DNA from: Oligoflexia bacterium
Lineage (GTDB): Bacteria > Bdellovibrionota_G > JANQFH01
Length of the DNA stretch: 64,000 bases
Reading direction: 5' to 3'
NCBI GenBank assembly: GCA_028277945.1
Contig: JANQFH010000068.1
Span: 1 to 64,000, forward strand
Part shown: positions 1-64,000 of the stretch, piece by piece
Numbering within the stretch: position 1 is the first letter of the stretch
Layout: every line of letters starts with the position of its first letter
The notes under the pieces: generated by a model
Databases searched by the model: none
What the model was told of the DNA's origin: nothing
Seen by the model: only the letters and a program-made list of their open reading frames with translations
Made by a program: the position numbers and the translations under genes

Positions 1-1
1 G

Positions 2-1402
2 CTCTTCTCGGTTTCGTTTCAACTGACCATGGCAGCAACCTTTGGCATCCTCTACGGCTTGCAGGGCAGAGGCAAGCTTATGCTGGGTAAACTCAAGCAG
101 CGGCTGTTAAAACCACGTCGTTCTACAAACAAACTGCTCTGGCCACGACGGCTGCTGTACAGCATTGCCGTTCTAGCACTGGTCTCTCTGTCTGCCTTTG
201 TCTTTACCTTGCCCATCATCGCCCACACCTTTCACCGTTTTTCACTGTGGGGACCACTAACCAACCTCATTTACACGCCGATCACAGGTTGGCTTATTAT
301 GCCGTTGGGGTTTCTGGGACTCTTGTGCATCCCCTTTTCCTCTACGCTGGCACGGGGACTGCTCGAAGCCGCAGCCTTTTTTACAGAGGGCGTGCTCACC
401 CATCTTGAGAGGTTGGCAGCACTTCCAGCCACTGAATTACAGGTAGCCACCCCCAGTCTAATTGTTATCGCGCTTTGGTATCTCTTTTGGCTGCTGCTGT
501 TAGGTAAACCGTGGCGATATCAGTGGCAGATGATGGCATTCGGTGTGCCGCTGTTTATTCTTTTGCAGGTTGATAGACCTTGGCGCCAAGGTGTGGATGC
601 CACCTTGCTCGATGTGGGTGATGGTCTGGCGGCGGTCTTTGAAGTCTATCAACCTGGGCAACCCTGGTCACCACGTCAGGTACTGTTGGTCGATACGGGT
701 TCGGCAAAAGCGTGTGATAGTAGTTTACAACCCTACCTCGAACACCGTGGTATTGAAGTCATTGATGCGCTCTACATCAGCCATTGGGATGAAGACCATG
801 CAGGTTGTGTTGCCTTCCTTCAGAAGCACTATCCTGTAAAGGTACTCTATAGCAGTTATGAACCACCGCCAGAGATGGCCACAGATGCCGCAGCCATCGA
901 GATTGTTCGCCACGGTATTGAGCATGATTATGGGGCGCTGCAACTCTCAGTGCTCTATCCACCTCCAGGGGCGCTACCGCGCAAGAGCAATGATCGCAGT
1001 CTGGTGCTGCATTTTTCTTATGATGCAGCTGGCAGCACCACCGCACCGATCCGTTGGCTGCTGCCTGGTGACATTGAACGCGCTGCCGAGAGGGTTTTGC
1101 TACAAAACGCACCGCCTGCAAAGCGGCCATTAGAGCTGCTGGTTGCTCCACACCATGGTAGCCGCACATCGAGCAGCCCCGATTTTGTTGCGCATTTTCG
1201 ACCCAAGCGAGTCTTAATCAGCCGTAGACGGCAGCCGAGTCAAAGGGTGATGCAACGCTATGAGCGTCTCGGTAGCCAGCTCCACCTCACCCGCCATCAG
1301 GGAACGCTGCTGTGGCAGGTCGACAGCCGTGGTTTATCCCTAAAAGGTTACACTTGTCGCCCCGACTCGAAGCCTTATAATGGCTGGGGAGTCTGTCCTT
1401 GA
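2..1402 (+). CDS. comEC: ComEC/Rec2 DNA-uptake channel, C-terminal part (5' truncated by window edge)
   Basis: This is the C-terminal part of the inner-membrane channel that takes up single-stranded DNA in natural transformation. The reading frame is open from base 2, and the residues before the first ATG (29) read SVSFQLT, which matches the conserved SFQLS stretch inside the Competence domain. That ATG is therefore internal and the gene starts outside the window. Several membrane segments are followed by a metallo-beta-lactamase-like domain with SHWDEDHAG (near base 780) and the family's APHHGSRTSSS motif (near 1145). The canonical second residue of the HxHxDH-type motif is replaced (SHWDEDH), as is usual in ComEC. 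The stop lies 23 bases inside the next gene. Whether the cell is competent cannot be judged from here. Confidence 0.93.
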   Translation, partial: LFSVSFQLTMAATFGILYGLQGRGKLMLGKLKQRLLKPRRSTNKLLWPRRLLYSIAVLALVSLSAFVFTLPIIAHTFHRFSLWGPLTNLIYTPITGWLIMPLGFLGLLCIPFSSTLARGLLEAAAFFTEGVLTHLERLAALPATELQVATPSLIVIALWYLFWLLLLGKPWRYQWQMMAFGVPLFILLQVDRPWRQGVDATLLDVGDGLAAVFEVYQPGQPWSPRQVLLVDTGSAKACDSSLQPYLEHRGIEVIDALYISHWDEDHAGCVAFLQKHYPVKVLYSSYEPPPEMATDAAAIEIVRHGIEHDYGALQLSVLYPPPGALPRKSNDRSLVLHFSYDAAGSTTAPIRWLLPGDIERAAERVLLQNAPPAKRPLELLVAPHHGSRTSSSPDFVAHFRPKRVLISRRRQPSQRVMQRYERLGSQLHLTRHQGTLLWQVDSRGLSLKGYTCRPDSKPYNGWGVCP

Positions 1403-1958
1403 GGGGTTAGCATCGGTGCCGCGAGTTAGAAATCCACTTATCTGGAGCCATGTGCGTGTCAAGCGACGCCTGCGCCACTCCGATCTCAACATGACGCCGA
1501 TCATGAACCTCTTAGTCATTCTCATACCCTTCTTGCTGGTGTCGGTGAGCTTTGTGGAACTGGCTGTGGTCCACAGCGCCCTTTCCGAAATCAGCGCAGC
1601 TCCAGGTGAAGAGCTTAAAGCAAGCCTCATTGTTGAGATCACTGCCAACGGTTATGGAATCAGTAGCCGCAGTGTGGATCTCAAGTACCTTGTCAACGAG
1701 GGCAAGAAGAGAGCCGGTAGCGGCAGCCTAACGGTTACGCGGCACAACCGCTTGAAGCTGCAGCAGATGCTTCGTAATGTAAAACGTTTTTTCCCCGAAG
1801 AGCGCGAGATCTCCATTGCACCCCAAGCCGATATCCCTTACCAGCTCGTTGTGCGTACCATGGATGCGGTACGGGAGTATCGCGATGGCAAAGACATCAC
1901 GCCGCTGTTTCCCAATATCGCCTTTATTAAAATTAGGAAAGCCTTGCCCAAGCCATGA
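1380..1958 (+). CDS. ExbD/TolR-family protein lacking the membrane Asp
   Basis: This 192-residue protein has the ExbD/TolR layout: a short basic cytoplasmic N-terminus, one membrane segment (about 38-60) and a periplasmic domain. Family members form the proton-driven stator part of ExbBD, TolQR and gliding motors. The usual TPxxD at the start of the membrane helix reads TPIMN here, so the proton-carrying Asp is Asn43. The next gene keeps the Asp, which suggests a mixed pair in which only one subunit is titratable. The start overlaps comEC by 23 bases, and the stop overlaps the next start by 4 (ATGA). No ExbB/TolQ/MotA-type partner is visible in the window. Confidence 0.82.
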   Translation: MAGESVLEGLASVPRVRNPLIWSHVRVKRRLRHSDLNMTPIMNLLVILIPFLLVSVSFVELAVVHSALSEISAAPGEELKASLIVEITANGYGISSRSVDLKYLVNEGKKRAGSGSLTVTRHNRLKLQQMLRNVKRFFPEEREISIAPQADIPYQLVVRTMDAVREYRDGKDITPLFPNIAFIKIRKALPKP

Positions 1959-2440
1959 ACAGACGACGATTCCGGCGCGCCACCATCCTCAAAAAACGCT
2001 CGGTTGAAGGCGCTGGACCTAATCTAACGCCGATGATGGATATGTTGGTGATTGTCCTGGTCTTTCTATTAAAGAGTTTTTCCGTGAGCTATGTGGGTCT
2101 CAAACCACCTGCCGATCTTGAGCTACCGCTGTCTACGTCGCAGGAGCCGGCAGCACGTTTTCTTGCTGTAGATATCAAAGCGAGCGGCATCTATTTGGAA
2201 AAGGATCTGGTCCAGCCGCTGGCACAGTTTCAGCTGCCTGGTAAAATGGAGCGGGATGAGAGACTTGTTCGTCTCTACCAAGTTGTTAAGAACAAGATTG
2301 AAGGCGGGCAAATTGAGAGCACCACAGCGCTTATCCGGGCAGACAGAGAGACCCCTTTTGACGTCATTTGGAGGGTGATGGTCACGGTACGGCAGCTTGG
2401 TTTCGAGGAATTTCAAAACCTCGTTATCCAAGATATCTAA
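1955..2440 (+). CDS. ExbD/TolR-family protein with intact membrane Asp
   Basis: This second ExbD/TolR-type protein has 161 residues: a basic N-terminus, the TPMMD motif with Asp29 at the start of the only membrane helix, then a periplasmic domain of about 110 residues. It is translationally coupled to the preceding exbD-like gene by an ATGA overlap, so the two products are probably made in equal amounts and may form a heterodimer. In the family the Asp carries protons from an ExbB/TolQ-type channel. The 90-base gap before the ABC ATPase start could hold a separate promoter, but none is obvious. Confidence 0.87.
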   Translation: MNRRRFRRATILKKRSVEGAGPNLTPMMDMLVIVLVFLLKSFSVSYVGLKPPADLELPLSTSQEPAARFLAVDIKASGIYLEKDLVQPLAQFQLPGKMERDERLVRLYQVVKNKIEGGQIESTTALIRADRETPFDVIWRVMVTVRQLGFEEFQNLVIQDI

Positions 2441-2530
2441 TGATTTTAATAACATAGCGCCCAGACACGGGCTCTTGAAAAAATCGGCAGTCTTGTTTAT
2501 TTGTTTCTGTCCGAAAGTGAGGTTGTGACG

Positions 2531-3253
2531 ATGTTGGAAGTGAAAGATCTACTCAAACGCTATGGGGACCGCACGGTGTTGCATCACCTTAACTTTAGCG
2601 TGGAAAAGGGAGAGGTTGTTGGTTTTCTGGGTCCTAACGGTGCTGGCAAGACAACCACCATGCGCATTCTTACTGGATTTCTACCACCCACATCAGGGGA
2701 AGTGCACATTGCTGGTTATGACTTGCAGTCCAAACCCATAGAGGTAAAACGCCGCATTGGTTACCTGCCAGAACAGCCACCGCTCTACATGGATATGACT
2801 GTCAAAGGCTATCTTCGTTTTATTTCCAAACTCAAAGGTATTCGCGGCGACAGTCTTGCCGATCGCATTGATTGGGCCATGCAGAAGTGTGGCTTGCAGG
2901 AAGTACAGAAACGCGTGATCGCTAACCTCTCCAAAGGCTTTCGCCAGCGAGTTGGCCTTGCCCAGGCGATCCTCAATGAGCCAGAACTGCTGATCTTGGA
3001 TGAGCCGACAGTCGGTTTGGATCCGCGCCAAATCCGTGAAATCCGTAGTTTGATCAAAGAACTTGCCGGTGAACATACGGTCATCCTCAGCACCCATATT
3101 CTCTCTGAGGTGAGCATGACCTGTGAGAAGGTGATGATTATCAACGAAGGCAGGCTGATCAAACAGGGGAACATTGAGGAGGTTACTGCTGGCAGGTCAT
3201 TGGAAGAGGTTTTTATCGGTTTGATCTCTCAAGATGAAACTAACGTGCAGTGA
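2531..3253 (+). CDS. ABC transporter ATP-binding protein (GldA-type)
   Basis: This ATPase of about 240 residues shows every ABC motif: Walker A GPNGAGKTTT, signature LSKGFRQR, Walker B LLILDEPTVGLDP and the H-loop STHIL. With the permease and GldG-like protein that follow it matches the GldA/GldF/GldG type of ABC-2 system, known from Bacteroidetes gliding and common in deltaproteobacteria, where the substrate is unknown. The frame extends up to a TTG at 2501. The ATG at 2531 is preferred because it has GTGAGG 8 bases upstream and gives the usual MLEV start. It is followed 20 bases later by the permease. Confidence 0.93.
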   Translation: MLEVKDLLKRYGDRTVLHHLNFSVEKGEVVGFLGPNGAGKTTTMRILTGFLPPTSGEVHIAGYDLQSKPIEVKRRIGYLPEQPPLYMDMTVKGYLRFISKLKGIRGDSLADRIDWAMQKCGLQEVQKRVIANLSKGFRQRVGLAQAILNEPELLILDEPTVGLDPRQIREIRSLIKELAGEHTVILSTHILSEVSMTCEKVMIINEGRLIKQGNIEEVTAGRSLEEVFIGLISQDETNVQ

Positions 3254-3273
3254 TCTAAGGAAAGGAACAGGAG

Positions 3274-4059
3274 ATGAGAAATATTATCGCGATTACAACT
3301 AAGGAACTAAAGTCCTTTTTTGTTTCGCCCATAGCCTACGTCGTGTTGATGCTCTTTCTTGTGGTGACCGGCTATCTGTTTTACATTGGCATTGTCGAGT
3401 TTCAGCTGACCTACAGGCGATTTCAGACGATCGCGCAGATCTACAAAAACCCCCAGATTCTCGAGAACCTCAATGTTAACGCCATTATTATTGAGCGATT
3501 TCTCGTCAACATCCTCTTCGTCTTACTCTTCCTAATGCCTGCTATCATGATGCGTAGCTTTGCTGAAGAGAAGAGAAACGGCACCGAAGAGTTGCTGATG
3601 ACGGCACCGATAACCGTTAACCAGATTATTGCCGGTAAATTTCTTGGCTCGTTCATCTTTGTATTGGCGTTGATCTTGCCGACGATTGTCTATCAGGTAC
3701 TGCTGTTTTCTTTTTCAACCCCAGAGCTGGGTCCGGTGGTCACAGGTTACCTCGCCATCCTCGGTTTTGCCTGCATTGGCATCTCCGTGGGGATGTTTGC
3801 CTCATCCCTGACACAGAATCAGATTATTGCTATGGTGATTACCTTCGTCTGTATGTTCATGTTTTTTATCATTGGCATGATTAGTCCTGGAGAGGAAACC
3901 GTGCTCGGTAAGGTGGTGAGCTATGTATCCATCTACCAACACACCAAAGATCCTCTCCGTGGCCTCATAGATACCAAGGACATCGTCTATTTTGCGTCGC
4001 TATCATTGCTTTTTATCTTTCTGACAAAACAGTCCGTCGAATCTGTACGTTGGCGTTGA
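3274..4059 (+). CDS. ABC-2 type permease (GldF-like)
   Basis: This inner-membrane permease of 261 residues is the likely partner of the ATPase just upstream. It starts with the typical NIIAITTKELKSFFVSPIAYV segment of this family, followed by about six membrane helices; the EEKRNGTEELLMTAPIT stretch between helices is characteristic of ABC-2 permeases. AAGGAACAGGAG ends directly before the ATG. The next gene begins within 11 bases, which supports one transcription unit. The transported molecule is unknown. Confidence 0.9.
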   Translation: MRNIIAITTKELKSFFVSPIAYVVLMLFLVVTGYLFYIGIVEFQLTYRRFQTIAQIYKNPQILENLNVNAIIIERFLVNILFVLLFLMPAIMMRSFAEEKRNGTEELLMTAPITVNQIIAGKFLGSFIFVLALILPTIVYQVLLFSFSTPELGPVVTGYLAILGFACIGISVGMFASSLTQNQIIAMVITFVCMFMFFIIGMISPGEETVLGKVVSYVSIYQHTKDPLRGLIDTKDIVYFASLSLLFIFLTKQSVESVRWR

Positions 4060-4069
4060 GGGGGTGGGT

Positions 4070-5908
4070 ATGCGAGCACTTACCAAAGGTTTTGGCATTA
4101 CAGGATTGATACTAATCCTATTTGGTATCATCGCCCTGGCAATTACCAAATTGATGAACTGGTACGTTTACCTTCATCTTGGCCTCGGCGTGGTGTTGAT
4201 CATTCTCTATGCGGTCTTTAACTTTGAAACCTTCCTCGACAGGCTGAAAGAGCGTTCGACCACAGAGGGCAGCAAGGTATTTGTCTACTCCGGCATTGTC
4301 ATCTTGATCATCGTTGTCTTGAATGTGATCTCGTTTCGCAAATCAACCCGGTGGGACTTTACGGCCACGTCTATCCATAGCCTGGAAGAACAAAGCCTTG
4401 GAGTTCTTAAGAAGCTGACCGCACCGCTTGAGGTGACGGGCTTCTTCCACGCCAAAAACCAGTTGCGAGAACGCTTTAAAGAACTGATGGAGATCTACGC
4501 CTATAACAGCGATAAGCTGACGTTTACCATAGTCGACCCTGACAAACAGCCTGGTATTGCTAATAAGTACACCGCCCGAGACGGCGACATCCGTTTTGTT
4601 TACGGTCCAGAAGGCAAGCTCATAGCAAAGTACGATGAGAAGGTGCTGCGACAGGCATTGCAGTTTCCCGTCGAGCGTATCACCTATTTTGGTGCCAGCC
4701 TGCAAGACCCTGGGTATGAAAAGATCAAGGCACTGCTGGCGAAAGAGGAGTTTGTCGATAAAGAGTATGATCTGAGAATTTTTAAGAGCGATGCTCCCTT
4801 GCCTCCAGAGTATGATGTTGATCCCAAACCAGGCAACCTATACATCACCTATGTGCGCCAGGATAACGTGGTGCAGGAGGTCTCTGAGGAGATCTTTACC
4901 AACGCCATCATCAAGATCAGCCGCGAGGACAATCCTGTGGTCTACTTTGCATCGGCGCACGGGGAACGTAGTATAGACGATGAAGAGCAAGGCGGCATCT
5001 CCATCCTAAAATCAGCCATCATCAACGAGGGTTATGAAGTCAAGAGCCTGCAACGTTCGTTGTTACAGGGTGTACCGGATGATGCCGACATGTTGGTCAT
5101 TGCTGGACCGCGCAGCCCTTATACGAAAGAGGAGGCAGACAGCGTCGACCGATTTCTTGAAGGCGGCGGTAAGGTTGCCCTATTGCTCGATCCAAACATC
5201 TCTAACCCCAAACTCAATCCCGTGGTTTCCATCCTGGATACTGGCTTAGAAGATCTTACCGAGAAGTGGGGAGTGACCCTTGGTAAAGACATTGTTCTCG
5301 AGCGGCACCTACAACTTCTACGCGGCCAGACTATCGATCCCTATATTATCTCACAGAACTACGGCTCTCATGCGATTACCCAGCCGCTGTCTAATCGCGC
5401 CACCTTTTTTCAGCTTGTCCGCTCAGTGGTTAAGAGCAAGCAGGCCAATCCCGATCTTACCGTGACCGAGCTTATAAGCAGTAGTGCCGGCAAGGGTAAC
5501 AGTTGGGCAGAGCGTGATATCAACACCCTGATCAACAAACAGAACGCCGAGCCAGACGATCAAGATCTTAACGGACCGGTCTCTATTGCCGCGGTTGCAG
5601 AACGCACCAAACGCCCTGCAGGCAAGGCTGCGGTGGAGAGCAAGCTGGTGGTCTTTGGCGACGCTGACTTTGTCGCCAACCGCTACATCCGCCAGGAAGA
5701 GTTTAACTATGATCTCTTTCTCAACACTCTAAATTGGATGTGGGGTAAACAGGAGCAGATCTCTATCCGACCAAAACAACTACGTTCCTCTAAACTGTTG
5801 CTGACTCCGAAGCAGACTAACATCATTTTCTATGCCGCCGTGCTGACCATACCTGAGCTTGTACTCATTGCGGGTCTGTTTATCTACTGGCGGAGGAAGA
5901 GCCGTTGA
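4070..5908 (+). CDS. GldG-like ABC auxiliary protein
   Basis: This protein of about 613 residues has three N-terminal membrane helices (about 8-25, 33-50, 71-88), a large extracytoplasmic region and one C-terminal helix (about 588-606). The stretch STRWDFTATSIHSLEEQS after the third helix is the start of the ABC_transp_aux (GldG) domain, seen in proteins that accompany ABC-2 permeases. The frame allows a GTG at 4064, but the ATG at 4070 has GAGGGGG just upstream and is preferred. The stop overlaps the next start by 4 bases. In Bacteroidetes GldG is needed for gliding; no such role can be claimed here. Confidence 0.87.
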   Translation: MRALTKGFGITGLILILFGIIALAITKLMNWYVYLHLGLGVVLIILYAVFNFETFLDRLKERSTTEGSKVFVYSGIVILIIVVLNVISFRKSTRWDFTATSIHSLEEQSLGVLKKLTAPLEVTGFFHAKNQLRERFKELMEIYAYNSDKLTFTIVDPDKQPGIANKYTARDGDIRFVYGPEGKLIAKYDEKVLRQALQFPVERITYFGASLQDPGYEKIKALLAKEEFVDKEYDLRIFKSDAPLPPEYDVDPKPGNLYITYVRQDNVVQEVSEEIFTNAIIKISREDNPVVYFASAHGERSIDDEEQGGISILKSAIINEGYEVKSLQRSLLQGVPDDADMLVIAGPRSPYTKEEADSVDRFLEGGGKVALLLDPNISNPKLNPVVSILDTGLEDLTEKWGVTLGKDIVLERHLQLLRGQTIDPYIISQNYGSHAITQPLSNRATFFQLVRSVVKSKQANPDLTVTELISSSAGKGNSWAERDINTLINKQNAEPDDQDLNGPVSIAAVAERTKRPAGKAAVESKLVVFGDADFVANRYIRQEEFNYDLFLNTLNWMWGKQEQISIRPKQLRSSKLLLTPKQTNIIFYAAVLTIPELVLIAGLFIYWRRKSR

Positions 5909-7878
5909 AGCAGTGGTATCATATTGCCATTGCGTTGATTGTGCTTGGCGGCTTAGTCTGGTTTTTGCAGGTCGACATTGAAAAAGAACGCGCCACAGAA
6001 GAACAAGAAGAAAAAGAGAGCCTCTTTCTGCAGTACGACTGGAGCAAGCTTGCCAAGCTGACAATCAAGACCAGCAAGACTGAGGTTGGCTTTGTGTCAA
6101 CAGTGTCAACAGCCAAACCAGATGCGAGTGAGGACGCTGCTGATCAAGAACCGGTGGCATCCGATCAGCGCAGTTGGACCATCGTCGAGCCCTTTGCCGC
6201 TGAAGCAGACTCGGCTAATGTACGCAACTATATTCAGACGCTGCAGGAGCTGAAGATCGAGAAGGAGATCAGTGATGCGGCTGAAGATCTCTCTGTTTTT
6301 GGTCTGGACACGGCAAATGATGATGTATTGATTTTCCGACTCACCGATAGCGATGCGCGTGTTGTCGAGGTCCACATTGGCTCTCTCAATCCTGGTGACA
6401 GCGGCAACTATGCTAAACTAGCAAGTGCAAAGAAGATCTACCTGGTAGAGCAGCGCCTCAACTACCTGCATGATAAGGAACTCAAGTTTTTCCGCGAAAA
6501 GTCTCTACTCTCTTACGTCAATACTGACGTCAAAAAGATCGTCTACAAGTGGCAAAGCAAACCTGGGTTCATCCTGGAAAAACAGCAAGGCCAATGGCAG
6601 CTGCTGCAACCCTTTGCTGCTGTGGGTGACAGCGTGAAGATCAACTCTTTCTTAGCCGACATCAAAAATGTGCGTATTGATGATTTTCCTAGTGAGCAGG
6701 CAGACAGCGAGGCTCAGAAGTATGGTTTTGACAAGCCTCAGGGTGAAGTGACGCTCTCGGTGAAGCGAGAGGGCACAGAACCAGAGGAAGAGATGCATAC
6801 CATTACTGTCGGCGCTTTTGATGCCGATGAGAGGACCTTCTTTGCTAGAAAGAACAGCAGCAATTCTGTCTATCAGATCGAAAAGCTTCATCGTGACAAG
6901 CTGGATAAAGTTTTTGGAAACTTCGTGCAACACGATCTTGGTAATTTTGTTAAAGGTGATGTGCAGACAATTAACATTGAGGCCAAGGGAGAGAAGCCGA
7001 TTCGTGTGGGGCTGCAGGAGGAATCGGGCTGGCACTTTCAGCAGAAAGACGGGCAGACCTTTCGTGCTGATAGCGACAAAAGCCGGCTGTTGATTCGCAA
7101 GCTACGGCAGCTAGGTGCCAAGGAGTTTGTTAGCAAAGAGCCAGAGAAGCAGCATGGCTTTGCCAAACCTGACATAAGAGTAACTCTAGAGGCTACCTCT
7201 AAAGAGGGCGATAAAGAGCTCAGCAGGAGCTACCCGTTTGTCTTTGTCAAACCCAAGCCCGCTGCAAAAGAGGATGACTTTCTAGATAAGACCTTGGTCC
7301 AGGGAGGCCCTGATAATCTGGTCTTTGATGTCGATGCCGCCCAGGTTAAGGAGATTCGCAATACTATCAATGAGCTGCGAGACAAGCGGCTTGTGGCGGC
7401 TGGCGTCACTGTTTCTGCTATCTCGGTTAAGGCTTTGGACGATGATAAAAAGCAGCTTGAGGCAAAAAAGCAGGGAGAGACATGGAAGCTAGAGAAGAGC
7501 AGCGGGGTTGAGGTAAAAACAGCAGACGGCGTTGAGGATCTTCTGCAAGCTATCACAGAGCTCAAGGTCGACAGTTTTGTAGATGTTGCCTCGCCAAAAG
7601 GTGCCTGGTCAGATAAGCCAACGCAGGGTTTAGCCTTTGAGGTGGCGTTTGGTAGTAAGGGTAAGGCAGATGCACCGTCTGCGAGTTTTCTCATCACCCA
7701 TCAAGAACTTGACGCCGGTTACCTTGTGCAGGTAGATGCTAGTGAACCCTTTGCCCGCTATGGCGCTGTGGTCAAGAAGAGTGCTCTACAGCCCATACGC
7801 ACGCTTTTGGGTCTTGACGACAAGGCTGCCAAGGAAGCAGATAGAGCCAAAGAGACCGAGGAAGAGCCGAGTCAATAG
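5905..7878 (+). CDS. DUF4340-domain envelope protein
   Basis: This 657-residue protein starts with a single membrane anchor (about 5-22); the rest is hydrophilic, Lys/Glu-rich and presumably periplasmic. It contains repeated units of the DUF4340 type (segments like WTIVEPFAAEADSANV and WQLLQPFAAVGDSVKI, about residues 85-290, with a weaker copy after 340). DUF4340 genes usually lie directly after GldG-type genes, as here. It starts with TTG in a 4-base overlap with the preceding stop, with GGAGGA upstream. The domain's molecular role is unknown. Confidence 0.85.
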   Translation: MKQWYHIAIALIVLGGLVWFLQVDIEKERATEEQEEKESLFLQYDWSKLAKLTIKTSKTEVGFVSTVSTAKPDASEDAADQEPVASDQRSWTIVEPFAAEADSANVRNYIQTLQELKIEKEISDAAEDLSVFGLDTANDDVLIFRLTDSDARVVEVHIGSLNPGDSGNYAKLASAKKIYLVEQRLNYLHDKELKFFREKSLLSYVNTDVKKIVYKWQSKPGFILEKQQGQWQLLQPFAAVGDSVKINSFLADIKNVRIDDFPSEQADSEAQKYGFDKPQGEVTLSVKREGTEPEEEMHTITVGAFDADERTFFARKNSSNSVYQIEKLHRDKLDKVFGNFVQHDLGNFVKGDVQTINIEAKGEKPIRVGLQEESGWHFQQKDGQTFRADSDKSRLLIRKLRQLGAKEFVSKEPEKQHGFAKPDIRVTLEATSKEGDKELSRSYPFVFVKPKPAAKEDDFLDKTLVQGGPDNLVFDVDAAQVKEIRNTINELRDKRLVAAGVTVSAISVKALDDDKKQLEAKKQGETWKLEKSSGVEVKTADGVEDLLQAITELKVDSFVDVASPKGAWSDKPTQGLAFEVAFGSKGKADAPSASFLITHQELDAGYLVQVDASEPFARYGAVVKKSALQPIRTLLGLDDKAAKEADRAKETEEEPSQ

Positions 7879-7891
7879 GGAGTCGCCTGGT

Positions 7892-8272
7892 ATGAGTGAC
7901 GCAGAAAATAATGATAGCGGCAAAGGGTTTAAAGTACGCGATCGTCGTGGCGAGGAGCGTGAAGTGCCAGCTGAGCCGGCAAGTAAAGCGGAACCTGCTG
8001 CGACTACAGCAGAGGCAGACAGCATGCAACCGATCACCTTTGTCTCCTTCCTACTCTCACTGAGCACCTCAACCATGATGCACCTTGGCTTGGTAGAGAA
8101 CCCTTTGACCAAGAAAAAGGAGGAGGACCTCGCGCTTGCCTGTCAAGAAATTCACATCATTGAGATGCTCAAGGAGAAGACTAGCGGCAACCTCAATGAT
8201 GAGGAGAGTCGCTTGATCGAAGACATCCTCTTCCACGTCCGTATGAAGTACGTTGAGAAGACCAAGGCATGA
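7892..8272 (+). CDS. DUF1844 protein
   Basis: This small protein of 126 residues has an acidic, Ala-rich N-terminal half and a conserved C-terminal half. The segment FVSFLLSLSTSTMMHLGLVENP followed by a helical region with LKEKTSGNLNDEE matches DUF1844, a family of unknown function common in deltaproteobacteria and Acidobacteria. The frame is open further upstream, but the ATG at 7892 lies 14 bases after the previous stop and gives the normal family length. The stop overlaps the protease start by 4 bases. Confidence 0.85.
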   Translation: MSDAENNDSGKGFKVRDRRGEEREVPAEPASKAEPAATTAEADSMQPITFVSFLLSLSTSTMMHLGLVENPLTKKKEEDLALACQEIHIIEMLKEKTSGNLNDEESRLIEDILFHVRMKYVEKTKA

Positions 8273-9393
8273 GAGCTGCCGCAAGGGTGGCAGCTAGTGC
8301 TGTTCTCTGTTTGTTTGTCGCCATACCCGCCTCTTTGGCCGCCTCCAATCCCTATTGGCGAGAACCGACGCTGCTATCTAAAAAGCGTAAACAGCGGCGA
8401 GTACCCGAGAGTTTTCAGCTCTTCGCCAAGCTCTTTGAAGAGGCCAACCCAGCGATCGTCAACATCTCCACCCTGCAGCTGGCCATAGGGTCCAACACCA
8501 CCATCCTGCCCAACGACGCTAACGGGTGGGAAGAACAGCAGCCGTTGCGGCGATTTTTTCAGTATGCTCCAGAACCAAAACGCAAGAACCTTGGCAGTGG
8601 TATCATCATTCGTGATGATGGCTACATTGTCACCAACTATCATGTTGTGCGTCATGAACGTGGTATTGCGGTTGTCTTAGCCGATGGTCGTCTTTTTAGC
8701 GGCACGGTTGCTGGCAAGGATCCGCTGATCGATGTGGCATTGATTAAGATCGATGCCAAACAACCTCTACCAACGCTAACACTGGGAGATTCCACCGAAG
8801 CCAAAGTCGGTGATTGGGTTTTAGCTATAGGCAATCCCTTTGGTTTTCACAACACCATGACCCACGGGATTATCAGTGCTGTAGGCCGGGTCATATCTCC
8901 AGATGAACGACGTAAACGCTTTGACAACTTCATTCAGATCGACGCTTCCATCAATCCTGGTAACAGCGGTGGCCCACTCATCAACCTGCGCGGAGAGGTC
9001 ATCGGTTTGAACACGGCCATCACAGCGCAGGGTGCGGGTATTGCCTTTGCCGTGCCTATCAACACGGTCAAGGCGGTACTAGAAGATCTCTACACCTACG
9101 GCTATGTGTTAAGGGGCTGGTTAGGCATTGTTGCGCGTGAGCTTGGTGATGACCGTGGTCTTGAGGTCATGGAGCTGGCAGCAACAAGTCCGGCAAAACG
9201 GGGCGGCGTCAAAAAGGGCGATCGTCTTACGCATTATAATGGCCAAGCGGTCAACACGCTGGAGAGACTATCCGAGTTAATCTCCAACAGCCCTCCTGGA
9301 AGTGAAGCAAAGCTGCAAATCTTCCGCCGCAACAAAAAGCGCACCCTCAAGTTGATCGTTGGCGATCTCCAGAAGGATGCTCTAAATCCTTGA
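8269..9393 (+). CDS. HtrA/DegP-type periplasmic serine protease with one PDZ domain
   Basis: This 374-residue protein has a signal peptide (about 1-25) and a trypsin-like domain. The catalytic triad is visible as His125 (TNYHVV), Asp155 (DPLIDVALIK) and Ser233 (NPGNSGGP). A single PDZ domain (about 280-370, RGWLGIVARELG onward) follows, so the architecture is DegS-like rather than two-PDZ DegP. Such proteases degrade or sense misfolded envelope proteins. It is the last gene of the exbD/ABC cluster and overlaps DUF1844 by 4 bases, which suggests a role in quality control of that assembly. No membrane anchor other than the signal sequence is seen. Confidence 0.93.
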   Translation: MRAAARVAASAVLCLFVAIPASLAASNPYWREPTLLSKKRKQRRVPESFQLFAKLFEEANPAIVNISTLQLAIGSNTTILPNDANGWEEQQPLRRFFQYAPEPKRKNLGSGIIIRDDGYIVTNYHVVRHERGIAVVLADGRLFSGTVAGKDPLIDVALIKIDAKQPLPTLTLGDSTEAKVGDWVLAIGNPFGFHNTMTHGIISAVGRVISPDERRKRFDNFIQIDASINPGNSGGPLINLRGEVIGLNTAITAQGAGIAFAVPINTVKAVLEDLYTYGYVLRGWLGIVARELGDDRGLEVMELAATSPAKRGGVKKGDRLTHYNGQAVNTLERLSELISNSPPGSEAKLQIFRRNKKRTLKLIVGDLQKDALNP

Positions 9394-9563
9394 TCCATAG
9401 TGCCACTGCTACCTAAGGTCACCGTTGTGCTAGTTAATCCATTGATATCATGAATCTTTCAGGTCTTATGGCAGACCAAAGAGTCCACGCTGGTTGTTGA
9501 CATAGCGCATCATAAGTGCTAAAAGCCCACCCACAAGCTCAGTGTTAAGGAGATTAATTAATA

Positions 9564-10811
9564 ATGATTAGATGGAAACTTTTAATTGCTATTACATCAG
9601 TAACTTTTTCTCTCGTCTTTCTAATTCCAGCTAGCCGAAGTTTTGCCCAAGAGGACTTCCTAACTGCCCTATCTGGTCCAAATTCCGAGAGCGCTGATTT
9701 CACGATGACTGAGCTTAGTACTGCTGAAGCCAGAGGAGTCAGGGTGGTTGGATTTGACAGGGAGGGAGACGGCAAGATTCGTGTGCAGGACTTTCTGTTT
9801 GGCGAAGATGGCGTGCAAACTAAACCTCCTAGCATCGTCACTTTGGATCCAACCCTGTTAGAGGAAATCTTCTACATCACCAAAGTCAGGAGTCTACGCT
9901 CTGGAGAAGGATACTTGGTTGTCGGAAAGGCACAAATTGGATGGATGTCCAAATCAAACCCCACGAATGTGGCTGTTGCTCGTGTTGACAGAGAGGGTTC
10001 TCTAGACACCTCTTTTGCAAATAATGGTATTTATAAAAGCGTTAATCGTCATGCCGTCGCCAGAGACATTGTCGAAGATGAAGCCGGCGGAGTCTCCGTC
10101 ATTGGGCGTCACTTAGACCTAACTCAGCTTTCCTTCGCAGATTTCAGAGCGGCATTCTTTATGAGTTTGAGTAACCATGGCACACTAGAATCGTGGGTGT
10201 TCAAACAGGTTCCCGGCGCTACAGTCGATGTGGTCACAGGAATCTCCTGGCCTCAACCATTCAGCGACGAAGAATTTGCCGGTTTTACCTTTTTAGGAAC
10301 TACTCCCACTGGTGAAGGGACAGTGGTCACGCGATTAGAGGGAATCGTAGACAACCACACTAGGATTACCCAAGACGAATTAGAAGATAAAAGACCTCGG
10401 CCTCTTTCCGACCTTGAACAGGAAACATGGAAAAACGAATATATATTTCAGAAATCTTTGGGTGTAGTTCCTGACTCTGCATTTGGCACTAACGGTAACG
10501 TAGATTTGAAATTGGACTTTGGCCATGGTACGGCACTTTGCCAAACGGCAGACAATTACATTTTGGTCGCTGGACCAAAGAAAATGGTCGATACAAATTA
10601 TATTGCATTTACGCTAATTGACGACTCTGGCGAGGTGGGTCAAGAGTTATTTTTTCCCACTTCAGCAATAATAGATGATGAAACAGCAGGCCAAGCCGAA
10701 GTCCTCGACATGGTTTCATTTAGTCAAACAGCACTAGACGCTGTTGACAAAGAGTTGGCTATTCTGGTGCGAATTGATGGAACACCCTATCTACTGTATC
10801 GTGATCAGTAG
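9564..10811 (+). CDS. Secreted protein with delta-60-type repeats
   Basis: This 415-residue protein has a clear signal peptide (about 1-28, ending SRSFAQ). At least two segments resemble the delta-60 (DUF5122) beta-propeller repeat: VDREGSLDTSFANNG (about 141-155) and DSAFGTNGNV (about 305-320), each followed by a beta-strand pattern ending in V(S/L)VAG-like residues. Delta-60 proteins are secreted or surface proteins of unknown function. AAGGAG lies 10 bases before the ATG. It stands alone between two gaps of about 170 and 220 bases and its codons look more AT-rich than those of the preceding operon. The number of repeats is below a normal full propeller, so remaining blades are either divergent or absent. 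Confidence 0.65.
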   Translation: MIRWKLLIAITSVTFSLVFLIPASRSFAQEDFLTALSGPNSESADFTMTELSTAEARGVRVVGFDREGDGKIRVQDFLFGEDGVQTKPPSIVTLDPTLLEEIFYITKVRSLRSGEGYLVVGKAQIGWMSKSNPTNVAVARVDREGSLDTSFANNGIYKSVNRHAVARDIVEDEAGGVSVIGRHLDLTQLSFADFRAAFFMSLSNHGTLESWVFKQVPGATVDVVTGISWPQPFSDEEFAGFTFLGTTPTGEGTVVTRLEGIVDNHTRITQDELEDKRPRPLSDLEQETWKNEYIFQKSLGVVPDSAFGTNGNVDLKLDFGHGTALCQTADNYILVAGPKKMVDTNYIAFTLIDDSGEVGQELFFPTSAIIDDETAGQAEVLDMVSFSQTALDAVDKELAILVRIDGTPYLLYRDQ

Positions 10812-10949
10812 GCTGCCAGATATTTGGATTCTGAAGTAACGGCGCCTTCAATTCGCTTTAGTCCAGTTCACGCCTTGTAACCGTATTGGTTAATCTCCGG
10901 TTAGAACCGAGGTTTACTATCAGTTATCGATTATTACTGAGCCCCTGTC

Positions 10950-11054
10950 TTGTTTGTACACTACAAAAATGCTATAATTAGAAATAAGTAGTGTACTTGA
11001 CATCAATCTGTTTATACACTACTATATTTGTATATGTCTAATAAAGTAGTGTAT
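10950..11054 (+). promoter_or_regulatory. Promoter region with duplicated inverted-repeat operator
   Basis: Two copies of the inverted repeat TACACTAC-N23-GTAGTGTA occur in tandem: arms at 10957-10964 and 10988-10995, then 11015-11022 and 11046-11053. Both spacers are exactly 23 bases, and the copies are 58 bases apart. The region also carries TTGACA (10997-11002), 17 bases, TACTAT (11020-11025), whose -10 overlaps the third arm, and a second possible promoter TTGTTT (10950-10955), 17 bases, TATAAT (10973-10978). The last arm lies inside the first codons of the downstream gene. The arrangement is typical of an autoregulated operon; which protein binds is not known. Confidence 0.8.
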
Positions 11055-11402
11055 AAAAAATTGCCGTTGTTGGCCCATCTGATTCAAGAGGAAGAAAAGC
11101 GCAATGCCTTGTTAGCGGTGAGGTATCGTAAGGCATTGAAATCACTTCCTAAGGGTAAGCTCTATGTTAGAAAATTTGCTAAAGCGAAAAAGGGTGTGCG
11201 GCGTTATGTTTACTTGAGTAGACGTATCCCAGGCCAAGAGCACCCTGAGTCCAAATACATTGGTCGAGTGGGATCAGGGCAAGTTAAAGAGGTAGAAAAG
11301 CAACTAGACGATCGTCAAAGGTTGGAGAATCAGTTGGCTGCATTGGCGATCGAAAAACGCATGATAAAAAAGGCCCTAAATGAATATCGACGATCACGTT
11401 GA
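11034..11402 (+). CDS. Small basic protein upstream of a nucleotidyltransferase (possible antitoxin/partner)
   Basis: This 122-residue protein is very rich in Lys and Arg, with a middle segment RRYVYLSRRIPGQEHPESKYIG followed by a helical, coiled-coil-like C-terminus (about 85-122). The central pattern recalls the DUF6788-type small proteins, but I cannot confirm this. The ATG at 11034 is chosen over an upstream TTG; no Shine-Dalgarno sequence precedes it, and the TTGACA/TACTAT promoter would start RNA at about this ATG, so the message may be leaderless. It overlaps the nucleotidyltransferase by 23 bases. The operator structure suggests the first protein of an addiction-type or defence operon. 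Confidence 0.65.
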   Translation: MSNKVVYKKLPLLAHLIQEEEKRNALLAVRYRKALKSLPKGKLYVRKFAKAKKGVRRYVYLSRRIPGQEHPESKYIGRVGSGQVKEVEKQLDDRQRLENQLAALAIEKRMIKKALNEYRRSR

Positions 11403-12078
11403 ATCCTGTCTTGGCTTTTTTAAAGATGAGGTGGGGATTCTTGATGAAGTTCTTTTTATCGGGGCGTGGGCGCGTTATTTCTATCGCTCTCTGTTCAAAG
11501 GCAATGCGGACTACCAAGCCCGATTGGCGACCAAGGATCTAGATGTATTACTGGATCGAAAGAAAGCACGTCACAAAAAAATTGTCGATGTCCATCAAAA
11601 GCTTATCGAAGTAGGTTATCAGCCAACATATTACCAATCTAAGCTAATCAAATATCACCAAGACGATTTGGAGCTCGAGTTTTTGGTGCCAGCAGTCGGT
11701 AGTTCCCGGCACCAAGCTGTCAAAGTTCAGGCCTATAATTTGATAGCTCAAGAGCTACCTTACCTGCAAATGCTGTGGGATCACCCAGCTGCTGTAAAAT
11801 ATGGTCGTTACGAGGTGAACGTGCCAGAGCCCGTGACTTTTGCGTTGCATAAACTCATTATATCTGTTCGTAGGCAAAAACCAGCATCGGCAGAGCAGGA
11901 CAAACGTGATGCCGAAGAGGTACTATATGCACTCAGGAATGATTCGTCGTTTGAGGAACGGGTACAGACTGCTGTTGCCAGATTAAAAAGAAAGGCTTTG
12001 CAAGGAGTGCGTGATGGAATTGAAACATTCGTCTTGCCGGAGTTCAGAGACGAGATGAAGCGAATTATTTACTCATAG
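11380..12078 (+). CDS. GSU2403-like nucleotidyltransferase-fold protein
   Basis: This 232-residue protein resembles the minimal nucleotidyltransferases of the GSU2403 / NTP_transf_8 type. It shows FIGAWARYFYR (about 26-36) in the place of the usual GG/GS helix, then TKDLDVLL with Asp53 and Asp55 as likely metal ligands, and LELEFLVP (about 100-107) as the likely third acidic strand. A helical C-terminal half follows (VTFALHKLIIS, AEEVLYALR). Related folds are toxins or AMP-transferring antitoxins in MNT-HEPN and AbiE systems. The short overlap with the upstream basic protein and the shared operator argue for a two-component module. The Gly-Ala in place of Gly-Gly/Ser is unusual. Function is inferred from fold only. 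Confidence 0.65.
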   Translation: MNIDDHVESCLGFFKDEVGILDEVLFIGAWARYFYRSLFKGNADYQARLATKDLDVLLDRKKARHKKIVDVHQKLIEVGYQPTYYQSKLIKYHQDDLELEFLVPAVGSSRHQAVKVQAYNLIAQELPYLQMLWDHPAAVKYGRYEVNVPEPVTFALHKLIISVRRQKPASAEQDKRDAEEVLYALRNDSSFEERVQTAVARLKRKALQGVRDGIETFVLPEFRDEMKRIIYS

Positions 12079-12114
12079 GTCAAATCTGGAGTTTCAGGTC
12101 ATCTAGGAGTTTTT

Positions 12115-12969
12115 ATGTTTGCCGTCATGGGTTCACTAGCAAAAGACCGCATCCTCATTCCGCGTCAAAGCATTGATAAGCGGCAACCCGGTGGAGGCGT
12201 CTATTACGCCGCGCTCGCGGCCGCCAACGCCGGCTACGACATACACGCCTATCCACTGCTCGCCAAAAACGCTGCGTATTTACTCGCTGGCTTGCAACAC
12301 GAACGCATTACCACCACGCCGATCTGGACAAAGGCGAGCACCTGCTATGAAAATACCTATCCCGAGCAAAATTTAGAGCGTTGTGAAAAGAAGATTGTTT
12401 CCAAAGCGCAAATCCAGACCGTGGAACCTGATGTGCTGAATAGGCTTCCAGAATACACCGCGCTCCACTTAACTCCCCTCTCTGCTGCGGAATTTGCCCC
12501 GCCCCTATTCGCGACTATACGCAAGACTTGCAAGGGAATCCTCAGCATCGACATCCAAGGGTTTTATGCCGACCAAGCCACCCCCCCGTCGCAAGTGCGC
12601 CAGATGTTGCAAAACAACGTCAACATCGTTAAAGGCAGTGAGCCAGAGATCCAGTGGTTGGCCGAGACGCATGGGGTAGAAGAAGCTCTCAAGCAGCTGC
12701 AGGATATGGGCTTTCAGGAGATCATTGCCACAGCCAGCCACCGCGGCTCTGTCATCTGTGTGGATGGCCACCTACATCACATTGCTGCGGTGTCCGTGGC
12801 AAAGCCAGTCGACCCTACGGGTTGTGGGGACGCCTACATAGCTGGTTACTTAGTCTACAGGCAAGAGGGCAAAGATCCGCTCCAAGCCGGGCAGTTTGCC
12901 ACGTGGCTTGCCGCTAAAAACCTCGAGTACTCAGGAGCCATTGAGCAGAAAATAGCGTTTAAGGTATGA
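12115..12969 (+). CDS. PfkB/ribokinase-family carbohydrate kinase
   Basis: This protein of 284 residues belongs to the PfkB family, which phosphorylates sugars or nucleosides with ATP. The N-terminal GGGVYYAALAAANAGY (about 26-41) corresponds to the substrate-binding signature, and DPTGCGDAYIAGYL (Asp233 to about 246) to the second signature with catalytic Asp239; Cys replaces the more common Ala in GAGD. AGGAG lies 7 bases before the ATG. It sits 36 bases after the nucleotidyltransferase gene but shows no functional tie. The substrate cannot be read from the sequence. Confidence 0.85.
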   Translation: MFAVMGSLAKDRILIPRQSIDKRQPGGGVYYAALAAANAGYDIHAYPLLAKNAAYLLAGLQHERITTTPIWTKASTCYENTYPEQNLERCEKKIVSKAQIQTVEPDVLNRLPEYTALHLTPLSAAEFAPPLFATIRKTCKGILSIDIQGFYADQATPPSQVRQMLQNNVNIVKGSEPEIQWLAETHGVEEALKQLQDMGFQEIIATASHRGSVICVDGHLHHIAAVSVAKPVDPTGCGDAYIAGYLVYRQEGKDPLQAGQFATWLAAKNLEYSGAIEQKIAFKV

Positions 12970-12990
12970 AGAGTTTTTCTATCTAAGTTT

Positions 12991-13842
12991 TTAGGTGTAC
13001 TTACATGACATTGCCTCGTTTTTGGGTGAAACATTAAAGTCAAATATCGATCCCACCTTTTTCCAAAGAACCTGTGTAAAGAGAGGCCGAATACCATTAG
13101 CTGTTGCAACATTATAGGCACTATGTACCTCCACAGGTTCAAAACCGTGACGAATTCCTAGCTGTAGAAGTTCTTGTTTAGCCAGTGGTGAGTGCGCGTG
13201 TTTCAGCAAGTAGTAATTCGACGAGATGAAGTTTTGTTTCTGGCTCGCGGTGACGAGGCCCTTCTTTAGGGCAACACTCAACTTTTCTTCTGCATAAGTG
13301 AGGTAGCCATTGATTAGCTGCCAGTCTATTCTAGACAGTGTACTAACGGCCAGCGTTGCTGATCTTTTGAGCACCCGATTGGCTTCGAAAAAGAATTCAG
13401 AGGGGCGTTTGAGTGCCCATAGAACACTGTGCGAAAAGATATGATCCACGCTCTCTGATGAAACAGGTTTATCGTTGATTCTCATGTCCACGACATTGCA
13501 ATGGCTGATTTTGTCTCTATGACTGCCATTTTGGATAGCCCGTCTAACCATGGTTTCATGAAGGTCTAGTAGGTAAATATCCCCATCTGGGCGCATTTGG
13601 CTGGCCGCGCGCTGCATGATCCCTGTGCCGCCGCCGGCATCAAAAATCACCGGACTAGCGACCGATACCTCTCTGACCCACTTCAAGTGCAGGTTCATAG
13701 CCTGCACATAGATGGGTAGGTGCAGAATGAGATCGTAGTCTTGGTGGTAGGTGCCACTTTTGCCAAAAGGGAGCAGATTGCTATCGATCTTCGGGTCGTT
13801 CTCTGCACCTGGTTTGCTGGTGCCGACAGTATCTTGAGACAC
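12991..13842 (-). CDS. Class I SAM-dependent methyltransferase
   Basis: This 283-residue protein has a Rossmann methyltransferase core: motif I VIFDAGGGTGIMQ (about 65-77), an acidic strand end DIYLLDLH (about 88-95), and a motif IV-like region with SVDHIFSHSVLWAL before RVLKRSATLAVST. A helical C-terminal extension follows. It is divergent from the TetR gene, with 183 bases between start codons holding two palindromes, and converges with the PfkB gene. The PAS-methyltransferase two genes away has the same kind of core, suggesting a shared pathway. The methyl acceptor is unknown. Confidence 0.8.
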   Translation of the reverse strand: MSQDTVGTSKPGAENDPKIDSNLLPFGKSGTYHQDYDLILHLPIYVQAMNLHLKWVREVSVASPVIFDAGGGTGIMQRAASQMRPDGDIYLLDLHETMVRRAIQNGSHRDKISHCNVVDMRINDKPVSSESVDHIFSHSVLWALKRPSEFFFEANRVLKRSATLAVSTLSRIDWQLINGYLTYAEEKLSVALKKGLVTASQKQNFISSNYYLLKHAHSPLAKQELLQLGIRHGFEPVEVHSAYNVATANGIRPLFTQVLWKKVGSIFDFNVSPKNEAMSCKYT

Positions 13843-13944
13843 TGGCCAGCCAGGGTGCTTTGATTTTCAAGCGCCAAGGTAGAAATTATCCTATTCATTT
13901 AAACTAGTTGTATATATCTGAACATACGTTTCTAAAAACTATTC

Positions 13945-13974
13945 AATGCATAGTAATGCATTAAGTTATAACTT
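13945..13974. promoter_or_regulatory. Two adjacent palindromes between divergent methyltransferase and TetR genes
   Basis: A perfect inverted repeat AATGCAT-AGTA-ATGCATT spans 13945-13962. Directly after it the 12-base perfect palindrome AAGTTATAACTT spans 13963-13974. A weaker repeat, ACTTG...CAAGT (13971-13994), overlaps the second. They lie in the AT-rich divergent promoter region, about 50-80 bases before the TetR start, which is the usual place for a TetR-type operator controlling both sides. Binding is inferred from position and symmetry. Confidence 0.65.
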
Positions 13975-14025
13975 GTCAATAAAAACTATCAAGTGTTAAG
14001 TAATTGATCAGACTGTATAGGAGCA

Positions 14026-14649
14026 ATGTCTATCTCTATGGATCCGTCCAAGATCTCGAAAGGCAAATTAACTCAACAACTTATCATAGATAAGGCGATC
14101 TCGCTGTTCTCCAAGTATGGCTATGACCGGACCAGCTTTCAAATGATTGCCGATGAAATCGACATCAGTCGGGCAGCGCCGCTTTATCACTTCAAGAATA
14201 AGTCGGGGCTTTTTGAGGCGACAGTCCGGTATATCGTCAGCAAGAAAGATGAGGACATTGCTCAACTCTACGATCTCAAGGACGACGCCTACAGCCGGCT
14301 TCTAAAGCACGTTAGAGCCACGGTCAGCTGGTTCATCATCAATAAGTCGCAGGCGGAAGTCTTGCTCCTACTCTACTACTACTGTTCCATCGAGAATCGA
14401 TTTGCGGCTCTCTATCATGAAATTCTTCAAAATGACTGCCGCGTCATTGAAGAGGTGCTCCTAGCTGGAAAAAGAGAAAAGTGCTTTCACTTCACTGCTC
14501 CTAGTGAGCAGCTTGCTCGAACCATGTCCGACGCCTTGGTGGGTTTTTGTGTTAACGCCTTAGCCGGGCGCAAAAAGGCGGAGCCCATGAAGAGTATGGA
14601 ACACCGTCTGACCCTACTGGTCAATCTAATGGTCAAGTACGAAACGTAA
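14026..14649 (+). CDS. TetR-family transcriptional regulator
   Basis: This 207-residue protein has the TetR N-terminal helix-turn-helix (about 18-64): DKAISLFSKYGYDRTSFQMIADEIDISRAAPLYHFKNKSGLF, with the characteristic YHFKNK recognition-helix ending. The C-terminal ligand/dimer domain is not assigned. TAGGAG ends only 2 bases before the ATG at 14026, so the in-frame ATG at 14038 is a possible alternative start. The gene is probably co-transcribed with the PAS-methyltransferase 18 bases downstream and probably controls the divergent methyltransferase and itself through the palindromes in between. Confidence 0.9.
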   Translation: MSISMDPSKISKGKLTQQLIIDKAISLFSKYGYDRTSFQMIADEIDISRAAPLYHFKNKSGLFEATVRYIVSKKDEDIAQLYDLKDDAYSRLLKHVRATVSWFIINKSQAEVLLLLYYYCSIENRFAALYHEILQNDCRVIEEVLLAGKREKCFHFTAPSEQLARTMSDALVGFCVNALAGRKKAEPMKSMEHRLTLLVNLMVKYET

Positions 14650-14667
14650 GAATTTAGAGGAATATCT

Positions 14668-15771
14668 ATGAACAAGGACAATACCCATTCAATATTCATT
14701 CGAGACTTTAAGCGCCCAGTTTATGATCTGATTGTTCCTACCTATATCCTTGATAGCAACTTTCACATTGTTGATTGGAACGCGGCGTTTGATGAAATCT
14801 GTGCAAAATCATTAAAACTCTCTCTAGGGATGCATGCCTCGAAATTTGTCCTCATGTGGGAAAACGGCAAAGAGTCGATGCAAAGAGCGACTAAGGTCTA
14901 CTCGATGGGTAATATGCCATTTGTGGATCACGAACCCGCAATACTTAAAAATGAGAGGTATGGTACCATCCAGTTTGAAAAAGTTGCCTCACAGATTATT
15001 GATCACCATGGCGTCCAAAAGGGCTGGGTAGTGACCTACAATATCTGCTCTGCCCAACAAAAAGGTCTTCTCTTTGATGATATTACCGCCCGAGTCGAAT
15101 CGGAGTTGCATTGGAGTGTTTACGCTGCCGCATTTGAACAGCTGAATCCATATGTTCCAGGATTTACAGACGCGCTAGCCACCATTCATGATCATGTCCA
15201 GGAAAGTAAGACGCTGTGCAATCTTGGTGCGGGCAGCGGGATTGGCCTCTCCAAGTTTTTAGACAAACTCCACTGCGATAAAATCGTCGTCAGTGAATTC
15301 AATGAGACCATGACAGAACAGCTAAAGAAACGTCTGAACAAATTTAAGCACGCCGAGCTTTTGAGGATTGTTCCCGGCCATCTTCCCATGTATGAGGAGC
15401 AATCCTTCGATGCCTGTTTTACCTATGACGGTCTTTACCGTGCCCATGACCTCAATCAAACCTTTGGCGAGATCCATCGGTTACTTGATAGAGGAGGGCT
15501 TTTTACATTTTTGACCTTTCATAAAGACACTGATTTTCCTATGCTTCTCAAACAGACATCTGACGAGGTAAAAAGACTGCAAAAATTTGAAAAGCTCCAT
15601 GAAAGTATCGACGCCTTAGAAAAAAGCTTCGCAAATCTGAGTCAGGTGGTTAAAACCTTTAGTCTGCAAACGATAAAACAGCTGCTTGAAAAGAATAATT
15701 TTCGTATTGAAACCTGGGATACGAAAGCGCTGGCAAAACAGGGTCTTTTGGTCAAAGCGGTAAAGCAGTAG
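14668..15771 (+). CDS. PAS domain-methyltransferase fusion protein
   Basis: This 367-residue protein joins two domains. Residues about 15-130 look like a PAS domain (DLIVPTYILDSNFHIVDWNAAFDEI at the start, GWVVTYNI at the end). Residues about 170-310 form a class I methyltransferase with motif I LCNLGAGSGIGLSKFL, acidic strand IVVSEFN, motif IV-like SFDACFTYDGLYRAHD and post-core RGGLFTFLTFHK. The C-terminus is helical with FSLQTIKQLLEKNNFRIETWD. AGAGGA precedes the start. It follows the TetR gene by 18 bases and is near a second, divergent methyltransferase. A sensor domain attached to a small-molecule methyltransferase is uncommon; the ligand and substrate are unknown. Confidence 0.75.
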   Translation: MNKDNTHSIFIRDFKRPVYDLIVPTYILDSNFHIVDWNAAFDEICAKSLKLSLGMHASKFVLMWENGKESMQRATKVYSMGNMPFVDHEPAILKNERYGTIQFEKVASQIIDHHGVQKGWVVTYNICSAQQKGLLFDDITARVESELHWSVYAAAFEQLNPYVPGFTDALATIHDHVQESKTLCNLGAGSGIGLSKFLDKLHCDKIVVSEFNETMTEQLKKRLNKFKHAELLRIVPGHLPMYEEQSFDACFTYDGLYRAHDLNQTFGEIHRLLDRGGLFTFLTFHKDTDFPMLLKQTSDEVKRLQKFEKLHESIDALEKSFANLSQVVKTFSLQTIKQLLEKNNFRIETWDTKALAKQGLLVKAVKQ

Positions 15772-15841
15772 CGATTCCGCTCACACCGTGGGCTGTAGCT
15801 CATCGTGGATATAGAACTTTGAGTTTCTTAACCAGGCTAGC

Positions 15842-16177
15842 TTAGGCTGCGCAAAGTTTATGAACTATCTTAGCAACGTTATCTAGAGTGGGATTTCCCT
15901 CTTCAGAAAGCATCCTAAAGAGAGTTCGGCGTGATATACCGGTATCTCGGACGAAATCTTCTTTATTGGCGAGTTCTAGGTGGGTTTTGAGGATGTCCTT
16001 AAAACCTTCGACGTCGTCAGCAACAAGACATTCCCACAGAGCCTTGGAAACGTAGTTTTTATCTTTAATCCGTTTAGAAGCACTAACGGTTGTTACTCTA
16101 GATCCTTTCTTGAGTTTAAGATTCTGCATATCTTTTAAGGAGAAGTTTTGCTTTTTTGATGTCTTTCTTCTGGGCAT
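15842..16177 (-). CDS. HigA-like addiction-module antidote (HTH) protein
   Basis: This 111-residue protein resembles the HTH antidote family that pairs with phage Gp49/HigB-type toxins. It shows VSKALWECLVADDVEGFKDIL (about 45-62) followed by the helix-turn-helix DTGISRRTLFRMLSEEGNPTLDNVAKIVHKL (about 78-108). The start at 16177 is supported by AGGAGG 8 bases upstream (complement of 16186-16191) although it lies 62 bases inside the toxin gene. It is the second gene of the pair, toxin first, as in HigBA. It should neutralise the toxin and bind the palindrome upstream of the operon. Confidence 0.88.
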   Translation of the reverse strand: MPRRKTSKKQNFSLKDMQNLKLKKGSRVTTVSASKRIKDKNYVSKALWECLVADDVEGFKDILKTHLELANKEDFVRDTGISRRTLFRMLSEEGNPTLDNVAKIVHKLCAA

Positions 16178-16406
16178 TTTTCAATCCTCCTAAAAGAAGC
16201 AAGATTGTATGTTCACCGACTCTGGTGAAATAGATTCTTCGACCAATCTTCCAGCGCAACTCTGCAAGGTTATTATCAATCAGCTTACAGTCGCCAAAGT
16301 GGTCGAAGTCTTCTATCCGAGCAATTCTCGAATCAATTTGTGCTCTGTCCTTTAGGTTACACTTCAGATACCACTGCTTGAACTCAGTCGTCTGAAGAAC
16401 AGTCAC
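16116..16406 (-). CDS. HigB/RelE-family toxin
   Basis: This 96-residue protein matches the Gp49-like/HigB branch of RelE toxins, which cut mRNA on the ribosome: TEFKQWYLKCNLKDRAQIDSRI at the N-terminus, GDCKLIDNNLAELRWKIGRRIYFTR in the middle, and LLLLGGLKNAQKKDIKKAK near the end, where family members have LLCGGdKssQ.kDIkkA. It starts with GTG, has no ribosome binding site, and lies just after a promoter-like sequence, so translation may be leaderless. It overlaps the antidote gene by 62 bases. Confidence 0.88.
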   Translation of the reverse strand: MTVLQTTEFKQWYLKCNLKDRAQIDSRIARIEDFDHFGDCKLIDNNLAELRWKIGRRIYFTRVGEHTILLLLGGLKNAQKKDIKKAKLLLKRYAES

Positions 16407-16412
16407 TAAAGA

Positions 16413-16441
16413 ATAGTGCCATATATGGCACGATTCGTCAA
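16413..16441 (-). promoter_or_regulatory. higBA promoter with 16-bp palindromic operator
   Basis: GTGCCATATATGGCAC at 16416-16431 is a perfect 16-base palindrome. Read on the minus strand it overlaps a promoter-like sequence: TTGACG (complement of 16436-16441), 17 bases, CACTAT (complement of 16413-16418). RNA would start near 16406, at the toxin's GTG. An antidote dimer bound here would block the promoter, the usual logic of toxin-antitoxin autoregulation. Binding is inferred. Confidence 0.8.
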
Positions 16442-16536
16442 ATGGTTTTGTAGTTAGTTAATAACATTAAATAGTTAAAATGGGGGATGCCAGCGGCATA
16501 AGTCTCGGAATCTAAGTGAAGCAATAGTAATTCAGC

Positions 16537-16901
16537 TCAAACCTTAGACTGTAGCTCACTGTCGAGTTTTTTCCACGCCAGCGCGTAGTTATCGTGGATA
16601 CGCTTGAGCGTATCGACAGCACGTTGTTTGGTTTTGCGCTTAAACTCTTCGTCTTTGATCGCCTCCAGGTTGATGAGAACGTTCATGGTTGAAGGCATCG
16701 GTGTCTGCATCCACGGCAGTGAGGGCAGCATCTTTAAGACGTTGTGCCCGCGTGGCAATCTGTAGCATCTCCTCGCGTACCTCTTTATAGCCCTTCTTAC
16801 CGATGGTGAGTTTGGCCACCATAGAGGCGAGTGCAGCAGCGTGGGATGCAGCCACTGCAGCAATGCTGCCACCCCCTGGGGCCGGGGAGTCACTTGAGAG
16901 T
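16537..16901 (-). pseudogene. Decayed formimidoyltetrahydrofolate cyclodeaminase domain
   Basis: Directly after the stop of the formimidoyltransferase gene, the minus strand encodes the start of a cyclodeaminase domain in a shifted frame: SSDSPAPGGGSIAA, ASMVAKLTIGKKGY and VDADTDAFN (about 16893-16685), with no start codon. The sequence then jumps into a third frame that reads NVLINLEAIKDEEFKRKT and runs to a stop at 16537, which matches the C-terminus of the domain. About 90 residues expected between these parts are missing. This is best explained as a fused two-domain FTCD gene broken by a small frameshift near 16905 and an out-of-frame internal deletion near 16685. Confidence 0.8.
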
Positions 16902-17960
16902 TTATCTTAACTTGCCACTGTCCGAGGTGAGCTGGTTTTCGATGATCTTTTGCTGTGGATCAAAGGGGGTGAGATCGTTGAGACCCAGAGAGCGTACCGC
17001 CATGTTGACGAGTTCCCTCTCCGGTACCCCAGCAGACTGCTTTTGTTTGTTAAAGTAGTAACGGCCCGCCTCTAACATCACCTCTTTTGGTACTAGACCG
17101 ACCAGCTCGCTGCCGGTTACCAATACTCCCATTTTATCGGCTTCTGTTCTAACGGCTTCAAAGACCTCATGCAACGGGCTGACGTGGTAGTTGGTCAGGT
17201 TCATGGTTACCTGTGCCTGTCCATACTCTTCAATATACCAACCGGTGGCTTTGCAGTGTTTGAACAGCCCTGGCACATAGACGATGTTACCCTGTTGATC
17301 ACGGACAATACGGCGATTTGCATCGCGCTTGGCCTTGCCCTGTTCACGGATGGTAAAGGCAAGCTGGCGTGCCTTTTTCACATCTTTGCTATTGAGGTTG
17401 ATGTTGTAGGCAATAAGAAACTGGCGCGCTCCAATAGCGGTTGCGCCAGCTTTGGCATGAAACTTAGCCGGACCAAAGTCTGGTTGCCATTCAGGTTTGC
17501 TAAGCCTCTCGGCGAGTGATTCGTACCCGCCTTTACGGACGTTAGCTAGGTTACGCCGCTCCGGTTTGGTAGCCGCCTCTTCATAAAGGTAGACGGGAAT
17601 GCCGAGTTCATCCCCTACGCGTTTACCAACCGCCTTGGCAATGTCCACGCACTCTTGCATAGTTACTTCACTCACCGGCACAAAGGGGCAGACATCCGTG
17701 GCACCTTGGCGTGCATGCGCGCCTTGGTGCTGATGCATGTCAATGAGCTCGCTGGCTGTTTTTATAAACTGAAACGCTGCCTCACCAACGCCCTCTGGAG
17801 ATCCCACAAAAGTAAAGACCGTCCGGTTGGTGTCTGCACCGGGATCGACATCCAGCAGTTTTACTCCCGCAACCGCGCGAACAACCGTCGCGAGCTGATC
17901 CAAGACCTTTTGATCCCTGCCCTCACTTACATTGGGGACACATTCAACCAGCTTTGCCAT
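16902..17960 (-). CDS. Glutamate formimidoyltransferase
   Basis: This 352-residue enzyme transfers the formimino group from formiminoglutamate to tetrahydrofolate, a late step of histidine breakdown. It starts with the family's LVECVPNVSEGRD and contains DPGADTNRTVFTFVG, the GAHARQGATDVCPFVP segment with the catalytic His, and AKAGATAIGARQFLIAYNINL; the N- and C-terminal subdomains (about 1-180 and 181-330) are complete. It ends at a TAA where related fused proteins continue into the cyclodeaminase domain, remnants of which lie just downstream. Its ATG overlaps the SDR stop by one base. No other histidine-degradation gene is in the window. The product may still work as a stand-alone transferase. 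Confidence 0.92.
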   Translation of the reverse strand: MAKLVECVPNVSEGRDQKVLDQLATVVRAVAGVKLLDVDPGADTNRTVFTFVGSPEGVGEAAFQFIKTASELIDMHQHQGAHARQGATDVCPFVPVSEVTMQECVDIAKAVGKRVGDELGIPVYLYEEAATKPERRNLANVRKGGYESLAERLSKPEWQPDFGPAKFHAKAGATAIGARQFLIAYNINLNSKDVKKARQLAFTIREQGKAKRDANRRIVRDQQGNIVYVPGLFKHCKATGWYIEEYGQAQVTMNLTNYHVSPLHEVFEAVRTEADKMGVLVTGSELVGLVPKEVMLEAGRYYFNKQKQSAGVPERELVNMAVRSLGLNDLTPFDPQQKIIENQLTSDSGKLR

Positions 17961-18733
17961 TACCCACTCCTGTGTCGATGGACCATGGTTGGTGCTGCTT
18001 GGTCCGTTGGCATAATGAGAATCTCCTGGACGTTGACATGCTTAGGGCGCTCTGCCGTCCAAAGCACGGCTTCAGCAACATCCTCACCACGCAAAGGTCG
18101 AGTATTTTGGTAAACTTTTTTTGCCGATGCGGTATCGCCATGGAAACGTACCAAGCTGAACTCTGTCTCTACCAGGCCAGGGTCGATGGTGCTCACACGC
18201 ACAGCCGTACCATGGAGATCCATACGCAGCGCTTCGGTGATGCCGCTGACGGCAAACTTGGTGCCACAGTAGACCGCTCCACCGGGATAGACTCGGCGGC
18301 CAGCAATCGAACCGATGTTGATAATATGCCCAGCATTTTTCTCTACCATGTGCGGCAGAACCAAACGGGTGATGTAGAGCAGGCCTTTGATGTTGGTATC
18401 CACCATCTCTTCCCAGTCGTCGACATCACCTCCGTGCAGGGGTGCCAGTCCACGCGCGAGACCCGCGTTGTTGATCAACACCGCAGTTTTAGTAAGCAGT
18501 GGTTGATGGTTGTGGGCGAGTTCTTGTAAGCGTTGTCGTTGTCGCAGATCTACCGTTAGGGTTGTCACCTCAATAGAGTGTTGTCCCTGTAGTTCTTTGC
18601 CGAGCTGTTGCAACCGCTGCTCTCTTCTGGCAATGAGCAAGAGATCATAGCCTTTCGCAGCAAAAGCCTTTGCACAGGCTAGACCAATCCCACTAGTGGC
18701 TCCGGTAATCATGACCAGTGGTCTCTCCTGCAT
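17960..18733 (-). CDS. Short-chain dehydrogenase/reductase (YdfG-like)
   Basis: This NAD(P)-dependent oxidoreductase of 257 residues has the classical SDR elements: cofactor motif TGATSGIG (10-17), NNAG (88-91), Ser142, and Tyr155-x3-Lys159 in AVYCGTKF. The overall pattern, including PGLVETEF, is closest to the YdfG group that acts on 3-hydroxy acids such as serine. The frame is open upstream through the tRNA-Val gene, so the ATG at 18733, which gives a normal N-terminus, is used. The substrate is not determined. Confidence 0.9.
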   Translation of the reverse strand: MQERPLVMITGATSGIGLACAKAFAAKGYDLLLIARREQRLQQLGKELQGQHSIEVTTLTVDLRQRQRLQELAHNHQPLLTKTAVLINNAGLARGLAPLHGGDVDDWEEMVDTNIKGLLYITRLVLPHMVEKNAGHIINIGSIAGRRVYPGGAVYCGTKFAVSGITEALRMDLHGTAVRVSTIDPGLVETEFSLVRFHGDTASAKKVYQNTRPLRGEDVAEAVLWTAERPKHVNVQEILIMPTDQAAPTMVHRHRSG

Positions 18734-18762
18734 GGTCAATGTTCTCCTTAACAACAAGGAAT

Positions 18763-18833
18763 GGGCGATGCAGGACTTGAACCTGCGACTTCTGCCATGT
18801 GAGGGCAGCACTCTACCGCTGAGTTAATCGCCC
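18763..18833 (-). tRNA. tRNA-Val (anticodon CAC)
   Basis: The minus strand folds as a 71-base tRNA: acceptor arms GGGCGAT/ATCGCCC, D-stem ACTC/GAGT, anticodon stem CTGCC/GGCAG with loop CTCACAT giving anticodon CAC, and T-arm GCAGG-TTCAAGT-CCTGC. The CCA end is not encoded. It lies between folC and the SDR gene in the same direction. Confidence 0.96.
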
Positions 18834-18924
18834 GAACTTAGCCTCGACTATTCATGACGGCAACGTGCAGCTAACCTGCCGCGTCTCTAATTAATGGCGG
18901 CGGCCTCCCCCTATCAAGATTCCC

Positions 18925-20208
18925 TTAGAGGGTCAAGGCGTGCCGGTTGCTGCTAAGAGAGGGCACGCCGTAGAGGGGTTTTGCTGTGATATCGATGCCA
19001 AGCAGACGCAGTGCCTCCCCGGCAATTCTGCTAGAACCACAGATCAATGTTCTGCGATCACAAGCTCTCTGCATAGCTTGCTGTAAAGAGTCTTCGCTGA
19101 CAACCTCTGAACAGAAAGACAGGAGGCGCGTTTTTAGCTCCTGGTTAGGAATAAAAAAATCTCTTCCTTGCGGAGTTTTTGTCTGTGGCATGTGTGGACA
19201 GAAGATGCGCTCCGCCCTACTTGTTAACGCTTGCATACCTCTACTCCATTCATGAGTGCGGGGTTGTGCGAGGATCAGATCAAAAGGCGCTTTCATCGTG
19301 GTGTTGAGCTGTGCCAAGGCATCGTCGTTGTGGGCCAGGTCGACCACAAAGTGGTCGACGCTCTGTAGTCTTGCTGGAACACAGGTCTGCTGTAGCACTT
19401 CCTCGAGGTTAGAGTCTGCCGTCACCTCTCTGCCATGACTGAGTCGGTCAAGTAGGGCAGTTGCTGTCGCACGGTTGATCTGCACATGGTTGGCGTCACT
19501 TGCCTTGCCAAGCGGAGTACCAACGACCTTGCTGCTAAAATAGCAGTAACGTTCCTGTCTGGAGCGTAGCCAATAGTCTCTACCAAACTGGAATAGCTCT
19601 GTTTTATGCTTGTTACACCACTGCGCTGCCATAGTCGTAAGCATGGCTTGTTGCTCGGCAAAAACAAGCGTGGCGCCCCTTCGACTAATAGGGAGTTTTT
19701 CAGCCAAGATGGCCCGCTTATCGTTTCCGAGTAGATCTGTGTGGTCGAGGCCGATCGAGGTGATCGCACTTAACAGCGGCTGGGTTTGATTGGTTGGATC
19801 AAGGCGGCCACCAAGACCGACTTCAAGCAAGGCGATGTCGACCTCTTTGTCAATAAAGAAGAGCCAAGCCAATAGCGTCACATATTGGAAAAAATTCATC
19901 TGTAGTGGGTTTGTCTGCTTTGCAATGCGCTCTTCCAGTGACCGTAGTTCTGATTCGAGAATAAACTCGCCATCAACGACAAAGCGTTCGCGTGGATCTT
20001 GCAGATGCGGCGAAGTGAACAGGCCGGTTTTCAAGCCAGCGTGGCTGAGCAGTGCTGCCGTATAAGTGGCTACCGAGCCTTTGCCATTGGTTCCGCCGAT
20101 TAAGATGCAACGCAGTTGTAGATGCGGACGAGCAAATTTGTCTAGTAGCTGCTCGTATGCCTCAACCGAGAGACCACGGGCATGAAACGCTTGAAAAGCG
20201 TGTTTCAC
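18925..20208 (-). CDS. folC: Bifunctional folylpolyglutamate synthase/dihydrofolate synthase
   Basis: This 427-residue ATP-dependent ligase adds glutamate to dihydropteroate and to folates. It has the Mur-ligase-type P-loop LIGGTNGKGSVATYTAALL (about 37-55), followed by TGLFTSPHLQDPRERF, IALLEVGLGGRLDPTNQTQPLLSAITSIGLDHTDLLG, and DLAHNDDAL in the C-terminal domain (usually DGAHNPxA, so slightly divergent). It starts with GTG in a 4-base overlap with the squalene-hopene cyclase stop, so the two are translationally coupled even though their pathways differ. Confidence 0.93.
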   Translation of the reverse strand: MKHAFQAFHARGLSVEAYEQLLDKFARPHLQLRCILIGGTNGKGSVATYTAALLSHAGLKTGLFTSPHLQDPRERFVVDGEFILESELRSLEERIAKQTNPLQMNFFQYVTLLAWLFFIDKEVDIALLEVGLGGRLDPTNQTQPLLSAITSIGLDHTDLLGNDKRAILAEKLPISRRGATLVFAEQQAMLTTMAAQWCNKHKTELFQFGRDYWLRSRQERYCYFSSKVVGTPLGKASDANHVQINRATATALLDRLSHGREVTADSNLEEVLQQTCVPARLQSVDHFVVDLAHNDDALAQLNTTMKAPFDLILAQPRTHEWSRGMQALTSRAERIFCPHMPQTKTPQGRDFFIPNQELKTRLLSFCSEVVSEDSLQQAMQRACDRRTLICGSSRIAGEALRLLGIDITAKPLYGVPSLSSNRHALTL

Positions 20209-22172
20209 AGCTGCTTGATCGCTCTGGCCAGAGCCAATGTTGGAAAGTAGAGACGGTACATGTCATAGCGCAGATAGAAGTGTCGTGGGAAACCCGTGCC
20301 GGTCCAATAGAGCTCCTCCCAGCTGCCGTCGGGGTTTTGGTGGTGTGCGAGCCATGCGAGCCCTTTTGTCACAGCGGCATGGTGTGCATGATCTGCTGCC
20401 AGCAATCCTAAGAGTGCCCAAGCAGTCTGGCTTGGGGTCGATGAGCTGGCGACAAAATGATCCACATCGTAGGAAGAACAGCTCTCTCCCCAACCTCCGT
20501 CATGGTTTTGGATAGAGAGCAGCCAGTCCACAGCCTTGGTAACAATAGCGCCCTGCATGTTTTCGCCAATGGCCTCCAGCCCGACCAACACTGCGCTCGT
20601 ACCATAGACAAAGTTGACTCCCCAACGACCATACCAAGAGCCATCTGGTTTTTGATTGCGTTTCAAATAAGTCAGTGCTTGCTGAATCGCATGGCTATTT
20701 CGGTTGTAGTTTTTACGTCCCAAAATTTCCAACACGTGTCCGGTAACATCTGGGCTCGAGGGGTCCAGTAGAGATTTAAGATCGGCAAAGGGAATATCGT
20801 TTAGTATTTGCCGGTTGTTGTCTTTATCAAACGCTCCCCAGCCACCATCCTTACACTGCATTCCTAGCAGCCAGTTTAGTCCAAGCTTACAGGCGCGCCT
20901 CTTTTTCGCCTCTCTGGAGCCAAGGTCCACTCTCTGCAGCGCTAAGAGTACTAAAGCTGTGTCGTCGTTGTCTGGGAAGAAGTCATTTTGATACTCAAAT
21001 GGCCACCCGCCAGGTTGCAGCCCCGGATTCTTCACCGACCAGTCGCCCTTTCGGCGAATCTGTTGACGGAGTAGCCAGCGAGCCGCCTTTCTTGCTGCCG
21101 GAGACTTTTTTGCCACACCTGCTTCCATGAGCGCGTATAAGGTAATGGCAGTATCCCATACCGGCGATACCGTCGACTGCACGCGATAGGTGCCATTCTT
21201 TCTCGATGAGAAGCGATCAATCGCTTTGATCCCATGGTATACAGCTGGATGCGAATGCGAATAGCCTTGCAGTATCAGAGCAATAACGGAATTGATCATG
21301 GCTGGGAAGATGCCGCCCCAGTAACCCGAGCGGTCTTGATGCGACAGAATCCACTCTTCAGCCAACTTCAGCGCCTTTTTGCGAAAGGGTTTGATCGGAC
21401 TGAGGTTGTATAGATGCAAACCAAGATCGATGAGCTGAAACAGCCGCTCCGTAGTGATTAGGTAGTTACTGCTTATGGGATAGTCATAGGTTATCGGCGT
21501 TGGCGATTCATCGTAGAGTTCGCCAATACCCTGTTTCGGGCTCACTCGATGGTTAGGTCTATGGTGCATGATGATCATTAACGGTATGATGACGCTACGG
21601 GACCAAGAGGAGAAATCAAAGACATTGAAAGGCAACTCTTTAGGAATCAACATGAGCTCAGGTGGCAGCTGGGGAATCTTATCCCACGGGTACTGACCAA
21701 AGAGAGCAAGATTGATGCGGGTAAAAATTCGGATCTTGCTGAGACCGCCTTGTGAAAAGATGAAGCGTCTTGCTTTTTTTAAGGCTGGGTGATTTTTAGA
21801 CAGACCAGCAAGTTTTAATGCCTGGTAAGATTCTACGGTGGCGTTAAGTTCCCCGGGGCCATCGTAGAAGAGATTCCAGGAGCCATTATCAAGCTGACAG
21901 CTTAGAATATAGTTGACCGCATCCTCTTCCTTTTTGCCGTTGACACGCCGGATAAAGCGACGAAACAGCAGATACTCTGCAGTAATGGTAACGTTGTCAA
22001 AGACCTCACCTTCCCAAAAACCAACCTTTTTTTGTAAACTGAGTAGGTGGTCTGTCGCACGGCGAAGCAGAAGACGTAGGTCATCCACAGAGAGCGTCGC
22101 CTGTGAAACCAGCGCCTCTGCTTCTATGGGTGTCGATGATGCGAGGCCTTTTTTCATGAATGCATAGGCCAA
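20205..22172 (-). CDS. shc: Squalene-hopene cyclase
   Basis: This 655-residue enzyme cyclises squalene to hopene, the first committed step to hopanoids. The proton-donating DxDD motif is present as DNDDTA (Asp401, 403, 404). Several QW repeats are visible: QLDNGSWN, HQDRSGYW, GMQCKDGGWGAFD, NQKPDGSWYGRWG, QNHDGGWGE and HQNPDGSWEE. N-terminal TDHLLSLQKKVGFWEGE is also typical. No other hopanoid gene (hpn) or squalene synthase is nearby; the partner genes would have to lie elsewhere. It precedes folC with a 4-base overlap and follows the beta-barrel gene by 30 bases. Confidence 0.95.
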   Translation of the reverse strand: MAYAFMKKGLASSTPIEAEALVSQATLSVDDLRLLLRRATDHLLSLQKKVGFWEGEVFDNVTITAEYLLFRRFIRRVNGKKEEDAVNYILSCQLDNGSWNLFYDGPGELNATVESYQALKLAGLSKNHPALKKARRFIFSQGGLSKIRIFTRINLALFGQYPWDKIPQLPPELMLIPKELPFNVFDFSSWSRSVIIPLMIIMHHRPNHRVSPKQGIGELYDESPTPITYDYPISSNYLITTERLFQLIDLGLHLYNLSPIKPFRKKALKLAEEWILSHQDRSGYWGGIFPAMINSVIALILQGYSHSHPAVYHGIKAIDRFSSRKNGTYRVQSTVSPVWDTAITLYALMEAGVAKKSPAARKAARWLLRQQIRRKGDWSVKNPGLQPGGWPFEYQNDFFPDNDDTALVLLALQRVDLGSREAKKRRACKLGLNWLLGMQCKDGGWGAFDKDNNRQILNDIPFADLKSLLDPSSPDVTGHVLEILGRKNYNRNSHAIQQALTYLKRNQKPDGSWYGRWGVNFVYGTSAVLVGLEAIGENMQGAIVTKAVDWLLSIQNHDGGWGESCSSYDVDHFVASSSTPSQTAWALLGLLAADHAHHAAVTKGLAWLAHHQNPDGSWEELYWTGTGFPRHFYLRYDMYRLYFPTLALARAIKQL

Positions 22173-22202
22173 CTAAAGGATTTGCTCAGCGTTGTCAAGG
22201 AG

Positions 22203-23294
22203 TTAAAAGGTCGCACGCAATCCCAAGACAAAAAGGTTGCGTGAAAACGGGTCCTCGCGATCGGAGAGTTCGTTGCTGTAGCGAGAGTACTTGCCCTCCA
22301 GAGTAAATCGCTGTGAGAACCGTTTAGTAATCTTAATAGTTAAGGTGTTGAAGTTGTTATCTTCTGCATCAGAGAAGAGCAGACGCTGACCCTCAGCATC
22401 TGAGATAAACACAGCTGGAAAGGAGCGTACCTGTAAGGTTCCCAACAGATGCAAGGTGATATCTTCACCAATCTCCTTGTATCTTTCTGACGAGTAGAAG
22501 GCAAATGAGAGCAGTGCGGTTACTTTGTGGCCAGTTGAAGAAAATATGTCTTGAGAAGAGTTATTGTCTATATAGGCGTATCCGAGTGATAGCAAAAAAG
22601 GTCCATAGTAATTGATTGCTGCTGATATCTCGTGCTGCTGGTCGTCACGGTCACCTGAAGTGGAGTTAGGAAACTGCAGCAGGCTAAAGTCGTAACCCGC
22701 TCTAATGGCAAACGGGCCAGCAATGCGGCGGCTAAAGCTTGTACCGACCTGTTCTTCAAAGAAATCGATAGCTAGATCACCAAAAAAAGCAAAGTATATA
22801 AACTTGGTAAAAATCGTCTGCGAAAGACCTAAGAATACTGGATAGGAGATATTTACTTTCGAATGACTTGATAGAAAGTCTTCATTAATATCTATTTGAG
22901 CATCGTCTAAACTATTATTTTCCAACTGGCCTTTCACGTTGGTGCTAAGACCAAACTTAACCTTTTGTTTTCTCTCAGTTTGGAATTGTATATCCAACTG
23001 GCCGATCAACGTGTCTTGCTCCGCATGGCTGAAGTACTTTTTTCCACCTGCTTGTAAGGCGAGGCCAAATAGAGAACGCGGACGTAGAAAGTTCTTTTTT
23101 GTTGTTAGCAATAAGCGTAAAGCCGCATCTTGGACGCCAGAGTCAAAGGTCTTGAAAATATTATCGTCGTATTCTAAGCCGACTTGTGCGGTATTCTCTA
23201 CAAATGAGCGTTTGGTCTGCAACGGTGCCTGTGCAAAAAGCGGGTGGGAACTTCCAAGGCTAATGAGGACAACAAGCGCGTATTTCCACATCAA
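22203..23294 (-). CDS. Predicted outer-membrane beta-barrel protein
   Basis: This 363-residue protein has a signal peptide (about 1-21, ending PLFAQA) and then alternating hydrophobic/polar strands throughout, ending in Phe (LRATF), the usual C-terminus of outer-membrane barrels. The segment VGLEYDDNIFKTFDSGVQD near the N-terminus is typical of barrel proteins related to surface-polysaccharide systems (YDDNIF pattern). No known family can be named with confidence. It follows the coiled-coil gene and the two-component pair, which may control it. Confidence 0.7.
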   Translation of the reverse strand: MMWKYALVVLISLGSSHPLFAQAPLQTKRSFVENTAQVGLEYDDNIFKTFDSGVQDAALRLLLTTKKNFLRPRSLFGLALQAGGKKYFSHAEQDTLIGQLDIQFQTERKQKVKFGLSTNVKGQLENNSLDDAQIDINEDFLSSHSKVNISYPVFLGLSQTIFTKFIYFAFFGDLAIDFFEEQVGTSFSRRIAGPFAIRAGYDFSLLQFPNSTSGDRDDQQHEISAAINYYGPFLLSLGYAYIDNNSSQDIFSSTGHKVTALLSFAFYSSERYKEIGEDITLHLLGTLQVRSFPAVFISDAEGQRLLFSDAEDNNFNTLTIKITKRFSQRFTLEGKYSRYSNELSDREDPFSRNLFVLGLRATF

Positions 23295-23307
23295 GGGAAT
23301 CAGAGCA

Positions 23308-24573
23308 TTAAGGAAGTTGGATGGCCTCTTCTATCAAGCGGTGGCGCCGCATCAACTCCTTAGCAGCCTGTAGATTTTTACGGATGGTATCAAGATGGTC
23401 TTGTAGCGTGGTCTCTGCTGCAAGCAGGTCTGCTAACCTTGCATTGAGTAAAACCGTGCGATCGATGCCTTTGCTGGCAACACCCTCTAGTTGTAGACGC
23501 CTTATCGGGGTGTCCAGGGCATTGGCGGCCACGACATCTGTTGTAATACCGCCGTTGGTTTTATCTGGCAGGGCTACGGGCAGCTCACCGTTGTCTCCGG
23601 CTGATGCACCTGGCTCGCCATCGGCAGCTGCAGAAAAGCTATCATCGACCCCGGACGGTGTGTCCGTGGCTGTGCTGTCGGTGTTAGGTGTGGCACTGTC
23701 AGACGTTGGTGCGGCGGTCTCGATCTCTTTTGTCGTATTCTTTGCCTCAATGGTATTGCCTTCTGTAGCATCAGCCACCTTTGTGTTTGTGGTTTCAGTC
23801 TTGGCAAAGCTAGGTTCTGCAAAGAAGGACTCTTCATCTAATAGCAGGGCGGTCTCGTAAAGAATCCTCTCCCTGCGACGCATCCTCTGAATATGTGTTT
23901 TGAGCTGTTGCAAGTTCGCTTTAAGTCGATCTTCAAGATCAGCGAGAAAAGCCATTTTTTCTTGTAGTTCTTCCCAAGAATCCCCATCACTGGGTCTCTG
24001 GTAATCTTCTTGACCTAGCACCACTCGCCAGGGAATCTCTGTAGTGTTTAATTTGCGTCGCTGTATTTCCAGCAGCTGCAACTTTTCCTTGAGTGCTTGG
24101 GTTTCTGTAGCGGTGCTATCTTTGCTGCCGAGCTCTGTTCCGAGCAAGGCGATGCCCTCGTCAATGGATTCGGCGAGCTTTTGTCTGAGAGCCAAACGGG
24201 CACTACTTAACTTGCGTTTCTGATTTTCCAGGTTCTTTAGCTGATTGGCCAACTCGTGTGCGGACTTCAGCAGGTTTTTGAGGCGATAGGATATAAATGG
24301 ATTGTTGGAATGAGCCTGGCGAGATTTCCAGGTGGCAATCTCCTCACCCTGTTCGAGCAGCTTGCCACGAATGACGCGCATCTCTTTTTCGGTCTGTGTC
24401 TGTTGCGCATCTAAGGTGGCTAGGCGTTTCATATCCACGTTGATTGCACCTAGCTCTTTGGCCTGCGGGTTGAACGGCAATAGGAGTAGGGCGATACCAA
24501 ACCCCATTAGGCTGATGCTGAACCAAACAGTGTGATCGGTTTTCCTCACGTTAAGCCTCTCTCTGTCTTCCAC
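23308..24573 (-). CDS. Membrane-anchored coiled-coil protein of unknown function
   Basis: I do not recognise a family. The 421-residue protein has one N-terminal membrane segment (about 16-34), a long heptad-rich coiled coil (about 45-255), then a Thr/Ser/Asp/Glu-rich, probably disordered linker (about 265-350) and a final short helical region (about 355-421). The rest should be periplasmic. It overlaps the response regulator gene by 23 bases and precedes the beta-barrel gene by 13, so the four genes look like one operon. A spanning role between inner membrane and barrel is possible but is only inference. Confidence 0.65.
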   Translation of the reverse strand: MEDRERLNVRKTDHTVWFSISLMGFGIALLLLPFNPQAKELGAINVDMKRLATLDAQQTQTEKEMRVIRGKLLEQGEEIATWKSRQAHSNNPFISYRLKNLLKSAHELANQLKNLENQKRKLSSARLALRQKLAESIDEGIALLGTELGSKDSTATETQALKEKLQLLEIQRRKLNTTEIPWRVVLGQEDYQRPSDGDSWEELQEKMAFLADLEDRLKANLQQLKTHIQRMRRRERILYETALLLDEESFFAEPSFAKTETTNTKVADATEGNTIEAKNTTKEIETAAPTSDSATPNTDSTATDTPSGVDDSFSAAADGEPGASAGDNGELPVALPDKTNGGITTDVVAANALDTPIRRLQLEGVASKGIDRTVLLNARLADLLAAETTLQDHLDTIRKNLQAAKELMRRHRLIEEAIQLP

Positions 24574-25954
24574 TCTCCAGCAGGCCGAACTTCTCTAGCT
24601 TATAATAAAGCGCACTGGTCTTAATACCCAGAAGTTTTGCCATGCGTGTCTTGACGCCGCCAGTTTGTTTGTAAGCTGCCTCAATAAGACGACGTTCGGT
24701 AGTCTCAAGAATGGTTGGCAAGGGCGTTGTGCCTAAAACTGCCTCTATTTTACCATCCGTCGGTGAATTTTTCAAAAAAGTTGGGAAGTTATCTACGTCC
24801 AAGCGGTTGTCGTCGCTAAGAATGTAGGCCTGCTCCAAGACGTTTTCAAGCTCGCGGATGTTGCCGGGCCAGGTATAGTGTCGCAGTAGTTGCAGCGCTT
24901 TGCGGCTAACGGTTTTTTTGCCGCGATGGTGCTTACTGTTTAAACGCTGTAAGAAGGCCTCAGCTAGCAGTGCCGTATCCTCGGAGCGCTCTCTAAGTGG
25001 CGGCAATTCAATGGGGAAGATGACCAAACGGTAATAGAGGTCTTCCCGGAAGAGACCTTCGGCCACCCTTTGCTTTAAATCCTGATTGGTAGCGCTGATA
25101 ATACGTACATCGACTTTAAGCGTCCGCGTACCGCCGACGCGCTCAAACTCCTTTTCCTGCAACACCCTTAGTAGTTTTAGCTGGATGGATGGATCAAGGT
25201 CGCCGATCTCATCGAGAAAGAGGGTACCTTGCGCAGCTAGTTCAAATCGTCCTGGTTTCTTTCGCACCGCTCCGGTGAAGGCGCCCTTTTCATGGCCAAA
25301 GAGCTCGCTCTCCAGGACACCGGTCGCCAGCGCACTACAATTGACCTTGATGAAGGGAGATTGGCAGCGTGGCGAGGTCAGGTGGATGGCGCGTGCTACC
25401 AACTCCTTGCCCGTACCACTCTCTCCGGTGATAAAGACCGTGGTGTCGGTTTGGGCGACTTTGTTTATCTGCTCGTGAACCTTACGGATGGCTGCTGATT
25501 TACCCAATATCTCGCGTCCGGCATAGCGATCTTCCGCCTGTGCCTTGAGGTATTGGTTTTCATGGAATAGTTGGTCTTTTTCGCGGTTCAAACGGGAAAT
25601 CTCCAACGCCTGCTTGACCTTGACCCGTAGCAACTCAGGTGGAAAGGGCTTGGTGATAAAGTCACAGGCACCGAGTTTCATCGCCTCAACCGCCTTTTCA
25701 ATGGTACCAAAGGCGGTGATGATCATGACCGGGATTTGCGCATTGCGTTGATGAATCTTCTGCATCACCTCGATGCCATCCATCTCCGACATCTTAAGAT
25801 CGCTGATCACACAGTGAGGTTCCTGCTGTTGTAGCATCTCCAGACCGTCGCCACCGCTGGCCGCGGAAGTGATCTTAAACCCCGCTTTTTTCAAGGTTTT
25901 TTCCATACCCTGGCGCATGGTTTGGTTGTCCTCGATGATCAAGACGCGTTCCAT
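24551..25954 (-). CDS. NtrC-family sigma-54-dependent response regulator
   Basis: This 467-residue regulator has a receiver domain with phospho-acceptor Asp52 (VISDLKM), a sigma-54 AAA+ domain with Walker A GESGTGKE (177-184), the sigma-54 contact loop GAFTGA (224-229) and Walker B LFLDEIGD (245-252), and a C-terminal Fis-type helix-turn-helix (about 425-462, TRMAKLLGIKTSALYYKLEKFG). Phosphorylation by the adjacent histidine kinase would allow it to activate RNA polymerase with sigma-54. The two genes are 5 bases apart. The target promoters are not known. Confidence 0.96.
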   Translation of the reverse strand: MERVLIIEDNQTMRQGMEKTLKKAGFKITSAASGGDGLEMLQQQEPHCVISDLKMSEMDGIEVMQKIHQRNAQIPVMIITAFGTIEKAVEAMKLGACDFITKPFPPELLRVKVKQALEISRLNREKDQLFHENQYLKAQAEDRYAGREILGKSAAIRKVHEQINKVAQTDTTVFITGESGTGKELVARAIHLTSPRCQSPFIKVNCSALATGVLESELFGHEKGAFTGAVRKKPGRFELAAQGTLFLDEIGDLDPSIQLKLLRVLQEKEFERVGGTRTLKVDVRIISATNQDLKQRVAEGLFREDLYYRLVIFPIELPPLRERSEDTALLAEAFLQRLNSKHHRGKKTVSRKALQLLRHYTWPGNIRELENVLEQAYILSDDNRLDVDNFPTFLKNSPTDGKIEAVLGTTPLPTILETTERRLIEAAYKQTGGVKTRMAKLLGIKTSALYYKLEKFGLLESGRQREA

Positions 25955-25959
25955 AGCAA

Positions 25960-27423
25960 TCAGCTGTCCTTATCAGTATTTGGCTGCGGTATCCAGATGG
26001 CCATCAGGGTTCCTTTATTAGGAGCTGAATCGACACGAATGTGGCCGCGATGAGCATGGACAATCTTATGACAAAAGGCAAGGCCCAGGCCGCAGCCCTT
26101 TTCCTTGGTCGTGAAGAAAGGCCGGAAGAGATTGGGTAGTTCCTCAGGAGCGATACCACTGCCGTTGTCACGCACCTCGATCTGCACGCCCTCTTGTTCC
26201 TGATACGCGACTCGTCTCAGCCCAATGTCTACGCGTCCTTGCTTGTGCTTGATGGCCTGAATCGCGTTACGAATCATGTTGATGAGGACGCGTTTCATCA
26301 ACCTCTCATCTATATAGAGGGTGAGCGCGTCGTCTTCCACATGACAACTTAGTTGTACGGAGTTTTCCTCGGCCATGAGCTGAACCGAGTAGATCACATC
26401 CTCAACCAGGCTTTCAGCCTTTACCCATTGTAATTGGGGTGCCAAATCTCTCGCAAAGTCGAGAAACTGCTCAACAATGGTTTTGAGATTGAGAACTTCT
26501 TCCTGGATTTTTTTTACCTCTTGGTGTTGTTCCTTGTTTTTCTTACTAATGCCCTCTGCAAGCAGGCCGGCGAAGAGTTCGATGCCACCAAGAGGATTGC
26601 GAATCTCATGCGCGATTCCCTGTAACATCGTCTTCATACGACTGTCCTTCTCTAGCAGGTCTTGGCGCATCTCATCGATAGAGGTAGCTAGCATGCCAAA
26701 CTCATTGGTATAGGTTTGTGTAATCGGTGTTTCTAGGTCGCCGGTACCAATACGTTTCGAGGCATCGACAAGTGTTTCTATGGGATGGACAATCTTTTGC
26801 GCAATGAGAATGCTGACGACGACAATCAACAGGGAAACAAAGAAGATAGCATAAATGAAATACCCCTTTACTGTGCGCAGATTTTTAAAGAAATCTGCAC
26901 TGGCCTCTACACCAAGAATAGCGATCACTTTACTGTCGAGGTAGATGGGTACAAAACCACTTTTGTAGTGCCTGCCGTCTTTGCCCTCGAAGTAGGTGGT
27001 GTGTATGGAGATGCCGTTACGTACCTTTACCATCTCACTACGATAGAGTTGATGCTCAAAGGCAGGGGTACCGATTCTTCCGCTGACGTCGCTATCAGCA
27101 ATAATGTGGTCTTCTAGATCGACGACATAGGCGCGACTCACCTGACCGGTGTTCACCGCTTTAAGTAGCTTGTTGCGAATGTTCTTATAGGTGCGTGTCT
27201 GCTCACTTTTCGGCTGAATCTGTAGCAGCAACCAAGGTGTTAGATCGTTTGCGGTTATCGAAGCAATGGCAATAAGTCGTTTACCCATCTCCGCTTCAAG
27301 CTGCTTTCGGGTAAAAAAGTAGAGAACTATCGCAAGGACAATAAGAAAGAGAGTTATACTCAACATAAATGAGAATATCATTGAGTTACGTATTTTATGG
27401 GGAAACTGACTGTTTCTTAGCAC
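25960..27423 (-). CDS. Membrane sensor histidine kinase
   Basis: This 487-residue kinase has two membrane helices (about 16-37 and 186-207) enclosing a periplasmic Cache-like domain (VSRAYVVDLEDHIIADSDVSGRIGT). A HAMP linker (about 208-258), a HisKA domain with phospho-acceptor His272 (GIAHEIRNPLGG) and a HATPase_c domain with NMIRNAIQA, DNGSGI and KEKGCGLGLAF follow. It is the likely partner of the NtrC-type regulator encoded just downstream. The signal sensed cannot be deduced. Confidence 0.96.
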   Translation of the reverse strand: MLRNSQFPHKIRNSMIFSFMLSITLFLIVLAIVLYFFTRKQLEAEMGKRLIAIASITANDLTPWLLLQIQPKSEQTRTYKNIRNKLLKAVNTGQVSRAYVVDLEDHIIADSDVSGRIGTPAFEHQLYRSEMVKVRNGISIHTTYFEGKDGRHYKSGFVPIYLDSKVIAILGVEASADFFKNLRTVKGYFIYAIFFVSLLIVVVSILIAQKIVHPIETLVDASKRIGTGDLETPITQTYTNEFGMLATSIDEMRQDLLEKDSRMKTMLQGIAHEIRNPLGGIELFAGLLAEGISKKNKEQHQEVKKIQEEVLNLKTIVEQFLDFARDLAPQLQWVKAESLVEDVIYSVQLMAEENSVQLSCHVEDDALTLYIDERLMKRVLINMIRNAIQAIKHKQGRVDIGLRRVAYQEQEGVQIEVRDNGSGIAPEELPNLFRPFFTTKEKGCGLGLAFCHKIVHAHRGHIRVDSAPNKGTLMAIWIPQPNTDKDS

Positions 27424-27442
27424 AGACTAATAGCCTTGTTGG

Positions 27443-27808
27443 TTAAGAAGTAGTTTCAGACACTATATTTTCGACATGGTCAATTTCTTGATCAACCATG
27501 CTAATTAAATCAAAACGTATATCGTGCTCTGCAAAGCGATTTTTTAGCAGAAAATGCTCCGCCGTTTTCCGGAGACGTTTTAACTTTTTCGACTGAATGG
27601 ATTCCAATGGGTGGATAGAGGATGAGTTACGTACAGAGCGCACCTCAACAAAAACAAGAAGTTTACCTTTTGTCACAATAAGGTCTATTTCGCCAACGGC
27701 ACAGCGGTAATTTTTTGCGACCAGCTTAAAGCCTTGTCTCTGTAAAAACTCTAGAGCACTAGCCTCACAACTCTTGCCAAACTGAACTCTTGACGGATGG
27801 TTTATCAT
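27443..27808 (-). CDS. YraN/UPF0102 endonuclease-like protein
   Basis: This 121-residue protein has the UPF0102 nuclease-fold pattern: GKSCEASALEFLQRQGFKLVAKNYR, then GEIDLIVTKGKLLVFVEVRSV with the Asp/Glu-x-Lys-like active site (Arg replaces the usual Lys in VEVK). The ATG at 27808 overlaps the rnhB stop by 4 bases and is preferred over an upstream start at 27829. rnhB-yraN is a common bacterial pair. The biological role of YraN is uncertain. Confidence 0.87.
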   Translation of the reverse strand: MINHPSRVQFGKSCEASALEFLQRQGFKLVAKNYRCAVGEIDLIVTKGKLLVFVEVRSVRNSSSIHPLESIQSKKLKRLRKTAEHFLLKNRFAEHDIRFDLISMVDQEIDHVENIVSETTS

Positions 27809-28401
27809 GCCACTCCCCGGAAAGAGCAACGGTGTTCTCGGCAGCGACCGAACTGCACGATCGCCTGCCGATGTTCTGCAGTACCATATCCCATGTTTCG
27901 TTTAAAGCCGAAGATGGGAAAGTGAGCGTGCATGTCCATCATGATCTTATCACGGCTTACCTTGGCGATAATAGAAGCTGCCGCAATAGAGATAACTCTC
28001 CGGTCGCCGTTTACGAGGCAGCGCTGTTCCGTAGGTATGGGCAAAGCGTGAGGTCCATCCACTAGCAAGAGGTCAGCTGCTGGTTTGAGTTGTGAAACAG
28101 CCCGTGTCATTGCCAGGAGCGAAGCTTTGAGAATGTTGATCTTATCTATTTCTTTGTGTGTCGCGATACCAACTGCAAAGCTCAAGGCAATCTTGCAGAT
28201 GGGGTAAAAGAGCGCTTCTCGTTGTTTTGGCGTAAGTTGTTTAGAGTCGCGAATGCCGTTGGGCAGAAGCCTAGTATCTTGTGGCAAAATCACCGCTGCG
28301 GCGACAACAGGCCCAGCAAGGGCGCCGCGTCCTGCCTCATCAATTCCAGCAACAACGCCGTAACCCTGTCTATAGAGGCTTTCTTCATAGCTGTAGTCCA
28401 T
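27805..28401 (-). CDS. rnhB: Ribonuclease HII
   Basis: This 198-residue enzyme removes ribonucleotides embedded in DNA. It shows the RNase HII start GIDEAGRGALAGPVVAAAVIL with the active-site Asp-Glu, DSKQLTPKQRE, and ASIIAKVSRDKIM. It ends with GYGTAEHRQAIVQFGRCREHRCSF, the usual family end. It is divergent from dciA with 104 bases between, which must hold both promoters, and is translationally coupled to yraN. Confidence 0.95.
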   Translation of the reverse strand: MDYSYEESLYRQGYGVVAGIDEAGRGALAGPVVAAAVILPQDTRLLPNGIRDSKQLTPKQREALFYPICKIALSFAVGIATHKEIDKINILKASLLAMTRAVSQLKPAADLLLVDGPHALPIPTEQRCLVNGDRRVISIAAASIIAKVSRDKIMMDMHAHFPIFGFKRNMGYGTAEHRQAIVQFGRCREHRCSFRGVA

Positions 28402-28505
28402 AACCCAACTCTATGAAATGCTGTGCAAACAGACAAGAGAAATTGGTCGATTTGCATTAAGGCGACTGCCCGTGGTAACAATAACGCAGCAGGGAGTGAA
28501 ACAGG

Positions 28506-28802
28506 ATGCAGAGTTTAGAGCGCATCTTACGCGAGAGAAAAGGCGGCATTTCCTTTGGCAATCTTGCGGATTTGCACCGAGTCCGTGTTGCTTGGGCAGA
28601 CGTAGTAGGTGGGTCGGTAGCCTCAAAGACCTTTGTCCACTCTATTAAAAATGGCAGGCTGCTGGTCTGTGCCGAGGGGTCGGCTTGGTTAACAGAATTG
28701 CAGTTTCGCCGCGAGACTATTCTCAAGGCCCTTAAGCGAATAACAGCATCCCGAGTTTGTCAGGTACAGTTTCGTGTTGCCTCAATTAAACCGAGTAGAT
28801 AG
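28506..28802 (+). CDS. dciA: DciA-like (DUF721) helicase-loading protein
   Basis: This 98-residue protein matches the DUF721/DciA family, which in many bacteria loads the replicative helicase. It shows HRVRVAWADVVGGSVASKTFV, then NGRLLVCAEGSAWLTELQFRRETILKAL, the family core. The start has CAGGGAG about 16 bases and ACAGG 3 bases upstream. The last 17 bases overlap the convergent TPR gene. DciA proteins are short and variable, so the gene symbol rests on the DUF721 pattern. Confidence 0.85.
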   Translation: MQSLERILRERKGGISFGNLADLHRVRVAWADVVGGSVASKTFVHSIKNGRLLVCAEGSAWLTELQFRRETILKALKRITASRVCQVQFRVASIKPSR

Positions 28803-31800
28803 AAGTACCAAGCGCTTTTCTTAGATTGCCACACTCGTCACTCAAAGAGTAGAGAATCATCTCACGAGTAACCTCACACTCCCATGGACTTGTGGCCGCC
28901 TCCTGTAGTTGACTGCTGCTAACGGCGGTCACGGCCTCTTGCAGATTAATGGCAAAAAGTAGCCCAGCTCGATAACTGGTCATGTGGATTCCACGGATCC
29001 AAGCTTTAAAGTCAGTTTCTGTTATTTTTGCGGCGAATCTAGCAGCGTTTTCTTCAACCCACTTTCGCGTTCTACGACTCAAAAACTTTCTTAGTCTGCG
29101 CATGTCCTCTTCTAGCTCTGGCGTTACTGTTGGCGTGACCTTTAAAAACGGCATCAGCAGCAAACGCAGCAAACGTTCGAATCCTGCCGCGCCTAGTTGC
29201 AAGCCAAGACCACGGTTGCCGAGAAGCAAAGACAGTTCCTTGCCAAATTGGAAACTCTGTTGTGACTGATTCCAACTCCTAAGCCACTGTGGATCGACAA
29301 TCAGGGCAGGAGGTTTATCAAAGATCACCACAATGGGTTGTTCTAGACCCGTCTTTAGGTAGAGATCGACCGTTTCGATTTGCAATGCCTGAGCAATGTC
29401 GTTGACAAGCTGTCGGGCTGTGTTTTGCTCCTTCATGGTTACGCGATCTCGTCGTTTCAATCCAAAGTCAGTACAGGATTGTCTGCCAAACGCGCTTAAC
29501 TCTGGAAACGTTCGTAGCACGAATTCCTGTAAGGGTTGGCTCTCGTCCGGATGAAACAGAAAACGCCGGACCATGGCCGGTTCGAGCGATCCAGAAAAGA
29601 CCTTTGGTATTCTGGCGGCGTAGTTCAAATATATTTCCCGATCTTGTTGTGTGAGAATTTGCAGTAGTTCCATGGCCTCATAGGTTCGACAGAGATGATC
29701 AAACTTGCTGGTCTCCTCAAACATCCTGGCGATATTTTTAAAGTGATCTTGCTGAAATTTCTCGTGTTTCAGCAGAAAGACAAGTTGGGCAATGGCCAGC
29801 GGATAGTTCTGTGGGTCCTTGGCGAAGACTCGGCCCAGTCCTCGTCGAGCTGGCAAGTAATTTTTGTCAATCTGTATCGCTTTAGAAAATTCCTGTGCGG
29901 CCTTTTCTGGTTGGTCAAGGCTGGCTTCGTAGATCTCTGCCAATTTTGTATGCAGCGGTACTGACTTCATCGGTTCCTCTCCATGAAGTTTTTCTATACC
30001 TTTTTGATAGATTGCGATCAGCGGTTCCCAGCTTTCATTACGTGTGTAGATGGCACGTAGCCGGCCGAGGGAGCCTTCTAAGTAAGGCATAATAGCAAGG
30101 GCCTGTTCATTGTAGTTGATGCAGGCTGCTTCATCCTTCAGTCCAGTGAGTGCTATTTCTCCCATTTGGTACAGAAGCTCCGGCTTCTTTTGCGGGCACA
30201 GCTCAATGAGTTTGTCGTAGGTTTGGATGCTCTTCTGCCAATTTTCTAGCTGGATATACGATTTTACCAGCTCTTCATGTAACGCGTAATTTGATGCATC
30301 TACGTTGATGCCATACTGACATTCAGAAACAGCGTCATCAGCGTTGTTCATTTCATCACGTAAAACACGCGCGCGATCTAGTCTTAGAGTAATGACTCGT
30401 TCTGGATCATTACTGCGTTGGAGTTCTTCAGAGGTAATGTCAAGCAATGACTGCCAACTCTTGTCACTCTTATATACCCGCCAAAGCGATTCATAGACTG
30501 GCAGGAATTCCGGATCTCTTTTGATAGCCTGTTGAAGGTGCTCTACAGCTCGTATGTTGTCATGTAGTTTATCTGTGTAGATCTCGCCTATTCTCCACGG
30601 TGGCGACGGGTCCGAACTTTGCAGAGTGGCTACCTCCGTAAGGCTTGCAATGAGTTCTTGCCACATTTCGAGACGTTCCTGGAGCTCCAGGACTCGCTGT
30701 CTTACTTCCTGTTCTTCTGGTGTTTGTGCAAGACGGGCCTGATAAACTTGGAGCGCTTCTCGTGGTTTATCCAACTGCTCAAGAGCCTGACCATGTTTCA
30801 GTTCAAAGTTTAGGCGAGTATCGCGGCTCTTTGTCGCAGCAATGAGTTTTGGATAGAGAGAGGCAAGTTTAGTCCAATTTTGTTCTTTTTGCAGGAGATG
30901 TTCTAAGCGCATCAGTATCGCAAACTGACTCTCTGTTTCCAGCGCAGCTTCACTTTCTAATACCGAGATGGCCATGTTAATATCCTGCAGGCGTTCTTCA
31001 TATATCGATGCGAGCTCGCAAGCTTTAACGAGTCGTTCCTGTGGCTGGGTTATAAGGGCAAGGCGTCTACTAAGCAGCTCGGCGAGCTCCTCGTCTTTAC
31101 CGCTTTTATTATAAAGTCGGATAAGCAACTCCATCGTCGCCACGTCTTCACTAGACTCCTGTATAATTCTCTGGCCAAGCTCAATGGCCCTTTTGAGATT
31201 TCCGGCCTTTTCGAGATAGTGGGCTGCCTTATTCATAAGCTCTTGTTTCATTACCGGCTTGTCCGTATGTCGAGCTTTCTGCAGAATCACTTCGCTTAAT
31301 CGCTCCCACGCCTTTTCTCTTTCGAGATAGCGACAAAGGTCCCAAAAGGGTGATGCGTCTTGCGGGCGTAGCTGATGTGCTTCTAGCAGGTGTGCGATGC
31401 CGGCAGGACTTTTTTGCAGCTGTTCTAGCTCTAGGATCGCTAGACGATACAGTAGCTCAAACCGATCTGTGGGCTCGGAAACCATTTGCAGCGCTTTAGT
31501 CAGTAAGTCTGCAAGGTCGTGATATCTTCCTGCCTGACTGTAGATCTGATCTAGTGCTGTGATTGCCGTGTTGAAGGCAAATTGGCATTCAATCGCCTTG
31601 AGATAAAAGGGTTCGCTTTCTATGGGTTGGTTTAGTTCAAGGTGTAGTATCTTAGCGAGTTTCAGGTTAACCTCTCCTAGAGTGTCGGGATGGGTGCCTT
31701 CATGCGTGACTAAATCTTTATAAAGGGATACCAATCTTTCGTGTTGAGAGCGTTCTGTATAGAGGTTTTCAAGCTGTCGAACAGCTGGCATGTGGTTTGG

Positions 31801-33774
31801 GTTCTTCATAAGAATGTCGCGCAGTGTTTTCTCAGCATTTTTTTCATCCCTGAGTCGTTCCCTATAGATTTCAGCGACCTTGCTCAATAGGTACAGTTGT
31901 TTCTCAGCATTGGAGGTCACCTGTGCTTCTCGATGGTACATGGCTATCAAACCACCCCAATTCTGCTGTTTGGCATAGGCGTTACCTAATGCCTTAAGTG
32001 CCGGTGTAAAGGTTGGCGAGATCGAAAGGGCATTTTGATAACACATGATGGCCATTTCCTGGTTGCCAAGTTTTTCTTCACAGATCATGCCAGAATTAAA
32101 ATGTAATGAGATGGATTGCTTTGGATCGCAGCAAAGATTGGCCTCGAGTAGATTCATCTCTACCACTTTCTCCCAGTCTTTGTCGCGAGCATAGATTCTT
32201 CCGAGCGCTGATATGGCAGCGATATCTTTTGGATTGATTTCAACAATGCGCAGGTAAGCGTCAGCGGCTTTTTGTCTGTCTTGTAGCCTTTCCTCATAAA
32301 GAGAGCCGATCTTCTGTAGCAGGATCGTTGCACGACGATCACTATCAACCTCTTTTAGTTCTAGTTCATGAAGATCGACAAGGTCTTGCCACTGCTGCCT
32401 GTCGGTAAAGATTTGTATCAACCTCTGATGGATCGGCAGATATCCCGGCATGATGTCCAGAGCCTTTTTGTACAGCTTTACCGCACCGTCGACATCATTT
32501 AGTGGTCCTTCAAGAAGATCACCGATGCGGTAATTGAGGCTGAGCCTTTCGTTGTCGTCCTGGGCTACCGAGAGTTCCTTTTCATAAACCGACTTTAGAC
32601 TTTCCCATTGCTGCTCGGCTCGATAGTGGCGTGCGAGAGCGGTTATTATGGGTAATGATGCTGGGGCTAAGCCAAGTGCCGTATTCAGGACATCGATGGA
32701 CTTTTCGTGATCTTTTAGTTGGGCCGTTGAAATTTTGGCAATTTCTATCGCTCTGGCAATGACGTCTTCTACTTTTTTCTCTTTGATATCAATCGCAAAA
32801 AGTCGCTGCAGGGTAGCTACGAGGGGCTGGTACTGTTGTTCCATTCGGTAAATTTTAGTCAGTTTTTCTAAGGCATTACGGTTATGAGGGTCCTTCTGCA
32901 GAACGCTTTTTAGATCTGCTACAGCGATCCGATTATTATTACACATCAGATGACTGATTTCGGCTCTCTGCAGACGGTAGCTTTTTGCAAGAGACTCATC
33001 TGTGGTAACCTCTGCCAGTAGGTCAAGATTTTCAACTAGGTCCGCCCAACGTTGCATCCTTAGTAGTGTTTTATTGGCAAGAAGCAGTATGTGATAATCA
33101 TGCTTCTTCTCCTGCAGCAACGGTTGTAGTACTTGCATAGCCTCCTCAACGTAATTCAGTTTATAAAACAAAAGAAAGTGTAGTTTGACTCGGAGGCCTG
33201 AAAGAACTTCACCCTGGCTCACCTCAATCCAATGTCGATAAACATCTGCAAGGTCTTGCCATTCGCCTACTTCTTCTAGACTCTGTGCCAGCTGCGTCAG
33301 GGGTTCAGAGGCGACTGGACTGAGGGTATGTGCCTTACGGAATGCGGCGATGGCAGCATCGGAATCATGAAAGACCTCTTTCCAGCTTCTACCGATGCGG
33401 AGGTAAAATTGCACCAGCTCTGCCTTAGAGATCTCGTCTTGCCTACGTTGTTGGGATTGTTCTGTAGCGTTTATCACTTGCTGGAAGAGACCACGGTCTT
33501 TGATGTCAGTCGCAAGGTTTTCCAAGGCTTGGTTTAAAGGCGGGAAGCCAGCATTTAACCGCAGGCCATTTTGATAGGCTTTTAAAGCAGCTTGTGGCTG
33601 ATGCAGATGTCTATAGTAAATATTGCCAATTTCTAGGTAGATCTTGCAGGTATTGGGATCGGTTGGTGCTGCTGCAGCCTCCCTGTTGAGGAGCTCAATG
33701 GCTCGCTGCCAGTGAGTTTCTTGCTGGCTTACCGTCTGTGTGGGCCTGTCCGAGCTCGGCGCCGTTGTTGTCAT
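28786..33774 (-). CDS. Giant TPR-repeat protein
   Basis: This 1662-residue protein consists almost entirely of tandem TPR-like repeats of about 34-40 residues (repeated pattern of W..L..LY...L with A..A...Y..AL), with no signal peptide or membrane segment. After about 1370 a different C-terminal region appears (ALQIETVDLYLKTG, FQFGKELSLLLGNRGL, TSYRAGLLFAINLQEA). It resembles the end domain of large TPR proteins in Myxococcota, where LGRAL and RAGLLL patterns recur. The TPRs suggest a scaffold in a cytoplasmic protein complex; the partner is unknown. It starts 2 bases after the stop of the upstream enzyme gene, so it ends a long co-directional block. Confidence 0.85.
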   Translation of the reverse strand: MTTTAPSSDRPTQTVSQQETHWQRAIELLNREAAAAPTDPNTCKIYLEIGNIYYRHLHQPQAALKAYQNGLRLNAGFPPLNQALENLATDIKDRGLFQQVINATEQSQQRRQDEISKAELVQFYLRIGRSWKEVFHDSDAAIAAFRKAHTLSPVASEPLTQLAQSLEEVGEWQDLADVYRHWIEVSQGEVLSGLRVKLHFLLFYKLNYVEEAMQVLQPLLQEKKHDYHILLLANKTLLRMQRWADLVENLDLLAEVTTDESLAKSYRLQRAEISHLMCNNNRIAVADLKSVLQKDPHNRNALEKLTKIYRMEQQYQPLVATLQRLFAIDIKEKKVEDVIARAIEIAKISTAQLKDHEKSIDVLNTALGLAPASLPIITALARHYRAEQQWESLKSVYEKELSVAQDDNERLSLNYRIGDLLEGPLNDVDGAVKLYKKALDIMPGYLPIHQRLIQIFTDRQQWQDLVDLHELELKEVDSDRRATILLQKIGSLYEERLQDRQKAADAYLRIVEINPKDIAAISALGRIYARDKDWEKVVEMNLLEANLCCDPKQSISLHFNSGMICEEKLGNQEMAIMCYQNALSISPTFTPALKALGNAYAKQQNWGGLIAMYHREAQVTSNAEKQLYLLSKVAEIYRERLRDEKNAEKTLRDILMKNPNHMPAVRQLENLYTERSQHERLVSLYKDLVTHEGTHPDTLGEVNLKLAKILHLELNQPIESEPFYLKAIECQFAFNTAITALDQIYSQAGRYHDLADLLTKALQMVSEPTDRFELLYRLAILELEQLQKSPAGIAHLLEAHQLRPQDASPFWDLCRYLEREKAWERLSEVILQKARHTDKPVMKQELMNKAAHYLEKAGNLKRAIELGQRIIQESSEDVATMELLIRLYNKSGKDEELAELLSRRLALITQPQERLVKACELASIYEERLQDINMAISVLESEAALETESQFAILMRLEHLLQKEQNWTKLASLYPKLIAATKSRDTRLNFELKHGQALEQLDKPREALQVYQARLAQTPEEQEVRQRVLELQERLEMWQELIASLTEVATLQSSDPSPPWRIGEIYTDKLHDNIRAVEHLQQAIKRDPEFLPVYESLWRVYKSDKSWQSLLDITSEELQRSNDPERVITLRLDRARVLRDEMNNADDAVSECQYGINVDASNYALHEELVKSYIQLENWQKSIQTYDKLIELCPQKKPELLYQMGEIALTGLKDEAACINYNEQALAIMPYLEGSLGRLRAIYTRNESWEPLIAIYQKGIEKLHGEEPMKSVPLHTKLAEIYEASLDQPEKAAQEFSKAIQIDKNYLPARRGLGRVFAKDPQNYPLAIAQLVFLLKHEKFQQDHFKNIARMFEETSKFDHLCRTYEAMELLQILTQQDREIYLNYAARIPKVFSGSLEPAMVRRFLFHPDESQPLQEFVLRTFPELSAFGRQSCTDFGLKRRDRVTMKEQNTARQLVNDIAQALQIETVDLYLKTGLEQPIVVIFDKPPALIVDPQWLRSWNQSQQSFQFGKELSLLLGNRGLGLQLGAAGFERLLRLLLMPFLKVTPTVTPELEEDMRRLRKFLSRRTRKWVEENAARFAAKITETDFKAWIRGIHMTSYRAGLLFAINLQEAVTAVSSSQLQEAATSPWECEVTREMILYSLSDECGNLRKALGTSIYSV

Positions 33775-33775
33775 G

Positions 33776-35059
33776 TCAGCCTTTCCTAGCTAGCACTTGC
33801 GTGATACAGCGAAGCGTACCGTTGTAAAAAGCAATATTCTGCACATCAATGGGAACGACTTTGTAACCTGCTGCTGAAAGAATTTTTTGTGCAGCTTTGT
33901 CAAGAACATCGATATTGTAACTTGGCATGTAAGCGATATCTCGTCCACCCTTGGATTCCAGAAGCATGTTGTTGTAGGTTATGAAAGGTCCATTGTCGAT
34001 TCCGGTATTGACAAGAATAGGCACGCGCACAATGTTTTTAAAACCCTTTCTCCTAAGGTCTGCGGCTATTCCATCAAACAGCTTGCCTGTACTGACGAGT
34101 GCATTTTTTGCGTAAAGTGCCGCTAATGTCACATCTTCGTCACGCTCGACTTCGTCTTCTCGCTCAATTTTGTGATCCTGCTGAAGACGCGAGACAAAGT
34201 CCGGAGTATTAAAGAGAAGCGCTTTCGACGCTTCTGGTAGCGGCGTATGTTCTTCGTTGAAGTAAACCTTGGAATAAGTCTTTCTCAACAGAGACTTATG
34301 TTTTTTGAGCACATGCGTGGCAAGTCTCGGATCTCCCAGTAACAGGCGATTTCCTGATAATGGTGTGAGAAACATATCAATGTGTTCGTGCGGCAATGGT
34401 GCAGCCGGTCCACCAACGACAACAACAGACTTGCCAAATAGGTGTTTGATATACTGCAACAATGCCTCAGGATCGCTAAAGTTTTCACCCAGATTTTCTA
34501 GAATAACGTTATAGCCAATAAAGACGTGGTCCTCTGAGGTGACCACGTTGCCACCGTCAAAGCGGAGAGACGAGTGCACACCATGAATCTTAACTTGCTG
34601 TTGCAGTCTTTTCATCGAAGCAGGCAGTTGGGTTGGTCCATAGCGAGAGGGCAAAACGAGCTTGTCTTCAGCGGCTACAACAAAGTCATCACGAATCCAA
34701 AAGTCTATGGTTTGGCTCAAAGGCAGCACTGCAATGCGCTGCGGTTTTTTGATTGGCCAGTGGTGCAGCAGTGAGCGCAAGACTCGGCTGCGAGGCCCTT
34801 TAGGAGACGCGATGGTAATCTTTGTATCTACAGGTAAGGAGTGCAGTAGGCCGTACAGAGTGGGGATAATGTCGTAGTCAGCAAAGTGAAGCAACAGGTG
34901 GTCGATCCTGCCCTGATTGTCTGCCAAGAGCTGGCTTAACGGCAACGACGCATGACGATCTTTAACCAGCGCCGCCCTTTTGCTACTCGCTGATACCGGA
35001 GACTTTGGCAAAAGAAGTAGCAACACCCATACTAGGGCTAAACCGAATCTTAAATGCAC
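33776..35059 (-). CDS. Secreted agmatine/peptidylarginine deiminase-like enzyme
   Basis: This 427-residue protein has a signal peptide (about 1-24). It carries the scattered motifs of the guanidino-modifying superfamily (agmatine deiminase, bacterial PAD): DFWIRDDF (Arg123, Asp124), FDGGN (167-171), HEHIDMF (His226, Asp228) and a near-terminal GTLRCITQ with candidate nucleophile Cys418. These are the Asp/His/Cys elements that hydrolyse guanidinium groups. The sequence between them is divergent, so arginine, agmatine or protein-bound arginine could be the substrate, or another reaction may be catalysed. It lies between cysS (34 bases) and the TPR gene (2 bases). Confidence 0.7.
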   Translation of the reverse strand: MHLRFGLALVWVLLLLLPKSPVSASSKRAALVKDRHASLPLSQLLADNQGRIDHLLLHFADYDIIPTLYGLLHSLPVDTKITIASPKGPRSRVLRSLLHHWPIKKPQRIAVLPLSQTIDFWIRDDFVVAAEDKLVLPSRYGPTQLPASMKRLQQQVKIHGVHSSLRFDGGNVVTSEDHVFIGYNVILENLGENFSDPEALLQYIKHLFGKSVVVVGGPAAPLPHEHIDMFLTPLSGNRLLLGDPRLATHVLKKHKSLLRKTYSKVYFNEEHTPLPEASKALLFNTPDFVSRLQQDHKIEREDEVERDEDVTLAALYAKNALVSTGKLFDGIAADLRRKGFKNIVRVPILVNTGIDNGPFITYNNMLLESKGGRDIAYMPSYNIDVLDKAAQKILSAAGYKVVPIDVQNIAFYNGTLRCITQVLARKG

Positions 35060-35093
35060 TCAACTCCTCCCTGCTCTTAGGCGGGTGCACTAT

Positions 35094-36503
35094 CTAGTGT
35101 TTGATCCTCCAAGAGGTTCCTGAAGCATGGTCCTCTAGGAGAATCTTTTTTTCAAGTAGCTCTTGGCGAATCGCGTCTGCGGTGACAAAATCTCTCTCTT
35201 TGCGTGCTTGGTTACGCTTGGCTATCATCTCTTCGACCCAAGCATTATCCACCTCTAGCGATCGGTCTTGCTGCGTTTGCAAAAAGCTTTGTGGCGAGGT
35301 GTGCAGCAGTCCGAGGCTCTGCCCCATATAGGTCACGGCAGCAGCGATCTTCTCAGCTGTCGAGCTATGGCTTTGATCCAATGCCCGGTTACCTGCCTTG
35401 ACCGCTTCAAATAGGGTCGCTAGCGCTTTGGCAGTGTTGAAGTCATCGTTCATGGACCGCATGTACTGCTGCGTATAGACCCCGGAGCTGGTTTTTGTCG
35501 GTTTGTCGATTTTAACGTTGCAGCCTTTGAGGAAAAGATAAATTCTCTCCATTGCCGCCGCACTGTCCATTAACAGGTCACGTGAGAATTCCATAGGCGA
35601 ACGATAGTGGCTTGTCAGCATTGCGTGCCGAATCACATCGGCATGGAACTCTGCTAACAGTTCGTTGGCTGTGGCAAGATTACCTAGAGACTTACTCATC
35701 TTTTCTTTGCCCCAGTTGAGATGGCCGTTGTGGAGCCAATAGAGAACAAATGGTTTACCGGTAACCGATTCACTTTGGGCACGCTCGTTTTCATGGTGCG
35801 GAAAGATAAGGTCTTTGCCGCCGCCGTGGATATCGATGGTATCTCCCAAATGTAGCTGGCTCATAACGCTACACTCAATATGCCAGCCAGGACGACCTTC
35901 TCCCCACGGGCTTGGCCAGGCAGGTTCGTCCGGTTTTGCTTTTTTCCACAGGGCAAAGTCAAGTGGATTACGCTTGCGTGAGTTCAGCTCGACGCGAGCA
36001 CCTGCACGCAATTCTTCTAGCTCCTTGCCAGACAGATCGCCATAATCTGTATAGGAGGACACAGAAAAGTAGACATCACCTTCCACCTCATAGGCATGGC
36101 TGGTTTTTATGAGTTTACGGATCATCTCTAACATCCCCTTGATGTGTTCAGTAGCTTTAGGTTCGGCGTCTGGTTTTAACAGCCCAAGCTGCTTCACGTC
36201 TTGGTGAAAGGCGTCTGTATATTTTTCCGCAATTTCAGCGGCACTCTTACCCTCACGCAGGGCACGTTGGATAATCTTGTCATCTACATCAGTAATGTTA
36301 CGTATGTATTTTACTGAGTAGCCTAAGTTTAAAAGGTGTCGATAAACGACATCAAAGAATATGAAGGCTCGAGCGTTGCCAATATGAATAAAGTCGTACA
36401 CCGTTGGTCCACAGACATACATGGTGACCTTTCCCGGTATGCGCGGTTTAAAGGGCTCCTTTTTTCGGCTTATCGAATTATAGATTTGCAGTGTCTCGAT
36501 CAT
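35094..36503 (-). CDS. cysS: Cysteinyl-tRNA synthetase
   Basis: This class I synthetase of 469 residues charges tRNA-Cys. It starts with LQIYNSISRKKEPF, has the zinc-site Cys in MYVCGPTVYD, the HIGH-type motif FIHIGNARAF, WHIECSVMS, HHENERAQSE, and KMSKSLGN. The frame allows a start at 36521; the ATG at 36503 with AGGGTG upstream gives the usual N-terminus and overlaps the preceding gene by 26 bases. Confidence 0.97.
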   Translation of the reverse strand: MIETLQIYNSISRKKEPFKPRIPGKVTMYVCGPTVYDFIHIGNARAFIFFDVVYRHLLNLGYSVKYIRNITDVDDKIIQRALREGKSAAEIAEKYTDAFHQDVKQLGLLKPDAEPKATEHIKGMLEMIRKLIKTSHAYEVEGDVYFSVSSYTDYGDLSGKELEELRAGARVELNSRKRNPLDFALWKKAKPDEPAWPSPWGEGRPGWHIECSVMSQLHLGDTIDIHGGGKDLIFPHHENERAQSESVTGKPFVLYWLHNGHLNWGKEKMSKSLGNLATANELLAEFHADVIRHAMLTSHYRSPMEFSRDLLMDSAAAMERIYLFLKGCNVKIDKPTKTSSGVYTQQYMRSMNDDFNTAKALATLFEAVKAGNRALDQSHSSTAEKIAAAVTYMGQSLGLLHTSPQSFLQTQQDRSLEVDNAWVEEMIAKRNQARKERDFVTADAIRQELLEKKILLEDHASGTSWRIKH

Positions 36504-37728
36504 GATCACCCTGACTGTCAAGGCTGGTGAGGGTGTCCAGAATTTCCCAGCGCCATTGTAATAGCTGCTTGCGTATGGGCTGGTCTGTTTTCAAAAGTTT
36601 TAATAGCTGCCAATTATCCCAAATAACAGCGCGGTTTTCAACGAGTAACAGTGCCGGCAGAATCGATAGGGGCAGAGATATCAGGTAGATCAGTGCGGCC
36701 GTCCAATTATAGACCGTGCCAACAAACCATACTTGGAGCAGGTAGAAAATGGGCAGGGAGACGATTTGCAGCATGGTCGGCTGGCTGATCGGTTTGCCTC
36801 GCCAAAACTCTATCCAGTAGGGTAGCTTGTATATCAGATAGTGATTTATCATTCCCCACAGGGCGGCAGGTATAAGTAGAGCATTAAGGGCGAGTTTCTT
36901 TCGTATGTTCCGAAAAACGGTATCTGGACGCTGCTGTGCTTCTAGGCTGCGTTCGCGAATGCCAAGAGTCTCTAAACAGTAGGATAAACGGCGAACTTTT
37001 GGCTGAATTTGTCGCCAGACGGTCTCATGGCGATGGCTCGAGGACAGCCTTTCTAGTAGGACTGCAATGTCGCTGTGTGCCTCGGCAGTTGGGCGACGCT
37101 CCTGATTCAAGTCAAGGGTGTAGAGGCGTTTTAACTGTTCTACCATGAGCTCCTTGCGTATAGGCAAGCTTTTATGCAGCATGCTACGCTGCAGTTTGTT
37201 CACTTGGTGTGCCAAGCCCATGGTAGCTTCTTTGGGCTCTGTTGTAGATTTTTCTGCCCACTGCTTAAAGTCGGCAACCTCTCGAATTTGCAGCCATAGG
37301 TCTGGGCGTAATTCAGCAACTTCTGCAAGCTGAGTCGCTACAACCAGACAACGAATACCGAGTTTCAATTTATTTTCCGTTTCAACAGAGAGCAGAAGCT
37401 TGACAATAAATTCTAGTGTCTCTGGATGGCGTACAACCAGGGCGATTGCCGCACCCGCCTCCAGATTAGCTTTGAAGGCCGATGTTAGATCTGTTTCGCT
37501 GTACCGATGCAGCGGCAACTTTCTTCGGGCAAAGCCTTGGGCATAGATGGACGACTTGCCATCTTTTCTATTATTCTCTACCCACCACAGTGAATCGAAG
37601 CGACGAGAGAGTTGCTTCCTAACAAACAGCGCACGAGAGTCGAGCAGAAGAGCAACCACCGGTCCTCTCGATGGTAGCGACTCCATTCCTGTGACTTCGA
37701 TACGTCGATATAGAAGGGAGCTGAGCAA
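36478..37728 (-). CDS. PlsC/Gat1-like acyltransferase homologue lacking the HX4D motif
   Basis: This 416-residue protein has the layout of PlsC-type glycerophosphate acyltransferases with a long membrane C-terminus. RRIEVTGMESLPSRGPVVALLLDSR corresponds to the start of the acyltransferase domain, where active members have NHxSxxD; here the catalytic His is absent (LLLDSRAL). The EGT-type motif is also lost (VVRHPET). The C-terminal part (about 265-400), with LIPAALWGMINHYLIYKLPY, three or four hydrophobic segments and a terminal LLQWRWEILDTL, matches the family well. It may be catalytically inactive or a scaffold. It overlaps cysS. Confidence 0.6.
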   Translation of the reverse strand: MLSSLLYRRIEVTGMESLPSRGPVVALLLDSRALFVRKQLSRRFDSLWWVENNRKDGKSSIYAQGFARRKLPLHRYSETDLTSAFKANLEAGAAIALVVRHPETLEFIVKLLLSVETENKLKLGIRCLVVATQLAEVAELRPDLWLQIREVADFKQWAEKSTTEPKEATMGLAHQVNKLQRSMLHKSLPIRKELMVEQLKRLYTLDLNQERRPTAEAHSDIAVLLERLSSSHRHETVWRQIQPKVRRLSYCLETLGIRERSLEAQQRPDTVFRNIRKKLALNALLIPAALWGMINHYLIYKLPYWIEFWRGKPISQPTMLQIVSLPIFYLLQVWFVGTVYNWTAALIYLISLPLSILPALLLVENRAVIWDNWQLLKLLKTDQPIRKQLLQWRWEILDTLTSLDSQGDHDRDTANL

Positions 37729-37746
37729 GGTCTCATGAGCTCCTAA

Positions 37747-39702
37747 TCAGTTGATGCCGCTCTCTAGGTTCAAGTTAGGGATGTCAATGACCGAAATATC
37801 ATTACTACTTTGGTTAAGAACGTAGGCTTTTTGTTCGAAAATCTGTATATCTCTCGGCAGGGTACCGTCTAAATCAATTGGCGTGATGCCATCCTGCAGT
37901 ATTGTAAAGGAAAAGTGATCACCTTGAGTCGTTGGTGTGCTTACCGTTGCCGGGTTGATAGAGAGTGTAATCTCTTGGTTGTCGCTTGTAGCAGTAATGC
38001 CTTCTTGAATACGATTTGTCTGAAATCCGCTAACGGAGCCATGCATAGTATAGACACCGACGACACGAATAACATAAGGGATGTTCGACGATGGGGTAGT
38101 CGGGGCTGTCAACAGCCCCAGCTCGGTATCACTGTTGATGCTAGCAATTTCGTGTGACTCGGTGAGCTCTGGGTTGTCTGGAAACAAGATCAGGGCATCG
38201 CCAATTTGAATTTTCTGGGCTGAGAAAGTCGCTGTAGCATCGGTAAACAGTGTGTCGGCAACCACACCTCCTGTTCCAGGCGTGCCATCGACCACACCCT
38301 CGAAAGTACAGACCCAGGTTTGCTTGGGGCCTGTTTCAGCAATGACTTCAGATAGCGATGGATTCGACCCAGAGTTGTCTAGATCATCAAAGTTGATCGA
38401 TCCAACAATGGATTGAGAGTCATCTCCTGCATCCGTATCGACACGTACCCGTGCATCTAGATCGACAAGATCTACTGCGTTATCTGCAGTGGCAATGAGC
38501 GCTGTGCCGGAAACGCCCTCATCTCCAACAAGTGACGCGGCAGCAAGCGGAAAATCTGCCATGTTGATATCCGGAGTAGAAAGAGTGTTTGTACCAAGGT
38601 CAAAAGCAAAGACCGACAGCAAGTCTGTTGGTAAGAAATAGGCGATGGTGGATTCGCTTGGCAGGAGCAATGCTCTCGTGACAAAACCTACTGTGAAGGC
38701 AGTCACGCTCAGGTCGCTAAGATCGACTACGAAAATAGACTCTCCTTCGCCATGGTTTGCGACAAGCAGAAACTCGCCATCGGTTGCTAAATCGCTGGGG
38801 ATGACCTGCTTGCCAGAGCCATCATCAAGTACGATGGGAGTCGCGAAGGTCAAACTCTTTAGATCGAGGACTTCAATTTCGGCATCGTCTCGATCGCCAA
38901 TATATAAGGTGTCGTTAATCAACAGCGCAGTTTCAGGCGTGCCGTTGAGCGGCAGTGGACTAGCTTTGAGCGTGCCAAATAAAAAGCTATCGTCCGTAGT
39001 TGAGATCCTATCCCCTTCAAATATGGTAAAGGCAACATTGCCGTCATCACTGCTGTAGGGCACCCCAGATTCAGCCCTGTTACTCTGTAATCCCGACACG
39101 CTACCCTCAACCTTCCATAGACCGTCACCACTCTTTTTAACACGCCAATTTTGCGTATCGGCGTTGGTGGTAATGGATGATATGGTTGTGGAAGAGAGCC
39201 TGCCGCGATCAGAAAAGACCGGCTTACTTGCTAACGCCAAGGTTTGACTGCCCAGTGCTGCAAAGCGATGTGTTAGCGTAGCTTTCTCTTCTACCGTTGT
39301 TTCAACTTGATCAATAATGAAAAGAAGTTGGTTTTTTTGATCAAGCACAACGAGTTTGTAAACCGTATCATCGGCAAGGTCGTCAGGGCGCCATTCAAAA
39401 ATGTCAGTCGGGTTCCCGCCGACGGTAATCGGTGTTGTGGCACTATCAAATTGCTCATCATTATCAAGCACACTCTTCTCACGCACGTCTACTAAGGTGA
39501 TGGTTCCAGAGGCAAAATTTGTTACATAGCCGAGCCTTCTTTGAGACCCGTCAAAGACAGTATCGGTAGAGGCGATAAGCATTTTATTGGGGCTGACAAA
39601 GTTCTGTACCGTGTCTGAAGCAGAGGGACCACATCTGGATAGCAATAGCATCGATAAGACGAGTACAGAACAATAGCCTATGTTAGCTAAGCACCGCATC
39701 AC
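37747..39702 (-). CDS. Beta-propeller-like lipoprotein
   Basis: This 651-residue protein has a lipoprotein signal peptide with lipobox LLSRC (about residues 20-24), so it is probably anchored in the outer membrane. The mature part has repeated beta-strand units like YVTNFASGTITLVDV and ILVVANHGEGESIFVVDLSDLSV-type segments, in the manner of YncE-like propellers, at the N-terminal half and again at the end (KAYVLNQSSNDISVIDIPNLNL). The middle (about 455-560) is different and not assigned. Its start overlaps the preceding propeller gene's stop by 4 bases (39699-39702). Confidence 0.7.
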   Translation of the reverse strand: MMRCLANIGYCSVLVLSMLLLSRCGPSASDTVQNFVSPNKMLIASTDTVFDGSQRRLGYVTNFASGTITLVDVREKSVLDNDEQFDSATTPITVGGNPTDIFEWRPDDLADDTVYKLVVLDQKNQLLFIIDQVETTVEEKATLTHRFAALGSQTLALASKPVFSDRGRLSSTTISSITTNADTQNWRVKKSGDGLWKVEGSVSGLQSNRAESGVPYSSDDGNVAFTIFEGDRISTTDDSFLFGTLKASPLPLNGTPETALLINDTLYIGDRDDAEIEVLDLKSLTFATPIVLDDGSGKQVIPSDLATDGEFLLVANHGEGESIFVVDLSDLSVTAFTVGFVTRALLLPSESTIAYFLPTDLLSVFAFDLGTNTLSTPDINMADFPLAAASLVGDEGVSGTALIATADNAVDLVDLDARVRVDTDAGDDSQSIVGSINFDDLDNSGSNPSLSEVIAETGPKQTWVCTFEGVVDGTPGTGGVVADTLFTDATATFSAQKIQIGDALILFPDNPELTESHEIASINSDTELGLLTAPTTPSSNIPYVIRVVGVYTMHGSVSGFQTNRIQEGITATSDNQEITLSINPATVSTPTTQGDHFSFTILQDGITPIDLDGTLPRDIQIFEQKAYVLNQSSNDISVIDIPNLNLESGIN

Positions 39703-40883
39703 TCAATCGTTGTCTCCAACGTGTCTGTAGTCGTGTTTATGACGCTAACCTGATCGGAAAGAAAGTTAGTCACTAGAAGCCTGCTGCCATCATCCGTGAG
39801 CGCCATTTCAGTAGGTCCTTGGCCAACCGAGATTTCCTTAATGACGAAGCCGGTTGCTGCTGCGAGGACGAGCACAGAATTGTCAGTAAAACTGGCTGCA
39901 TATACTTTGCTGCCGTCTTGAGAGAGAGTTAAGGCTTCAATGTCGCTACCCGTCGGGATTGTCTGTATAATAGATGGCTCGATGACCTCATTATCAATAC
40001 CATTGTCACTGAGCGTACTTAAGTCGAGAACCACGACTCCCTGAATTCCGTGGCTGGCGACATATACCAGTTTTTCATTGGTAATAGCGAGACCATTCAA
40101 CTGTGGTGATATATCTAATTCAAGCAAATCGATAAAGGCTTCAAACGCATTGTTTTTCGTATCTATAACGTAAATCAGTCCCGCTGCCGACGCCGACAGC
40201 AACGCTAGATCATCGCTACCGAAGGCAAGCAGCCGGTTGGGTCTGATCAGTTGGTTGGTGAAATCAATAGATCCGATGCTGATTTCGTTCAGAGGCAAGG
40301 CCTCGGATTCAGTATCCTCTGGATTTAATTCGACAATTTCAAGAGAGTCTGCATCGATAAGGGAGAGGTCATCGGTGAAGACATTGGCCACAAAGAGCTT
40401 TCTAAACGCTGTACCTGTTGGTGCTGTCAACAGTAGGGAGAAAGGGTCTTCGCCAACTTCCAAAGTTGTCTCAAGGGCTATGGAGATGAGATTGCCATCT
40501 GTACCTGGGATATCGTATTTATAGATCCGCAGCAGATCGTTATCACGGTCGGCGACAAAAATTCTTTTGTTAGCAACATCCACGCTGATTTGACCACCGA
40601 AATTTGGAAGTTGCACAGTCGCTGCCGGGACGAGCGTATTGGTTGTAAGGTCTATCACGTGAATGGCACCGCCCGGCTCTTGTGGATCCGAGGCCGAGTT
40701 GGCAAAGTCAAAGTTGGTGCTGACGACGAGAGCGATGTTAGCAGTTGGGACGATAGTAATGCCAAGAGGACCGTGGAGGTTGTCGGGGTTAAACACAAAG
40801 GTTGAGTCAGCTTCGCAGCCACTTAAGAGCTGGGCAGCAAAGAGCAAAGCAGCAATATTGAGGAGTGTTCTAGAACAGCCCAA
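39699..40883 (-). CDS. YncE-like beta-propeller lipoprotein
   Basis: This protein of about 394 residues has a lipoprotein signal (GCSRTLLNIAALLFAAQLLSGC, where the last Cys is the lipobox) and a mature part with repeated propeller units (IFVADRDNDLLRIYKYD, VYAASFTDNSVLVLAAATG, LLVTNFLSDQVSVINTTTDTL). The frame is open far into the Omp85 gene, but no ATG lies between METSIQ and the signal peptide. The TTG at 40883, 14 bases inside that gene, gives a normal signal and is my choice; it is not certain. Such proteins bind or stabilise envelope complexes, but this role is unproven. Confidence 0.7.
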   Translation of the reverse strand: MGCSRTLLNIAALLFAAQLLSGCEADSTFVFNPDNLHGPLGITIVPTANIALVVSTNFDFANSASDPQEPGGAIHVIDLTTNTLVPAATVQLPNFGGQISVDVANKRIFVADRDNDLLRIYKYDIPGTDGNLISIALETTLEVGEDPFSLLLTAPTGTAFRKLFVANVFTDDLSLIDADSLEIVELNPEDTESEALPLNEISIGSIDFTNQLIRPNRLLAFGSDDLALLSASAAGLIYVIDTKNNAFEAFIDLLELDISPQLNGLAITNEKLVYVASHGIQGVVVLDLSTLSDNGIDNEVIEPSIIQTIPTGSDIEALTLSQDGSKVYAASFTDNSVLVLAAATGFVIKEISVGQGPTEMALTDDGSRLLVTNFLSDQVSVINTTTDTLETTIE

Positions 40884-43701
40884 CTGCGAAATGAACCTCG
40901 CCAAGACTCTCTCCAGTGCGTCTATCCAACTTGAAACCAAAATCCAAACGCAGTGGCCCAATTGGCGTGATATAGCGCAGGCCGGCGCCAGCCGAATGTC
41001 TAAGATCCGTTGGATCGAAGTCTCCATTGCTAACAAAAGCATTGCCTCCGTCTGTGAAACCAACGAGCCGAAACCCTAACGCCAGCGGCACAGTGATCTC
41101 AGCCAGATAGTTGAAAACGCTGTTACCTCCTGGTGCTGGCTGGTCACCGCTCAACGCCGGTTCATTAGGCCCTTGACCTCCTACACTGTCAAGACTAAAA
41201 CCGCGTAGCGACTGGCTTCCGCCAAGACGGAAGCGTTTCTCTACAGGGATGGCCGTACTACCTGCTGCTGCCGTACTACCAAAAGTAGCAGAAAAACCAA
41301 ACCTTAGTGATAATACGAAGCCAATCTCTTGATAAATAGGTAGGTAAAAGCTATTTCGGGAAAAGACCTGATAGAATTCCTCTTCTGATAGCACCGCCTC
41401 TAAAAAGAAGTCTGTGGTTATCTGCCCCAAGTATCCAAAACGTGGATTGAATGGATCATCCCTAAAGTCTAGGGTGAAAACCGTGCCCAATGAGCCGAAG
41501 CGACGTCTAGATTCGTCAAAATCACTTAGGTCCTCGTCAGGAATTTTCAGATCAAATGGTTTGCGTGACTCAATCTCCCATTTGGCCAATGTCTGTAACC
41601 AGTCTAACCTTACGTACTCTACGCCGAGAAAAAACCCAGTTCTATCTATATTACCAAACTCCTCTTCATCGCGTTGGAAGCTAAACTGTGCCCTACCGTT
41701 GACTGGTAGTTCAAGAAGGTAGGGCTCAATGTAGTTTGCGATGACTCTCCACTCAAAAATGTTTCCCGAAACCTCACGGCTCAGCCCTGTAGAAAGATAG
41801 ACATTTCTGCCATGTCCACCCAGGTTGAGGTAACTGAAATCGGTTCGTGCTCGGGCACCCTCATCCGAGCCAAATCCTACCCGAAAGCGAATATTGCGCT
41901 GTTTTTTCTCTCGAACTCGAATCAAATAGACAATGGTTTGGTTGGGTTGATGGTAGTCCAACTCCTCTATCTGGACACTGGAAAAAAAACCTAGTCGCTG
42001 GATGGCACGCCGGCTTTTAGCAAGCTTTTCAAGGCTATAAGAATCACCCTTATTCAAGCGTAGCTCGCGTAGAATCACCTGCCTGTCGGTAAGACGGTTC
42101 CCCTCAACAAAAAAACTGCCAAAGAAGACTTTCTCACCAGTGTCTACATCAATTTGCACATTTTTGCGTTCCTCTTGAGCATCTTGCTTGGCGATTGCTT
42201 CGACACGACAAAACTTGTAGCCAACATTGACACAGTAGTTTTGCAGGTCCCTAATACTTGTTTCATATTTGGATAACTCAAATGGTTTGCCAGTTTTGTA
42301 ATTCAATTTCGTTTGCAGTTCTTCGGGGCTCAACGCACCTTTGACACGGATTTCCGTAGAGCCAAAACGATAGAGCTGTCCTGGCTCGACAATGACTATC
42401 AAATCGACAAACTGTCTGTTGTTGCTTAGCTCTTCCTTAAACTCTGCTTCTTTCGCATCATGAAAGCCAAGCTCTTGCAGGTCCCCACGCAAGTTGCGCA
42501 CACTACGCCGGAAACCGGCTCTGTAGTAAGGGCCACCAATGTCAATGCCAGTTAACAGGGATCGAACTCGATCTGACTTAAGTGAAGCGGGTGCATCAAT
42601 TTTAATGCTTCGGATTCGAACTCTTTTGCGCTTTTCTATAAAGAAGACAATATTGAGGTTCTTCTGCGCTGATTCCGGCTGAACCTCATAGCGAATCTCG
42701 GCAAATAGATAGCCTAGTTCGCTGTAAAAGTCTCGCAGCTTTTCTATCGCCTCTTCTAAGTAACCTCGCGAAAACCTGCTCTCATTCTCCAGGCCGATCA
42801 CCTCCCTGAGAATGGCGTCGCGATCTTGAAAAAAGTACTTTTCACCATGAAAGCTTACTGTCACATAAGGCCCTCTTTTGACTTCGAGAACAATGGTTAT
42901 TTTTTTTGTGTCGGCGTCCTTGATGATTTCAGGTTTGCTGATTTGGCAAGAGCGAAATCCTAGCTTGGAGTACTTCTGTTGTAATCGCTCGATTCTTGCG
43001 TCGACTTTTGTGGGGTCAAAATGCTCTCCTCGACGCAGATCGAGGAGTCCGAGAATGTCTTCAGTACTTAATGGTGCGTATTCGCCTCTAACCAGCAGAT
43101 CGCTGAAAACCAGCGGCTCATTTTCCTGAATGTCGATTGCCAGTTCAGGCGTCGGGAATAAGGAGGATCGAGTTAGTTCAAATGTGACCTCGACGTTAGG
43201 AAAGCCCGACTCCAAGTAGAGTTTCTGAATGGCCTGCCGGTAACTATCAAGATCACCAAGATATTGCGTTTTCTCCGCAGGGAGATCTATGGCAGAGAGA
43301 ATGGTCGACGCAGAAAAATGGTTATTGCCTGAAACGCGAACACTCCGTAGTCTCTCCAAAGGGGTGATACGCGCAATAAGCTCCTGATTTTGTACCAGCA
43401 AATCGATTTTTTGGATTCCGTCGATTTTAGAGAGAACAGAGACGGCTCTCTCAAATTCAGTTTTGGTAAAGGGCTGATGGATTCTATCTGCTAGGTAGTC
43501 GTTAACAACTTCAAGCAATTTCCTATCACCACAGGAGACGGAATACTTCGCAAACTTCTTTGGAATTTGCTCCTCCGCCAGGTCTTTGACAGGGGCCTCC
43601 GCTTCGGCAGAATTCGAAAGAATGGCCGTGCAGGTGATCAGGGCTCTGGCAATAAGTGATCGGTAATTAGAAATCCAGGCTGAATTCAAGGTCCACTCCA
43701 A
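40870..43701 (-). CDS. Omp85-family outer-membrane assembly protein (TamA/BamA-like)
   Basis: This 943-residue protein has an N-terminal signal-like segment (about 14-34), then about six POTRA-like repeats (about 75-590; motifs such as VRVSGNNHFSASTIL, FGSTEIRVKGALSPEEL, FFVEGNRLTDRQVILREL) and a C-terminal barrel ending in Phe. The barrel has RLGGSQSLRGFS, matching the conserved (V/L)RGF loop of Omp85 proteins. It is longer than E. coli TamA or BamA. The gene follows the TamB gene and overlaps it by 35 bases, so a TamA role is the better guess, although a BamA role cannot be excluded. Confidence 0.87.
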   Translation of the reverse strand: MEWTLNSAWISNYRSLIARALITCTAILSNSAEAEAPVKDLAEEQIPKKFAKYSVSCGDRKLLEVVNDYLADRIHQPFTKTEFERAVSVLSKIDGIQKIDLLVQNQELIARITPLERLRSVRVSGNNHFSASTILSAIDLPAEKTQYLGDLDSYRQAIQKLYLESGFPNVEVTFELTRSSLFPTPELAIDIQENEPLVFSDLLVRGEYAPLSTEDILGLLDLRRGEHFDPTKVDARIERLQQKYSKLGFRSCQISKPEIIKDADTKKITIVLEVKRGPYVTVSFHGEKYFFQDRDAILREVIGLENESRFSRGYLEEAIEKLRDFYSELGYLFAEIRYEVQPESAQKNLNIVFFIEKRKRVRIRSIKIDAPASLKSDRVRSLLTGIDIGGPYYRAGFRRSVRNLRGDLQELGFHDAKEAEFKEELSNNRQFVDLIVIVEPGQLYRFGSTEIRVKGALSPEELQTKLNYKTGKPFELSKYETSIRDLQNYCVNVGYKFCRVEAIAKQDAQEERKNVQIDVDTGEKVFFGSFFVEGNRLTDRQVILRELRLNKGDSYSLEKLAKSRRAIQRLGFFSSVQIEELDYHQPNQTIVYLIRVREKKQRNIRFRVGFGSDEGARARTDFSYLNLGGHGRNVYLSTGLSREVSGNIFEWRVIANYIEPYLLELPVNGRAQFSFQRDEEEFGNIDRTGFFLGVEYVRLDWLQTLAKWEIESRKPFDLKIPDEDLSDFDESRRRFGSLGTVFTLDFRDDPFNPRFGYLGQITTDFFLEAVLSEEEFYQVFSRNSFYLPIYQEIGFVLSLRFGFSATFGSTAAAGSTAIPVEKRFRLGGSQSLRGFSLDSVGGQGPNEPALSGDQPAPGGNSVFNYLAEITVPLALGFRLVGFTDGGNAFVSNGDFDPTDLRHSAGAGLRYITPIGPLRLDFGFKLDRRTGESLGEVHFAVGLF

Positions 43702-46700
43702 AGTCGACGTTGTCGTTTGCCTCTCGATCTTTCACCACACCGAGAATCGAAAAGTTTCGTTTGATATTTTGATTTAATCGAACCTCCTGGTCCGCACCAA
43801 CATTATAGAGATCCGTCGAATAGATGATTCTAAGGTTTTTTGTCAGGTCTTTTCCTAGCATAATTCGTAACTCGCTCGTCTCATCGGTTTGCGAGTAATC
43901 TGGCACGACTTGGAACGTGTCTATAATGCCAATACGCTCAACTTTTTCCTGAAGCGTTCCACTGACAATTCCTACTGCTACACCTTCAGTAAGGCCTGTG
44001 GTCTGAGCTGTTGTGTCGCCAAAAGAATCGCTAATGCTACCGACAGTCAGCAGGGCAAGTATGTCCGTCTCTTCCAGCGGCGGTGTTGCGCTCATATCGA
44101 CTTGGAGTTGGTCGTTTACCGTATGTAAGTTGATCGTAACCGTATATTGATCAATCTGCGCGCTGGCATACACATCGACCAAAGGAGTTCTGTTTTTTGG
44201 ACCACGAAAGTTGATCGTTCCTGATTCGATGTCAAACTCTTGATTATTGAAATCGATAGTCCCTGAGTCAACATCAAACACGCCTTGCAACCCAACTACC
44301 GGATACTTGCCGAGAATGGTAAAACTACCCGTCAAGCGAGCATCGGCAGCGTTGTTCTGAATCGAGATTACCGGCTCCTTGGCTTCTCCACGCAATCTAA
44401 ATGTTACGCCTCTCGTTTTCTTTTTGTTTTCTGAAATGAGAGCTGTGGAAATGGCAGGTCTCTTTTTGTCAACAAAAAGAAAGCGACTGCGCCAGTCGAA
44501 GCGTTTTTTATAGCGTAGTCTTTCGATTGCTAGATCGCTTTCAAACACTGCAGCGTTATCGGGCCCAGAGAATTTTGCACTGCCACTAACGACTGCGGGG
44601 AAGTCTTCCGGGAAGTAGGTAGGAATTGACTCTGCTTTCGCAAACAAATCAAAGAGGGTTCGTTGCCACTTTTGAAAGTGGATTTCCCCACCTCCCTTTA
44701 CGTTGCCGTTACCTGCGGTAGCCGAAAAGTCTTTTACAACAATTTTGTCTTGTTGCAACTCGGCGTTAATCTGTAGGTCTTCGAAAAGGGTAGGGAAGTG
44801 TTTTAAAGTGATGATCCCTTTCTCTAGGAGAGCTGTACCGGCGAAATTGAATCGGTTTAAAGGCCCTAAGATTTGCGCTCTAACATGGATTGACCCCTCG
44901 GCCCGTGGTATGAAACGGAACAGCCTGGCCGCAGTTTCCAAATCAATCGATCCGTTGATTTCATTTTCGTCCGTACAGTTGAGATTGACCGCATCACCTG
45001 ACAGTAGGCAGTGACCGATAAATACAAGGCTATCCTGAACTACTAAACCAAGACTAGAGTTTTCGGTAAGAATCGCTCCATCGTGAGTAATATCGAAAGA
45101 ATCAAGAGTTACTCTACCGCCCCACTTCTGCTCTGTTGGTTTCGAGAGTTTAACGCTGCCTTGAAGTCGAGCGTCAAGTCCTATATTACGAAGGCGTCCG
45201 AGCTCTCTAAAAAAACCAAATGGATTAAAGTCTTCAAGATTAAATAGCAGTGTGGTTTCGTCTCCAAGGTTAACGATAAAAGAGGACCGATTTGTTTTCA
45301 AATCCGTACGAATAACCCATTTTTCTTTGTCCTTTTTTACAGTTGAAACTAGGATAGGCTTTGCGTCTATGGTGAGAAGAGTGCTCTCAGCTGTGATATC
45401 TGGATTGGACCACGGGCCTGACAGAGAGGCCTGTACTCGCAACTGATGGTCTTCGGGGACCCACTTTTTGATATGATGGATTGTATTGGTTCTAAGGCCA
45501 TGAGAGGTGACGTTGAGATCTAGCTCCTTCGTCGAAGAGTCTATAGTTCCCTTCACTATCAAGGATCCTTCGCCTTTTATCAGCGTGAGATCACGTAGGG
45601 CAAAAGTGCCTTGATCGACACTCGTATCGAAGTCAACAAGGTCAAATGGCTCATTAAAAAATAGCATGTCACGTATCTGCAATTTTGCTGATCCCGTTGG
45701 CTTTTTGTAAAAACCATCAAGGTCCACATTAGCTGATATAGATCCAGTCTTCTTAGGAACGGTCGCAATGTTACTGTCAAGGGGAGGAGGCAAGAAGGCA
45801 GTTAAAAATGAAATTGGAATATCTTTGAGAACGGTCGCGAGTTTCGCAAAACGTTTAGTCTTATAGTCAAAACGACCAGTTGCAAGTAGTTGGGCCCGAT
45901 CGTTACCGAACCGCAGCTTGCTTGCCAAGATCTCTGAGTCGTTGAGATCAAGCAGGACGGTCAGATCCCAAGTTTTGTCGCCGGCGACCTCGAGGCCTTG
46001 CCCTTCTATGCGTATTTCTCCAGTCTGCGACGAGCCGTCATGGGAGAGGTTGGCTTCGACTCCAACACTGCCACGGATGGCCTGTGAATGTGGAAGTAGC
46101 TGGTGCCATAGATCGTGTATTGCTCCGCTTAGTGTGATCTGTCGACTATTTTTGTCGAAAAATCCTTTTGTCGACAGCTGTAGCTCGTTTGATTTCACTA
46201 TGACATCTTTGACAGCCCACCTTTTAAGGCGGTCGTCCATAGTTATTTCACCATCAAGCAAAAAGTCGGTGAGGGTAGCCGCAATTCCGTTATGTTGAAT
46301 GGTCAGGCTTTTCGTAGAAAGCCGTGGATCTACAGTGAAAGAGCTCTGCCGAGAGCGGCCAACAGATTTACCAGTCATAAGAATATTCCCAGAGAGATGG
46401 CCCTGCAGTCCCAGCGTTGGTTTCATAAACCTTTGGATAAGTGGTTGCATGGTTGATAGATCGAACTTGTTTAGCGTTGTTTTTGTTTGGACATCACCAC
46501 TGACAAGATCCCAGCTGCCCTTAGCACGAATGGAGCCCTGTTCCTGTTGCATGGTTAAGTTGGCGAGACGGATTTTGTCTGGAGACAAAGCACAATCGAT
46601 ATTGAAGTTATCTAAATAGAAAGCGTTGTGTCGAATATTGGTTCCTTTAACGTTAAACTTTATTTTCGGGTAGGTTGTGCTGCCGCTAATTTGTCCTTTG

Positions 46701-47509
46701 TACTGTATTTCCCCGGTAGTCTGTCTGTTTGCTGATACTATCGCAAGGTCCGTCTCTCCCTCGACACCAAGATTTAGCTGTGGATAGATCGTCCCTGTAG
46801 TCTCTAGGCGCAGACCCTGCGCCTGTAGATCTAACGCTTCGATCGCCAGCCTTTCTCGGTGGTAAAGCAGTCGTGCTTGTAATAAACGGATAGGTAACAT
46901 TTCGGACAGGCCAAATTGTCTTTTGGTCTGTATACTTCCATCTGCTTCTAGATTGACTTTAACATGGCCACCTTTGGCAAGCTCGGTTTCTACGTAACCT
47001 AAGTTCAGTTGTACCAGCCAATCTCGATCTTGTTCCTCGATGATTAGTGTTCCTTTTTGTAAACTTGCACGCTCAACCACAAACTGCAAAAGTTGTATAT
47101 CTCGTGGTATGACGTTCTGTAACGATCGTTGTTGTTTTAGGCCTAGAGCAAGCGACGGGTATCGTAGGTGCATCCGAGTATCGCCAAGTTCAACTTTTGA
47201 GATAATAACTTTCCCAAAAAAGATAGGAAAGGGACTAAACTTAATTTTGGCACGATCTACAATGAATTCGGAAATGCCATATTTGTCGCTTGAAACCTCG
47301 AGGCCGTTAATCTCTATGGTCGGCTGTGCCATAGAAATGGTCAGGCCATCGATAGATACAGATCCCTCCACTTGTTTTGCAAGAGTGCGAGCGATGAGTT
47401 GCTTTAATTGATAGGCAAAGTGTTGCTTGAGCAGAAAAAATCCAGCTGTAGCAATACTAATAATAACTATGCTGAACAAGAGTACGCGTCGTCGTCGTTT
47501 TATTTTCAT
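43667..47509 (-). CDS. tamB: TamB-like translocation and assembly protein
   Basis: This 1280-residue protein has one N-terminal membrane helix (about 8-27) and a very long periplasmic beta-rich part with AsmA/TamB-type repeats. The conserved C-terminal TamB (DUF490) domain starts near 1080: DSGTIDFNNQEFDIESGTINF, PLVDVYASAQIDQYTVTINL, SATPPLEETDILALLTVG, then SELRIMLGKDLTKNLRIIYSTDL. TamB proteins bridge inner and outer membrane and move lipids or help outer-membrane assembly. The partner Omp85 gene is directly downstream. tRNA-Gly lies 28 bases upstream. Confidence 0.9.
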   Translation of the reverse strand: MKIKRRRRVLLFSIVIISIATAGFFLLKQHFAYQLKQLIARTLAKQVEGSVSIDGLTISMAQPTIEINGLEVSSDKYGISEFIVDRAKIKFSPFPIFFGKVIISKVELGDTRMHLRYPSLALGLKQQRSLQNVIPRDIQLLQFVVERASLQKGTLIIEEQDRDWLVQLNLGYVETELAKGGHVKVNLEADGSIQTKRQFGLSEMLPIRLLQARLLYHRERLAIEALDLQAQGLRLETTGTIYPQLNLGVEGETDLAIVSANRQTTGEIQYKGQISGSTTYPKIKFNVKGTNIRHNAFYLDNFNIDCALSPDKIRLANLTMQQEQGSIRAKGSWDLVSGDVQTKTTLNKFDLSTMQPLIQRFMKPTLGLQGHLSGNILMTGKSVGRSRQSSFTVDPRLSTKSLTIQHNGIAATLTDFLLDGEITMDDRLKRWAVKDVIVKSNELQLSTKGFFDKNSRQITLSGAIHDLWHQLLPHSQAIRGSVGVEANLSHDGSSQTGEIRIEGQGLEVAGDKTWDLTVLLDLNDSEILASKLRFGNDRAQLLATGRFDYKTKRFAKLATVLKDIPISFLTAFLPPPLDSNIATVPKKTGSISANVDLDGFYKKPTGSAKLQIRDMLFFNEPFDLVDFDTSVDQGTFALRDLTLIKGEGSLIVKGTIDSSTKELDLNVTSHGLRTNTIHHIKKWVPEDHQLRVQASLSGPWSNPDITAESTLLTIDAKPILVSTVKKDKEKWVIRTDLKTNRSSFIVNLGDETTLLFNLEDFNPFGFFRELGRLRNIGLDARLQGSVKLSKPTEQKWGGRVTLDSFDITHDGAILTENSSLGLVVQDSLVFIGHCLLSGDAVNLNCTDENEINGSIDLETAARLFRFIPRAEGSIHVRAQILGPLNRFNFAGTALLEKGIITLKHFPTLFEDLQINAELQQDKIVVKDFSATAGNGNVKGGGEIHFQKWQRTLFDLFAKAESIPTYFPEDFPAVVSGSAKFSGPDNAAVFESDLAIERLRYKKRFDWRSRFLFVDKKRPAISTALISENKKKTRGVTFRLRGEAKEPVISIQNNAADARLTGSFTILGKYPVVGLQGVFDVDSGTIDFNNQEFDIESGTINFRGPKNRTPLVDVYASAQIDQYTVTINLHTVNDQLQVDMSATPPLEETDILALLTVGSISDSFGDTTAQTTGLTEGVAVGIVSGTLQEKVERIGIIDTFQVVPDYSQTDETSELRIMLGKDLTKNLRIIYSTDLYNVGADQEVRLNQNIKRNFSILGVVKDREANDNVDFGVDLEFSLDF

Positions 47510-47535
47510 AGCGTTAGCTTGTCACTAGAGGTTGG

Positions 47536-47607
<72 letters not shown>

Positions 47608-47611
47608 TGTT

Positions 47612-47640
47612 ATTATGAACACGGTGCAAAAATGTGGCAA
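47612..47640 (-). promoter_or_regulatory. Promoter of tRNA-Gly (and possibly tamB)
   Basis: On the minus strand TTGCCA (complement of 47635-47640), 17 bases and CATAAT (complement of 47612-47617) form a near-consensus sigma-70 promoter. Only 4 bases separate the -10 box from the mature tRNA 5' end, so the primary transcript would have almost no leader. The rest of the intergenic region (47641-47823) shows no other clear signal apart from an isolated TTGACA (47698-47703). Confidence 0.55.
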
Positions 47641-47823
47641 CAGCGCTATCCACAAGTTGGAACAACGAAAAAATTTAACGAGCTGGCCCTGCCTATATTG
47701 ACATAACTTACCAAAAATGCAAGGTTTTTGTCCTCCCGGGCGCTGTTTTTACGTGACAAATGGTGACAGGCGTGTTGAAAAAGCTGATACGAGGAACTCG
47801 CAGAGTTTGCTAGAGGTTAGAAC

Positions 47824-48564
47824 ATGGTTGGTGTCGGAACGGTAATTTTTACTGCGATCGCAATCTGTTTGGTCGTGGCTTTTGCTTTGTTTTGGAGCAC
47901 CTTTAAGTTGAGGCGGTTACGTCGCGATTTAGATGATGAAGGCATTCAGGTAATCCAGCTTGCCAATCAGTTGCGAGATCAAAAAAAGGAACTCAGCAAA
48001 TTGCAATCTTCTATCGACACTATTTTTGACTGGATAGAAAAAACTAATGTCAAATCGCCTGCTGTCGACGTTTTGACGACGTCGGGGAAAAGTGAGGATA
48101 CGGAGGAGGAGTCAGAGGAGTCAGCGGATGACGATAAGGATAACGATGTCGATAAGGTACCGACCAATGTACGGTTTCGAGATTCTGGGGTCGACACAAA
48201 CTCGGCGGAAGAGGTCCTGCTTAGTTCTGAGCCACCCCCGCGGAAGGAGAAAAAAGACAAAGAGGTAAAGTTGCGACAAGAGTTTTCAAGGCTACAGGAG
48301 TTTGCTGCGAGTTTTGGAGAAAAGTTAACCAAAATAGGATTTTTCCTGCCAGCCGAAGAGCTGCTGCCAGTGGGAACCAAAGTGGACTTGGATTTTCGAC
48401 TTGCCGATGGCGCTCCTTTAATCTGTGGCAAAGGAGAAGTGAAGCGAGTCCATGTTGGCAATGGCGAATCTCGTCATCCGTCACGGGGAATGGATATCCG
48501 TTTTATTTACTTGGATCAATCGAGCAAAGAGATCATTCGTAGGTTAACGACAACAACCGTTTAG
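47824..48564 (+). CDS. Membrane-anchored PilZ-like protein
   Basis: This 246-residue protein has one N-terminal membrane helix (about 5-24), a short coiled coil (about 32-70), an acidic linker (about 78-115), and a C-terminal PilZ-like barrel (about 155-245) resembling the myxobacterial PilZ-like family: EKLTKIGFFLPAEELLPVGTKVDLDFRL then GKGEVKRV and GMDIRFIYLD. The c-di-GMP-binding RxxxR is not clear and the usual (D/N)xSxxG is degraded to TKIG, so nucleotide binding is doubtful. AGAGG precedes the ATG. It is divergent from tRNA-Gly/tamB. Confidence 0.72.
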   Translation: MVGVGTVIFTAIAICLVVAFALFWSTFKLRRLRRDLDDEGIQVIQLANQLRDQKKELSKLQSSIDTIFDWIEKTNVKSPAVDVLTTSGKSEDTEEESEESADDDKDNDVDKVPTNVRFRDSGVDTNSAEEVLLSSEPPPRKEKKDKEVKLRQEFSRLQEFAASFGEKLTKIGFFLPAEELLPVGTKVDLDFRLADGAPLICGKGEVKRVHVGNGESRHPSRGMDIRFIYLDQSSKEIIRRLTTTTV

Positions 48565-48582
48565 CGGCCTGCGTGCATACGA

Positions 48583-48611
48583 TTGAAAATATTCTTAAAA
48601 AATAGTATGTT
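48583..48611 (+). promoter_or_regulatory. Candidate promoter for the two-TM protein gene
   Basis: TTGAAA (48583-48588), 17 bases and TATGTT (48606-48611) form a reasonable sigma-70-like promoter 27 bases before the start of the next gene. It lies in the 73-base gap after the PilZ-like gene, so the downstream pair could be transcribed separately. Evidence is sequence match only. Confidence 0.4.
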
Positions 48612-48637
48612 ATAGGTCTAGCCTACTCATATAGTCC

Positions 48638-49840
48638 ATGCGGCGCCAACCACGGAAATGGAGACGACTCCTTTTACTTCTTGTTGTTCTAAACGGGATG
48701 GTTGTTTTTGGCCTTAGGCAGGTTGAACAGCGCCATCAGATCCGGTGGCGCAATCTATCGGAACAGGCGGTGCCAAATGTTGCCGGTATTGTTGCCACCC
48801 ACATCAAGAGGATCCAACCCATCGAAGATGCGGCCTTACAGGCTATGCTCCAGGTGGATCCGCAGATCGGCTATATCATCGTTCACAACCACTTGAGTGG
48901 TTTTTTGACCAGCGCCGTAAATGCTGAGGCGATGTCCAAAGCTCCTTTCTCAATTGCAGATAGAGCGTTAAAAGAAAACTTCAGTGCACTGGCAAAGACC
49001 TTATTTCAGAATCAGCAGGGAGGCATGACTTTAGGATTTGATGTGTTACGGATTGAACTCCGCGATAAGCAGCTACCTACAAGGCCGATACAGGCAGTGA
49101 TCAAGATGGGCTATGTCATGCCCGGATATCGCAGCTTAAAGCTCAGCTTATGGACTATGCAAGGCCTCTTGGTGCTCTCTGTTTTAGTACTGCTGCTGGC
49201 CCTTCTTATTCCATCCTCTAGCAGGAAATCTGTTGCGGAGATAGAGGAAGTAGACCTTTTGAGTGACTCTCTAACGACCGATCAAACCGAGGTCATCTCC
49301 CTAAGCCAGCCCCGACATGTCAACAGTGAACGGTGGCTCCCCATGTTAACAGAAGAGGGTTTGGATAATTGGCAGCGATCGGGCGAATGGTATATTTTTA
49401 ACGAGTTCGTTGTGGCTAACCCATGGCGTGCTAGCCTTGTTCGCACCGATTTCAACTTTGAACAGTATGTATTTCGCCTAAAGGCGAAGAAGATCAGTGG
49501 TGCTGATGGCTTTGTTGTTCTCTTCCAATGTGACAATCATGGCCTGGTATGGGTTTTGGGTGGTTGGAACAACAGCCGATCTGAAGTCGCGGGTTATAAA
49601 TCCACCCAGTATGTAGAGAGTATCAAAACGGATCGTTGGTATGAAATAACCATCGAGGTGTTCGATAGCGTTCTGAATGGCTACGTTAATGGGGATAAAA
49701 AGTGGTCACTGTCGCGAAAAGAGATTAAGGCCTCTGATGTGGGTGAAGATTTTTTAACAGGCATAGGAATGGGTGTTTGGAACACCGTGTGCAAATTTCA
49801 AAACCCTTTTATTGTCAATAAAGATGAGCAGTCTATTTAG
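48638..49840 (+). CDS. Two-TM protein with a C-terminal concanavalin-like domain
   Basis: This 400-residue protein of unknown family has an N-terminal membrane helix (about 8-26), an extracytoplasmic segment of about 140 residues, a second helix (about 177-196), then a cytoplasmic-side domain (about 225-395). That domain is beta-rich: EWYIFNEFVVANP, FEQYVFRLKAKKISGADGFVVLFQ, LVWVLGGWNNSRSEVAGY, DRWYEITIEVFDSVLNGYVNGDKKW. The pattern is that of LamG/DUF1080-type jelly-roll domains, like the arabinofuranosidase-associated one. A lectin-like fold on the cytoplasmic side would be odd, so the topology may be inverted. No ribosome binding site is obvious. Confidence 0.6.
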   Translation: MRRQPRKWRRLLLLLVVLNGMVVFGLRQVEQRHQIRWRNLSEQAVPNVAGIVATHIKRIQPIEDAALQAMLQVDPQIGYIIVHNHLSGFLTSAVNAEAMSKAPFSIADRALKENFSALAKTLFQNQQGGMTLGFDVLRIELRDKQLPTRPIQAVIKMGYVMPGYRSLKLSLWTMQGLLVLSVLVLLLALLIPSSSRKSVAEIEEVDLLSDSLTTDQTEVISLSQPRHVNSERWLPMLTEEGLDNWQRSGEWYIFNEFVVANPWRASLVRTDFNFEQYVFRLKAKKISGADGFVVLFQCDNHGLVWVLGGWNNSRSEVAGYKSTQYVESIKTDRWYEITIEVFDSVLNGYVNGDKKWSLSRKEIKASDVGEDFLTGIGMGVWNTVCKFQNPFIVNKDEQSI

Positions 49841-49844
49841 GATT

Positions 49845-50420
49845 ATGCGTTTTTATATCATGAGTGTCTTGGTTCTGCTGATTGTCGGCTGCTGGCCGTT
49901 ACAGCAGGAGGATGAGAGACGCTTCGTACTCTATTTTGATATGCAGCCAGAGAAGACGGCTACGGTTGTGAAGCCTCCACCAACGAAAAAGAAGCTGGGC
50001 ACAGCCCAGCCCAAGGTTTCACCCAATGAAAGGCTTCGAGACAAGATGCAGTCGCGTTACAATCAGTTAGTTAAAAATTTACAACAGAGAAGTATTTTAA
50101 TCGAGGACCTTGCTGACGGTGATAACCGACTACAAAGAATAAGGAAGTATATGCAGGCAAAGGATTTTCAAACCACAGCCAGTCTCTTACGCTCGTTAGA
50201 ACAGGACCTTGAGCGTGTGAAGATTGATGAAGAGTTTATTACTAAAAAAAACGCTAGGTTGTTGAGCCTACTGCAAGTGATAAAACCTAAGGGTACCGTG
50301 CTAGAACAGATTGATCGCGAGTCTGAGGAGATCAATCTCCTGCTTGAACAGGCTGACTACGAGGCGATCAATCGACGCATGAATAGACTCTTTGAGCTGC
50401 TGCGACAAGTGCAGCAGTAG
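49845..50420 (+). CDS. Predicted lipoprotein with coiled-coil region
   Basis: This protein of about 191 residues has a lipoprotein signal (MRFYIMSVLVLLIVGC, lipobox ending in Cys16) followed by a Pro/Lys-rich stretch and a helical coiled coil (about 60-185). The ATG at 49845 with TAGGA 5 bases upstream is chosen; other in-frame starts are 49824 and 49860. It follows the preceding gene's stop by 4 bases. I do not recognise a family. Its C-terminus faces the permease gene with an 8-base gap. Confidence 0.6.
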   Translation: MRFYIMSVLVLLIVGCWPLQQEDERRFVLYFDMQPEKTATVVKPPPTKKKLGTAQPKVSPNERLRDKMQSRYNQLVKNLQQRSILIEDLADGDNRLQRIRKYMQAKDFQTTASLLRSLEQDLERVKIDEEFITKKNARLLSLLQVIKPKGTVLEQIDRESEEINLLLEQADYEAINRRMNRLFELLRQVQQ

Positions 50421-50428
50421 ACCAGAAC

Positions 50429-51466
50429 TCATTTACGCTTCTGTCGCAGAAGTAGCCATAGGGTGGCAAGAAGAAGTGTCGCAGTTGAGAGCCACTCTAA
50501 CCACTTGGGTAGCATGGTCATGGGCGCGACGGTTTCGGTAACCTGCCAGTCCAAATGCAAGAACAGCGCATTCATGCCAATGCCCAGCAAAACACTCATA
50601 ACGGCAATGGTGGCCACATAAATAACAGCTACCGTTTTCCCGAGATCCTTGGCGACCACGGTAATTGTCACGGCGTTGGTTGCTGGGCCGGCGAGGAGGA
50701 AGACAAGGGCAGCTCCGGGGCTCATGCCCTTTAGCAACAACGCTGCGGCAATCGGAATAGAGCCGGTTGAGCACACATACATCGGTATACCAACAACCAA
50801 CATCACCAGCATGGCTTGCCAAGTGCTACCGAGGTAGCGTGTAATGAGATGATCCGGAATGGCATAGGTAATAAGACCACCAACTAGTACGCCGATGAAT
50901 AGGGGTTTCCAAATTTCTCCTAAGAGTTGGACAAAGGCGTAGTGGAAGAGTTCGCCAAGGGTCCGTCGTCCGTGTGAGGTTTGCGCCTCGCCTACAGCAT
51001 CATGGCAGCTTTTTGGAGCTGATGTCTGGTCTTCACCACTCTGAGGCGTTGCCATTGTAAGAAGGTTGGTAAGCAGGCCTGCCACGAACGCAGCGATGGC
51101 CGATGCCAGCAGGCGGTATACCGTAAAGAAGAAGCCAAGCAACGAATAGGTGGCAAAGATCGAGTCAACTCCAGTGATGGGTGTGGCAATGAGAAAGCTG
51201 ATCACCGAGCCGCGGCTGGCGCCCATCTTTCGCAGTGAGACAGCAGCAGGGATAACGCTGCAGGAACAGAGTGGTAGGGGAATGCCAAAGAGCACGGCCT
51301 TAGTTACCGAGCCAACATTGGCTTTGCCTAGGTGGGTGGATATCCATTCTACGGAGAAGAAAATGTGCAACAGCCCAGCAAACAGCAACCCCAGGAGAAG
51401 ATAGGGGCTCATTTGGTTTAATAGGGTGATTGCAGCAACCGCAACACCATAGAGAACCTCTGGCAT
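50429..51466 (-). CDS. SO_0444-type metal efflux permease
   Basis: This 345-residue inner-membrane protein has about eight to nine helices and two matching halves. The repeated signature is visible: GIPLPLCSCSVIPAAVSL (Cys67, Cys69) in the first half and YVCSTGSIPIAAALLLKG in the second, followed by LAGPATNAVTITV. This is the SO_0444/DUF318 permease family linked to copper or zinc efflux. A hydrophilic loop with one Cys and several His (about 145-175) lies between the halves. It is the last gene of the hemH-ferritin operon, so a transition metal is a plausible substrate. Confidence 0.85.
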   Translation of the reverse strand: MPEVLYGVAVAAITLLNQMSPYLLLGLLFAGLLHIFFSVEWISTHLGKANVGSVTKAVLFGIPLPLCSCSVIPAAVSLRKMGASRGSVISFLIATPITGVDSIFATYSLLGFFFTVYRLLASAIAAFVAGLLTNLLTMATPQSGEDQTSAPKSCHDAVGEAQTSHGRRTLGELFHYAFVQLLGEIWKPLFIGVLVGGLITYAIPDHLITRYLGSTWQAMLVMLVVGIPMYVCSTGSIPIAAALLLKGMSPGAALVFLLAGPATNAVTITVVAKDLGKTVAVIYVATIAVMSVLLGIGMNALFLHLDWQVTETVAPMTMLPKWLEWLSTATLLLATLWLLLRQKRK

Positions 51467-51493
51467 AACCTTGTATCCAAAAAAGACGTTATA

Positions 51494-51994
51494 TTAAGAT
51501 GTCGCTGAAGCCCTCTGACCCACATTATGGTCGAGCATCAAAAGGCCTGAGGTATTATCGCTGATCAGTCTGAGTTTTTGCAAGATGCCATTTGTAGAGG
51601 ACTCTTCTTCCACCTGTTCGTTGACAAACCACTCTAAAAAGAAGTGGGTGGCGTGGTCCCCTTCACTGATGGCTAGGTCCATCTGTTCGTTGATCAGGCG
51701 GGTACTCCTTTTTTCATGCTTTAAGGCATCTTCAAAGGCGTGCAACGGCGACTTCCAGTCACTGGGGGGTGCCTCAATCGGTTTAAACAGAACTTTAGCG
51801 CCTCGGTCGTTTAAATAGTTGTAGTACTTCATGGCATGACCAAGCTCTTCCTGAGCCTGCATGCGCATCCAATGGGCGAAACCCTCTAGATTGAGACCAA
51901 GAAAGTAGGAAGACATAGAGAGGTAAAAATAGCCTGAGAACAGCTCGACGTTGATCTGCTCGTTCAGGCTCTGTTGCATCTTCTTGCTTAACAT
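51494..51994 (-). CDS. ftnA: Ferritin (FtnA type)
   Basis: This 166-residue iron-storage protein has the four-helix ferritin pattern with ferroxidase residues: Glu17 in NEQINVELFSGYFYLS, Glu50 and His53 in MQAQEELGHAMKYYNYL, and Glu/Gln residues in FFLEWFVNEQVEEE. The helix order and length match bacterial ferritin rather than bacterioferritin (no heme Met). It lies 3 bases after the hemH stop and 27 bases before the permease start, consistent with coordinated control of iron use and storage. Confidence 0.95.
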   Translation of the reverse strand: MLSKKMQQSLNEQINVELFSGYFYLSMSSYFLGLNLEGFAHWMRMQAQEELGHAMKYYNYLNDRGAKVLFKPIEAPPSDWKSPLHAFEDALKHEKRSTRLINEQMDLAISEGDHATHFFLEWFVNEQVEEESSTNGILQKLRLISDNTSGLLMLDHNVGQRASATS

Positions 51995-51997
51995 CGG

Positions 51998-53038
51998 CTA
52001 TCTCGAATAAACCACCTCTTGTCTTTGCGTCAAGGGTTTTTCCTGCGCCAGTTGGGTGAGAATCAGCTTGCTGAGCATGGTGATGTGCTCTTGGCGATCG
52101 TTGAGGGCGGGGATGTAACGCAGCTTTTGACCGCCATAGGCGAGGAAGAGATCGTGATACTGCATGCCGATCTCCTCTAGTGTTTCTAAACAGTCGGCGG
52201 CAAATCCAGGTGCCATGACATCCAATCGCTGTACGCCTTGTTGGGCTAGCTGTGGAATCACTTCATCGCTGTAGGGCTTGATCCACTCCTCCCTACCAAA
52301 GCGTGACTGAAATGCTACCAACCACTCGCTCTCATTGAGCTCTAAACTTGTTGCCACCAACTCCGCTGTGCGTTCACACTGACCGCGATAGGGATCCCCA
52401 AGCTCAACATAGCGCTTTGGAATTCCATGGAATGAAAATAGTAGTCGCTCCCCACGACCATACTGCTTCCAACAGTCACGAACGCTTGCTGTCAGCGCCT
52501 GGATATACTCTGGATGATCAAAGTAACTCGTGATCGTGTGTAGGCTGGGTAGCACGCGCCACTGTTGCAGTTCCTGAAATACTGCATCAAAACTAGAGGC
52601 CGTGGTTGCGGCGCAATACTGCGGGTAGAGTGGCAGCACAACGATGCGATTACACTGCTGCTGCTGGAGGTATTGGAGCCCCTTTGCAATCGAAGGCTCG
52701 CCATAACGCATGCCTAGGGTAATGTGAAAAGGTTGGTTGAGCTCAGTGCGCAGCATTCTACCCAGGGCGGCAGTCTGCCGTTTGCTCATGACTAAGAGGG
52801 GAGAGCCTGCCTGCGTCCAGATTTTACTGTAGGCAGCAGCACTCTTTCTTGGTCGCGTCCGCAGTACAATGCCGTGCAGGAGCAACCACCATAACGGGCG
52901 TGGTAGGTCGACAACGCGGCGATCCCAGAGAAACTGCTTGAGGTAGCGACGTAGAGCCTTGGGTGTAGGCTGCTCCGGCGTACCGAGGTTACAGACCAGA
53001 ATCCCTAAGGGCGCTGCATTGGCTGAATTACTCATCAT
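51998..53038 (-). CDS. hemH: Ferrochelatase
   Basis: This 346-residue enzyme inserts iron into protoporphyrin IX. It has the family start GILVCNLGTPEQPTPKALRRYLKQFL, the VDLPRPLWW segment, the active-site His204 in FSFHGIPKRY followed by GDPYRGQC, and Glu285 in APGFAADCLETLEEI. The upstream regulator is 14 bases away and the ferritin gene 3 bases downstream. The window also has ctaA and ctaB nearby, so heme from this enzyme feeds heme O and heme A formation. Confidence 0.97.
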   Translation of the reverse strand: MMSNSANAAPLGILVCNLGTPEQPTPKALRRYLKQFLWDRRVVDLPRPLWWLLLHGIVLRTRPRKSAAAYSKIWTQAGSPLLVMSKRQTAALGRMLRTELNQPFHITLGMRYGEPSIAKGLQYLQQQQCNRIVVLPLYPQYCAATTASSFDAVFQELQQWRVLPSLHTITSYFDHPEYIQALTASVRDCWKQYGRGERLLFSFHGIPKRYVELGDPYRGQCERTAELVATSLELNESEWLVAFQSRFGREEWIKPYSDEVIPQLAQQGVQRLDVMAPGFAADCLETLEEIGMQYHDLFLAYGGQKLRYIPALNDRQEHITMLSKLILTQLAQEKPLTQRQEVVYSR

Positions 53039-53052
53039 GCCTTGATAAGAAA

Positions 53053-53832
53053 TCAGTCAAAGTTCCTCGGGAGTTCGTAGATGTCTTCGGCGGCATCGTA
53101 GTGTGCAACCACATACTGAAAGAAGACCGGGATTAAATTTTTTGAAGACTCGGTGGCGTGCTCCATGTTCGAGAGGCTCTGGTATCTAAGGAACAGCTGC
53201 AGCACATCTTCTTTCAGCTTTTCAAAGCTCTTCTGCCGCATGCGTATTTTAGTAATGTACATTCGATATACTCTTGGGCTGAAATGTCCATCGATGCCAT
53301 GGAGAGACAACTGGCTAGCCACACGCAGGGCATTTTCGCTGATTTTTTTGAGGAACTTGGTGCCACGCCGCATACGAAAAGAACCTCGAGCCAAGAGCTT
53401 GACCCGTCCTCCAGGGTGATACTCGATCAGATTCATCTTATCGAGATCCAGCAGGTACTTTTGCATGGACTTTTTACTCAGATTGAACCTATCGGCAATC
53501 TCTTCAGCAGTAATACCACATTGCAGATCATCCAAAATGCAGGCGTGTTCAAGGTTGTCAAATAAGAATTGGCTCTGCTCTTCGCTGTAGGTCGTATAGG
53601 TGTCTCGACTGGTATCCTCTGCCAGCGTCACCAACTCTTGAAAGCTGATACCGAGCCATTCTAAGATCTGGCCGAGGCGACGTAGAGACAAATCATCCTT
53701 ATTCAAGATGCGCTTGATCGTGGTCACCGAGCAGTCGAGCGCTTTGGCAAGGTCCTCATACTTGAGCTTTTTGCGCTTCATCACCGTCTTGAGGGTTATT
53801 TTCATCTGTTGGATCTCTGCAGATTCGGTCAT
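53053..53832 (-). CDS. XRE-type regulator with TIGR02147-like C-terminus
   Basis: This 259-residue protein has an N-terminal helix-turn-helix of the XRE type (about 12-70: KYEDLAKALDCSVTTIKRILNKDDLSLRRLGQILEWLG) and, after it, a second winged-helix-like region (about 105-150: EEIADRFNLSKKSMQKYLLDLDKMNLIEYHPGGRVKL). The remainder resembles the DUF4423/TIGR02147 proteins found mainly in Bdellovibrionota-like and fibrobacter-like genomes. GGAGG lies about 10 bases before the ATG. It heads the hemH-ferritin-permease operon and is probably its regulator; no iron- or heme-binding motif is visible. Confidence 0.8.
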   Translation of the reverse strand: MTESAEIQQMKITLKTVMKRKKLKYEDLAKALDCSVTTIKRILNKDDLSLRRLGQILEWLGISFQELVTLAEDTSRDTYTTYSEEQSQFLFDNLEHACILDDLQCGITAEEIADRFNLSKKSMQKYLLDLDKMNLIEYHPGGRVKLLARGSFRMRRGTKFLKKISENALRVASQLSLHGIDGHFSPRVYRMYITKIRMRQKSFEKLKEDVLQLFLRYQSLSNMEHATESSKNLIPVFFQYVVAHYDAAEDIYELPRNFD

Positions 53833-53933
53833 CTCATGGGTCCTCCCAGGGCTTTAGGTACCACATTTTGGCATCAAAAGCTCTCTATAAAATCTAAGGG
53901 CGAATTTTGATCCCATTCCATCATCAAAGTTCC

Positions 53934-53954
53934 ATTATAAGACACTAAAATGTC
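53934..53954 (-). promoter_or_regulatory. Candidate promoter/operator upstream of the iron/heme operon
   Basis: In the 236-base gap between the divergent regulator and EamA genes, the minus strand has TATAAT (complement of 53934-53939). An inverted repeat GACA-N6-TGTC (53941-53954) lies immediately upstream, where the spacer of this promoter would be. No good -35 box is seen. Two direct repeats GGGCCATAT (54001-54009) and GGACCATAT (54040-54048) lie nearer the transporter. The regulator may bind one of these; the evidence is weak. Confidence 0.35.
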
Positions 53955-54068
53955 ATAACTACCAAAAAATGCCTTAATCTAGCTCTACACAGTATTTAAA
54001 GGGCCATATTATAGGACTTTTTTTATATAACTTGTATAAGGACCATATCCTGGTGTAAAAGCTAACTC

Positions 54069-55088
54069 ATGACAACAGCGACAAAAAAATCCCTTGGCCT
54101 GCTCATTCTCTTTATCCTGCTCGCCTTGATTTGGGGCGCCACCTTTTCCGTCACAAAGGTCGTGGGGGATACGATTCCCTCCCTGCAGGGCAGTAGCCTG
54201 CGGGTCCTCCTGGCAATTGTGCTGCTGCAACTCCTTTTCTGGATAAAGCGAAATCCACAAAAAGAAGCAACACGGCTTCCCCGTAAATGTCTTCCAGCAG
54301 CATGGCTCTCCGGCATTCTACTCATGGCGCTACCCTACATCTTGATATTCGTTGGTATGCGCACCATCGCCCCAGGACTAGGGGGACTCATGGAAGGCAC
54401 CATCCCGCTGTTTGTCTTTTTACTCGCCTTAGGCAGCCGCAAAAGCAGAGGGGCTTTGAACCCCAAGGCCGCAGGCGGTCTTATGGTCGGACTTAGTGGT
54501 CTCTTGCTGGTGTTTGCCGACAAGATTGAGTTTCACGGTCAACCCAAGGAGCTTCTCGGTATGGGGTTCATGCTGCTGGAAGTAATCGCCGTTGCCATGG
54601 GTTCGCTCATCAACCGTAGGCTGGTTTCAACCCATAAACTCAATATCCATGCCTTGCTCTACCAACAGACTCTAGCGAGCCTGTTCTTTCTGCTGCCACT
54701 GACCTTAGCCATCGATGGCGTTCCAAGTTGGAGTGCGATCACCTCGTCCTGGCAGGTTATTGTCGGTATTGTTTTCCTCGGTATTTTCCCCACGGCTCTA
54801 GCCAACTATATCTACACCCTGCTGACGCGTGAGTGGGGCACGGTACGCGCTGCGGCTGTTGGCTATTTCATCCCTGTGGCTGCCCTTTTGCTCGACTACC
54901 TCTTTTTTGGCAACATCCCTACGTCGCTTGAGATCCTCGGTGGTATAACGATTTTGTTGGGTGTGGCCATCCTGCAACCACAGGCTATTGTGGCGAAGTT
55001 TCTTTTACAGTGGCGCAAAGTGTGGAAAGCCTGCCGACAACGAGGCTTCGTCCCCGCTCCTACATTTAACTTGAGCAAAGCTGCTTAA
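54069..55088 (+). CDS. EamA/DMT-family transporter
   Basis: This 339-residue inner-membrane protein has ten predicted helices in two EamA repeats, with the first repeat starting LLALIWGATFSVTKVVGDTIPSLQGSSLRVLLA and the second GMGFMLLEVIAVAMGSLINRRLV. It belongs to the drug/metabolite exporters. The C-terminal 35 residues are basic and cytoplasmic. No clear ribosome binding site is present before the ATG. It precedes ctaA by 22 bases, but no functional link to heme is evident. Confidence 0.9.
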   Translation: MTTATKKSLGLLILFILLALIWGATFSVTKVVGDTIPSLQGSSLRVLLAIVLLQLLFWIKRNPQKEATRLPRKCLPAAWLSGILLMALPYILIFVGMRTIAPGLGGLMEGTIPLFVFLLALGSRKSRGALNPKAAGGLMVGLSGLLLVFADKIEFHGQPKELLGMGFMLLEVIAVAMGSLINRRLVSTHKLNIHALLYQQTLASLFFLLPLTLAIDGVPSWSAITSSWQVIVGIVFLGIFPTALANYIYTLLTREWGTVRAAAVGYFIPVAALLLDYLFFGNIPTSLEILGGITILLGVAILQPQAIVAKFLLQWRKVWKACRQRGFVPAPTFNLSKAA

Positions 55089-55110
55089 CCGATACAACAA
55101 ACAGAGAACG

Positions 55111-56181
55111 ATGGTTGAGTACTCTCCGGCGGAACGAGTTCGTCTTGGCGGCTGGTTTTTTATCCTCAGCCTGCTAGTGGCTTTGCTGATCTTCGTCGGT
55201 GGGGTTGTGCGTCTGAGTGGTTCCGGTCTATCGATTCCCGAGTGGCCGCTTATCCAGGGCAGCCTATTGCCACCTTTGAGCGATAAGGGCTGGCTGGCCG
55301 TATACCAAACCTACTACCGCCAGATCCATGGCTTGGAAGTGAGCGGACCGCAGGATAGTGCGCATACAGATCTCATGTCGCTGCGCCGTTTTAAGCAGAT
55401 GTTCGCCATCGAATACCTGCATCGGCTGCTGGCAGCTTTAGTGGGAATTGTCTTTTTGGTGCTGCTGCTGCAGGCGATGCGTTCACCGCCGCTGCGGCAT
55501 GAAATAGGCGCACGGCTCTGGGGTATGCTGATTTTGCTCGTGGTGCAGGCGGTTCTCGGTGGCATTGTGGTTAAGTTGGATCTCAGAGCCGAGTTTGTCG
55601 CCTTGCATTTGGGGCTTGCCTTTGCCTTTTTTGGCCTGATCTTGTGGACTAGTTTGATGTTGTTTTTACCGCTGCAGACTGCGCAAGCGCGCGGCCCTCT
55701 CTGGCCCTACCGTTTGAGTTGGTTGGCGCTGCTTTTGGTCTATTCTCAGATCATCAGCGGTGGTCTGGTGGCCGCCTCGCATGCCGGTTATCTCTACAAC
55801 ACTTGGCCGACCATGGCTGGAGAGTGGATTCCAGCGTGGGAGCAATTGTGGGCTGAAAACACCCAGCCCATTATTTTGAATTTTTTTAAGAACCCACTGC
55901 TTATCCAGTTCTTCCACCGCTGGTGGGCCTTTGTGGCCGCTGCTGCCGTTTTTGCTCTGCTGCTTGCGACCTTACGGCTGCCGCTTAGCCATCGCGCCCG
56001 TTTTGGCCTGCGTGCGCTTGGTTCTATTGTCATTCTGCAACTGGTGCTAGGCATTACCACCTTGGTGACTCGAGTCTCGCTCAGCTTTGCCATCAGCCAT
56101 CTTATGGTTGGTTTGATTCTATTTGCGCTCCTAGTCTTTCTTACTTATGAATTGAAGGGACATGCTGCGAAGGTTGCGTAG
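55111..56181 (+). CDS. ctaA: Heme A synthase (COX15/CtaA)
   Basis: This 356-residue inner-membrane enzyme oxidises heme O to heme A. It has about eight helices, GGVVRLSGSGLSIPEWP at the start, the conserved EYLHRLLAALVG His motif near residue 95, GGIVVKLDLRAEFVALHLGLA, and FFHRWWAF in the second half. The internal region QIISGGLVAASHAGYLYNTWPTMAGEWIP is typical of COX15-type rather than Bacillus-type proteins. It overlaps ctaB by 20 bases. Confidence 0.95.
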   Translation: MVEYSPAERVRLGGWFFILSLLVALLIFVGGVVRLSGSGLSIPEWPLIQGSLLPPLSDKGWLAVYQTYYRQIHGLEVSGPQDSAHTDLMSLRRFKQMFAIEYLHRLLAALVGIVFLVLLLQAMRSPPLRHEIGARLWGMLILLVVQAVLGGIVVKLDLRAEFVALHLGLAFAFFGLILWTSLMLFLPLQTAQARGPLWPYRLSWLALLLVYSQIISGGLVAASHAGYLYNTWPTMAGEWIPAWEQLWAENTQPIILNFFKNPLLIQFFHRWWAFVAAAAVFALLLATLRLPLSHRARFGLRALGSIVILQLVLGITTLVTRVSLSFAISHLMVGLILFALLVFLTYELKGHAAKVA

Positions 56182-57034
56182 TTATCTGCTGTTGACCAAA
56201 CCCACCATTATGTTGTTGGTGCTGCTCACCGGTGCGACCGCGCTCTGTATGGAGGGCTCACTCCTACAGCGGCCATGGCACTTCTTGCTCGTGCTGCTCG
56301 GTCTCTTCCTTACCGGTGGTAGTGCCAATGCGCTCAATCAATACTTTGAGCGTGATCTTGACGCCCGCATGCAGCGTACCAAGAGCCGTCGTCCCTTGCC
56401 ACAGGGTCAGCTTGGCGCTGCGCAGGCGCTTGGCTTTGCGTTGCTCTCAGCGGTTGCCGGGCTGCTGCTCTTCGCCCTCATCTTCAACCTGCTGAGCGCT
56501 CTGCTCGCTCTGCTGACCATGCTCTTCTACAGCCTCTTTTATACGCTCTGGCTTAAACGCCATACGCATCAAAACATTGTCATTGGTGGCGCTGCCGGGG
56601 CCATGGCGCCGTTGATTAGTTGGGCCGCAGCCACCGGCGGGTTGGAGGTAACGCCCTGGATACTCTTTCTGATCATCTTTTTTTGGACCCCACCCCACTT
56701 TTGGGCGTTGGCGCTCTGTCTCAAAGAGGACTACCGTCGCGTTAAGCTGCCGATGCTGCCTCTGGTGAAAGGGGATCGCGCCACCCTAAAGCAGATCTTC
56801 TATTACACCGTGGCGCTCTTTGTCATCAGCCTCAGCCTGCTCTTGTTTACCGCTGGCTGGTTTTATCTAGTGGTGGCCACGCTCTTGGGGCTGTTGTTTA
56901 TCCGCTGCTCTTACTTGGCACGCCGACATGCCACGCTGGCGTTAGAACGGCGGCTCTTTGGCTACTCCATCGTCTATTTGCTCTGTCTCTTTGCCGCTCT
57001 TATCGTAGACAGTCAGGTATCCGTTTACTTTTGA
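56162..57034 (+). CDS. ctaB: Protoheme IX farnesyltransferase (heme O synthase)
   Basis: This 290-residue UbiA-family prenyltransferase makes heme O from heme B. It contains the prenyl-diphosphate-binding motif NALNQYFERDLDARMQRTKSRPLP-like stretch (with an extra Arg), YTLWLKRHTHQNIVIGGAAGAMAP, and FFWTPPHFWALAL, with about nine helices. It overlaps ctaA by 20 bases and precedes the act genes by 78 bases. Together these supply heme A for an aa3-type oxidase that is presumably encoded beyond the window. Confidence 0.95.
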   Translation: MLRRLRSYLLLTKPTIMLLVLLTGATALCMEGSLLQRPWHFLLVLLGLFLTGGSANALNQYFERDLDARMQRTKSRRPLPQGQLGAAQALGFALLSAVAGLLLFALIFNLLSALLALLTMLFYSLFYTLWLKRHTHQNIVIGGAAGAMAPLISWAAATGGLEVTPWILFLIIFFWTPPHFWALALCLKEDYRRVKLPMLPLVKGDRATLKQIFYYTVALFVISLSLLLFTAGWFYLVVATLLGLLFIRCSYLARRHATLALERRLFGYSIVYLLCLFAALIVDSQVSVYF

Positions 57035-57112
57035 TACTTTGCGAATCAAAACTAACCTGATAGTTTATTTTGCAAATTCACGGCTCCAGTAGTATACGAG
57101 GGGCGCTTTTTT

Positions 57113-57787
57113 ATGGATCGGGAGTTGGGGGAGCAGCAGCAGCAACAGATCTTTCCTAAATGGACCAACTATCTTCCGCTTATCTCTGTGGTTGGGTTGG
57201 CGGTTGCAGCCATCGTTGCAGTCGCCTTTGTCTGGTACTACTTTTCACCCGAGTATACGGATGTGGGTTATCGTCCAAAACAACCGGTTGCCTTTAGCCA
57301 CAAACTGCACGCCGGTGATCTCGGTCTTGATTGTCGTTACTGTCACAGTAATGTTGAGGTCTCTGTGCACGCTAACGTGCCACCGACACAGACCTGCATG
57401 AGCTGCCACACCATGATCTTACCAGAGAGTGAGAAGCTGCTACCGGTGCGCGAGAGTTACAGCAGCGACAAACCCATTGAATGGGTACGCGTGCACAAGC
57501 TGCCTGACTTTGTCTACTTCAACCACAGTGCCCATGTGCTAGCTGGCGTTGGCTGTGAGAGCTGTCACGGGAACATCGCCCAGAGCGAAGTGGTGATGCA
57601 GCGAGAGTCGCTGAGCATGGGGTGGTGCTTGGATTGCCACCGCCATCCAGCCGCCTCTTTAAGGCCACCTGAGTTGGTCACGCAGATGGGTTGGCAACCA
57701 CCAGCCAACCAGCTTGAGTTAGCGGAAATCATGATCGTGCAGAAACACATCGCTCCCCCGGAAGACTGTTCAGGGTGTCACCGATGA
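57113..57787 (+). CDS. actA: Alternative complex III pentaheme cytochrome subunit
   Basis: This 224-residue subunit has one N-terminal membrane helix (about 21-42) and five CxxCH heme sites: CRYCH, CMSCH, CESCH, CLDCH and CSGCH. That arrangement matches ActA of alternative complex III, which moves electrons from quinol to periplasmic carriers. GAGGGG precedes the ATG. The stop overlaps the actB start by 4 bases. The 78-base gap before it (57035-57112) shows no clear terminator. Confidence 0.95.
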   Translation: MDRELGEQQQQQIFPKWTNYLPLISVVGLAVAAIVAVAFVWYYFSPEYTDVGYRPKQPVAFSHKLHAGDLGLDCRYCHSNVEVSVHANVPPTQTCMSCHTMILPESEKLLPVRESYSSDKPIEWVRVHKLPDFVYFNHSAHVLAGVGCESCHGNIAQSEVVMQRESLSMGWCLDCHRHPAASLRPPELVTQMGWQPPANQLELAEIMIVQKHIAPPEDCSGCHR

Positions 57788-60700
57788 CTAAGATGACAAC
57801 GCATAGGAAATCGGCACCTCTCGGCGGCAGAGATTACTGGCGTAGTCTTGATGAGCTTGCTGAGAGCGCTGAGTTCAAAGAGTTTCTCCTGCGCGAGTTT
57901 CCTGCAGGCACGGTTGAGTTAGGCAGTGGTTTAAGCCGGCGCAACTTTCTCAAGATGATGGGCGCCTCCTTTGCTCTAGCAGGGCTTGCAGCTTGTCGTC
58001 GGCCTGCTGAAAAGATCGTGCCGTATGTCAAACAACCTGAGGAGATCATTCCTGGTATTGCCAATTACTATGCCACGGCCATGCCCATGGGCCTGACTGC
58101 TTACGGACTTTTGGTCAAGAGCAACGAAGGACGACCGACGAAGATCGAAGGCAACCCGCAGCATCCCTCTACAGCTGGCGCTTCCAGCGCTCTTTTACAG
58201 GCGCAGATCCTCGGGCTCTATGATCCCGATCGTGCGCGTCAGCCTAAACAGCTGCGCGCTTTTCCTGCCTCTGGCCGTACGGTAGCCGCGGGCGGCATGG
58301 AGAGTAATTGGTCGAGCTTTGTGGAAGCGTGGCGGCAACTCTATACAGATTTTGCCAGATCGGGTGGGCAAGGTCTTGCCATACTTGCTGAGTCTTTTCA
58401 TGCACCGACGTTGGCACGTCTCCAGTCTCAATGGCAGCAGCGTTTTCCCAAAGCAACCTGGGTGAGCTTTGATCCAGTAAGCGATGAGAATAGTCACAGG
58501 GGCATAGAAATGGTCCATGGCGCGCCATTGTTGCCACAGCACCACTTTGACAAGGCTGATATTGTGTTGTCGCTCGATGCCGATTTTTTGCTTGGCGAGC
58601 GTGACGCCATTGTCGCTGCCCGTGGTTTTGCCAAACGGCGGCGAGTCTCTAATGAAAGAGATGACATGAGCCGGCTCTATGTGGTCGAAAGCCTGCTCAC
58701 CCTGACCGGTGCTATGGCGGATCACCGCCAGGTGCTGCAGAGTCGGCAAATTCCAGCTTTTACGGCGGCGTTGTTACTGGAACTAAAACGTCAAGGGGTG
58801 GCGCTGTCCTCTGAGTTGGTTGCCTCGTTACAAAAGTATGCCGTGCACCCCTTTAACTCACGTTGGTTGCAGGTGGTGGCAAAAGAGCTGCGTCGTCACC
58901 GAGGTCGTAGCCTTATTGTCGTTGGACGTCGACAACCGCCACTGTTACACGCCTTAGGCGCGTTGATGAATCAGGCGCTTGGCAATGTTGGGCAGACCGT
59001 CTCTTACAGCTCTTTGAATGATGCCGCACCATCCGACCACAAGGGTTTGCTTGCACTTGCAGAACAGATGGGCCGTGGTCAAATCGATACCCTGGTGATC
59101 TTTGGTGGCAACCCACTCTACAACTTGCCAGCAGGTATGGACTTTGCCAGCCTCATAAAAAAGGTTGGTCATACCATACACTTTAGCCCCTATCGTGATG
59201 AGACCTCGCGTGTTGTGCATTGGCACCTACCGCAATCGCACTTTCTCGAGAGCTGGGAGGATGTTCGCAGTGGTGATGGGTGCTACAGTGTTGTGCAGCC
59301 GTTGATAGAGCCGCTGTTTGATAGCCGTAGCCGGGTAGAGTTTTTGCACCTGTTGGCAACGGGTAAGCAGCGCAGCGGTTACGAGATTATAAAAGAGAGC
59401 TTTGCAAAGATGCAGCGTCGTAGCGACGGCGAAGCAGTTTTTAACAAGCGCTGGCGACGACTCCTGCATGATGGGTTTGGCACGGTAAAAAAGCCGGCAA
59501 CAACGCTGCCGAAGTTTCGTTATGCAACAGTTGCACGCCAACTGCAAAAGACCCCCTTCCCGCAAGACATTGCTAGCAGCGACAAGCTTGAGGTGGTCTT
59601 CTATGCATCTGCCAAACTGTTCGATGGTCGTTTTGCCAACAACGGTTGGTTGCAAGAACTTCCTGACGCTGTTACCAAACTCACCTGGGACAACGCCGCG
59701 CTCATCAGTCCGAAGACCGCCGCCGCACTCAGAGTGAAAAATCACGATGTTGTCTCATTGAATTACAAAGGGCGCGAGCTTAAGCTGCCCGTATGGATTG
59801 TGCCAGGGTGTGCCGACAACTCGGTTGCCTTAGAACTTGGCTATGGCCGTAGCCAGTGCGGGCGGGTTGGCGATGGTGTGGGTGTTAACGCCTACAGACT
59901 GCGAGACGTGCAGACGCCAGACTATGGTGTTGGCCTTACTTTAAAGAAAACAGGTGCCACCTACAAACTTGCTTCAACTCAAGATCACGGTAGCATGCAG
60001 GGCAGGCCACTGATTCGCGAGGCAACGCTAGCAGACTACCGCGAAAACCCCAACTTTGCCGCCAAGTTGGTCGAACACCCACCGTTAAAATCACTCTGGA
60101 AGGAACCATCCTACACCGAGGGTTACCAGTGGGGCATGGCGATTGATTTGAACAGCTGTATTGGTTGTAATGCCTGTACCATAGCCTGTCAGAGCGAGAA
60201 CAACATTCCCATCGTCGGTAAAGAGCAGGTGGCTGTGGGACGAGAGATGCATTGGATCCGCGTTGACCGTTACTTCTCGGGTGATCTGCATGAGCCGAGT
60301 GTCGCCCACCAACCAGTGCCGTGCCAGCACTGTGAAAACGCCCCGTGTGAGCAGGTCTGTCCTGTAGCTGCAACCGTACACGATAAAGAGGGTCTAAACG
60401 TCATGGCCTACAACCGTTGCATTGGCACACGCTACTGTGCCAACAACTGTCCTTATAAAGTAAGGCGGTTCAACTACTTTAACTATACGAACCGCTATGA
60501 CGATGTTGAAAAGCTGGCGCAGAATCCCGACGTTACAGTACGGTTTCGTGGTGTCATGGAGAAGTGCACCTTTTGCACCCAGCGCATCGAGGGCGCTAAA
60601 GCAACAGCCAAGCGCGAAGGGCGCTCTGTGCGCGATGGTGAGATCCAGACCGCTTGTCAGCAGTCTTGTCCTACCGATGCCATTAGCTTTGGTAACATCA

Positions 60701-60834
60701 ACGATCCTGATAGCCGTGTGGCTCAATTAAAACAACAGAACCGTAACTATGAGATGCTCGGTGAGCTTAATGTTAAACCACGCAACTCTTATCTGGCAAA
60801 GTTGCGCAACCCTAATCCTGAGTTGGAGTCTTAG
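57784..60834 (+). CDS. actB: Alternative complex III molybdopterin-oxidoreductase-like/Fe-S subunit
   Basis: This 1016-residue subunit starts with a twin-arginine signal (SRRNFLKMMG, Arg52-Arg53) and a lipoprotein-like LAAC. A large molybdopterin-oxidoreductase-like domain (about 80-740), known not to carry the cofactor in ActB, is followed by a ferredoxin-type domain (about 790-960) with four Cys clusters: CIGCNACTIAC, CQHCENAPCEQVC, CIGTRYCANNC and CTFCTQRI. The ATG at 57784 overlaps the actA stop and is preferred over a GTG at 57775. It is followed directly by actC. Confidence 0.95.
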   Translation: MTKMTTHRKSAPLGGRDYWRSLDELAESAEFKEFLLREFPAGTVELGSGLSRRNFLKMMGASFALAGLAACRRPAEKIVPYVKQPEEIIPGIANYYATAMPMGLTAYGLLVKSNEGRPTKIEGNPQHPSTAGASSALLQAQILGLYDPDRARQPKQLRAFPASGRTVAAGGMESNWSSFVEAWRQLYTDFARSGGQGLAILAESFHAPTLARLQSQWQQRFPKATWVSFDPVSDENSHRGIEMVHGAPLLPQHHFDKADIVLSLDADFLLGERDAIVAARGFAKRRRVSNERDDMSRLYVVESLLTLTGAMADHRQVLQSRQIPAFTAALLLELKRQGVALSSELVASLQKYAVHPFNSRWLQVVAKELRRHRGRSLIVVGRRQPPLLHALGALMNQALGNVGQTVSYSSLNDAAPSDHKGLLALAEQMGRGQIDTLVIFGGNPLYNLPAGMDFASLIKKVGHTIHFSPYRDETSRVVHWHLPQSHFLESWEDVRSGDGCYSVVQPLIEPLFDSRSRVEFLHLLATGKQRSGYEIIKESFAKMQRRSDGEAVFNKRWRRLLHDGFGTVKKPATTLPKFRYATVARQLQKTPFPQDIASSDKLEVVFYASAKLFDGRFANNGWLQELPDAVTKLTWDNAALISPKTAAALRVKNHDVVSLNYKGRELKLPVWIVPGCADNSVALELGYGRSQCGRVGDGVGVNAYRLRDVQTPDYGVGLTLKKTGATYKLASTQDHGSMQGRPLIREATLADYRENPNFAAKLVEHPPLKSLWKEPSYTEGYQWGMAIDLNSCIGCNACTIACQSENNIPIVGKEQVAVGREMHWIRVDRYFSGDLHEPSVAHQPVPCQHCENAPCEQVCPVAATVHDKEGLNVMAYNRCIGTRYCANNCPYKVRRFNYFNYTNRYDDVEKLAQNPDVTVRFRGVMEKCTFCTQRIEGAKATAKREGRSVRDGEIQTACQQSCPTDAISFGNINDPDSRVAQLKQQNRNYEMLGELNVKPRNSYLAKLRNPNPELES

Positions 60835-62187
60835 ATGGAAGCTCCATTGATTGCCGGCAGCCCATCGTTTGGCAGCATCACCGAGAAGGTCAGCAGTATT
60901 GTCGAGGCAAAGTTCTCTCTGGTCTGGTTGCTCTGGTTTGGTTTTATCTCCTCCATAGCCCTAGTTTTCTTTGGTGCCATTGGTTACGTCTTTTGGGAGG
61001 GTATTGGAGTTTGGGGCAACAACGTCCCCAACGGTTGGGGATGGCCCATTGTCAACTTTGTCTTTTGGGTGGGTATTGGCCATGCAGGCACTTTGATCTC
61101 AGCCATTCTCTTTCTCTTTCGCCAGCGTTGGCGTACCTCAATCAACCGCTCCGCTGAGGCGATGACCATCTTTGCCGTGATCTGTGCTGGCATCTTTCCC
61201 GGTATCCATGTGGGTCGGATCTGGGTCTCCTATTGGATGTTCCCGCTGCCCAACCAAATGGATATGTGGCCCAACTTCCGCAGTCCGTTGATGTGGGATA
61301 TCTTTGCTGTGGGTTCCTATTTTACCGTCTCTCTCCTCTTTTGGTATGTCGGCTTGATTCCTGATTTTGGTACGCTGCGGGATCGAGCCAAGAGCAAGAT
61401 CCGCCAGTTCATCTACGGCATCCTTGCTGTGGGTTGGAATGGCGGCAATCGTCAGTGGCGCCACTATGAGAAAGCCTATCTCTTGCTTGCTGGGCTAGCG
61501 ACGCCATTAGTGCTCTCGGTGCACACGGTGGTTAGCTTTGACTTTGCCACCAGTGTCATTCCTGGCTGGCACACAACCATTTTCCCACCTTACTTTGTCG
61601 CCGGCGCAATCTTTTCTGGCTTTGCCATGGTCATGACCTTGCTCGTCATCGTACGTAAGCTTTACTCTCTTGAGCACATCATCACCATGCGCCATTTAGA
61701 GAACATGAACAAGATCATGTTGGTAACCGGCATGATGGTTGGCTATGCCTATGGCTGTGAGTTTTTTATCGCCTGGTACAGCGGTAACGATTATGAGATG
61801 GCGGCGTTTAAAAACCGCGCCTTTGGCCACTATGCCTGGGGCTATTGGATTATGGTGAGCTGCAATGTATTGGTGCCACAACTCTTCTGGTTTAAGCGGT
61901 TGCGTACTAGTGTGCCGGTGATGTTTGTTGCTTCCATCCTGATCAACGTTGGTATGTGGTTTGAGCGCTTTGTCATCATTATCAGCTCGCTGTCGCAAGA
62001 CTTTCTACCGGGTAGTTGGGGCTTCTTCAAACCAACGCTTTGGGATATTCTCATCCTCGTTGGCTCCTTTGGTCTCTTTTTTACGCTGTTTACGCTGTTT
62101 GCACGGTTTCTACCGCTCATTTCCATGGCTGAAGTCAAAGGCGTGCTACCCCAGGCAGATCCGCATCATCAAGGAGAGTCTACATGA
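60835..62187 (+). CDS. actC: Alternative complex III quinol-binding NrfD-like subunit
   Basis: This 450-residue inner-membrane protein has about ten helices and the NrfD/PsrC fold of Act[49 protein letters not shown] and [18 protein letters not shown] are characteristic. It contributes a quinol-binding site. The ATG follows the actB stop without a gap, and the stop overlaps actD by 4 bases. Confidence 0.95.
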
Positions 62188-62729
62188 GTGCGAGAGAACA
62201 GAGCAGTTATGGTTTGTTGGCACAGTTTGATGGGGCAGCGTCGCTTTTGCAGGCAGCCAAGGCGCTGCATGAGGCTGGTTACAAACGGTTTGACTGCCAC
62301 TCTGCCTTTCCCATACACGGGATGGACCGCGCCATGGGGCTGCAGCAGTCTAAGCTTGGCTGGATTGTTTTGCTGGGTGGTTTTAGTGGTGCCGCGGGTG
62401 GTATGCTGTTGCAATGGTGGACCAGTGCGATCGATTACCCTCTGGTGATCTCAGGCAAACCGCTCTTTAGCTTTCAGGCCTTTGTCCCCATTACCTTTGA
62501 GTTGACGATTTTGTTTGCTGCCTTTGGTGCTGTGTTTGGCATGTTGGCATTGAACCGTCTCCCGCGTTTGCACCAGGAGCTGTTTAATTCAGGCCGATTT
62601 AAACAGGCATCGGATGATGGTTTTTTTATCAGCGTGCAGGCTGGAGATCCGCAATTTGATGAAGCGGGTACGAAGAGCTTGTTAAGACAACTCGGCGCCC
62701 AACATATAGAAGTCATCGAGAGGGGCTGA
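62184..62729 (+). CDS. actD: Alternative complex III subunit D (DUF3341)
   Basis: This 181-residue membrane protein has two helices (about 56-78 and 97-118) and the DUF3341 pattern: [38 protein letters not shown] at the start and [29 protein letters not shown] at the end. It is a structural subunit of the complex. Its end is followed by a 182-base gap before actE, unlike the tight spacing elsewhere in the operon. Confidence 0.93.
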
Positions 62730-62774
62730 TCCTTGGAAAAGCGAAATAAGAGTTTAAGTTGAAACCGAAAGTAA

Positions 62775-62917
62775 AGACATACGCAAATCTTTCTGATGGG
62801 GCGTCCCGCAGGCGTTGCGATCCATGCATACATAGTCCGCGACGCCGAGGGCCGAGCAGCGCGAGGCGGCGGAACGCCGAGCGACTGCGTCCCCAGCAGA
62901 AAGATTTGCGTATGTCT
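62775..62917. repeat. 143-bp inverted-repeat element over the actE start
   Basis: The 21 bases at 62775-62795 (AGACATACGCAAATCTTTCT and one more G) recur as an exact reverse complement at 62897-62917. The symmetry continues imperfectly a few bases inward (TGGGG on the left, CCCCAG on the right). The inner part is GC-rich with many GCCG/CGGC runs, unlike the neighbouring genes. The element fills most of the only large gap in the act operon, and the actE start codon at 62912 lies inside the right arm. It could be a small palindromic or MITE-like insertion, or a structured RNA in the operon transcript. Confidence 0.8.
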
Positions 62918-63517
62918 ATCCTATTGTTTTTCCTAGCTCTTATAGTTGGCTGCTACCAAGGCAGGCCGTCCGAGAAGCCGCCGATCCATCTCAATCCCAA
63001 TATGGACAACCAGTCCAAGTACAAGGCGCAGAGTCATAACCCCTTCTTTGCCAACGGCGCGACCATGCGTCAGCCTGTGGCAGGTACGGTAGCACGCGGC
63101 TATCTGCGTGAGGACGATGCCTTCTACCGTGGTGTGGACGCAGCAGGTGCTTTTGTCAAAAAAGCGCCGCTTAAACTAACGGCGGCAACCCTCACGCGTG
63201 GACAGCAGCGCTACAACATTTACTGCACCCCCTGCCATGGCCAGGTCGGTGATGGTAAGGGGATCATCGTTAAGCGAGGGCTATTACCCCCACCGACCTT
63301 TCATGATCCGCGACTTCGCGGTGAATCTGACGGTTACTTTTTTAATGCGATTACCAACGGTATTCGTAACATGCAGGCCTATCGCCACCAGATTCCTGTG
63401 CAAGATCGTTGGGCTATTGTCCATTATATACGGGCGTTGCAGCGCAGTCAGAATGCCAGCTTGGAGGATGTGCCGGCAGCCATGCACACCGCATTGCAAA
63501 CCGAGGGATCGCCATGA
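62912..63517 (+). CDS. actE: Alternative complex III cytochrome c subunit E (lipoprotein)
   Basis: This 201-residue subunit is a lipoprotein (MSILLFFLALIVGC, lipobox ending in Cys14) with one heme site CTPCH (YCTPCHGQVGDGKG) and a class I cytochrome fold: VKRGLLPPPTFHDPRLR, AITNGIRNMQAY with the Met ligand, RWAIVHYIRALQ. The frame is open upstream to a TTG at 62759, but that would put about 50 residues, encoded by the inverted-repeat element, before the signal peptide. The ATG at 62912 is therefore used although no ribosome binding site is evident. The stop overlaps actF by 4 bases. Confidence 0.88.
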   Translation: MSILLFFLALIVGCYQGRPSEKPPIHLNPNMDNQSKYKAQSHNPFFANGATMRQPVAGTVARGYLREDDAFYRGVDAAGAFVKKAPLKLTAATLTRGQQRYNIYCTPCHGQVGDGKGIIVKRGLLPPPTFHDPRLRGESDGYFFNAITNGIRNMQAYRHQIPVQDRWAIVHYIRALQRSQNASLEDVPAAMHTALQTEGSP

Positions 63518-64000
63518 AGATGGACGCACAAACCTTTCGCATCACGGTTGTCGGCAGATTTGGCAAGATCATGCTCGCTGCCGGCGTTCTCGGCCTGCTG
63601 CTTAGCGTAGTGGGTTATTTCACCAACTCGAAACAGTTCTATCACTCCTATCTTACCGCTTACTGCTTTTGGTGGACGATCGTTCTCGGTGGGTTGTTTT
63701 TCACGCTGCTGCACCATCTTACCGGAGCAAGCTGGAGTGTGGTGCTGCGACGTATTCCAGAAACCCTTATGGCCACGCTGCCCGCGCTGGCGGTGTTGTT
63801 CATACCGCTACTCTTTGGCTTGCATGATCTCTACCATTGGAGCCATGCTGATGCCGTTGCCGCGGATGCGCTCCTGGCGAAGAAGGCACCCTATCTCAAC
63901 AGCGGCTTCTTTATCGTACGTACGATCGGCTACTTTGTTATCTGGTATTTGCTGGCACGCTCTCTCTACAAAATCTCACTAGCACAAGACCATCACCCTA
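63514..64000 (+). CDS. actF: Alternative complex III subunit F, 3' truncated by window edge
   Basis: This is the first about 162 residues of the second NrfD-like quinone-binding subunit. Helices lie at about 19-36, 47-67 and 89-107, and LHHLTGASWSVVLRRIPET is characteristic of ActF. The ATG overlaps the actE stop (ATGA). The frame is open to the last base, so the gene continues outside the window, where oxidase genes would be expected next. Confidence 0.9.
   Translation, partial: MKMDAQTFRITVVGRFGKIMLAAGVLGLLLSVVGYFTNSKQFYHSYLTAYCFWWTIVLGGLFFTLLHHLTGASWSVVLRRIPETLMATLPALAVLFIPLLFGLHDLYHWSHADAVAADALLAKKAPYLNSGFFIVRTIGYFVIWYLLARSLYKISLAQDHHP

Follow-up and report, generated by a model that had tools for sequence, protein, structure and literature searches.

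A duplicated interrupted inverted repeat as the probable autoregulatory operator of a toxin-antitoxin-like nucleotidyltransferase operon

The window, that is, the whole 64-kb stretch of DNA analysed here, contains a two-gene module whose promoter carries two copies of a 39-base inverted repeat, considered below as putative operators (Table 1). The reading frames of the two genes overlap by 23 nt. It is uncertain where gene 1 starts, as the ATG at 11034 has two alternatives, a TTG at 11028 and a GTG at 11049, the latter being located inside the last arm of the proximal repeat and better aligned with the starts at the homologous loci L002 and L010.

Table 1. Position and basis of the features of the two-gene module and its upstream region in the window.
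Feature	Position	Strand	Basis
Promoter-like pair 1, TTGTTT (10950-10955)-17-TATAAT (10973-10978), inside copy 1	10950..10978	+	Read from the sequence; consensus resemblance only
Putative operator copy 1 (distal), TACACTAC-N23-GTAGTGTA, arms 10957-10964/10988-10995	10957..10995	.	Exact match
Promoter-like pair 2, TTGACA (10997-11002)-17-TACTAT (11020-11025)	10997..11025	+	Scan
Putative operator copy 2 (proximal), TACACTAC-N23-GTAGTGTA, arms 11015-11022/11046-11053	11015..11053	.	Exact match
Gene 1, small basic protein, predicted operator-binding autorepressor/antitoxin, 122 aa from the ATG	11034..11402	+	Homologues and AlphaFold2
Gene 2, NTP_transf_8 nucleotidyltransferase, 232 aa, predicted MenT/AbiEii-like toxin	11380..12078	+	PF12281, E 3e-19

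The original prediction, made from this sequence, described the same 8-base arms occurring twice, in copies 58 bases apart and with an identical 23-base spacer. The exact arms were recovered in both copies, and the spacer indeed measures 23 nt in each; its letters, however, are not identical, the two copies forming a 45-nt direct repeat with 73% identity, 58 bp apart. The GTAGTGTA arm is found four times in the 64-kb window, always within these copies, and allowing up to three mismatches the window holds only these two operators (100 shuffles: mean 0.12, largest 2). Across the whole 2.86-Mb genome, the pattern TACACTAC-N20-25-GTAGTGTA is found three times, corresponding to the two window copies and one (N22) located before the only gene-1 paralogue, compared with 0 occurrences of the reversed pattern used as a control in the same assembly.

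Two further elements of the prediction, namely that the second copy lies on the -10 box of a TTGACA promoter and that its last arm reaches into the coding start, agree with our scan: the proximal copy overlaps the TACTAT of promoter-like pair 2, whose -35 sits between both copies, and the arm falls within the start region of gene 1, with the alternative GTG inside it. In homologous loci, a TTGACA is commonly found directly 5' of the proximal copy, with the -10 inside it. A second promoter-like pair, located in the distal copy, was absent from the earlier description.

Profile searches did not relate gene 1 to any Pfam, NCBIfam, PADLOC or PHROG family, its relatives displaying scattered weak PADLOC matches in single members only, and the PF13338, DUF6088 and COG5340 matches that characterise AbiEi-type antitoxins were not retrieved for it. 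AlphaFold2 predicts an alpha-beta3-alpha fold (mean pLDDT 91.4; helices 12-36 and 82-121, strands 42-48, 56-63 and 72-78), for which Foldseek retrieved no match with E below 0.001 from the PDB or from viral models, and a DNA-binding domain of known type was recognised neither by sequence nor by fold. Sequence searches of the PDB with the profiles of gene 1 or gene 2, tblastn searches of plasmids with the window gene 1 and gene 2 and of both plasmids and phages with L025 as a typical gene 1, and searches of viral contigs all gave no match. Gene 1 appears to be a member of a new family of regulators, with an apparently new half-site rule.

Gene 2 matches PF12281 alone above cut-off, and not the PF08843 family (AbiEii/DUF1814) that defines AbiEii. 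It presents the features of MenT-like proteins, as a nucleotidyltransferase fold is accompanied by conserved G-x-W (G28, W30), DxD (D53, D55) and third carboxylate (E100) residues; across 17 homologues, T51, D53 and F101 are invariant, and D55 and E100 nearly so. The closest structure to its AlphaFold2 model (pLDDT 91.4) is a fungal nucleotidyltransferase-like protein (5uvd, E 4.7e-5); Foldseek also retrieved MenT1 of MenAT1 (8an5 and 8an4, E 2.4e-4 to 6.1e-4, prob 1.00), followed by ANT(2'')-Ia and Rv1045/MenT3.

Gene 2 is located directly 3' of gene 1, usually overlapping it, in most homologous loci, 18 of the 22 PF12281 places are directly behind a gene-1 homologue, and the two proteins are fused in L077 and L082, the former being a typical gene 1 plus gene 2 behind a typical operator. 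An overlapping pair with the small partner first, kept as a pair and patchily distributed (24/385 genomes), presents the general features of toxin-antitoxin systems. L026, L028 and L034 have an intact gene 1 next to a gene 2 that is split, truncated or present as a remnant; this fits a toxin located beside its antitoxin, a pattern that MAG errors can imitate.

Gene 1 was found in 24 of the 385 genomes of a domain-wide sample, with more homologues recovered through a wider profile; one short match (L036), whose frame is unlike gene 1 and which has neither gene 2 nor operator, was left out, and a search of genome contigs yielded two loci only, on the same contigs as those of G003 and G004. In 26 of the 31 gene-1 upstream regions, from unrelated bacterial genomes, a strict operator immediately precedes the start codon, compared with an average of 0.21 and a maximum of 2 such loci in shuffles and with 4 operator occurrences in the remaining 92,489 bases of these loci. 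Thirteen loci carry two copies, spaced by 57-60 bp in nine of them and by 42, 49, 55 and 69 bp in the others. The arms take the form T[AG]CNNNAC, usually TTACNNNACA, with letters that differ between genomes, and the AT-rich spacer also varies, with a fixed tip-to-tip spacing of 38-40 bp. In the nearest homologous locus containing both genes (L010, from a MAG titled Deltaproteobacteria bacterium HKST-UBA01), the order is TACTCTAC-N23-GTAGTGTA, TTGACA, TGCACTAC-N22-GTAGTGTA and ATG, with the copies 58 bp apart, and L011 presents the same architecture with TACCAAAC arms. Under the strict definition applied to the 31 regions, the operator is absent at the gene-1 relatives L029, L075, L032 and L074; in L029 and L075 the next gene encodes a different nucleotidyltransferase (with a weak DUF2204 match in L029). 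Four loci fetched after the motif had been defined (L039, L073, L077 and L078) all contain it. In six further genomes, the exact TTACCYAACA operator was found solely upstream of gene 1, so that in seven whole genomes, including the host, exact operators are found at gene-1 loci only. The search for the motif upstream of homologous pairs that had been proposed as a check shows that its position, spacing and often its duplication are kept with diverged letters, and since the arms are conserved in this way, their reading as an operator survives.

Several observations concern other parts of these genomes. The gene-1 paralogue of the host (L009 6031-8188, G000:C68) is a solitary gene, convergent with a neighbouring AbiEii/DUF6088 type IV pair, which is without an operator of the gene-1 kind, and an open frame located about 2 kb upstream of it (L009 3416-3790) resembles the C-terminal part of gene 2 (LFHKLIVADRRAKPETAEQNRRDAEEVLYALQD), probably as the relic of a second module. 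In the window, 4 kb away from the module on the minus strand (15842-16406), there is a second toxin-antitoxin-like pair, composed of a 96-aa protein resembling by eye HigB/RelE-type toxins and an HTH protein of 111 aa that weakly matches, below cut-off, the HI1420 antidote family (PF21716, E 2.3e-4). Finally, L002 displays two perfect 19-20-bp hairpins (1158-1200 and 1279-1319) ending in CGGAGGAGGAGGGAT, a sequence that recurs only once more in that genome, at a distance of 8 kb on the same contig.

Which of the two proteins would recognise the repeats can be approached from their covariation. Loci without gene 2 (L002) or with only a remnant of it (L034) still have the operator; in the loci compared, it is gene 1, and not gene 2, that the operator follows. 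The divergence of the half-site letters correlates with that of gene 1 (Mantel rho 0.34, 2/5000 permutations). With V or A as residue 62, half-site position 6 is A, and with other residues it is mostly T or G (table 11/0/1/15); an aromatic residue 73 is accompanied by C at position 4, where A predominates otherwise (table 15/3/0/9), although these columns were selected after a scan and shared ancestry leaves two to three independent pairs, none of them opposite, which are too few for significance. For example, the window gene 1 has S62 and S73 with a TACACTAC operator, whereas that of L022 has V62 and Y73 with a TACCTAAC operator. In four held-out loci, position 6 was predicted correctly in three and position 4 in two. 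Both residues belong to predicted strands (56-63 and 72-78), close to where the connecting loop begins and ends, and should therefore be neighbours facing each other on the beta-hairpin, as judged from the strand limits and not from coordinates. As the arm letters track residues 62 and 73, gene 1 is likely the protein that binds the operator. The original idea that the two-gene module is preceded by the operator of a specific multi-site repressor is thereby supported at the sequence level, by the conservation of the repeats and by letters that follow the protein.

The beta region of gene 1 is also detected in other contexts. Weaker matches restricted to it correspond to DUF6922 proteins (PF21956, E 2.5e-18), in which it is N-terminal and which are followed by an AbiEii-type nucleotidyltransferase (L042: PF08843, E 4.6e-15). 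In four of six DUF6922 loci, a palindrome precedes the ATG, with half-sites TACCACAC, TATCACAC or TACACAAC/TACACTAC and 19 bp tip to tip (shuffle mean 0.08), and it is also present in a DUF6922 locus fetched afterwards (L103). These half-sites abut, with centres about 11 bp apart (one turn), instead of the 30-31 bp (about three turns) of gene 1. In two genomes (L066 and L068), a gene-1-like domain shares one protein with a Fic-like domain (PF02661, E 1.8e-4, below cut-off), and TTAGGGAAC arms are located upstream in the same spacing as for gene 1; the Fic-like motif of these proteins, TQVFTDGNKRA, is without the usual histidine. Moreover, three loci encoding NTP_transf_8 proteins of about 330 aa (L080-L082) all have shorter palindromes near the start, 27-35 bp tip to tip (shuffles 0.0-0.05). 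The searches recognise a gene-1-like domain at the N-terminus in L082 (E 2.2e-7) and, in a different reading frame of the locus, in L081, whereas in L080 it is suggested by eye only. Two palindromes with TTACAGACAG/ATACAGACAG arms can be seen by eye in the roughly 60 bases 5' of the L080 start codon, the last arm touching the ATG. On balance, we lean towards the idea that the gene-1 beta-domain is an undescribed DNA-reading domain of antitoxins, recognising TTAC-NNN-ACA half-sites whose middle bases would be set by the two facing hairpin residues, and that it is used before several effectors unrelated to one another (NTP_transf_8, AbiEii via DUF6922 and a Fic-like domain), the rest of the protein setting the distance between half-sites (about 11 bp in DUF6922, 30-31 bp in gene 1).

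Our preferred explanation, which we regard as likely, is that the inverted repeats serve a toxin-antitoxin-like operon as operators for its own regulation, with gene 1 as an antitoxin-like autorepressor in control of a MenT/AbiEii-like nucleotidyltransferase. Its sequence-supported part comprises the conservation of the operator, its restriction to gene-1 loci and its covariation with gene 1, as well as the pairing and fusion of the two genes and the folds predicted for them; binding, repression, dimer geometry, toxicity and neutralisation are what we infer. According to this model, the beta-sheet of gene 1 would read an 8-10-base half-site, TTAC-NNN-ACA (TACACTAC in the window), and its helices would join two subunits into an elongated dimer, holding on the same face of the DNA two half-sites separated by 30-31 bp, or about three helical turns. 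Binding to the proximal copy would cover the -10 and the start region, while the distal copy would act as a second, probably cooperative site that would also cover the upstream promoter, and the two copies together could provide a graded or cooperative switch. Gene 1 would in this manner repress itself and the overlapping gene 2 and presumably also neutralise the nucleotidyltransferase, so that a fall in gene 1 protein would relieve both repression and neutralisation.

Other explanations have to be weighed against this one. Gene 2 adjoins nearly every operator, and fusions unite parts of both proteins, as would be expected if gene 2, or only the complex of both proteins, bound the operator, comparable to the conditional cooperativity of type II systems, without gene 1 alone being the specificity determinant. 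This seems quite improbable to us, because the operator remains without an intact gene 2, because similar half-sites accompany gene-1-like domains whose partner is Fic or DUF6922/AbiEii and not NTP_transf_8, and because the half-site letters follow residues of the gene-1 strands. It is also conceivable, although unlikely, that the operon is autoregulated but is not the toxin-antitoxin pair proposed here, gene 2 being a regulatory or RNA-modifying nucleotidyltransferase, or even the antidote of a harmful gene 1, as MntA is in HEPN/MNT; nucleotidyltransferase antitoxins do exist in the HEPN/MNT systems (PMC7641770). However, gene-1-like domains recur beside AbiEii and Fic-like domains, as expected of antitoxins, and gene 1 persists without gene 2 in L002 and intact beside the damaged gene 2 of three loci (L026, L028 and L034).

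The repeats could in principle act through other molecules than the proteins of the module. In the window and in L002, the start codon region is under the last arm, as in an RNA hairpin of the leader working as an attenuator or in translation control, but in most loci the left arm is between the -35 and the -10 of the proximal promoter and, being located 5' of the expected transcription start, should not be transcribed, for which reason we reject such a hairpin as extremely improbable. In addition, the distal copy holds its own TATAAT, the spacing is fixed at 38-40 bp even though the AT-rich spacer varies, and it differs with the architecture of the protein. Equally outside the module, a general host regulator could target the arms, or these could be the ends of a mobile element, and the patchy spread of the module (24/385 genomes) is what would be expected of mobile DNA. 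Against this very improbable origin, exact operators are found nowhere else in the seven genomes and the arm letters vary by genome. The mobile-element version is rejected, because exact operators are at gene-1 loci only and the arms are within the promoter and start codon and not at the ends of an element.

Under the autorepression reading, what was an orphan gene pair becomes a regulatory system open to testing, for which regulator, operator and partner are all predicted, and PF12281 enzymes are linked to MenT/AbiEii toxins. If the beta-domain does read DNA in the manner suggested, it would be a compact DNA-binding module common to antitoxins of several kinds of toxin, combining a simple rule for the half-sites with a spacing dictated by protein architecture; such systems could be found through their operators alone, and would offer small repressors with swappable specificity. 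The literature searched contains no mention of PF12281, NTP_transf_8 or DUF6788, nor of DUF6922.

Among known systems, the AbiEi repressor acts through a pair of 23-bp inverted repeats that cover the promoter and lie 3 bp apart, and Rv2827c negatively autoregulates through four inverted repeats straddling its own promoter (PMC7319586). Therefore, this kind of system is already known, and the view that the operator is more elaborate than those of most toxin-antitoxin operons holds only partly, multi-site operators having been described for both. As in AbiEi/AbiEii, the window presents a regulator gene first, a nucleotidyltransferase gene second and paired inverted repeats, here a predicted operator, over promoter-like pairs. 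In contrast to AbiEi/AbiEii, gene 1 is without PF13338/DUF6088, gene 2 belongs to PF12281 and not to PF08843, and the repeats are interrupted palindromes of 38-40 bp with 8-10-bp arms in copies about 58 bp apart, instead of 23-bp repeats separated by 3 bp. The Rv2827c-Rv2826c (MenA4-MenT4) system of M. tuberculosis also shares with the window a complex, multi-repeat operator overlapping the promoter, with two inverted-repeat pairs, and autoregulation by the antitoxin (described in PMC7319586 and proposed here), but Rv2827c is a two-domain COG5340 antitoxin of about 290 aa compared with the 122-aa alpha-beta3-alpha gene 1, and the geometry of the repeats differs.

MenA1-MenT1 (Rv0078B-Rv0078A) resembles the module through its small upstream antitoxin gene and through MenT1, the best toxin-antitoxin structural match for gene 2. 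MenA1, however, has 68 aa, is helical and carries no DNA-binding domain; MenA antitoxins comprise three independent families, and MenAT1 is without autoregulation, unlike what is proposed for gene 1 (PMC11375011; PMC10435456). The fact that the closest toxin-antitoxin fold match of gene 2 does not autoregulate (PMC11375011) is an argument against our preferred explanation, as are the failure to recognise a DNA-binding domain in gene 1, the four gene-1 relatives without the operator and the small number of independent pairs behind the association of residues and half-sites. The DUF6922-AbiEii pairs share with gene 1 the beta-domain and a similar half-site palindrome directly before the ATG, whereas their half-sites abut (19 bp vs 38-40), the long flanking helices are lacking and the partner is AbiEii. 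The beta-domain of one DUF6922-type protein weakly matches the N-terminal domain of the SSV1 integrase (PF07935, SSV1_ORF_D-335, E 0.0059), a lead only, as this match is below the curated cut-off and is not seen for gene 1. Finally, because gene 1 lacks the sequence features of AbiEi and gene 2 those of AbiEii, the module is filed as working like AbiE and MenAT rather than as a member of either.

Follow-up and report, generated by a model that had tools for sequence, protein, structure and literature searches.

The actD-actE junction examined here lies in an Oligoflexia bacterium, within a window of 64,000 nucleotides (the whole stretch of DNA that was analyzed). It belongs to a respiratory operon that the sequence-only reading had described as tightly packed with a single large gap, and this description agrees with the gene positions, as the operon genes abut or overlap except between actD and actE. 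An inverted-repeat element occupies this gap, located between actD and the signal peptide of actE. The features of the locus are listed below.

62184..62729, + strand: actD, the upstream gene (Pfam PF11821 ActD, E 3.2e-67)
62759..63517, + strand: actE open frame from TTG 62759, running through the element; cytochrome c domain
62912..63517, + strand: actE if begun at the right-arm ATG; lipoprotein signal core MSILLFFLALIVGC
62775..62795, + strand: left arm, 21 nt; outer ~15 nt found at this locus alone
62897..62917, + strand: right arm, 21 nt; the actE frame reads Q K D L R M S; contains ATG 62912
62790..62902, + strand: core of the repeat family F1, the part alignable with other copies; 83% to the copy at C9
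62797..62895, + strand: inner structure, a stem (62797-62801/62891-62895) around two hairpin branches (62802-62854 and 62856-62888)

The arms had been claimed to form a perfect 21-base inverted repeat around a GC-rich interior. Both points were borne out: 62775-62795 and 62897-62917 are complementary at 21 of 21 bases, and the stem extends to 27 bp if one mismatch is allowed, with a GC content of 71% in the spacer inside these longer arms. The element, whose bare core measures about 113 bp, is the strongest inverted repeat of the 64-kb window. RNA folding, suggested earlier as a check, yielded -90.8 kcal/mol and a z-score of -8.9, and none of 200 shuffled sequences folded as well. The inner structure is based on the consensus fold of two copies and on pair changes across copies.

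A DNA search of the same genome detected one other copy, the 83% match at C9, and a covariance model built from this copy and the window copy revealed six full copies (129-181 bits) in addition to a weak truncated one. Model, pattern and DNA searches covered the whole genome, and an inverted-repeat scan covered 870 kb of the 2.86 Mb in stretches chosen partly around known matches. Core sequence and structure are common to several loci, which identifies the actE element as one copy of a GC-rich palindromic repeat dispersed in this genome, F1, 145 bp in size. Its other five full copies are located at unrelated genes and appear intergenic. The sequence-only reading had named a lack of further copies as evidence against an insertion, and the genome holds the opposite. 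Outside this genome, a DNA search of 57 other genomes detected no F1, the matches being short, with E above 0.001, and read as chance; exact core patterns had no match in GTDB contigs and IMG/VR, and plasmid and phage records gave no second host. Across the copies, paired positions covary at 27 of 50 pairs, where shuffling gave a mean of 8. The alignment was fitted to the structure, and its counts are inflated, one of the seven rows being another copy read on the reverse strand.

Evidence for insertion comes from relatives; the searches included tblastn of ActE and a scan of GTDB contigs for ActC relatives. Measured from the actD stop to the actE lipobox cysteine, the spacing is 221 nt here, compared with a median of 62 and at most 169 across 35 loci of relatives. 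Two of these loci are one and the same contig, and two genomes of the same phylum are included. Because actD and actE are closer together in all 35 loci, the element is interpreted as an insertion, most likely specific to this lineage as judged from these spacings. The proposed comparison with act operons lacking the element thus favors the earlier view, and the same sequence at this site in distant relatives, which would have pointed to a conserved RNA structure, has too short a gap to occupy in these loci. On reading this one site, no target site duplication is visible directly outside the window arms. A regulatory RNA conserved in the act operon might also show a strong fold and paired changes. 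This explanation is very improbable, since the other copies stand at unrelated genes, the actD-actE site leaves no room for it in relatives, and Rfam covariance models gave no match to the element up to an E-value of 1.

The arms behave differently from the core. Core homology of the window copy stops at 62790 and 62902, and the outer ~15 arm bases share 4-6 of 16 positions with the arms of other F1 copies, which is chance level; among the other five copies, outer arm bases are shared at 11-14 of 16. The genome check for further copies of the arms, also suggested earlier, returned none within two mismatches and leaves them unique to the actE site. A match with three mismatches (C68:44204) and an arm-like match (C59:346k), both in apparent coding sequence, were set aside as chance. 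When right arms were dealt at random among the copies, the observed complementarity was reached in 13 of 10,000 trials, a test limited by the number of only six copies. The idea of an inserted palindromic element therefore needs amendment: further genome copies and the longer actD-actE gap speak for it, but it is the core that is repeated and not the arms, and F1, normally a module of a larger composite, stands alone here.

In each of the five remaining full copies, F1 forms a module within a larger MITE-like composite and is preceded by the hairpin F2 in four of five cases (with about 50 bp between) and by F3 in the fifth. Like MITEs, these composites end in AT-rich sequence arranged in inverted order. 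Five motifs taken from composite ends and spacers were searched for around the window copy and none was found, so that this copy is a bare core without a composite. Like prokaryotic MITEs, F1 is short, noncoding and dispersed, and its composites have common inverted outer ends; unlike them, the window copy lacks those ends and has local arms. Terminal inverted repeats common to copies are accordingly present in the composites and missing from the window copy. An ordinary MITE insertion with arms that diverged after landing would suit a family found in such composites, but it would have to account for the absence of any composite end or spacer motif and for arms at chance level around a core up to 83% identical to other copies; we regard it as improbable.

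Further hairpin families, F3, F4 and F5, are present in this genome, and one F3 pattern searched against IMG/VR gave no second host. F2 is a GC-rich palindrome of about 200 bp whose arms are conserved; it often directly precedes F1, and in its copies at C61 and C68 the loop is replaced by another palindrome.

F2 copies: C9:46095-46300, C47:40777-40979, C59:296967-297165, C72:19549-19743, C61:172702-172873 and C68:30384-30571

F4 is a palindrome of about 100 bp at about 20 places, often followed by another palindrome, F5. The core of some F4 copies appears to be flipped with respect to the ends; one F4 copy lies just before the apparent start of valS. Apparent chimeras, in which the end of one hairpin family is joined to half of another, occur at C10:298521 and C10:429539-429732. 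A nested inverted repeat at C59:137232-137345 differs from these GC-rich families in being strongly AT-rich, with a GC fraction of 0.12 in its arm.

Two or three further bare cores were found in a similar state; all are intergenic, and two of these are truncated or weak.

C72:91130: part of F2, with its own 21-bp arms beginning and ending with CTAG
C10:365836: truncated F1, core match 18/19 bases
C10:365699: F3, with shorter arms

The case at C10:365836 is weaker because its core match is short and a one-sided relative of its arm occurs at C61:333707.

As the window arms are unique to their site yet mutually perfect, we propose a mobile repeat whose arms were rebuilt or borrowed where it landed. 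We infer the manner of their origin and the effect on expression from these patterns, and we place roughly even confidence in an account in which a mobile palindromic core landed at the start of actE, local DNA served to rebuild its arms, and ActE now starts at a TTG or is reduced. The core, or the tip of a DNA hairpin, would have been captured at the 5′ end of actE. A polymerase switching strands on the hairpin would then probably have copied adjacent actE sequence in inverted orientation to give matching local arms, the template switching extending beyond the core into the actE start. Template switching has been reported to create and homogenize hairpin arms, with concerted change on both sides of the stem (PMC8794818, PMC8604942). 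Against arm rebuilding, arms of about 21 bp recur in several cases, which suggests that their size follows a rule, whereas random strand switching would require none.

A serious rival, of lesser though appreciable probability, is that actE already carried an inverted repeat, such as one formed by the ends of another miniature element, and that the core entered its loop, in which case the arms belong to the recipient. REP dimers within longer palindromes are reported from some bacteria (PMC3733652), the CTAG at both ends of the C72:91130 arms is a possible element end, and the arm with a relative at C61 fits as well. On the other hand, no second copy of the window arms exists in the genome, and this reading would require a perfect inverted repeat over a signal-peptide start before the insertion took place. 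More tentatively, and rather unlikely in our view, GC-rich hairpin tips might be mobile themselves and gain new perfect inverted arms at each landing site, an inverted instead of a direct target copy; the literature was searched for inverted target duplication without a match.

The right arm, said before to supply the actE start codon, does contain ATG 62912 and encodes charged residues that could plausibly begin the ActE signal peptide, but this ATG is probably a poor start, hidden in the stem: in the predicted mRNA its region is paired at 1.00 over -15 to +3, and the region of TTG 62759 is more open, with pairing of 0.72. Since the ATG would be buried, ActE is probably made from TTG 62759. 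According to the folding model, translation from this codon with an N-terminal extension, or a reduced level of ActE, is most likely; the stem in the transcript would hide the ATG, and the TTG start would place about 51 additional arginine-rich residues before the signal peptide core. The frame from 62759 is indeed open across the element, as noted earlier, but this is weak evidence, because the element can be read through in two of its three frames, and a given frame is likewise open in 21% of shuffled versions.

This openness is not beyond chance and was set aside as support for a coding role like that of Rickettsia palindromic elements (RPE). F1 resembles RPE in being palindromic, about 150 bp long and open in the frame of the host gene (reviewed in PMC10969869), but differs in that the other five full copies appear intergenic; NCBIfam matches of the ActE frame included no RPE model. 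With REP/REPIN systems and their RAYT transposases it shares palindromic repeats in a genome with two REP-associated-type tyrosine transposase genes, but F1 has 145 bp instead of 20-40 bp and is not a short repeat flanking a RAYT gene. These Y1 transposase genes are located at C61:13089-13403, with no F-type repeat around it, and at C9:48799-49125, about 2.3 kb from an F2-F1 composite. Yeast mitochondrial GC clusters are likewise GC-rich palindromes that merge and shuffle (PMC4478555); F1 is bacterial and larger, and no homology is claimed.

Perfectly paired arms that differ wholly between copies of one core are poorly explained by ordinary transposition. If the arms were copied from the landing site, past strand switching could be read from such palindromic repeats, and actE would offer a natural example of a respiratory gene whose start was rewritten by a hairpin.
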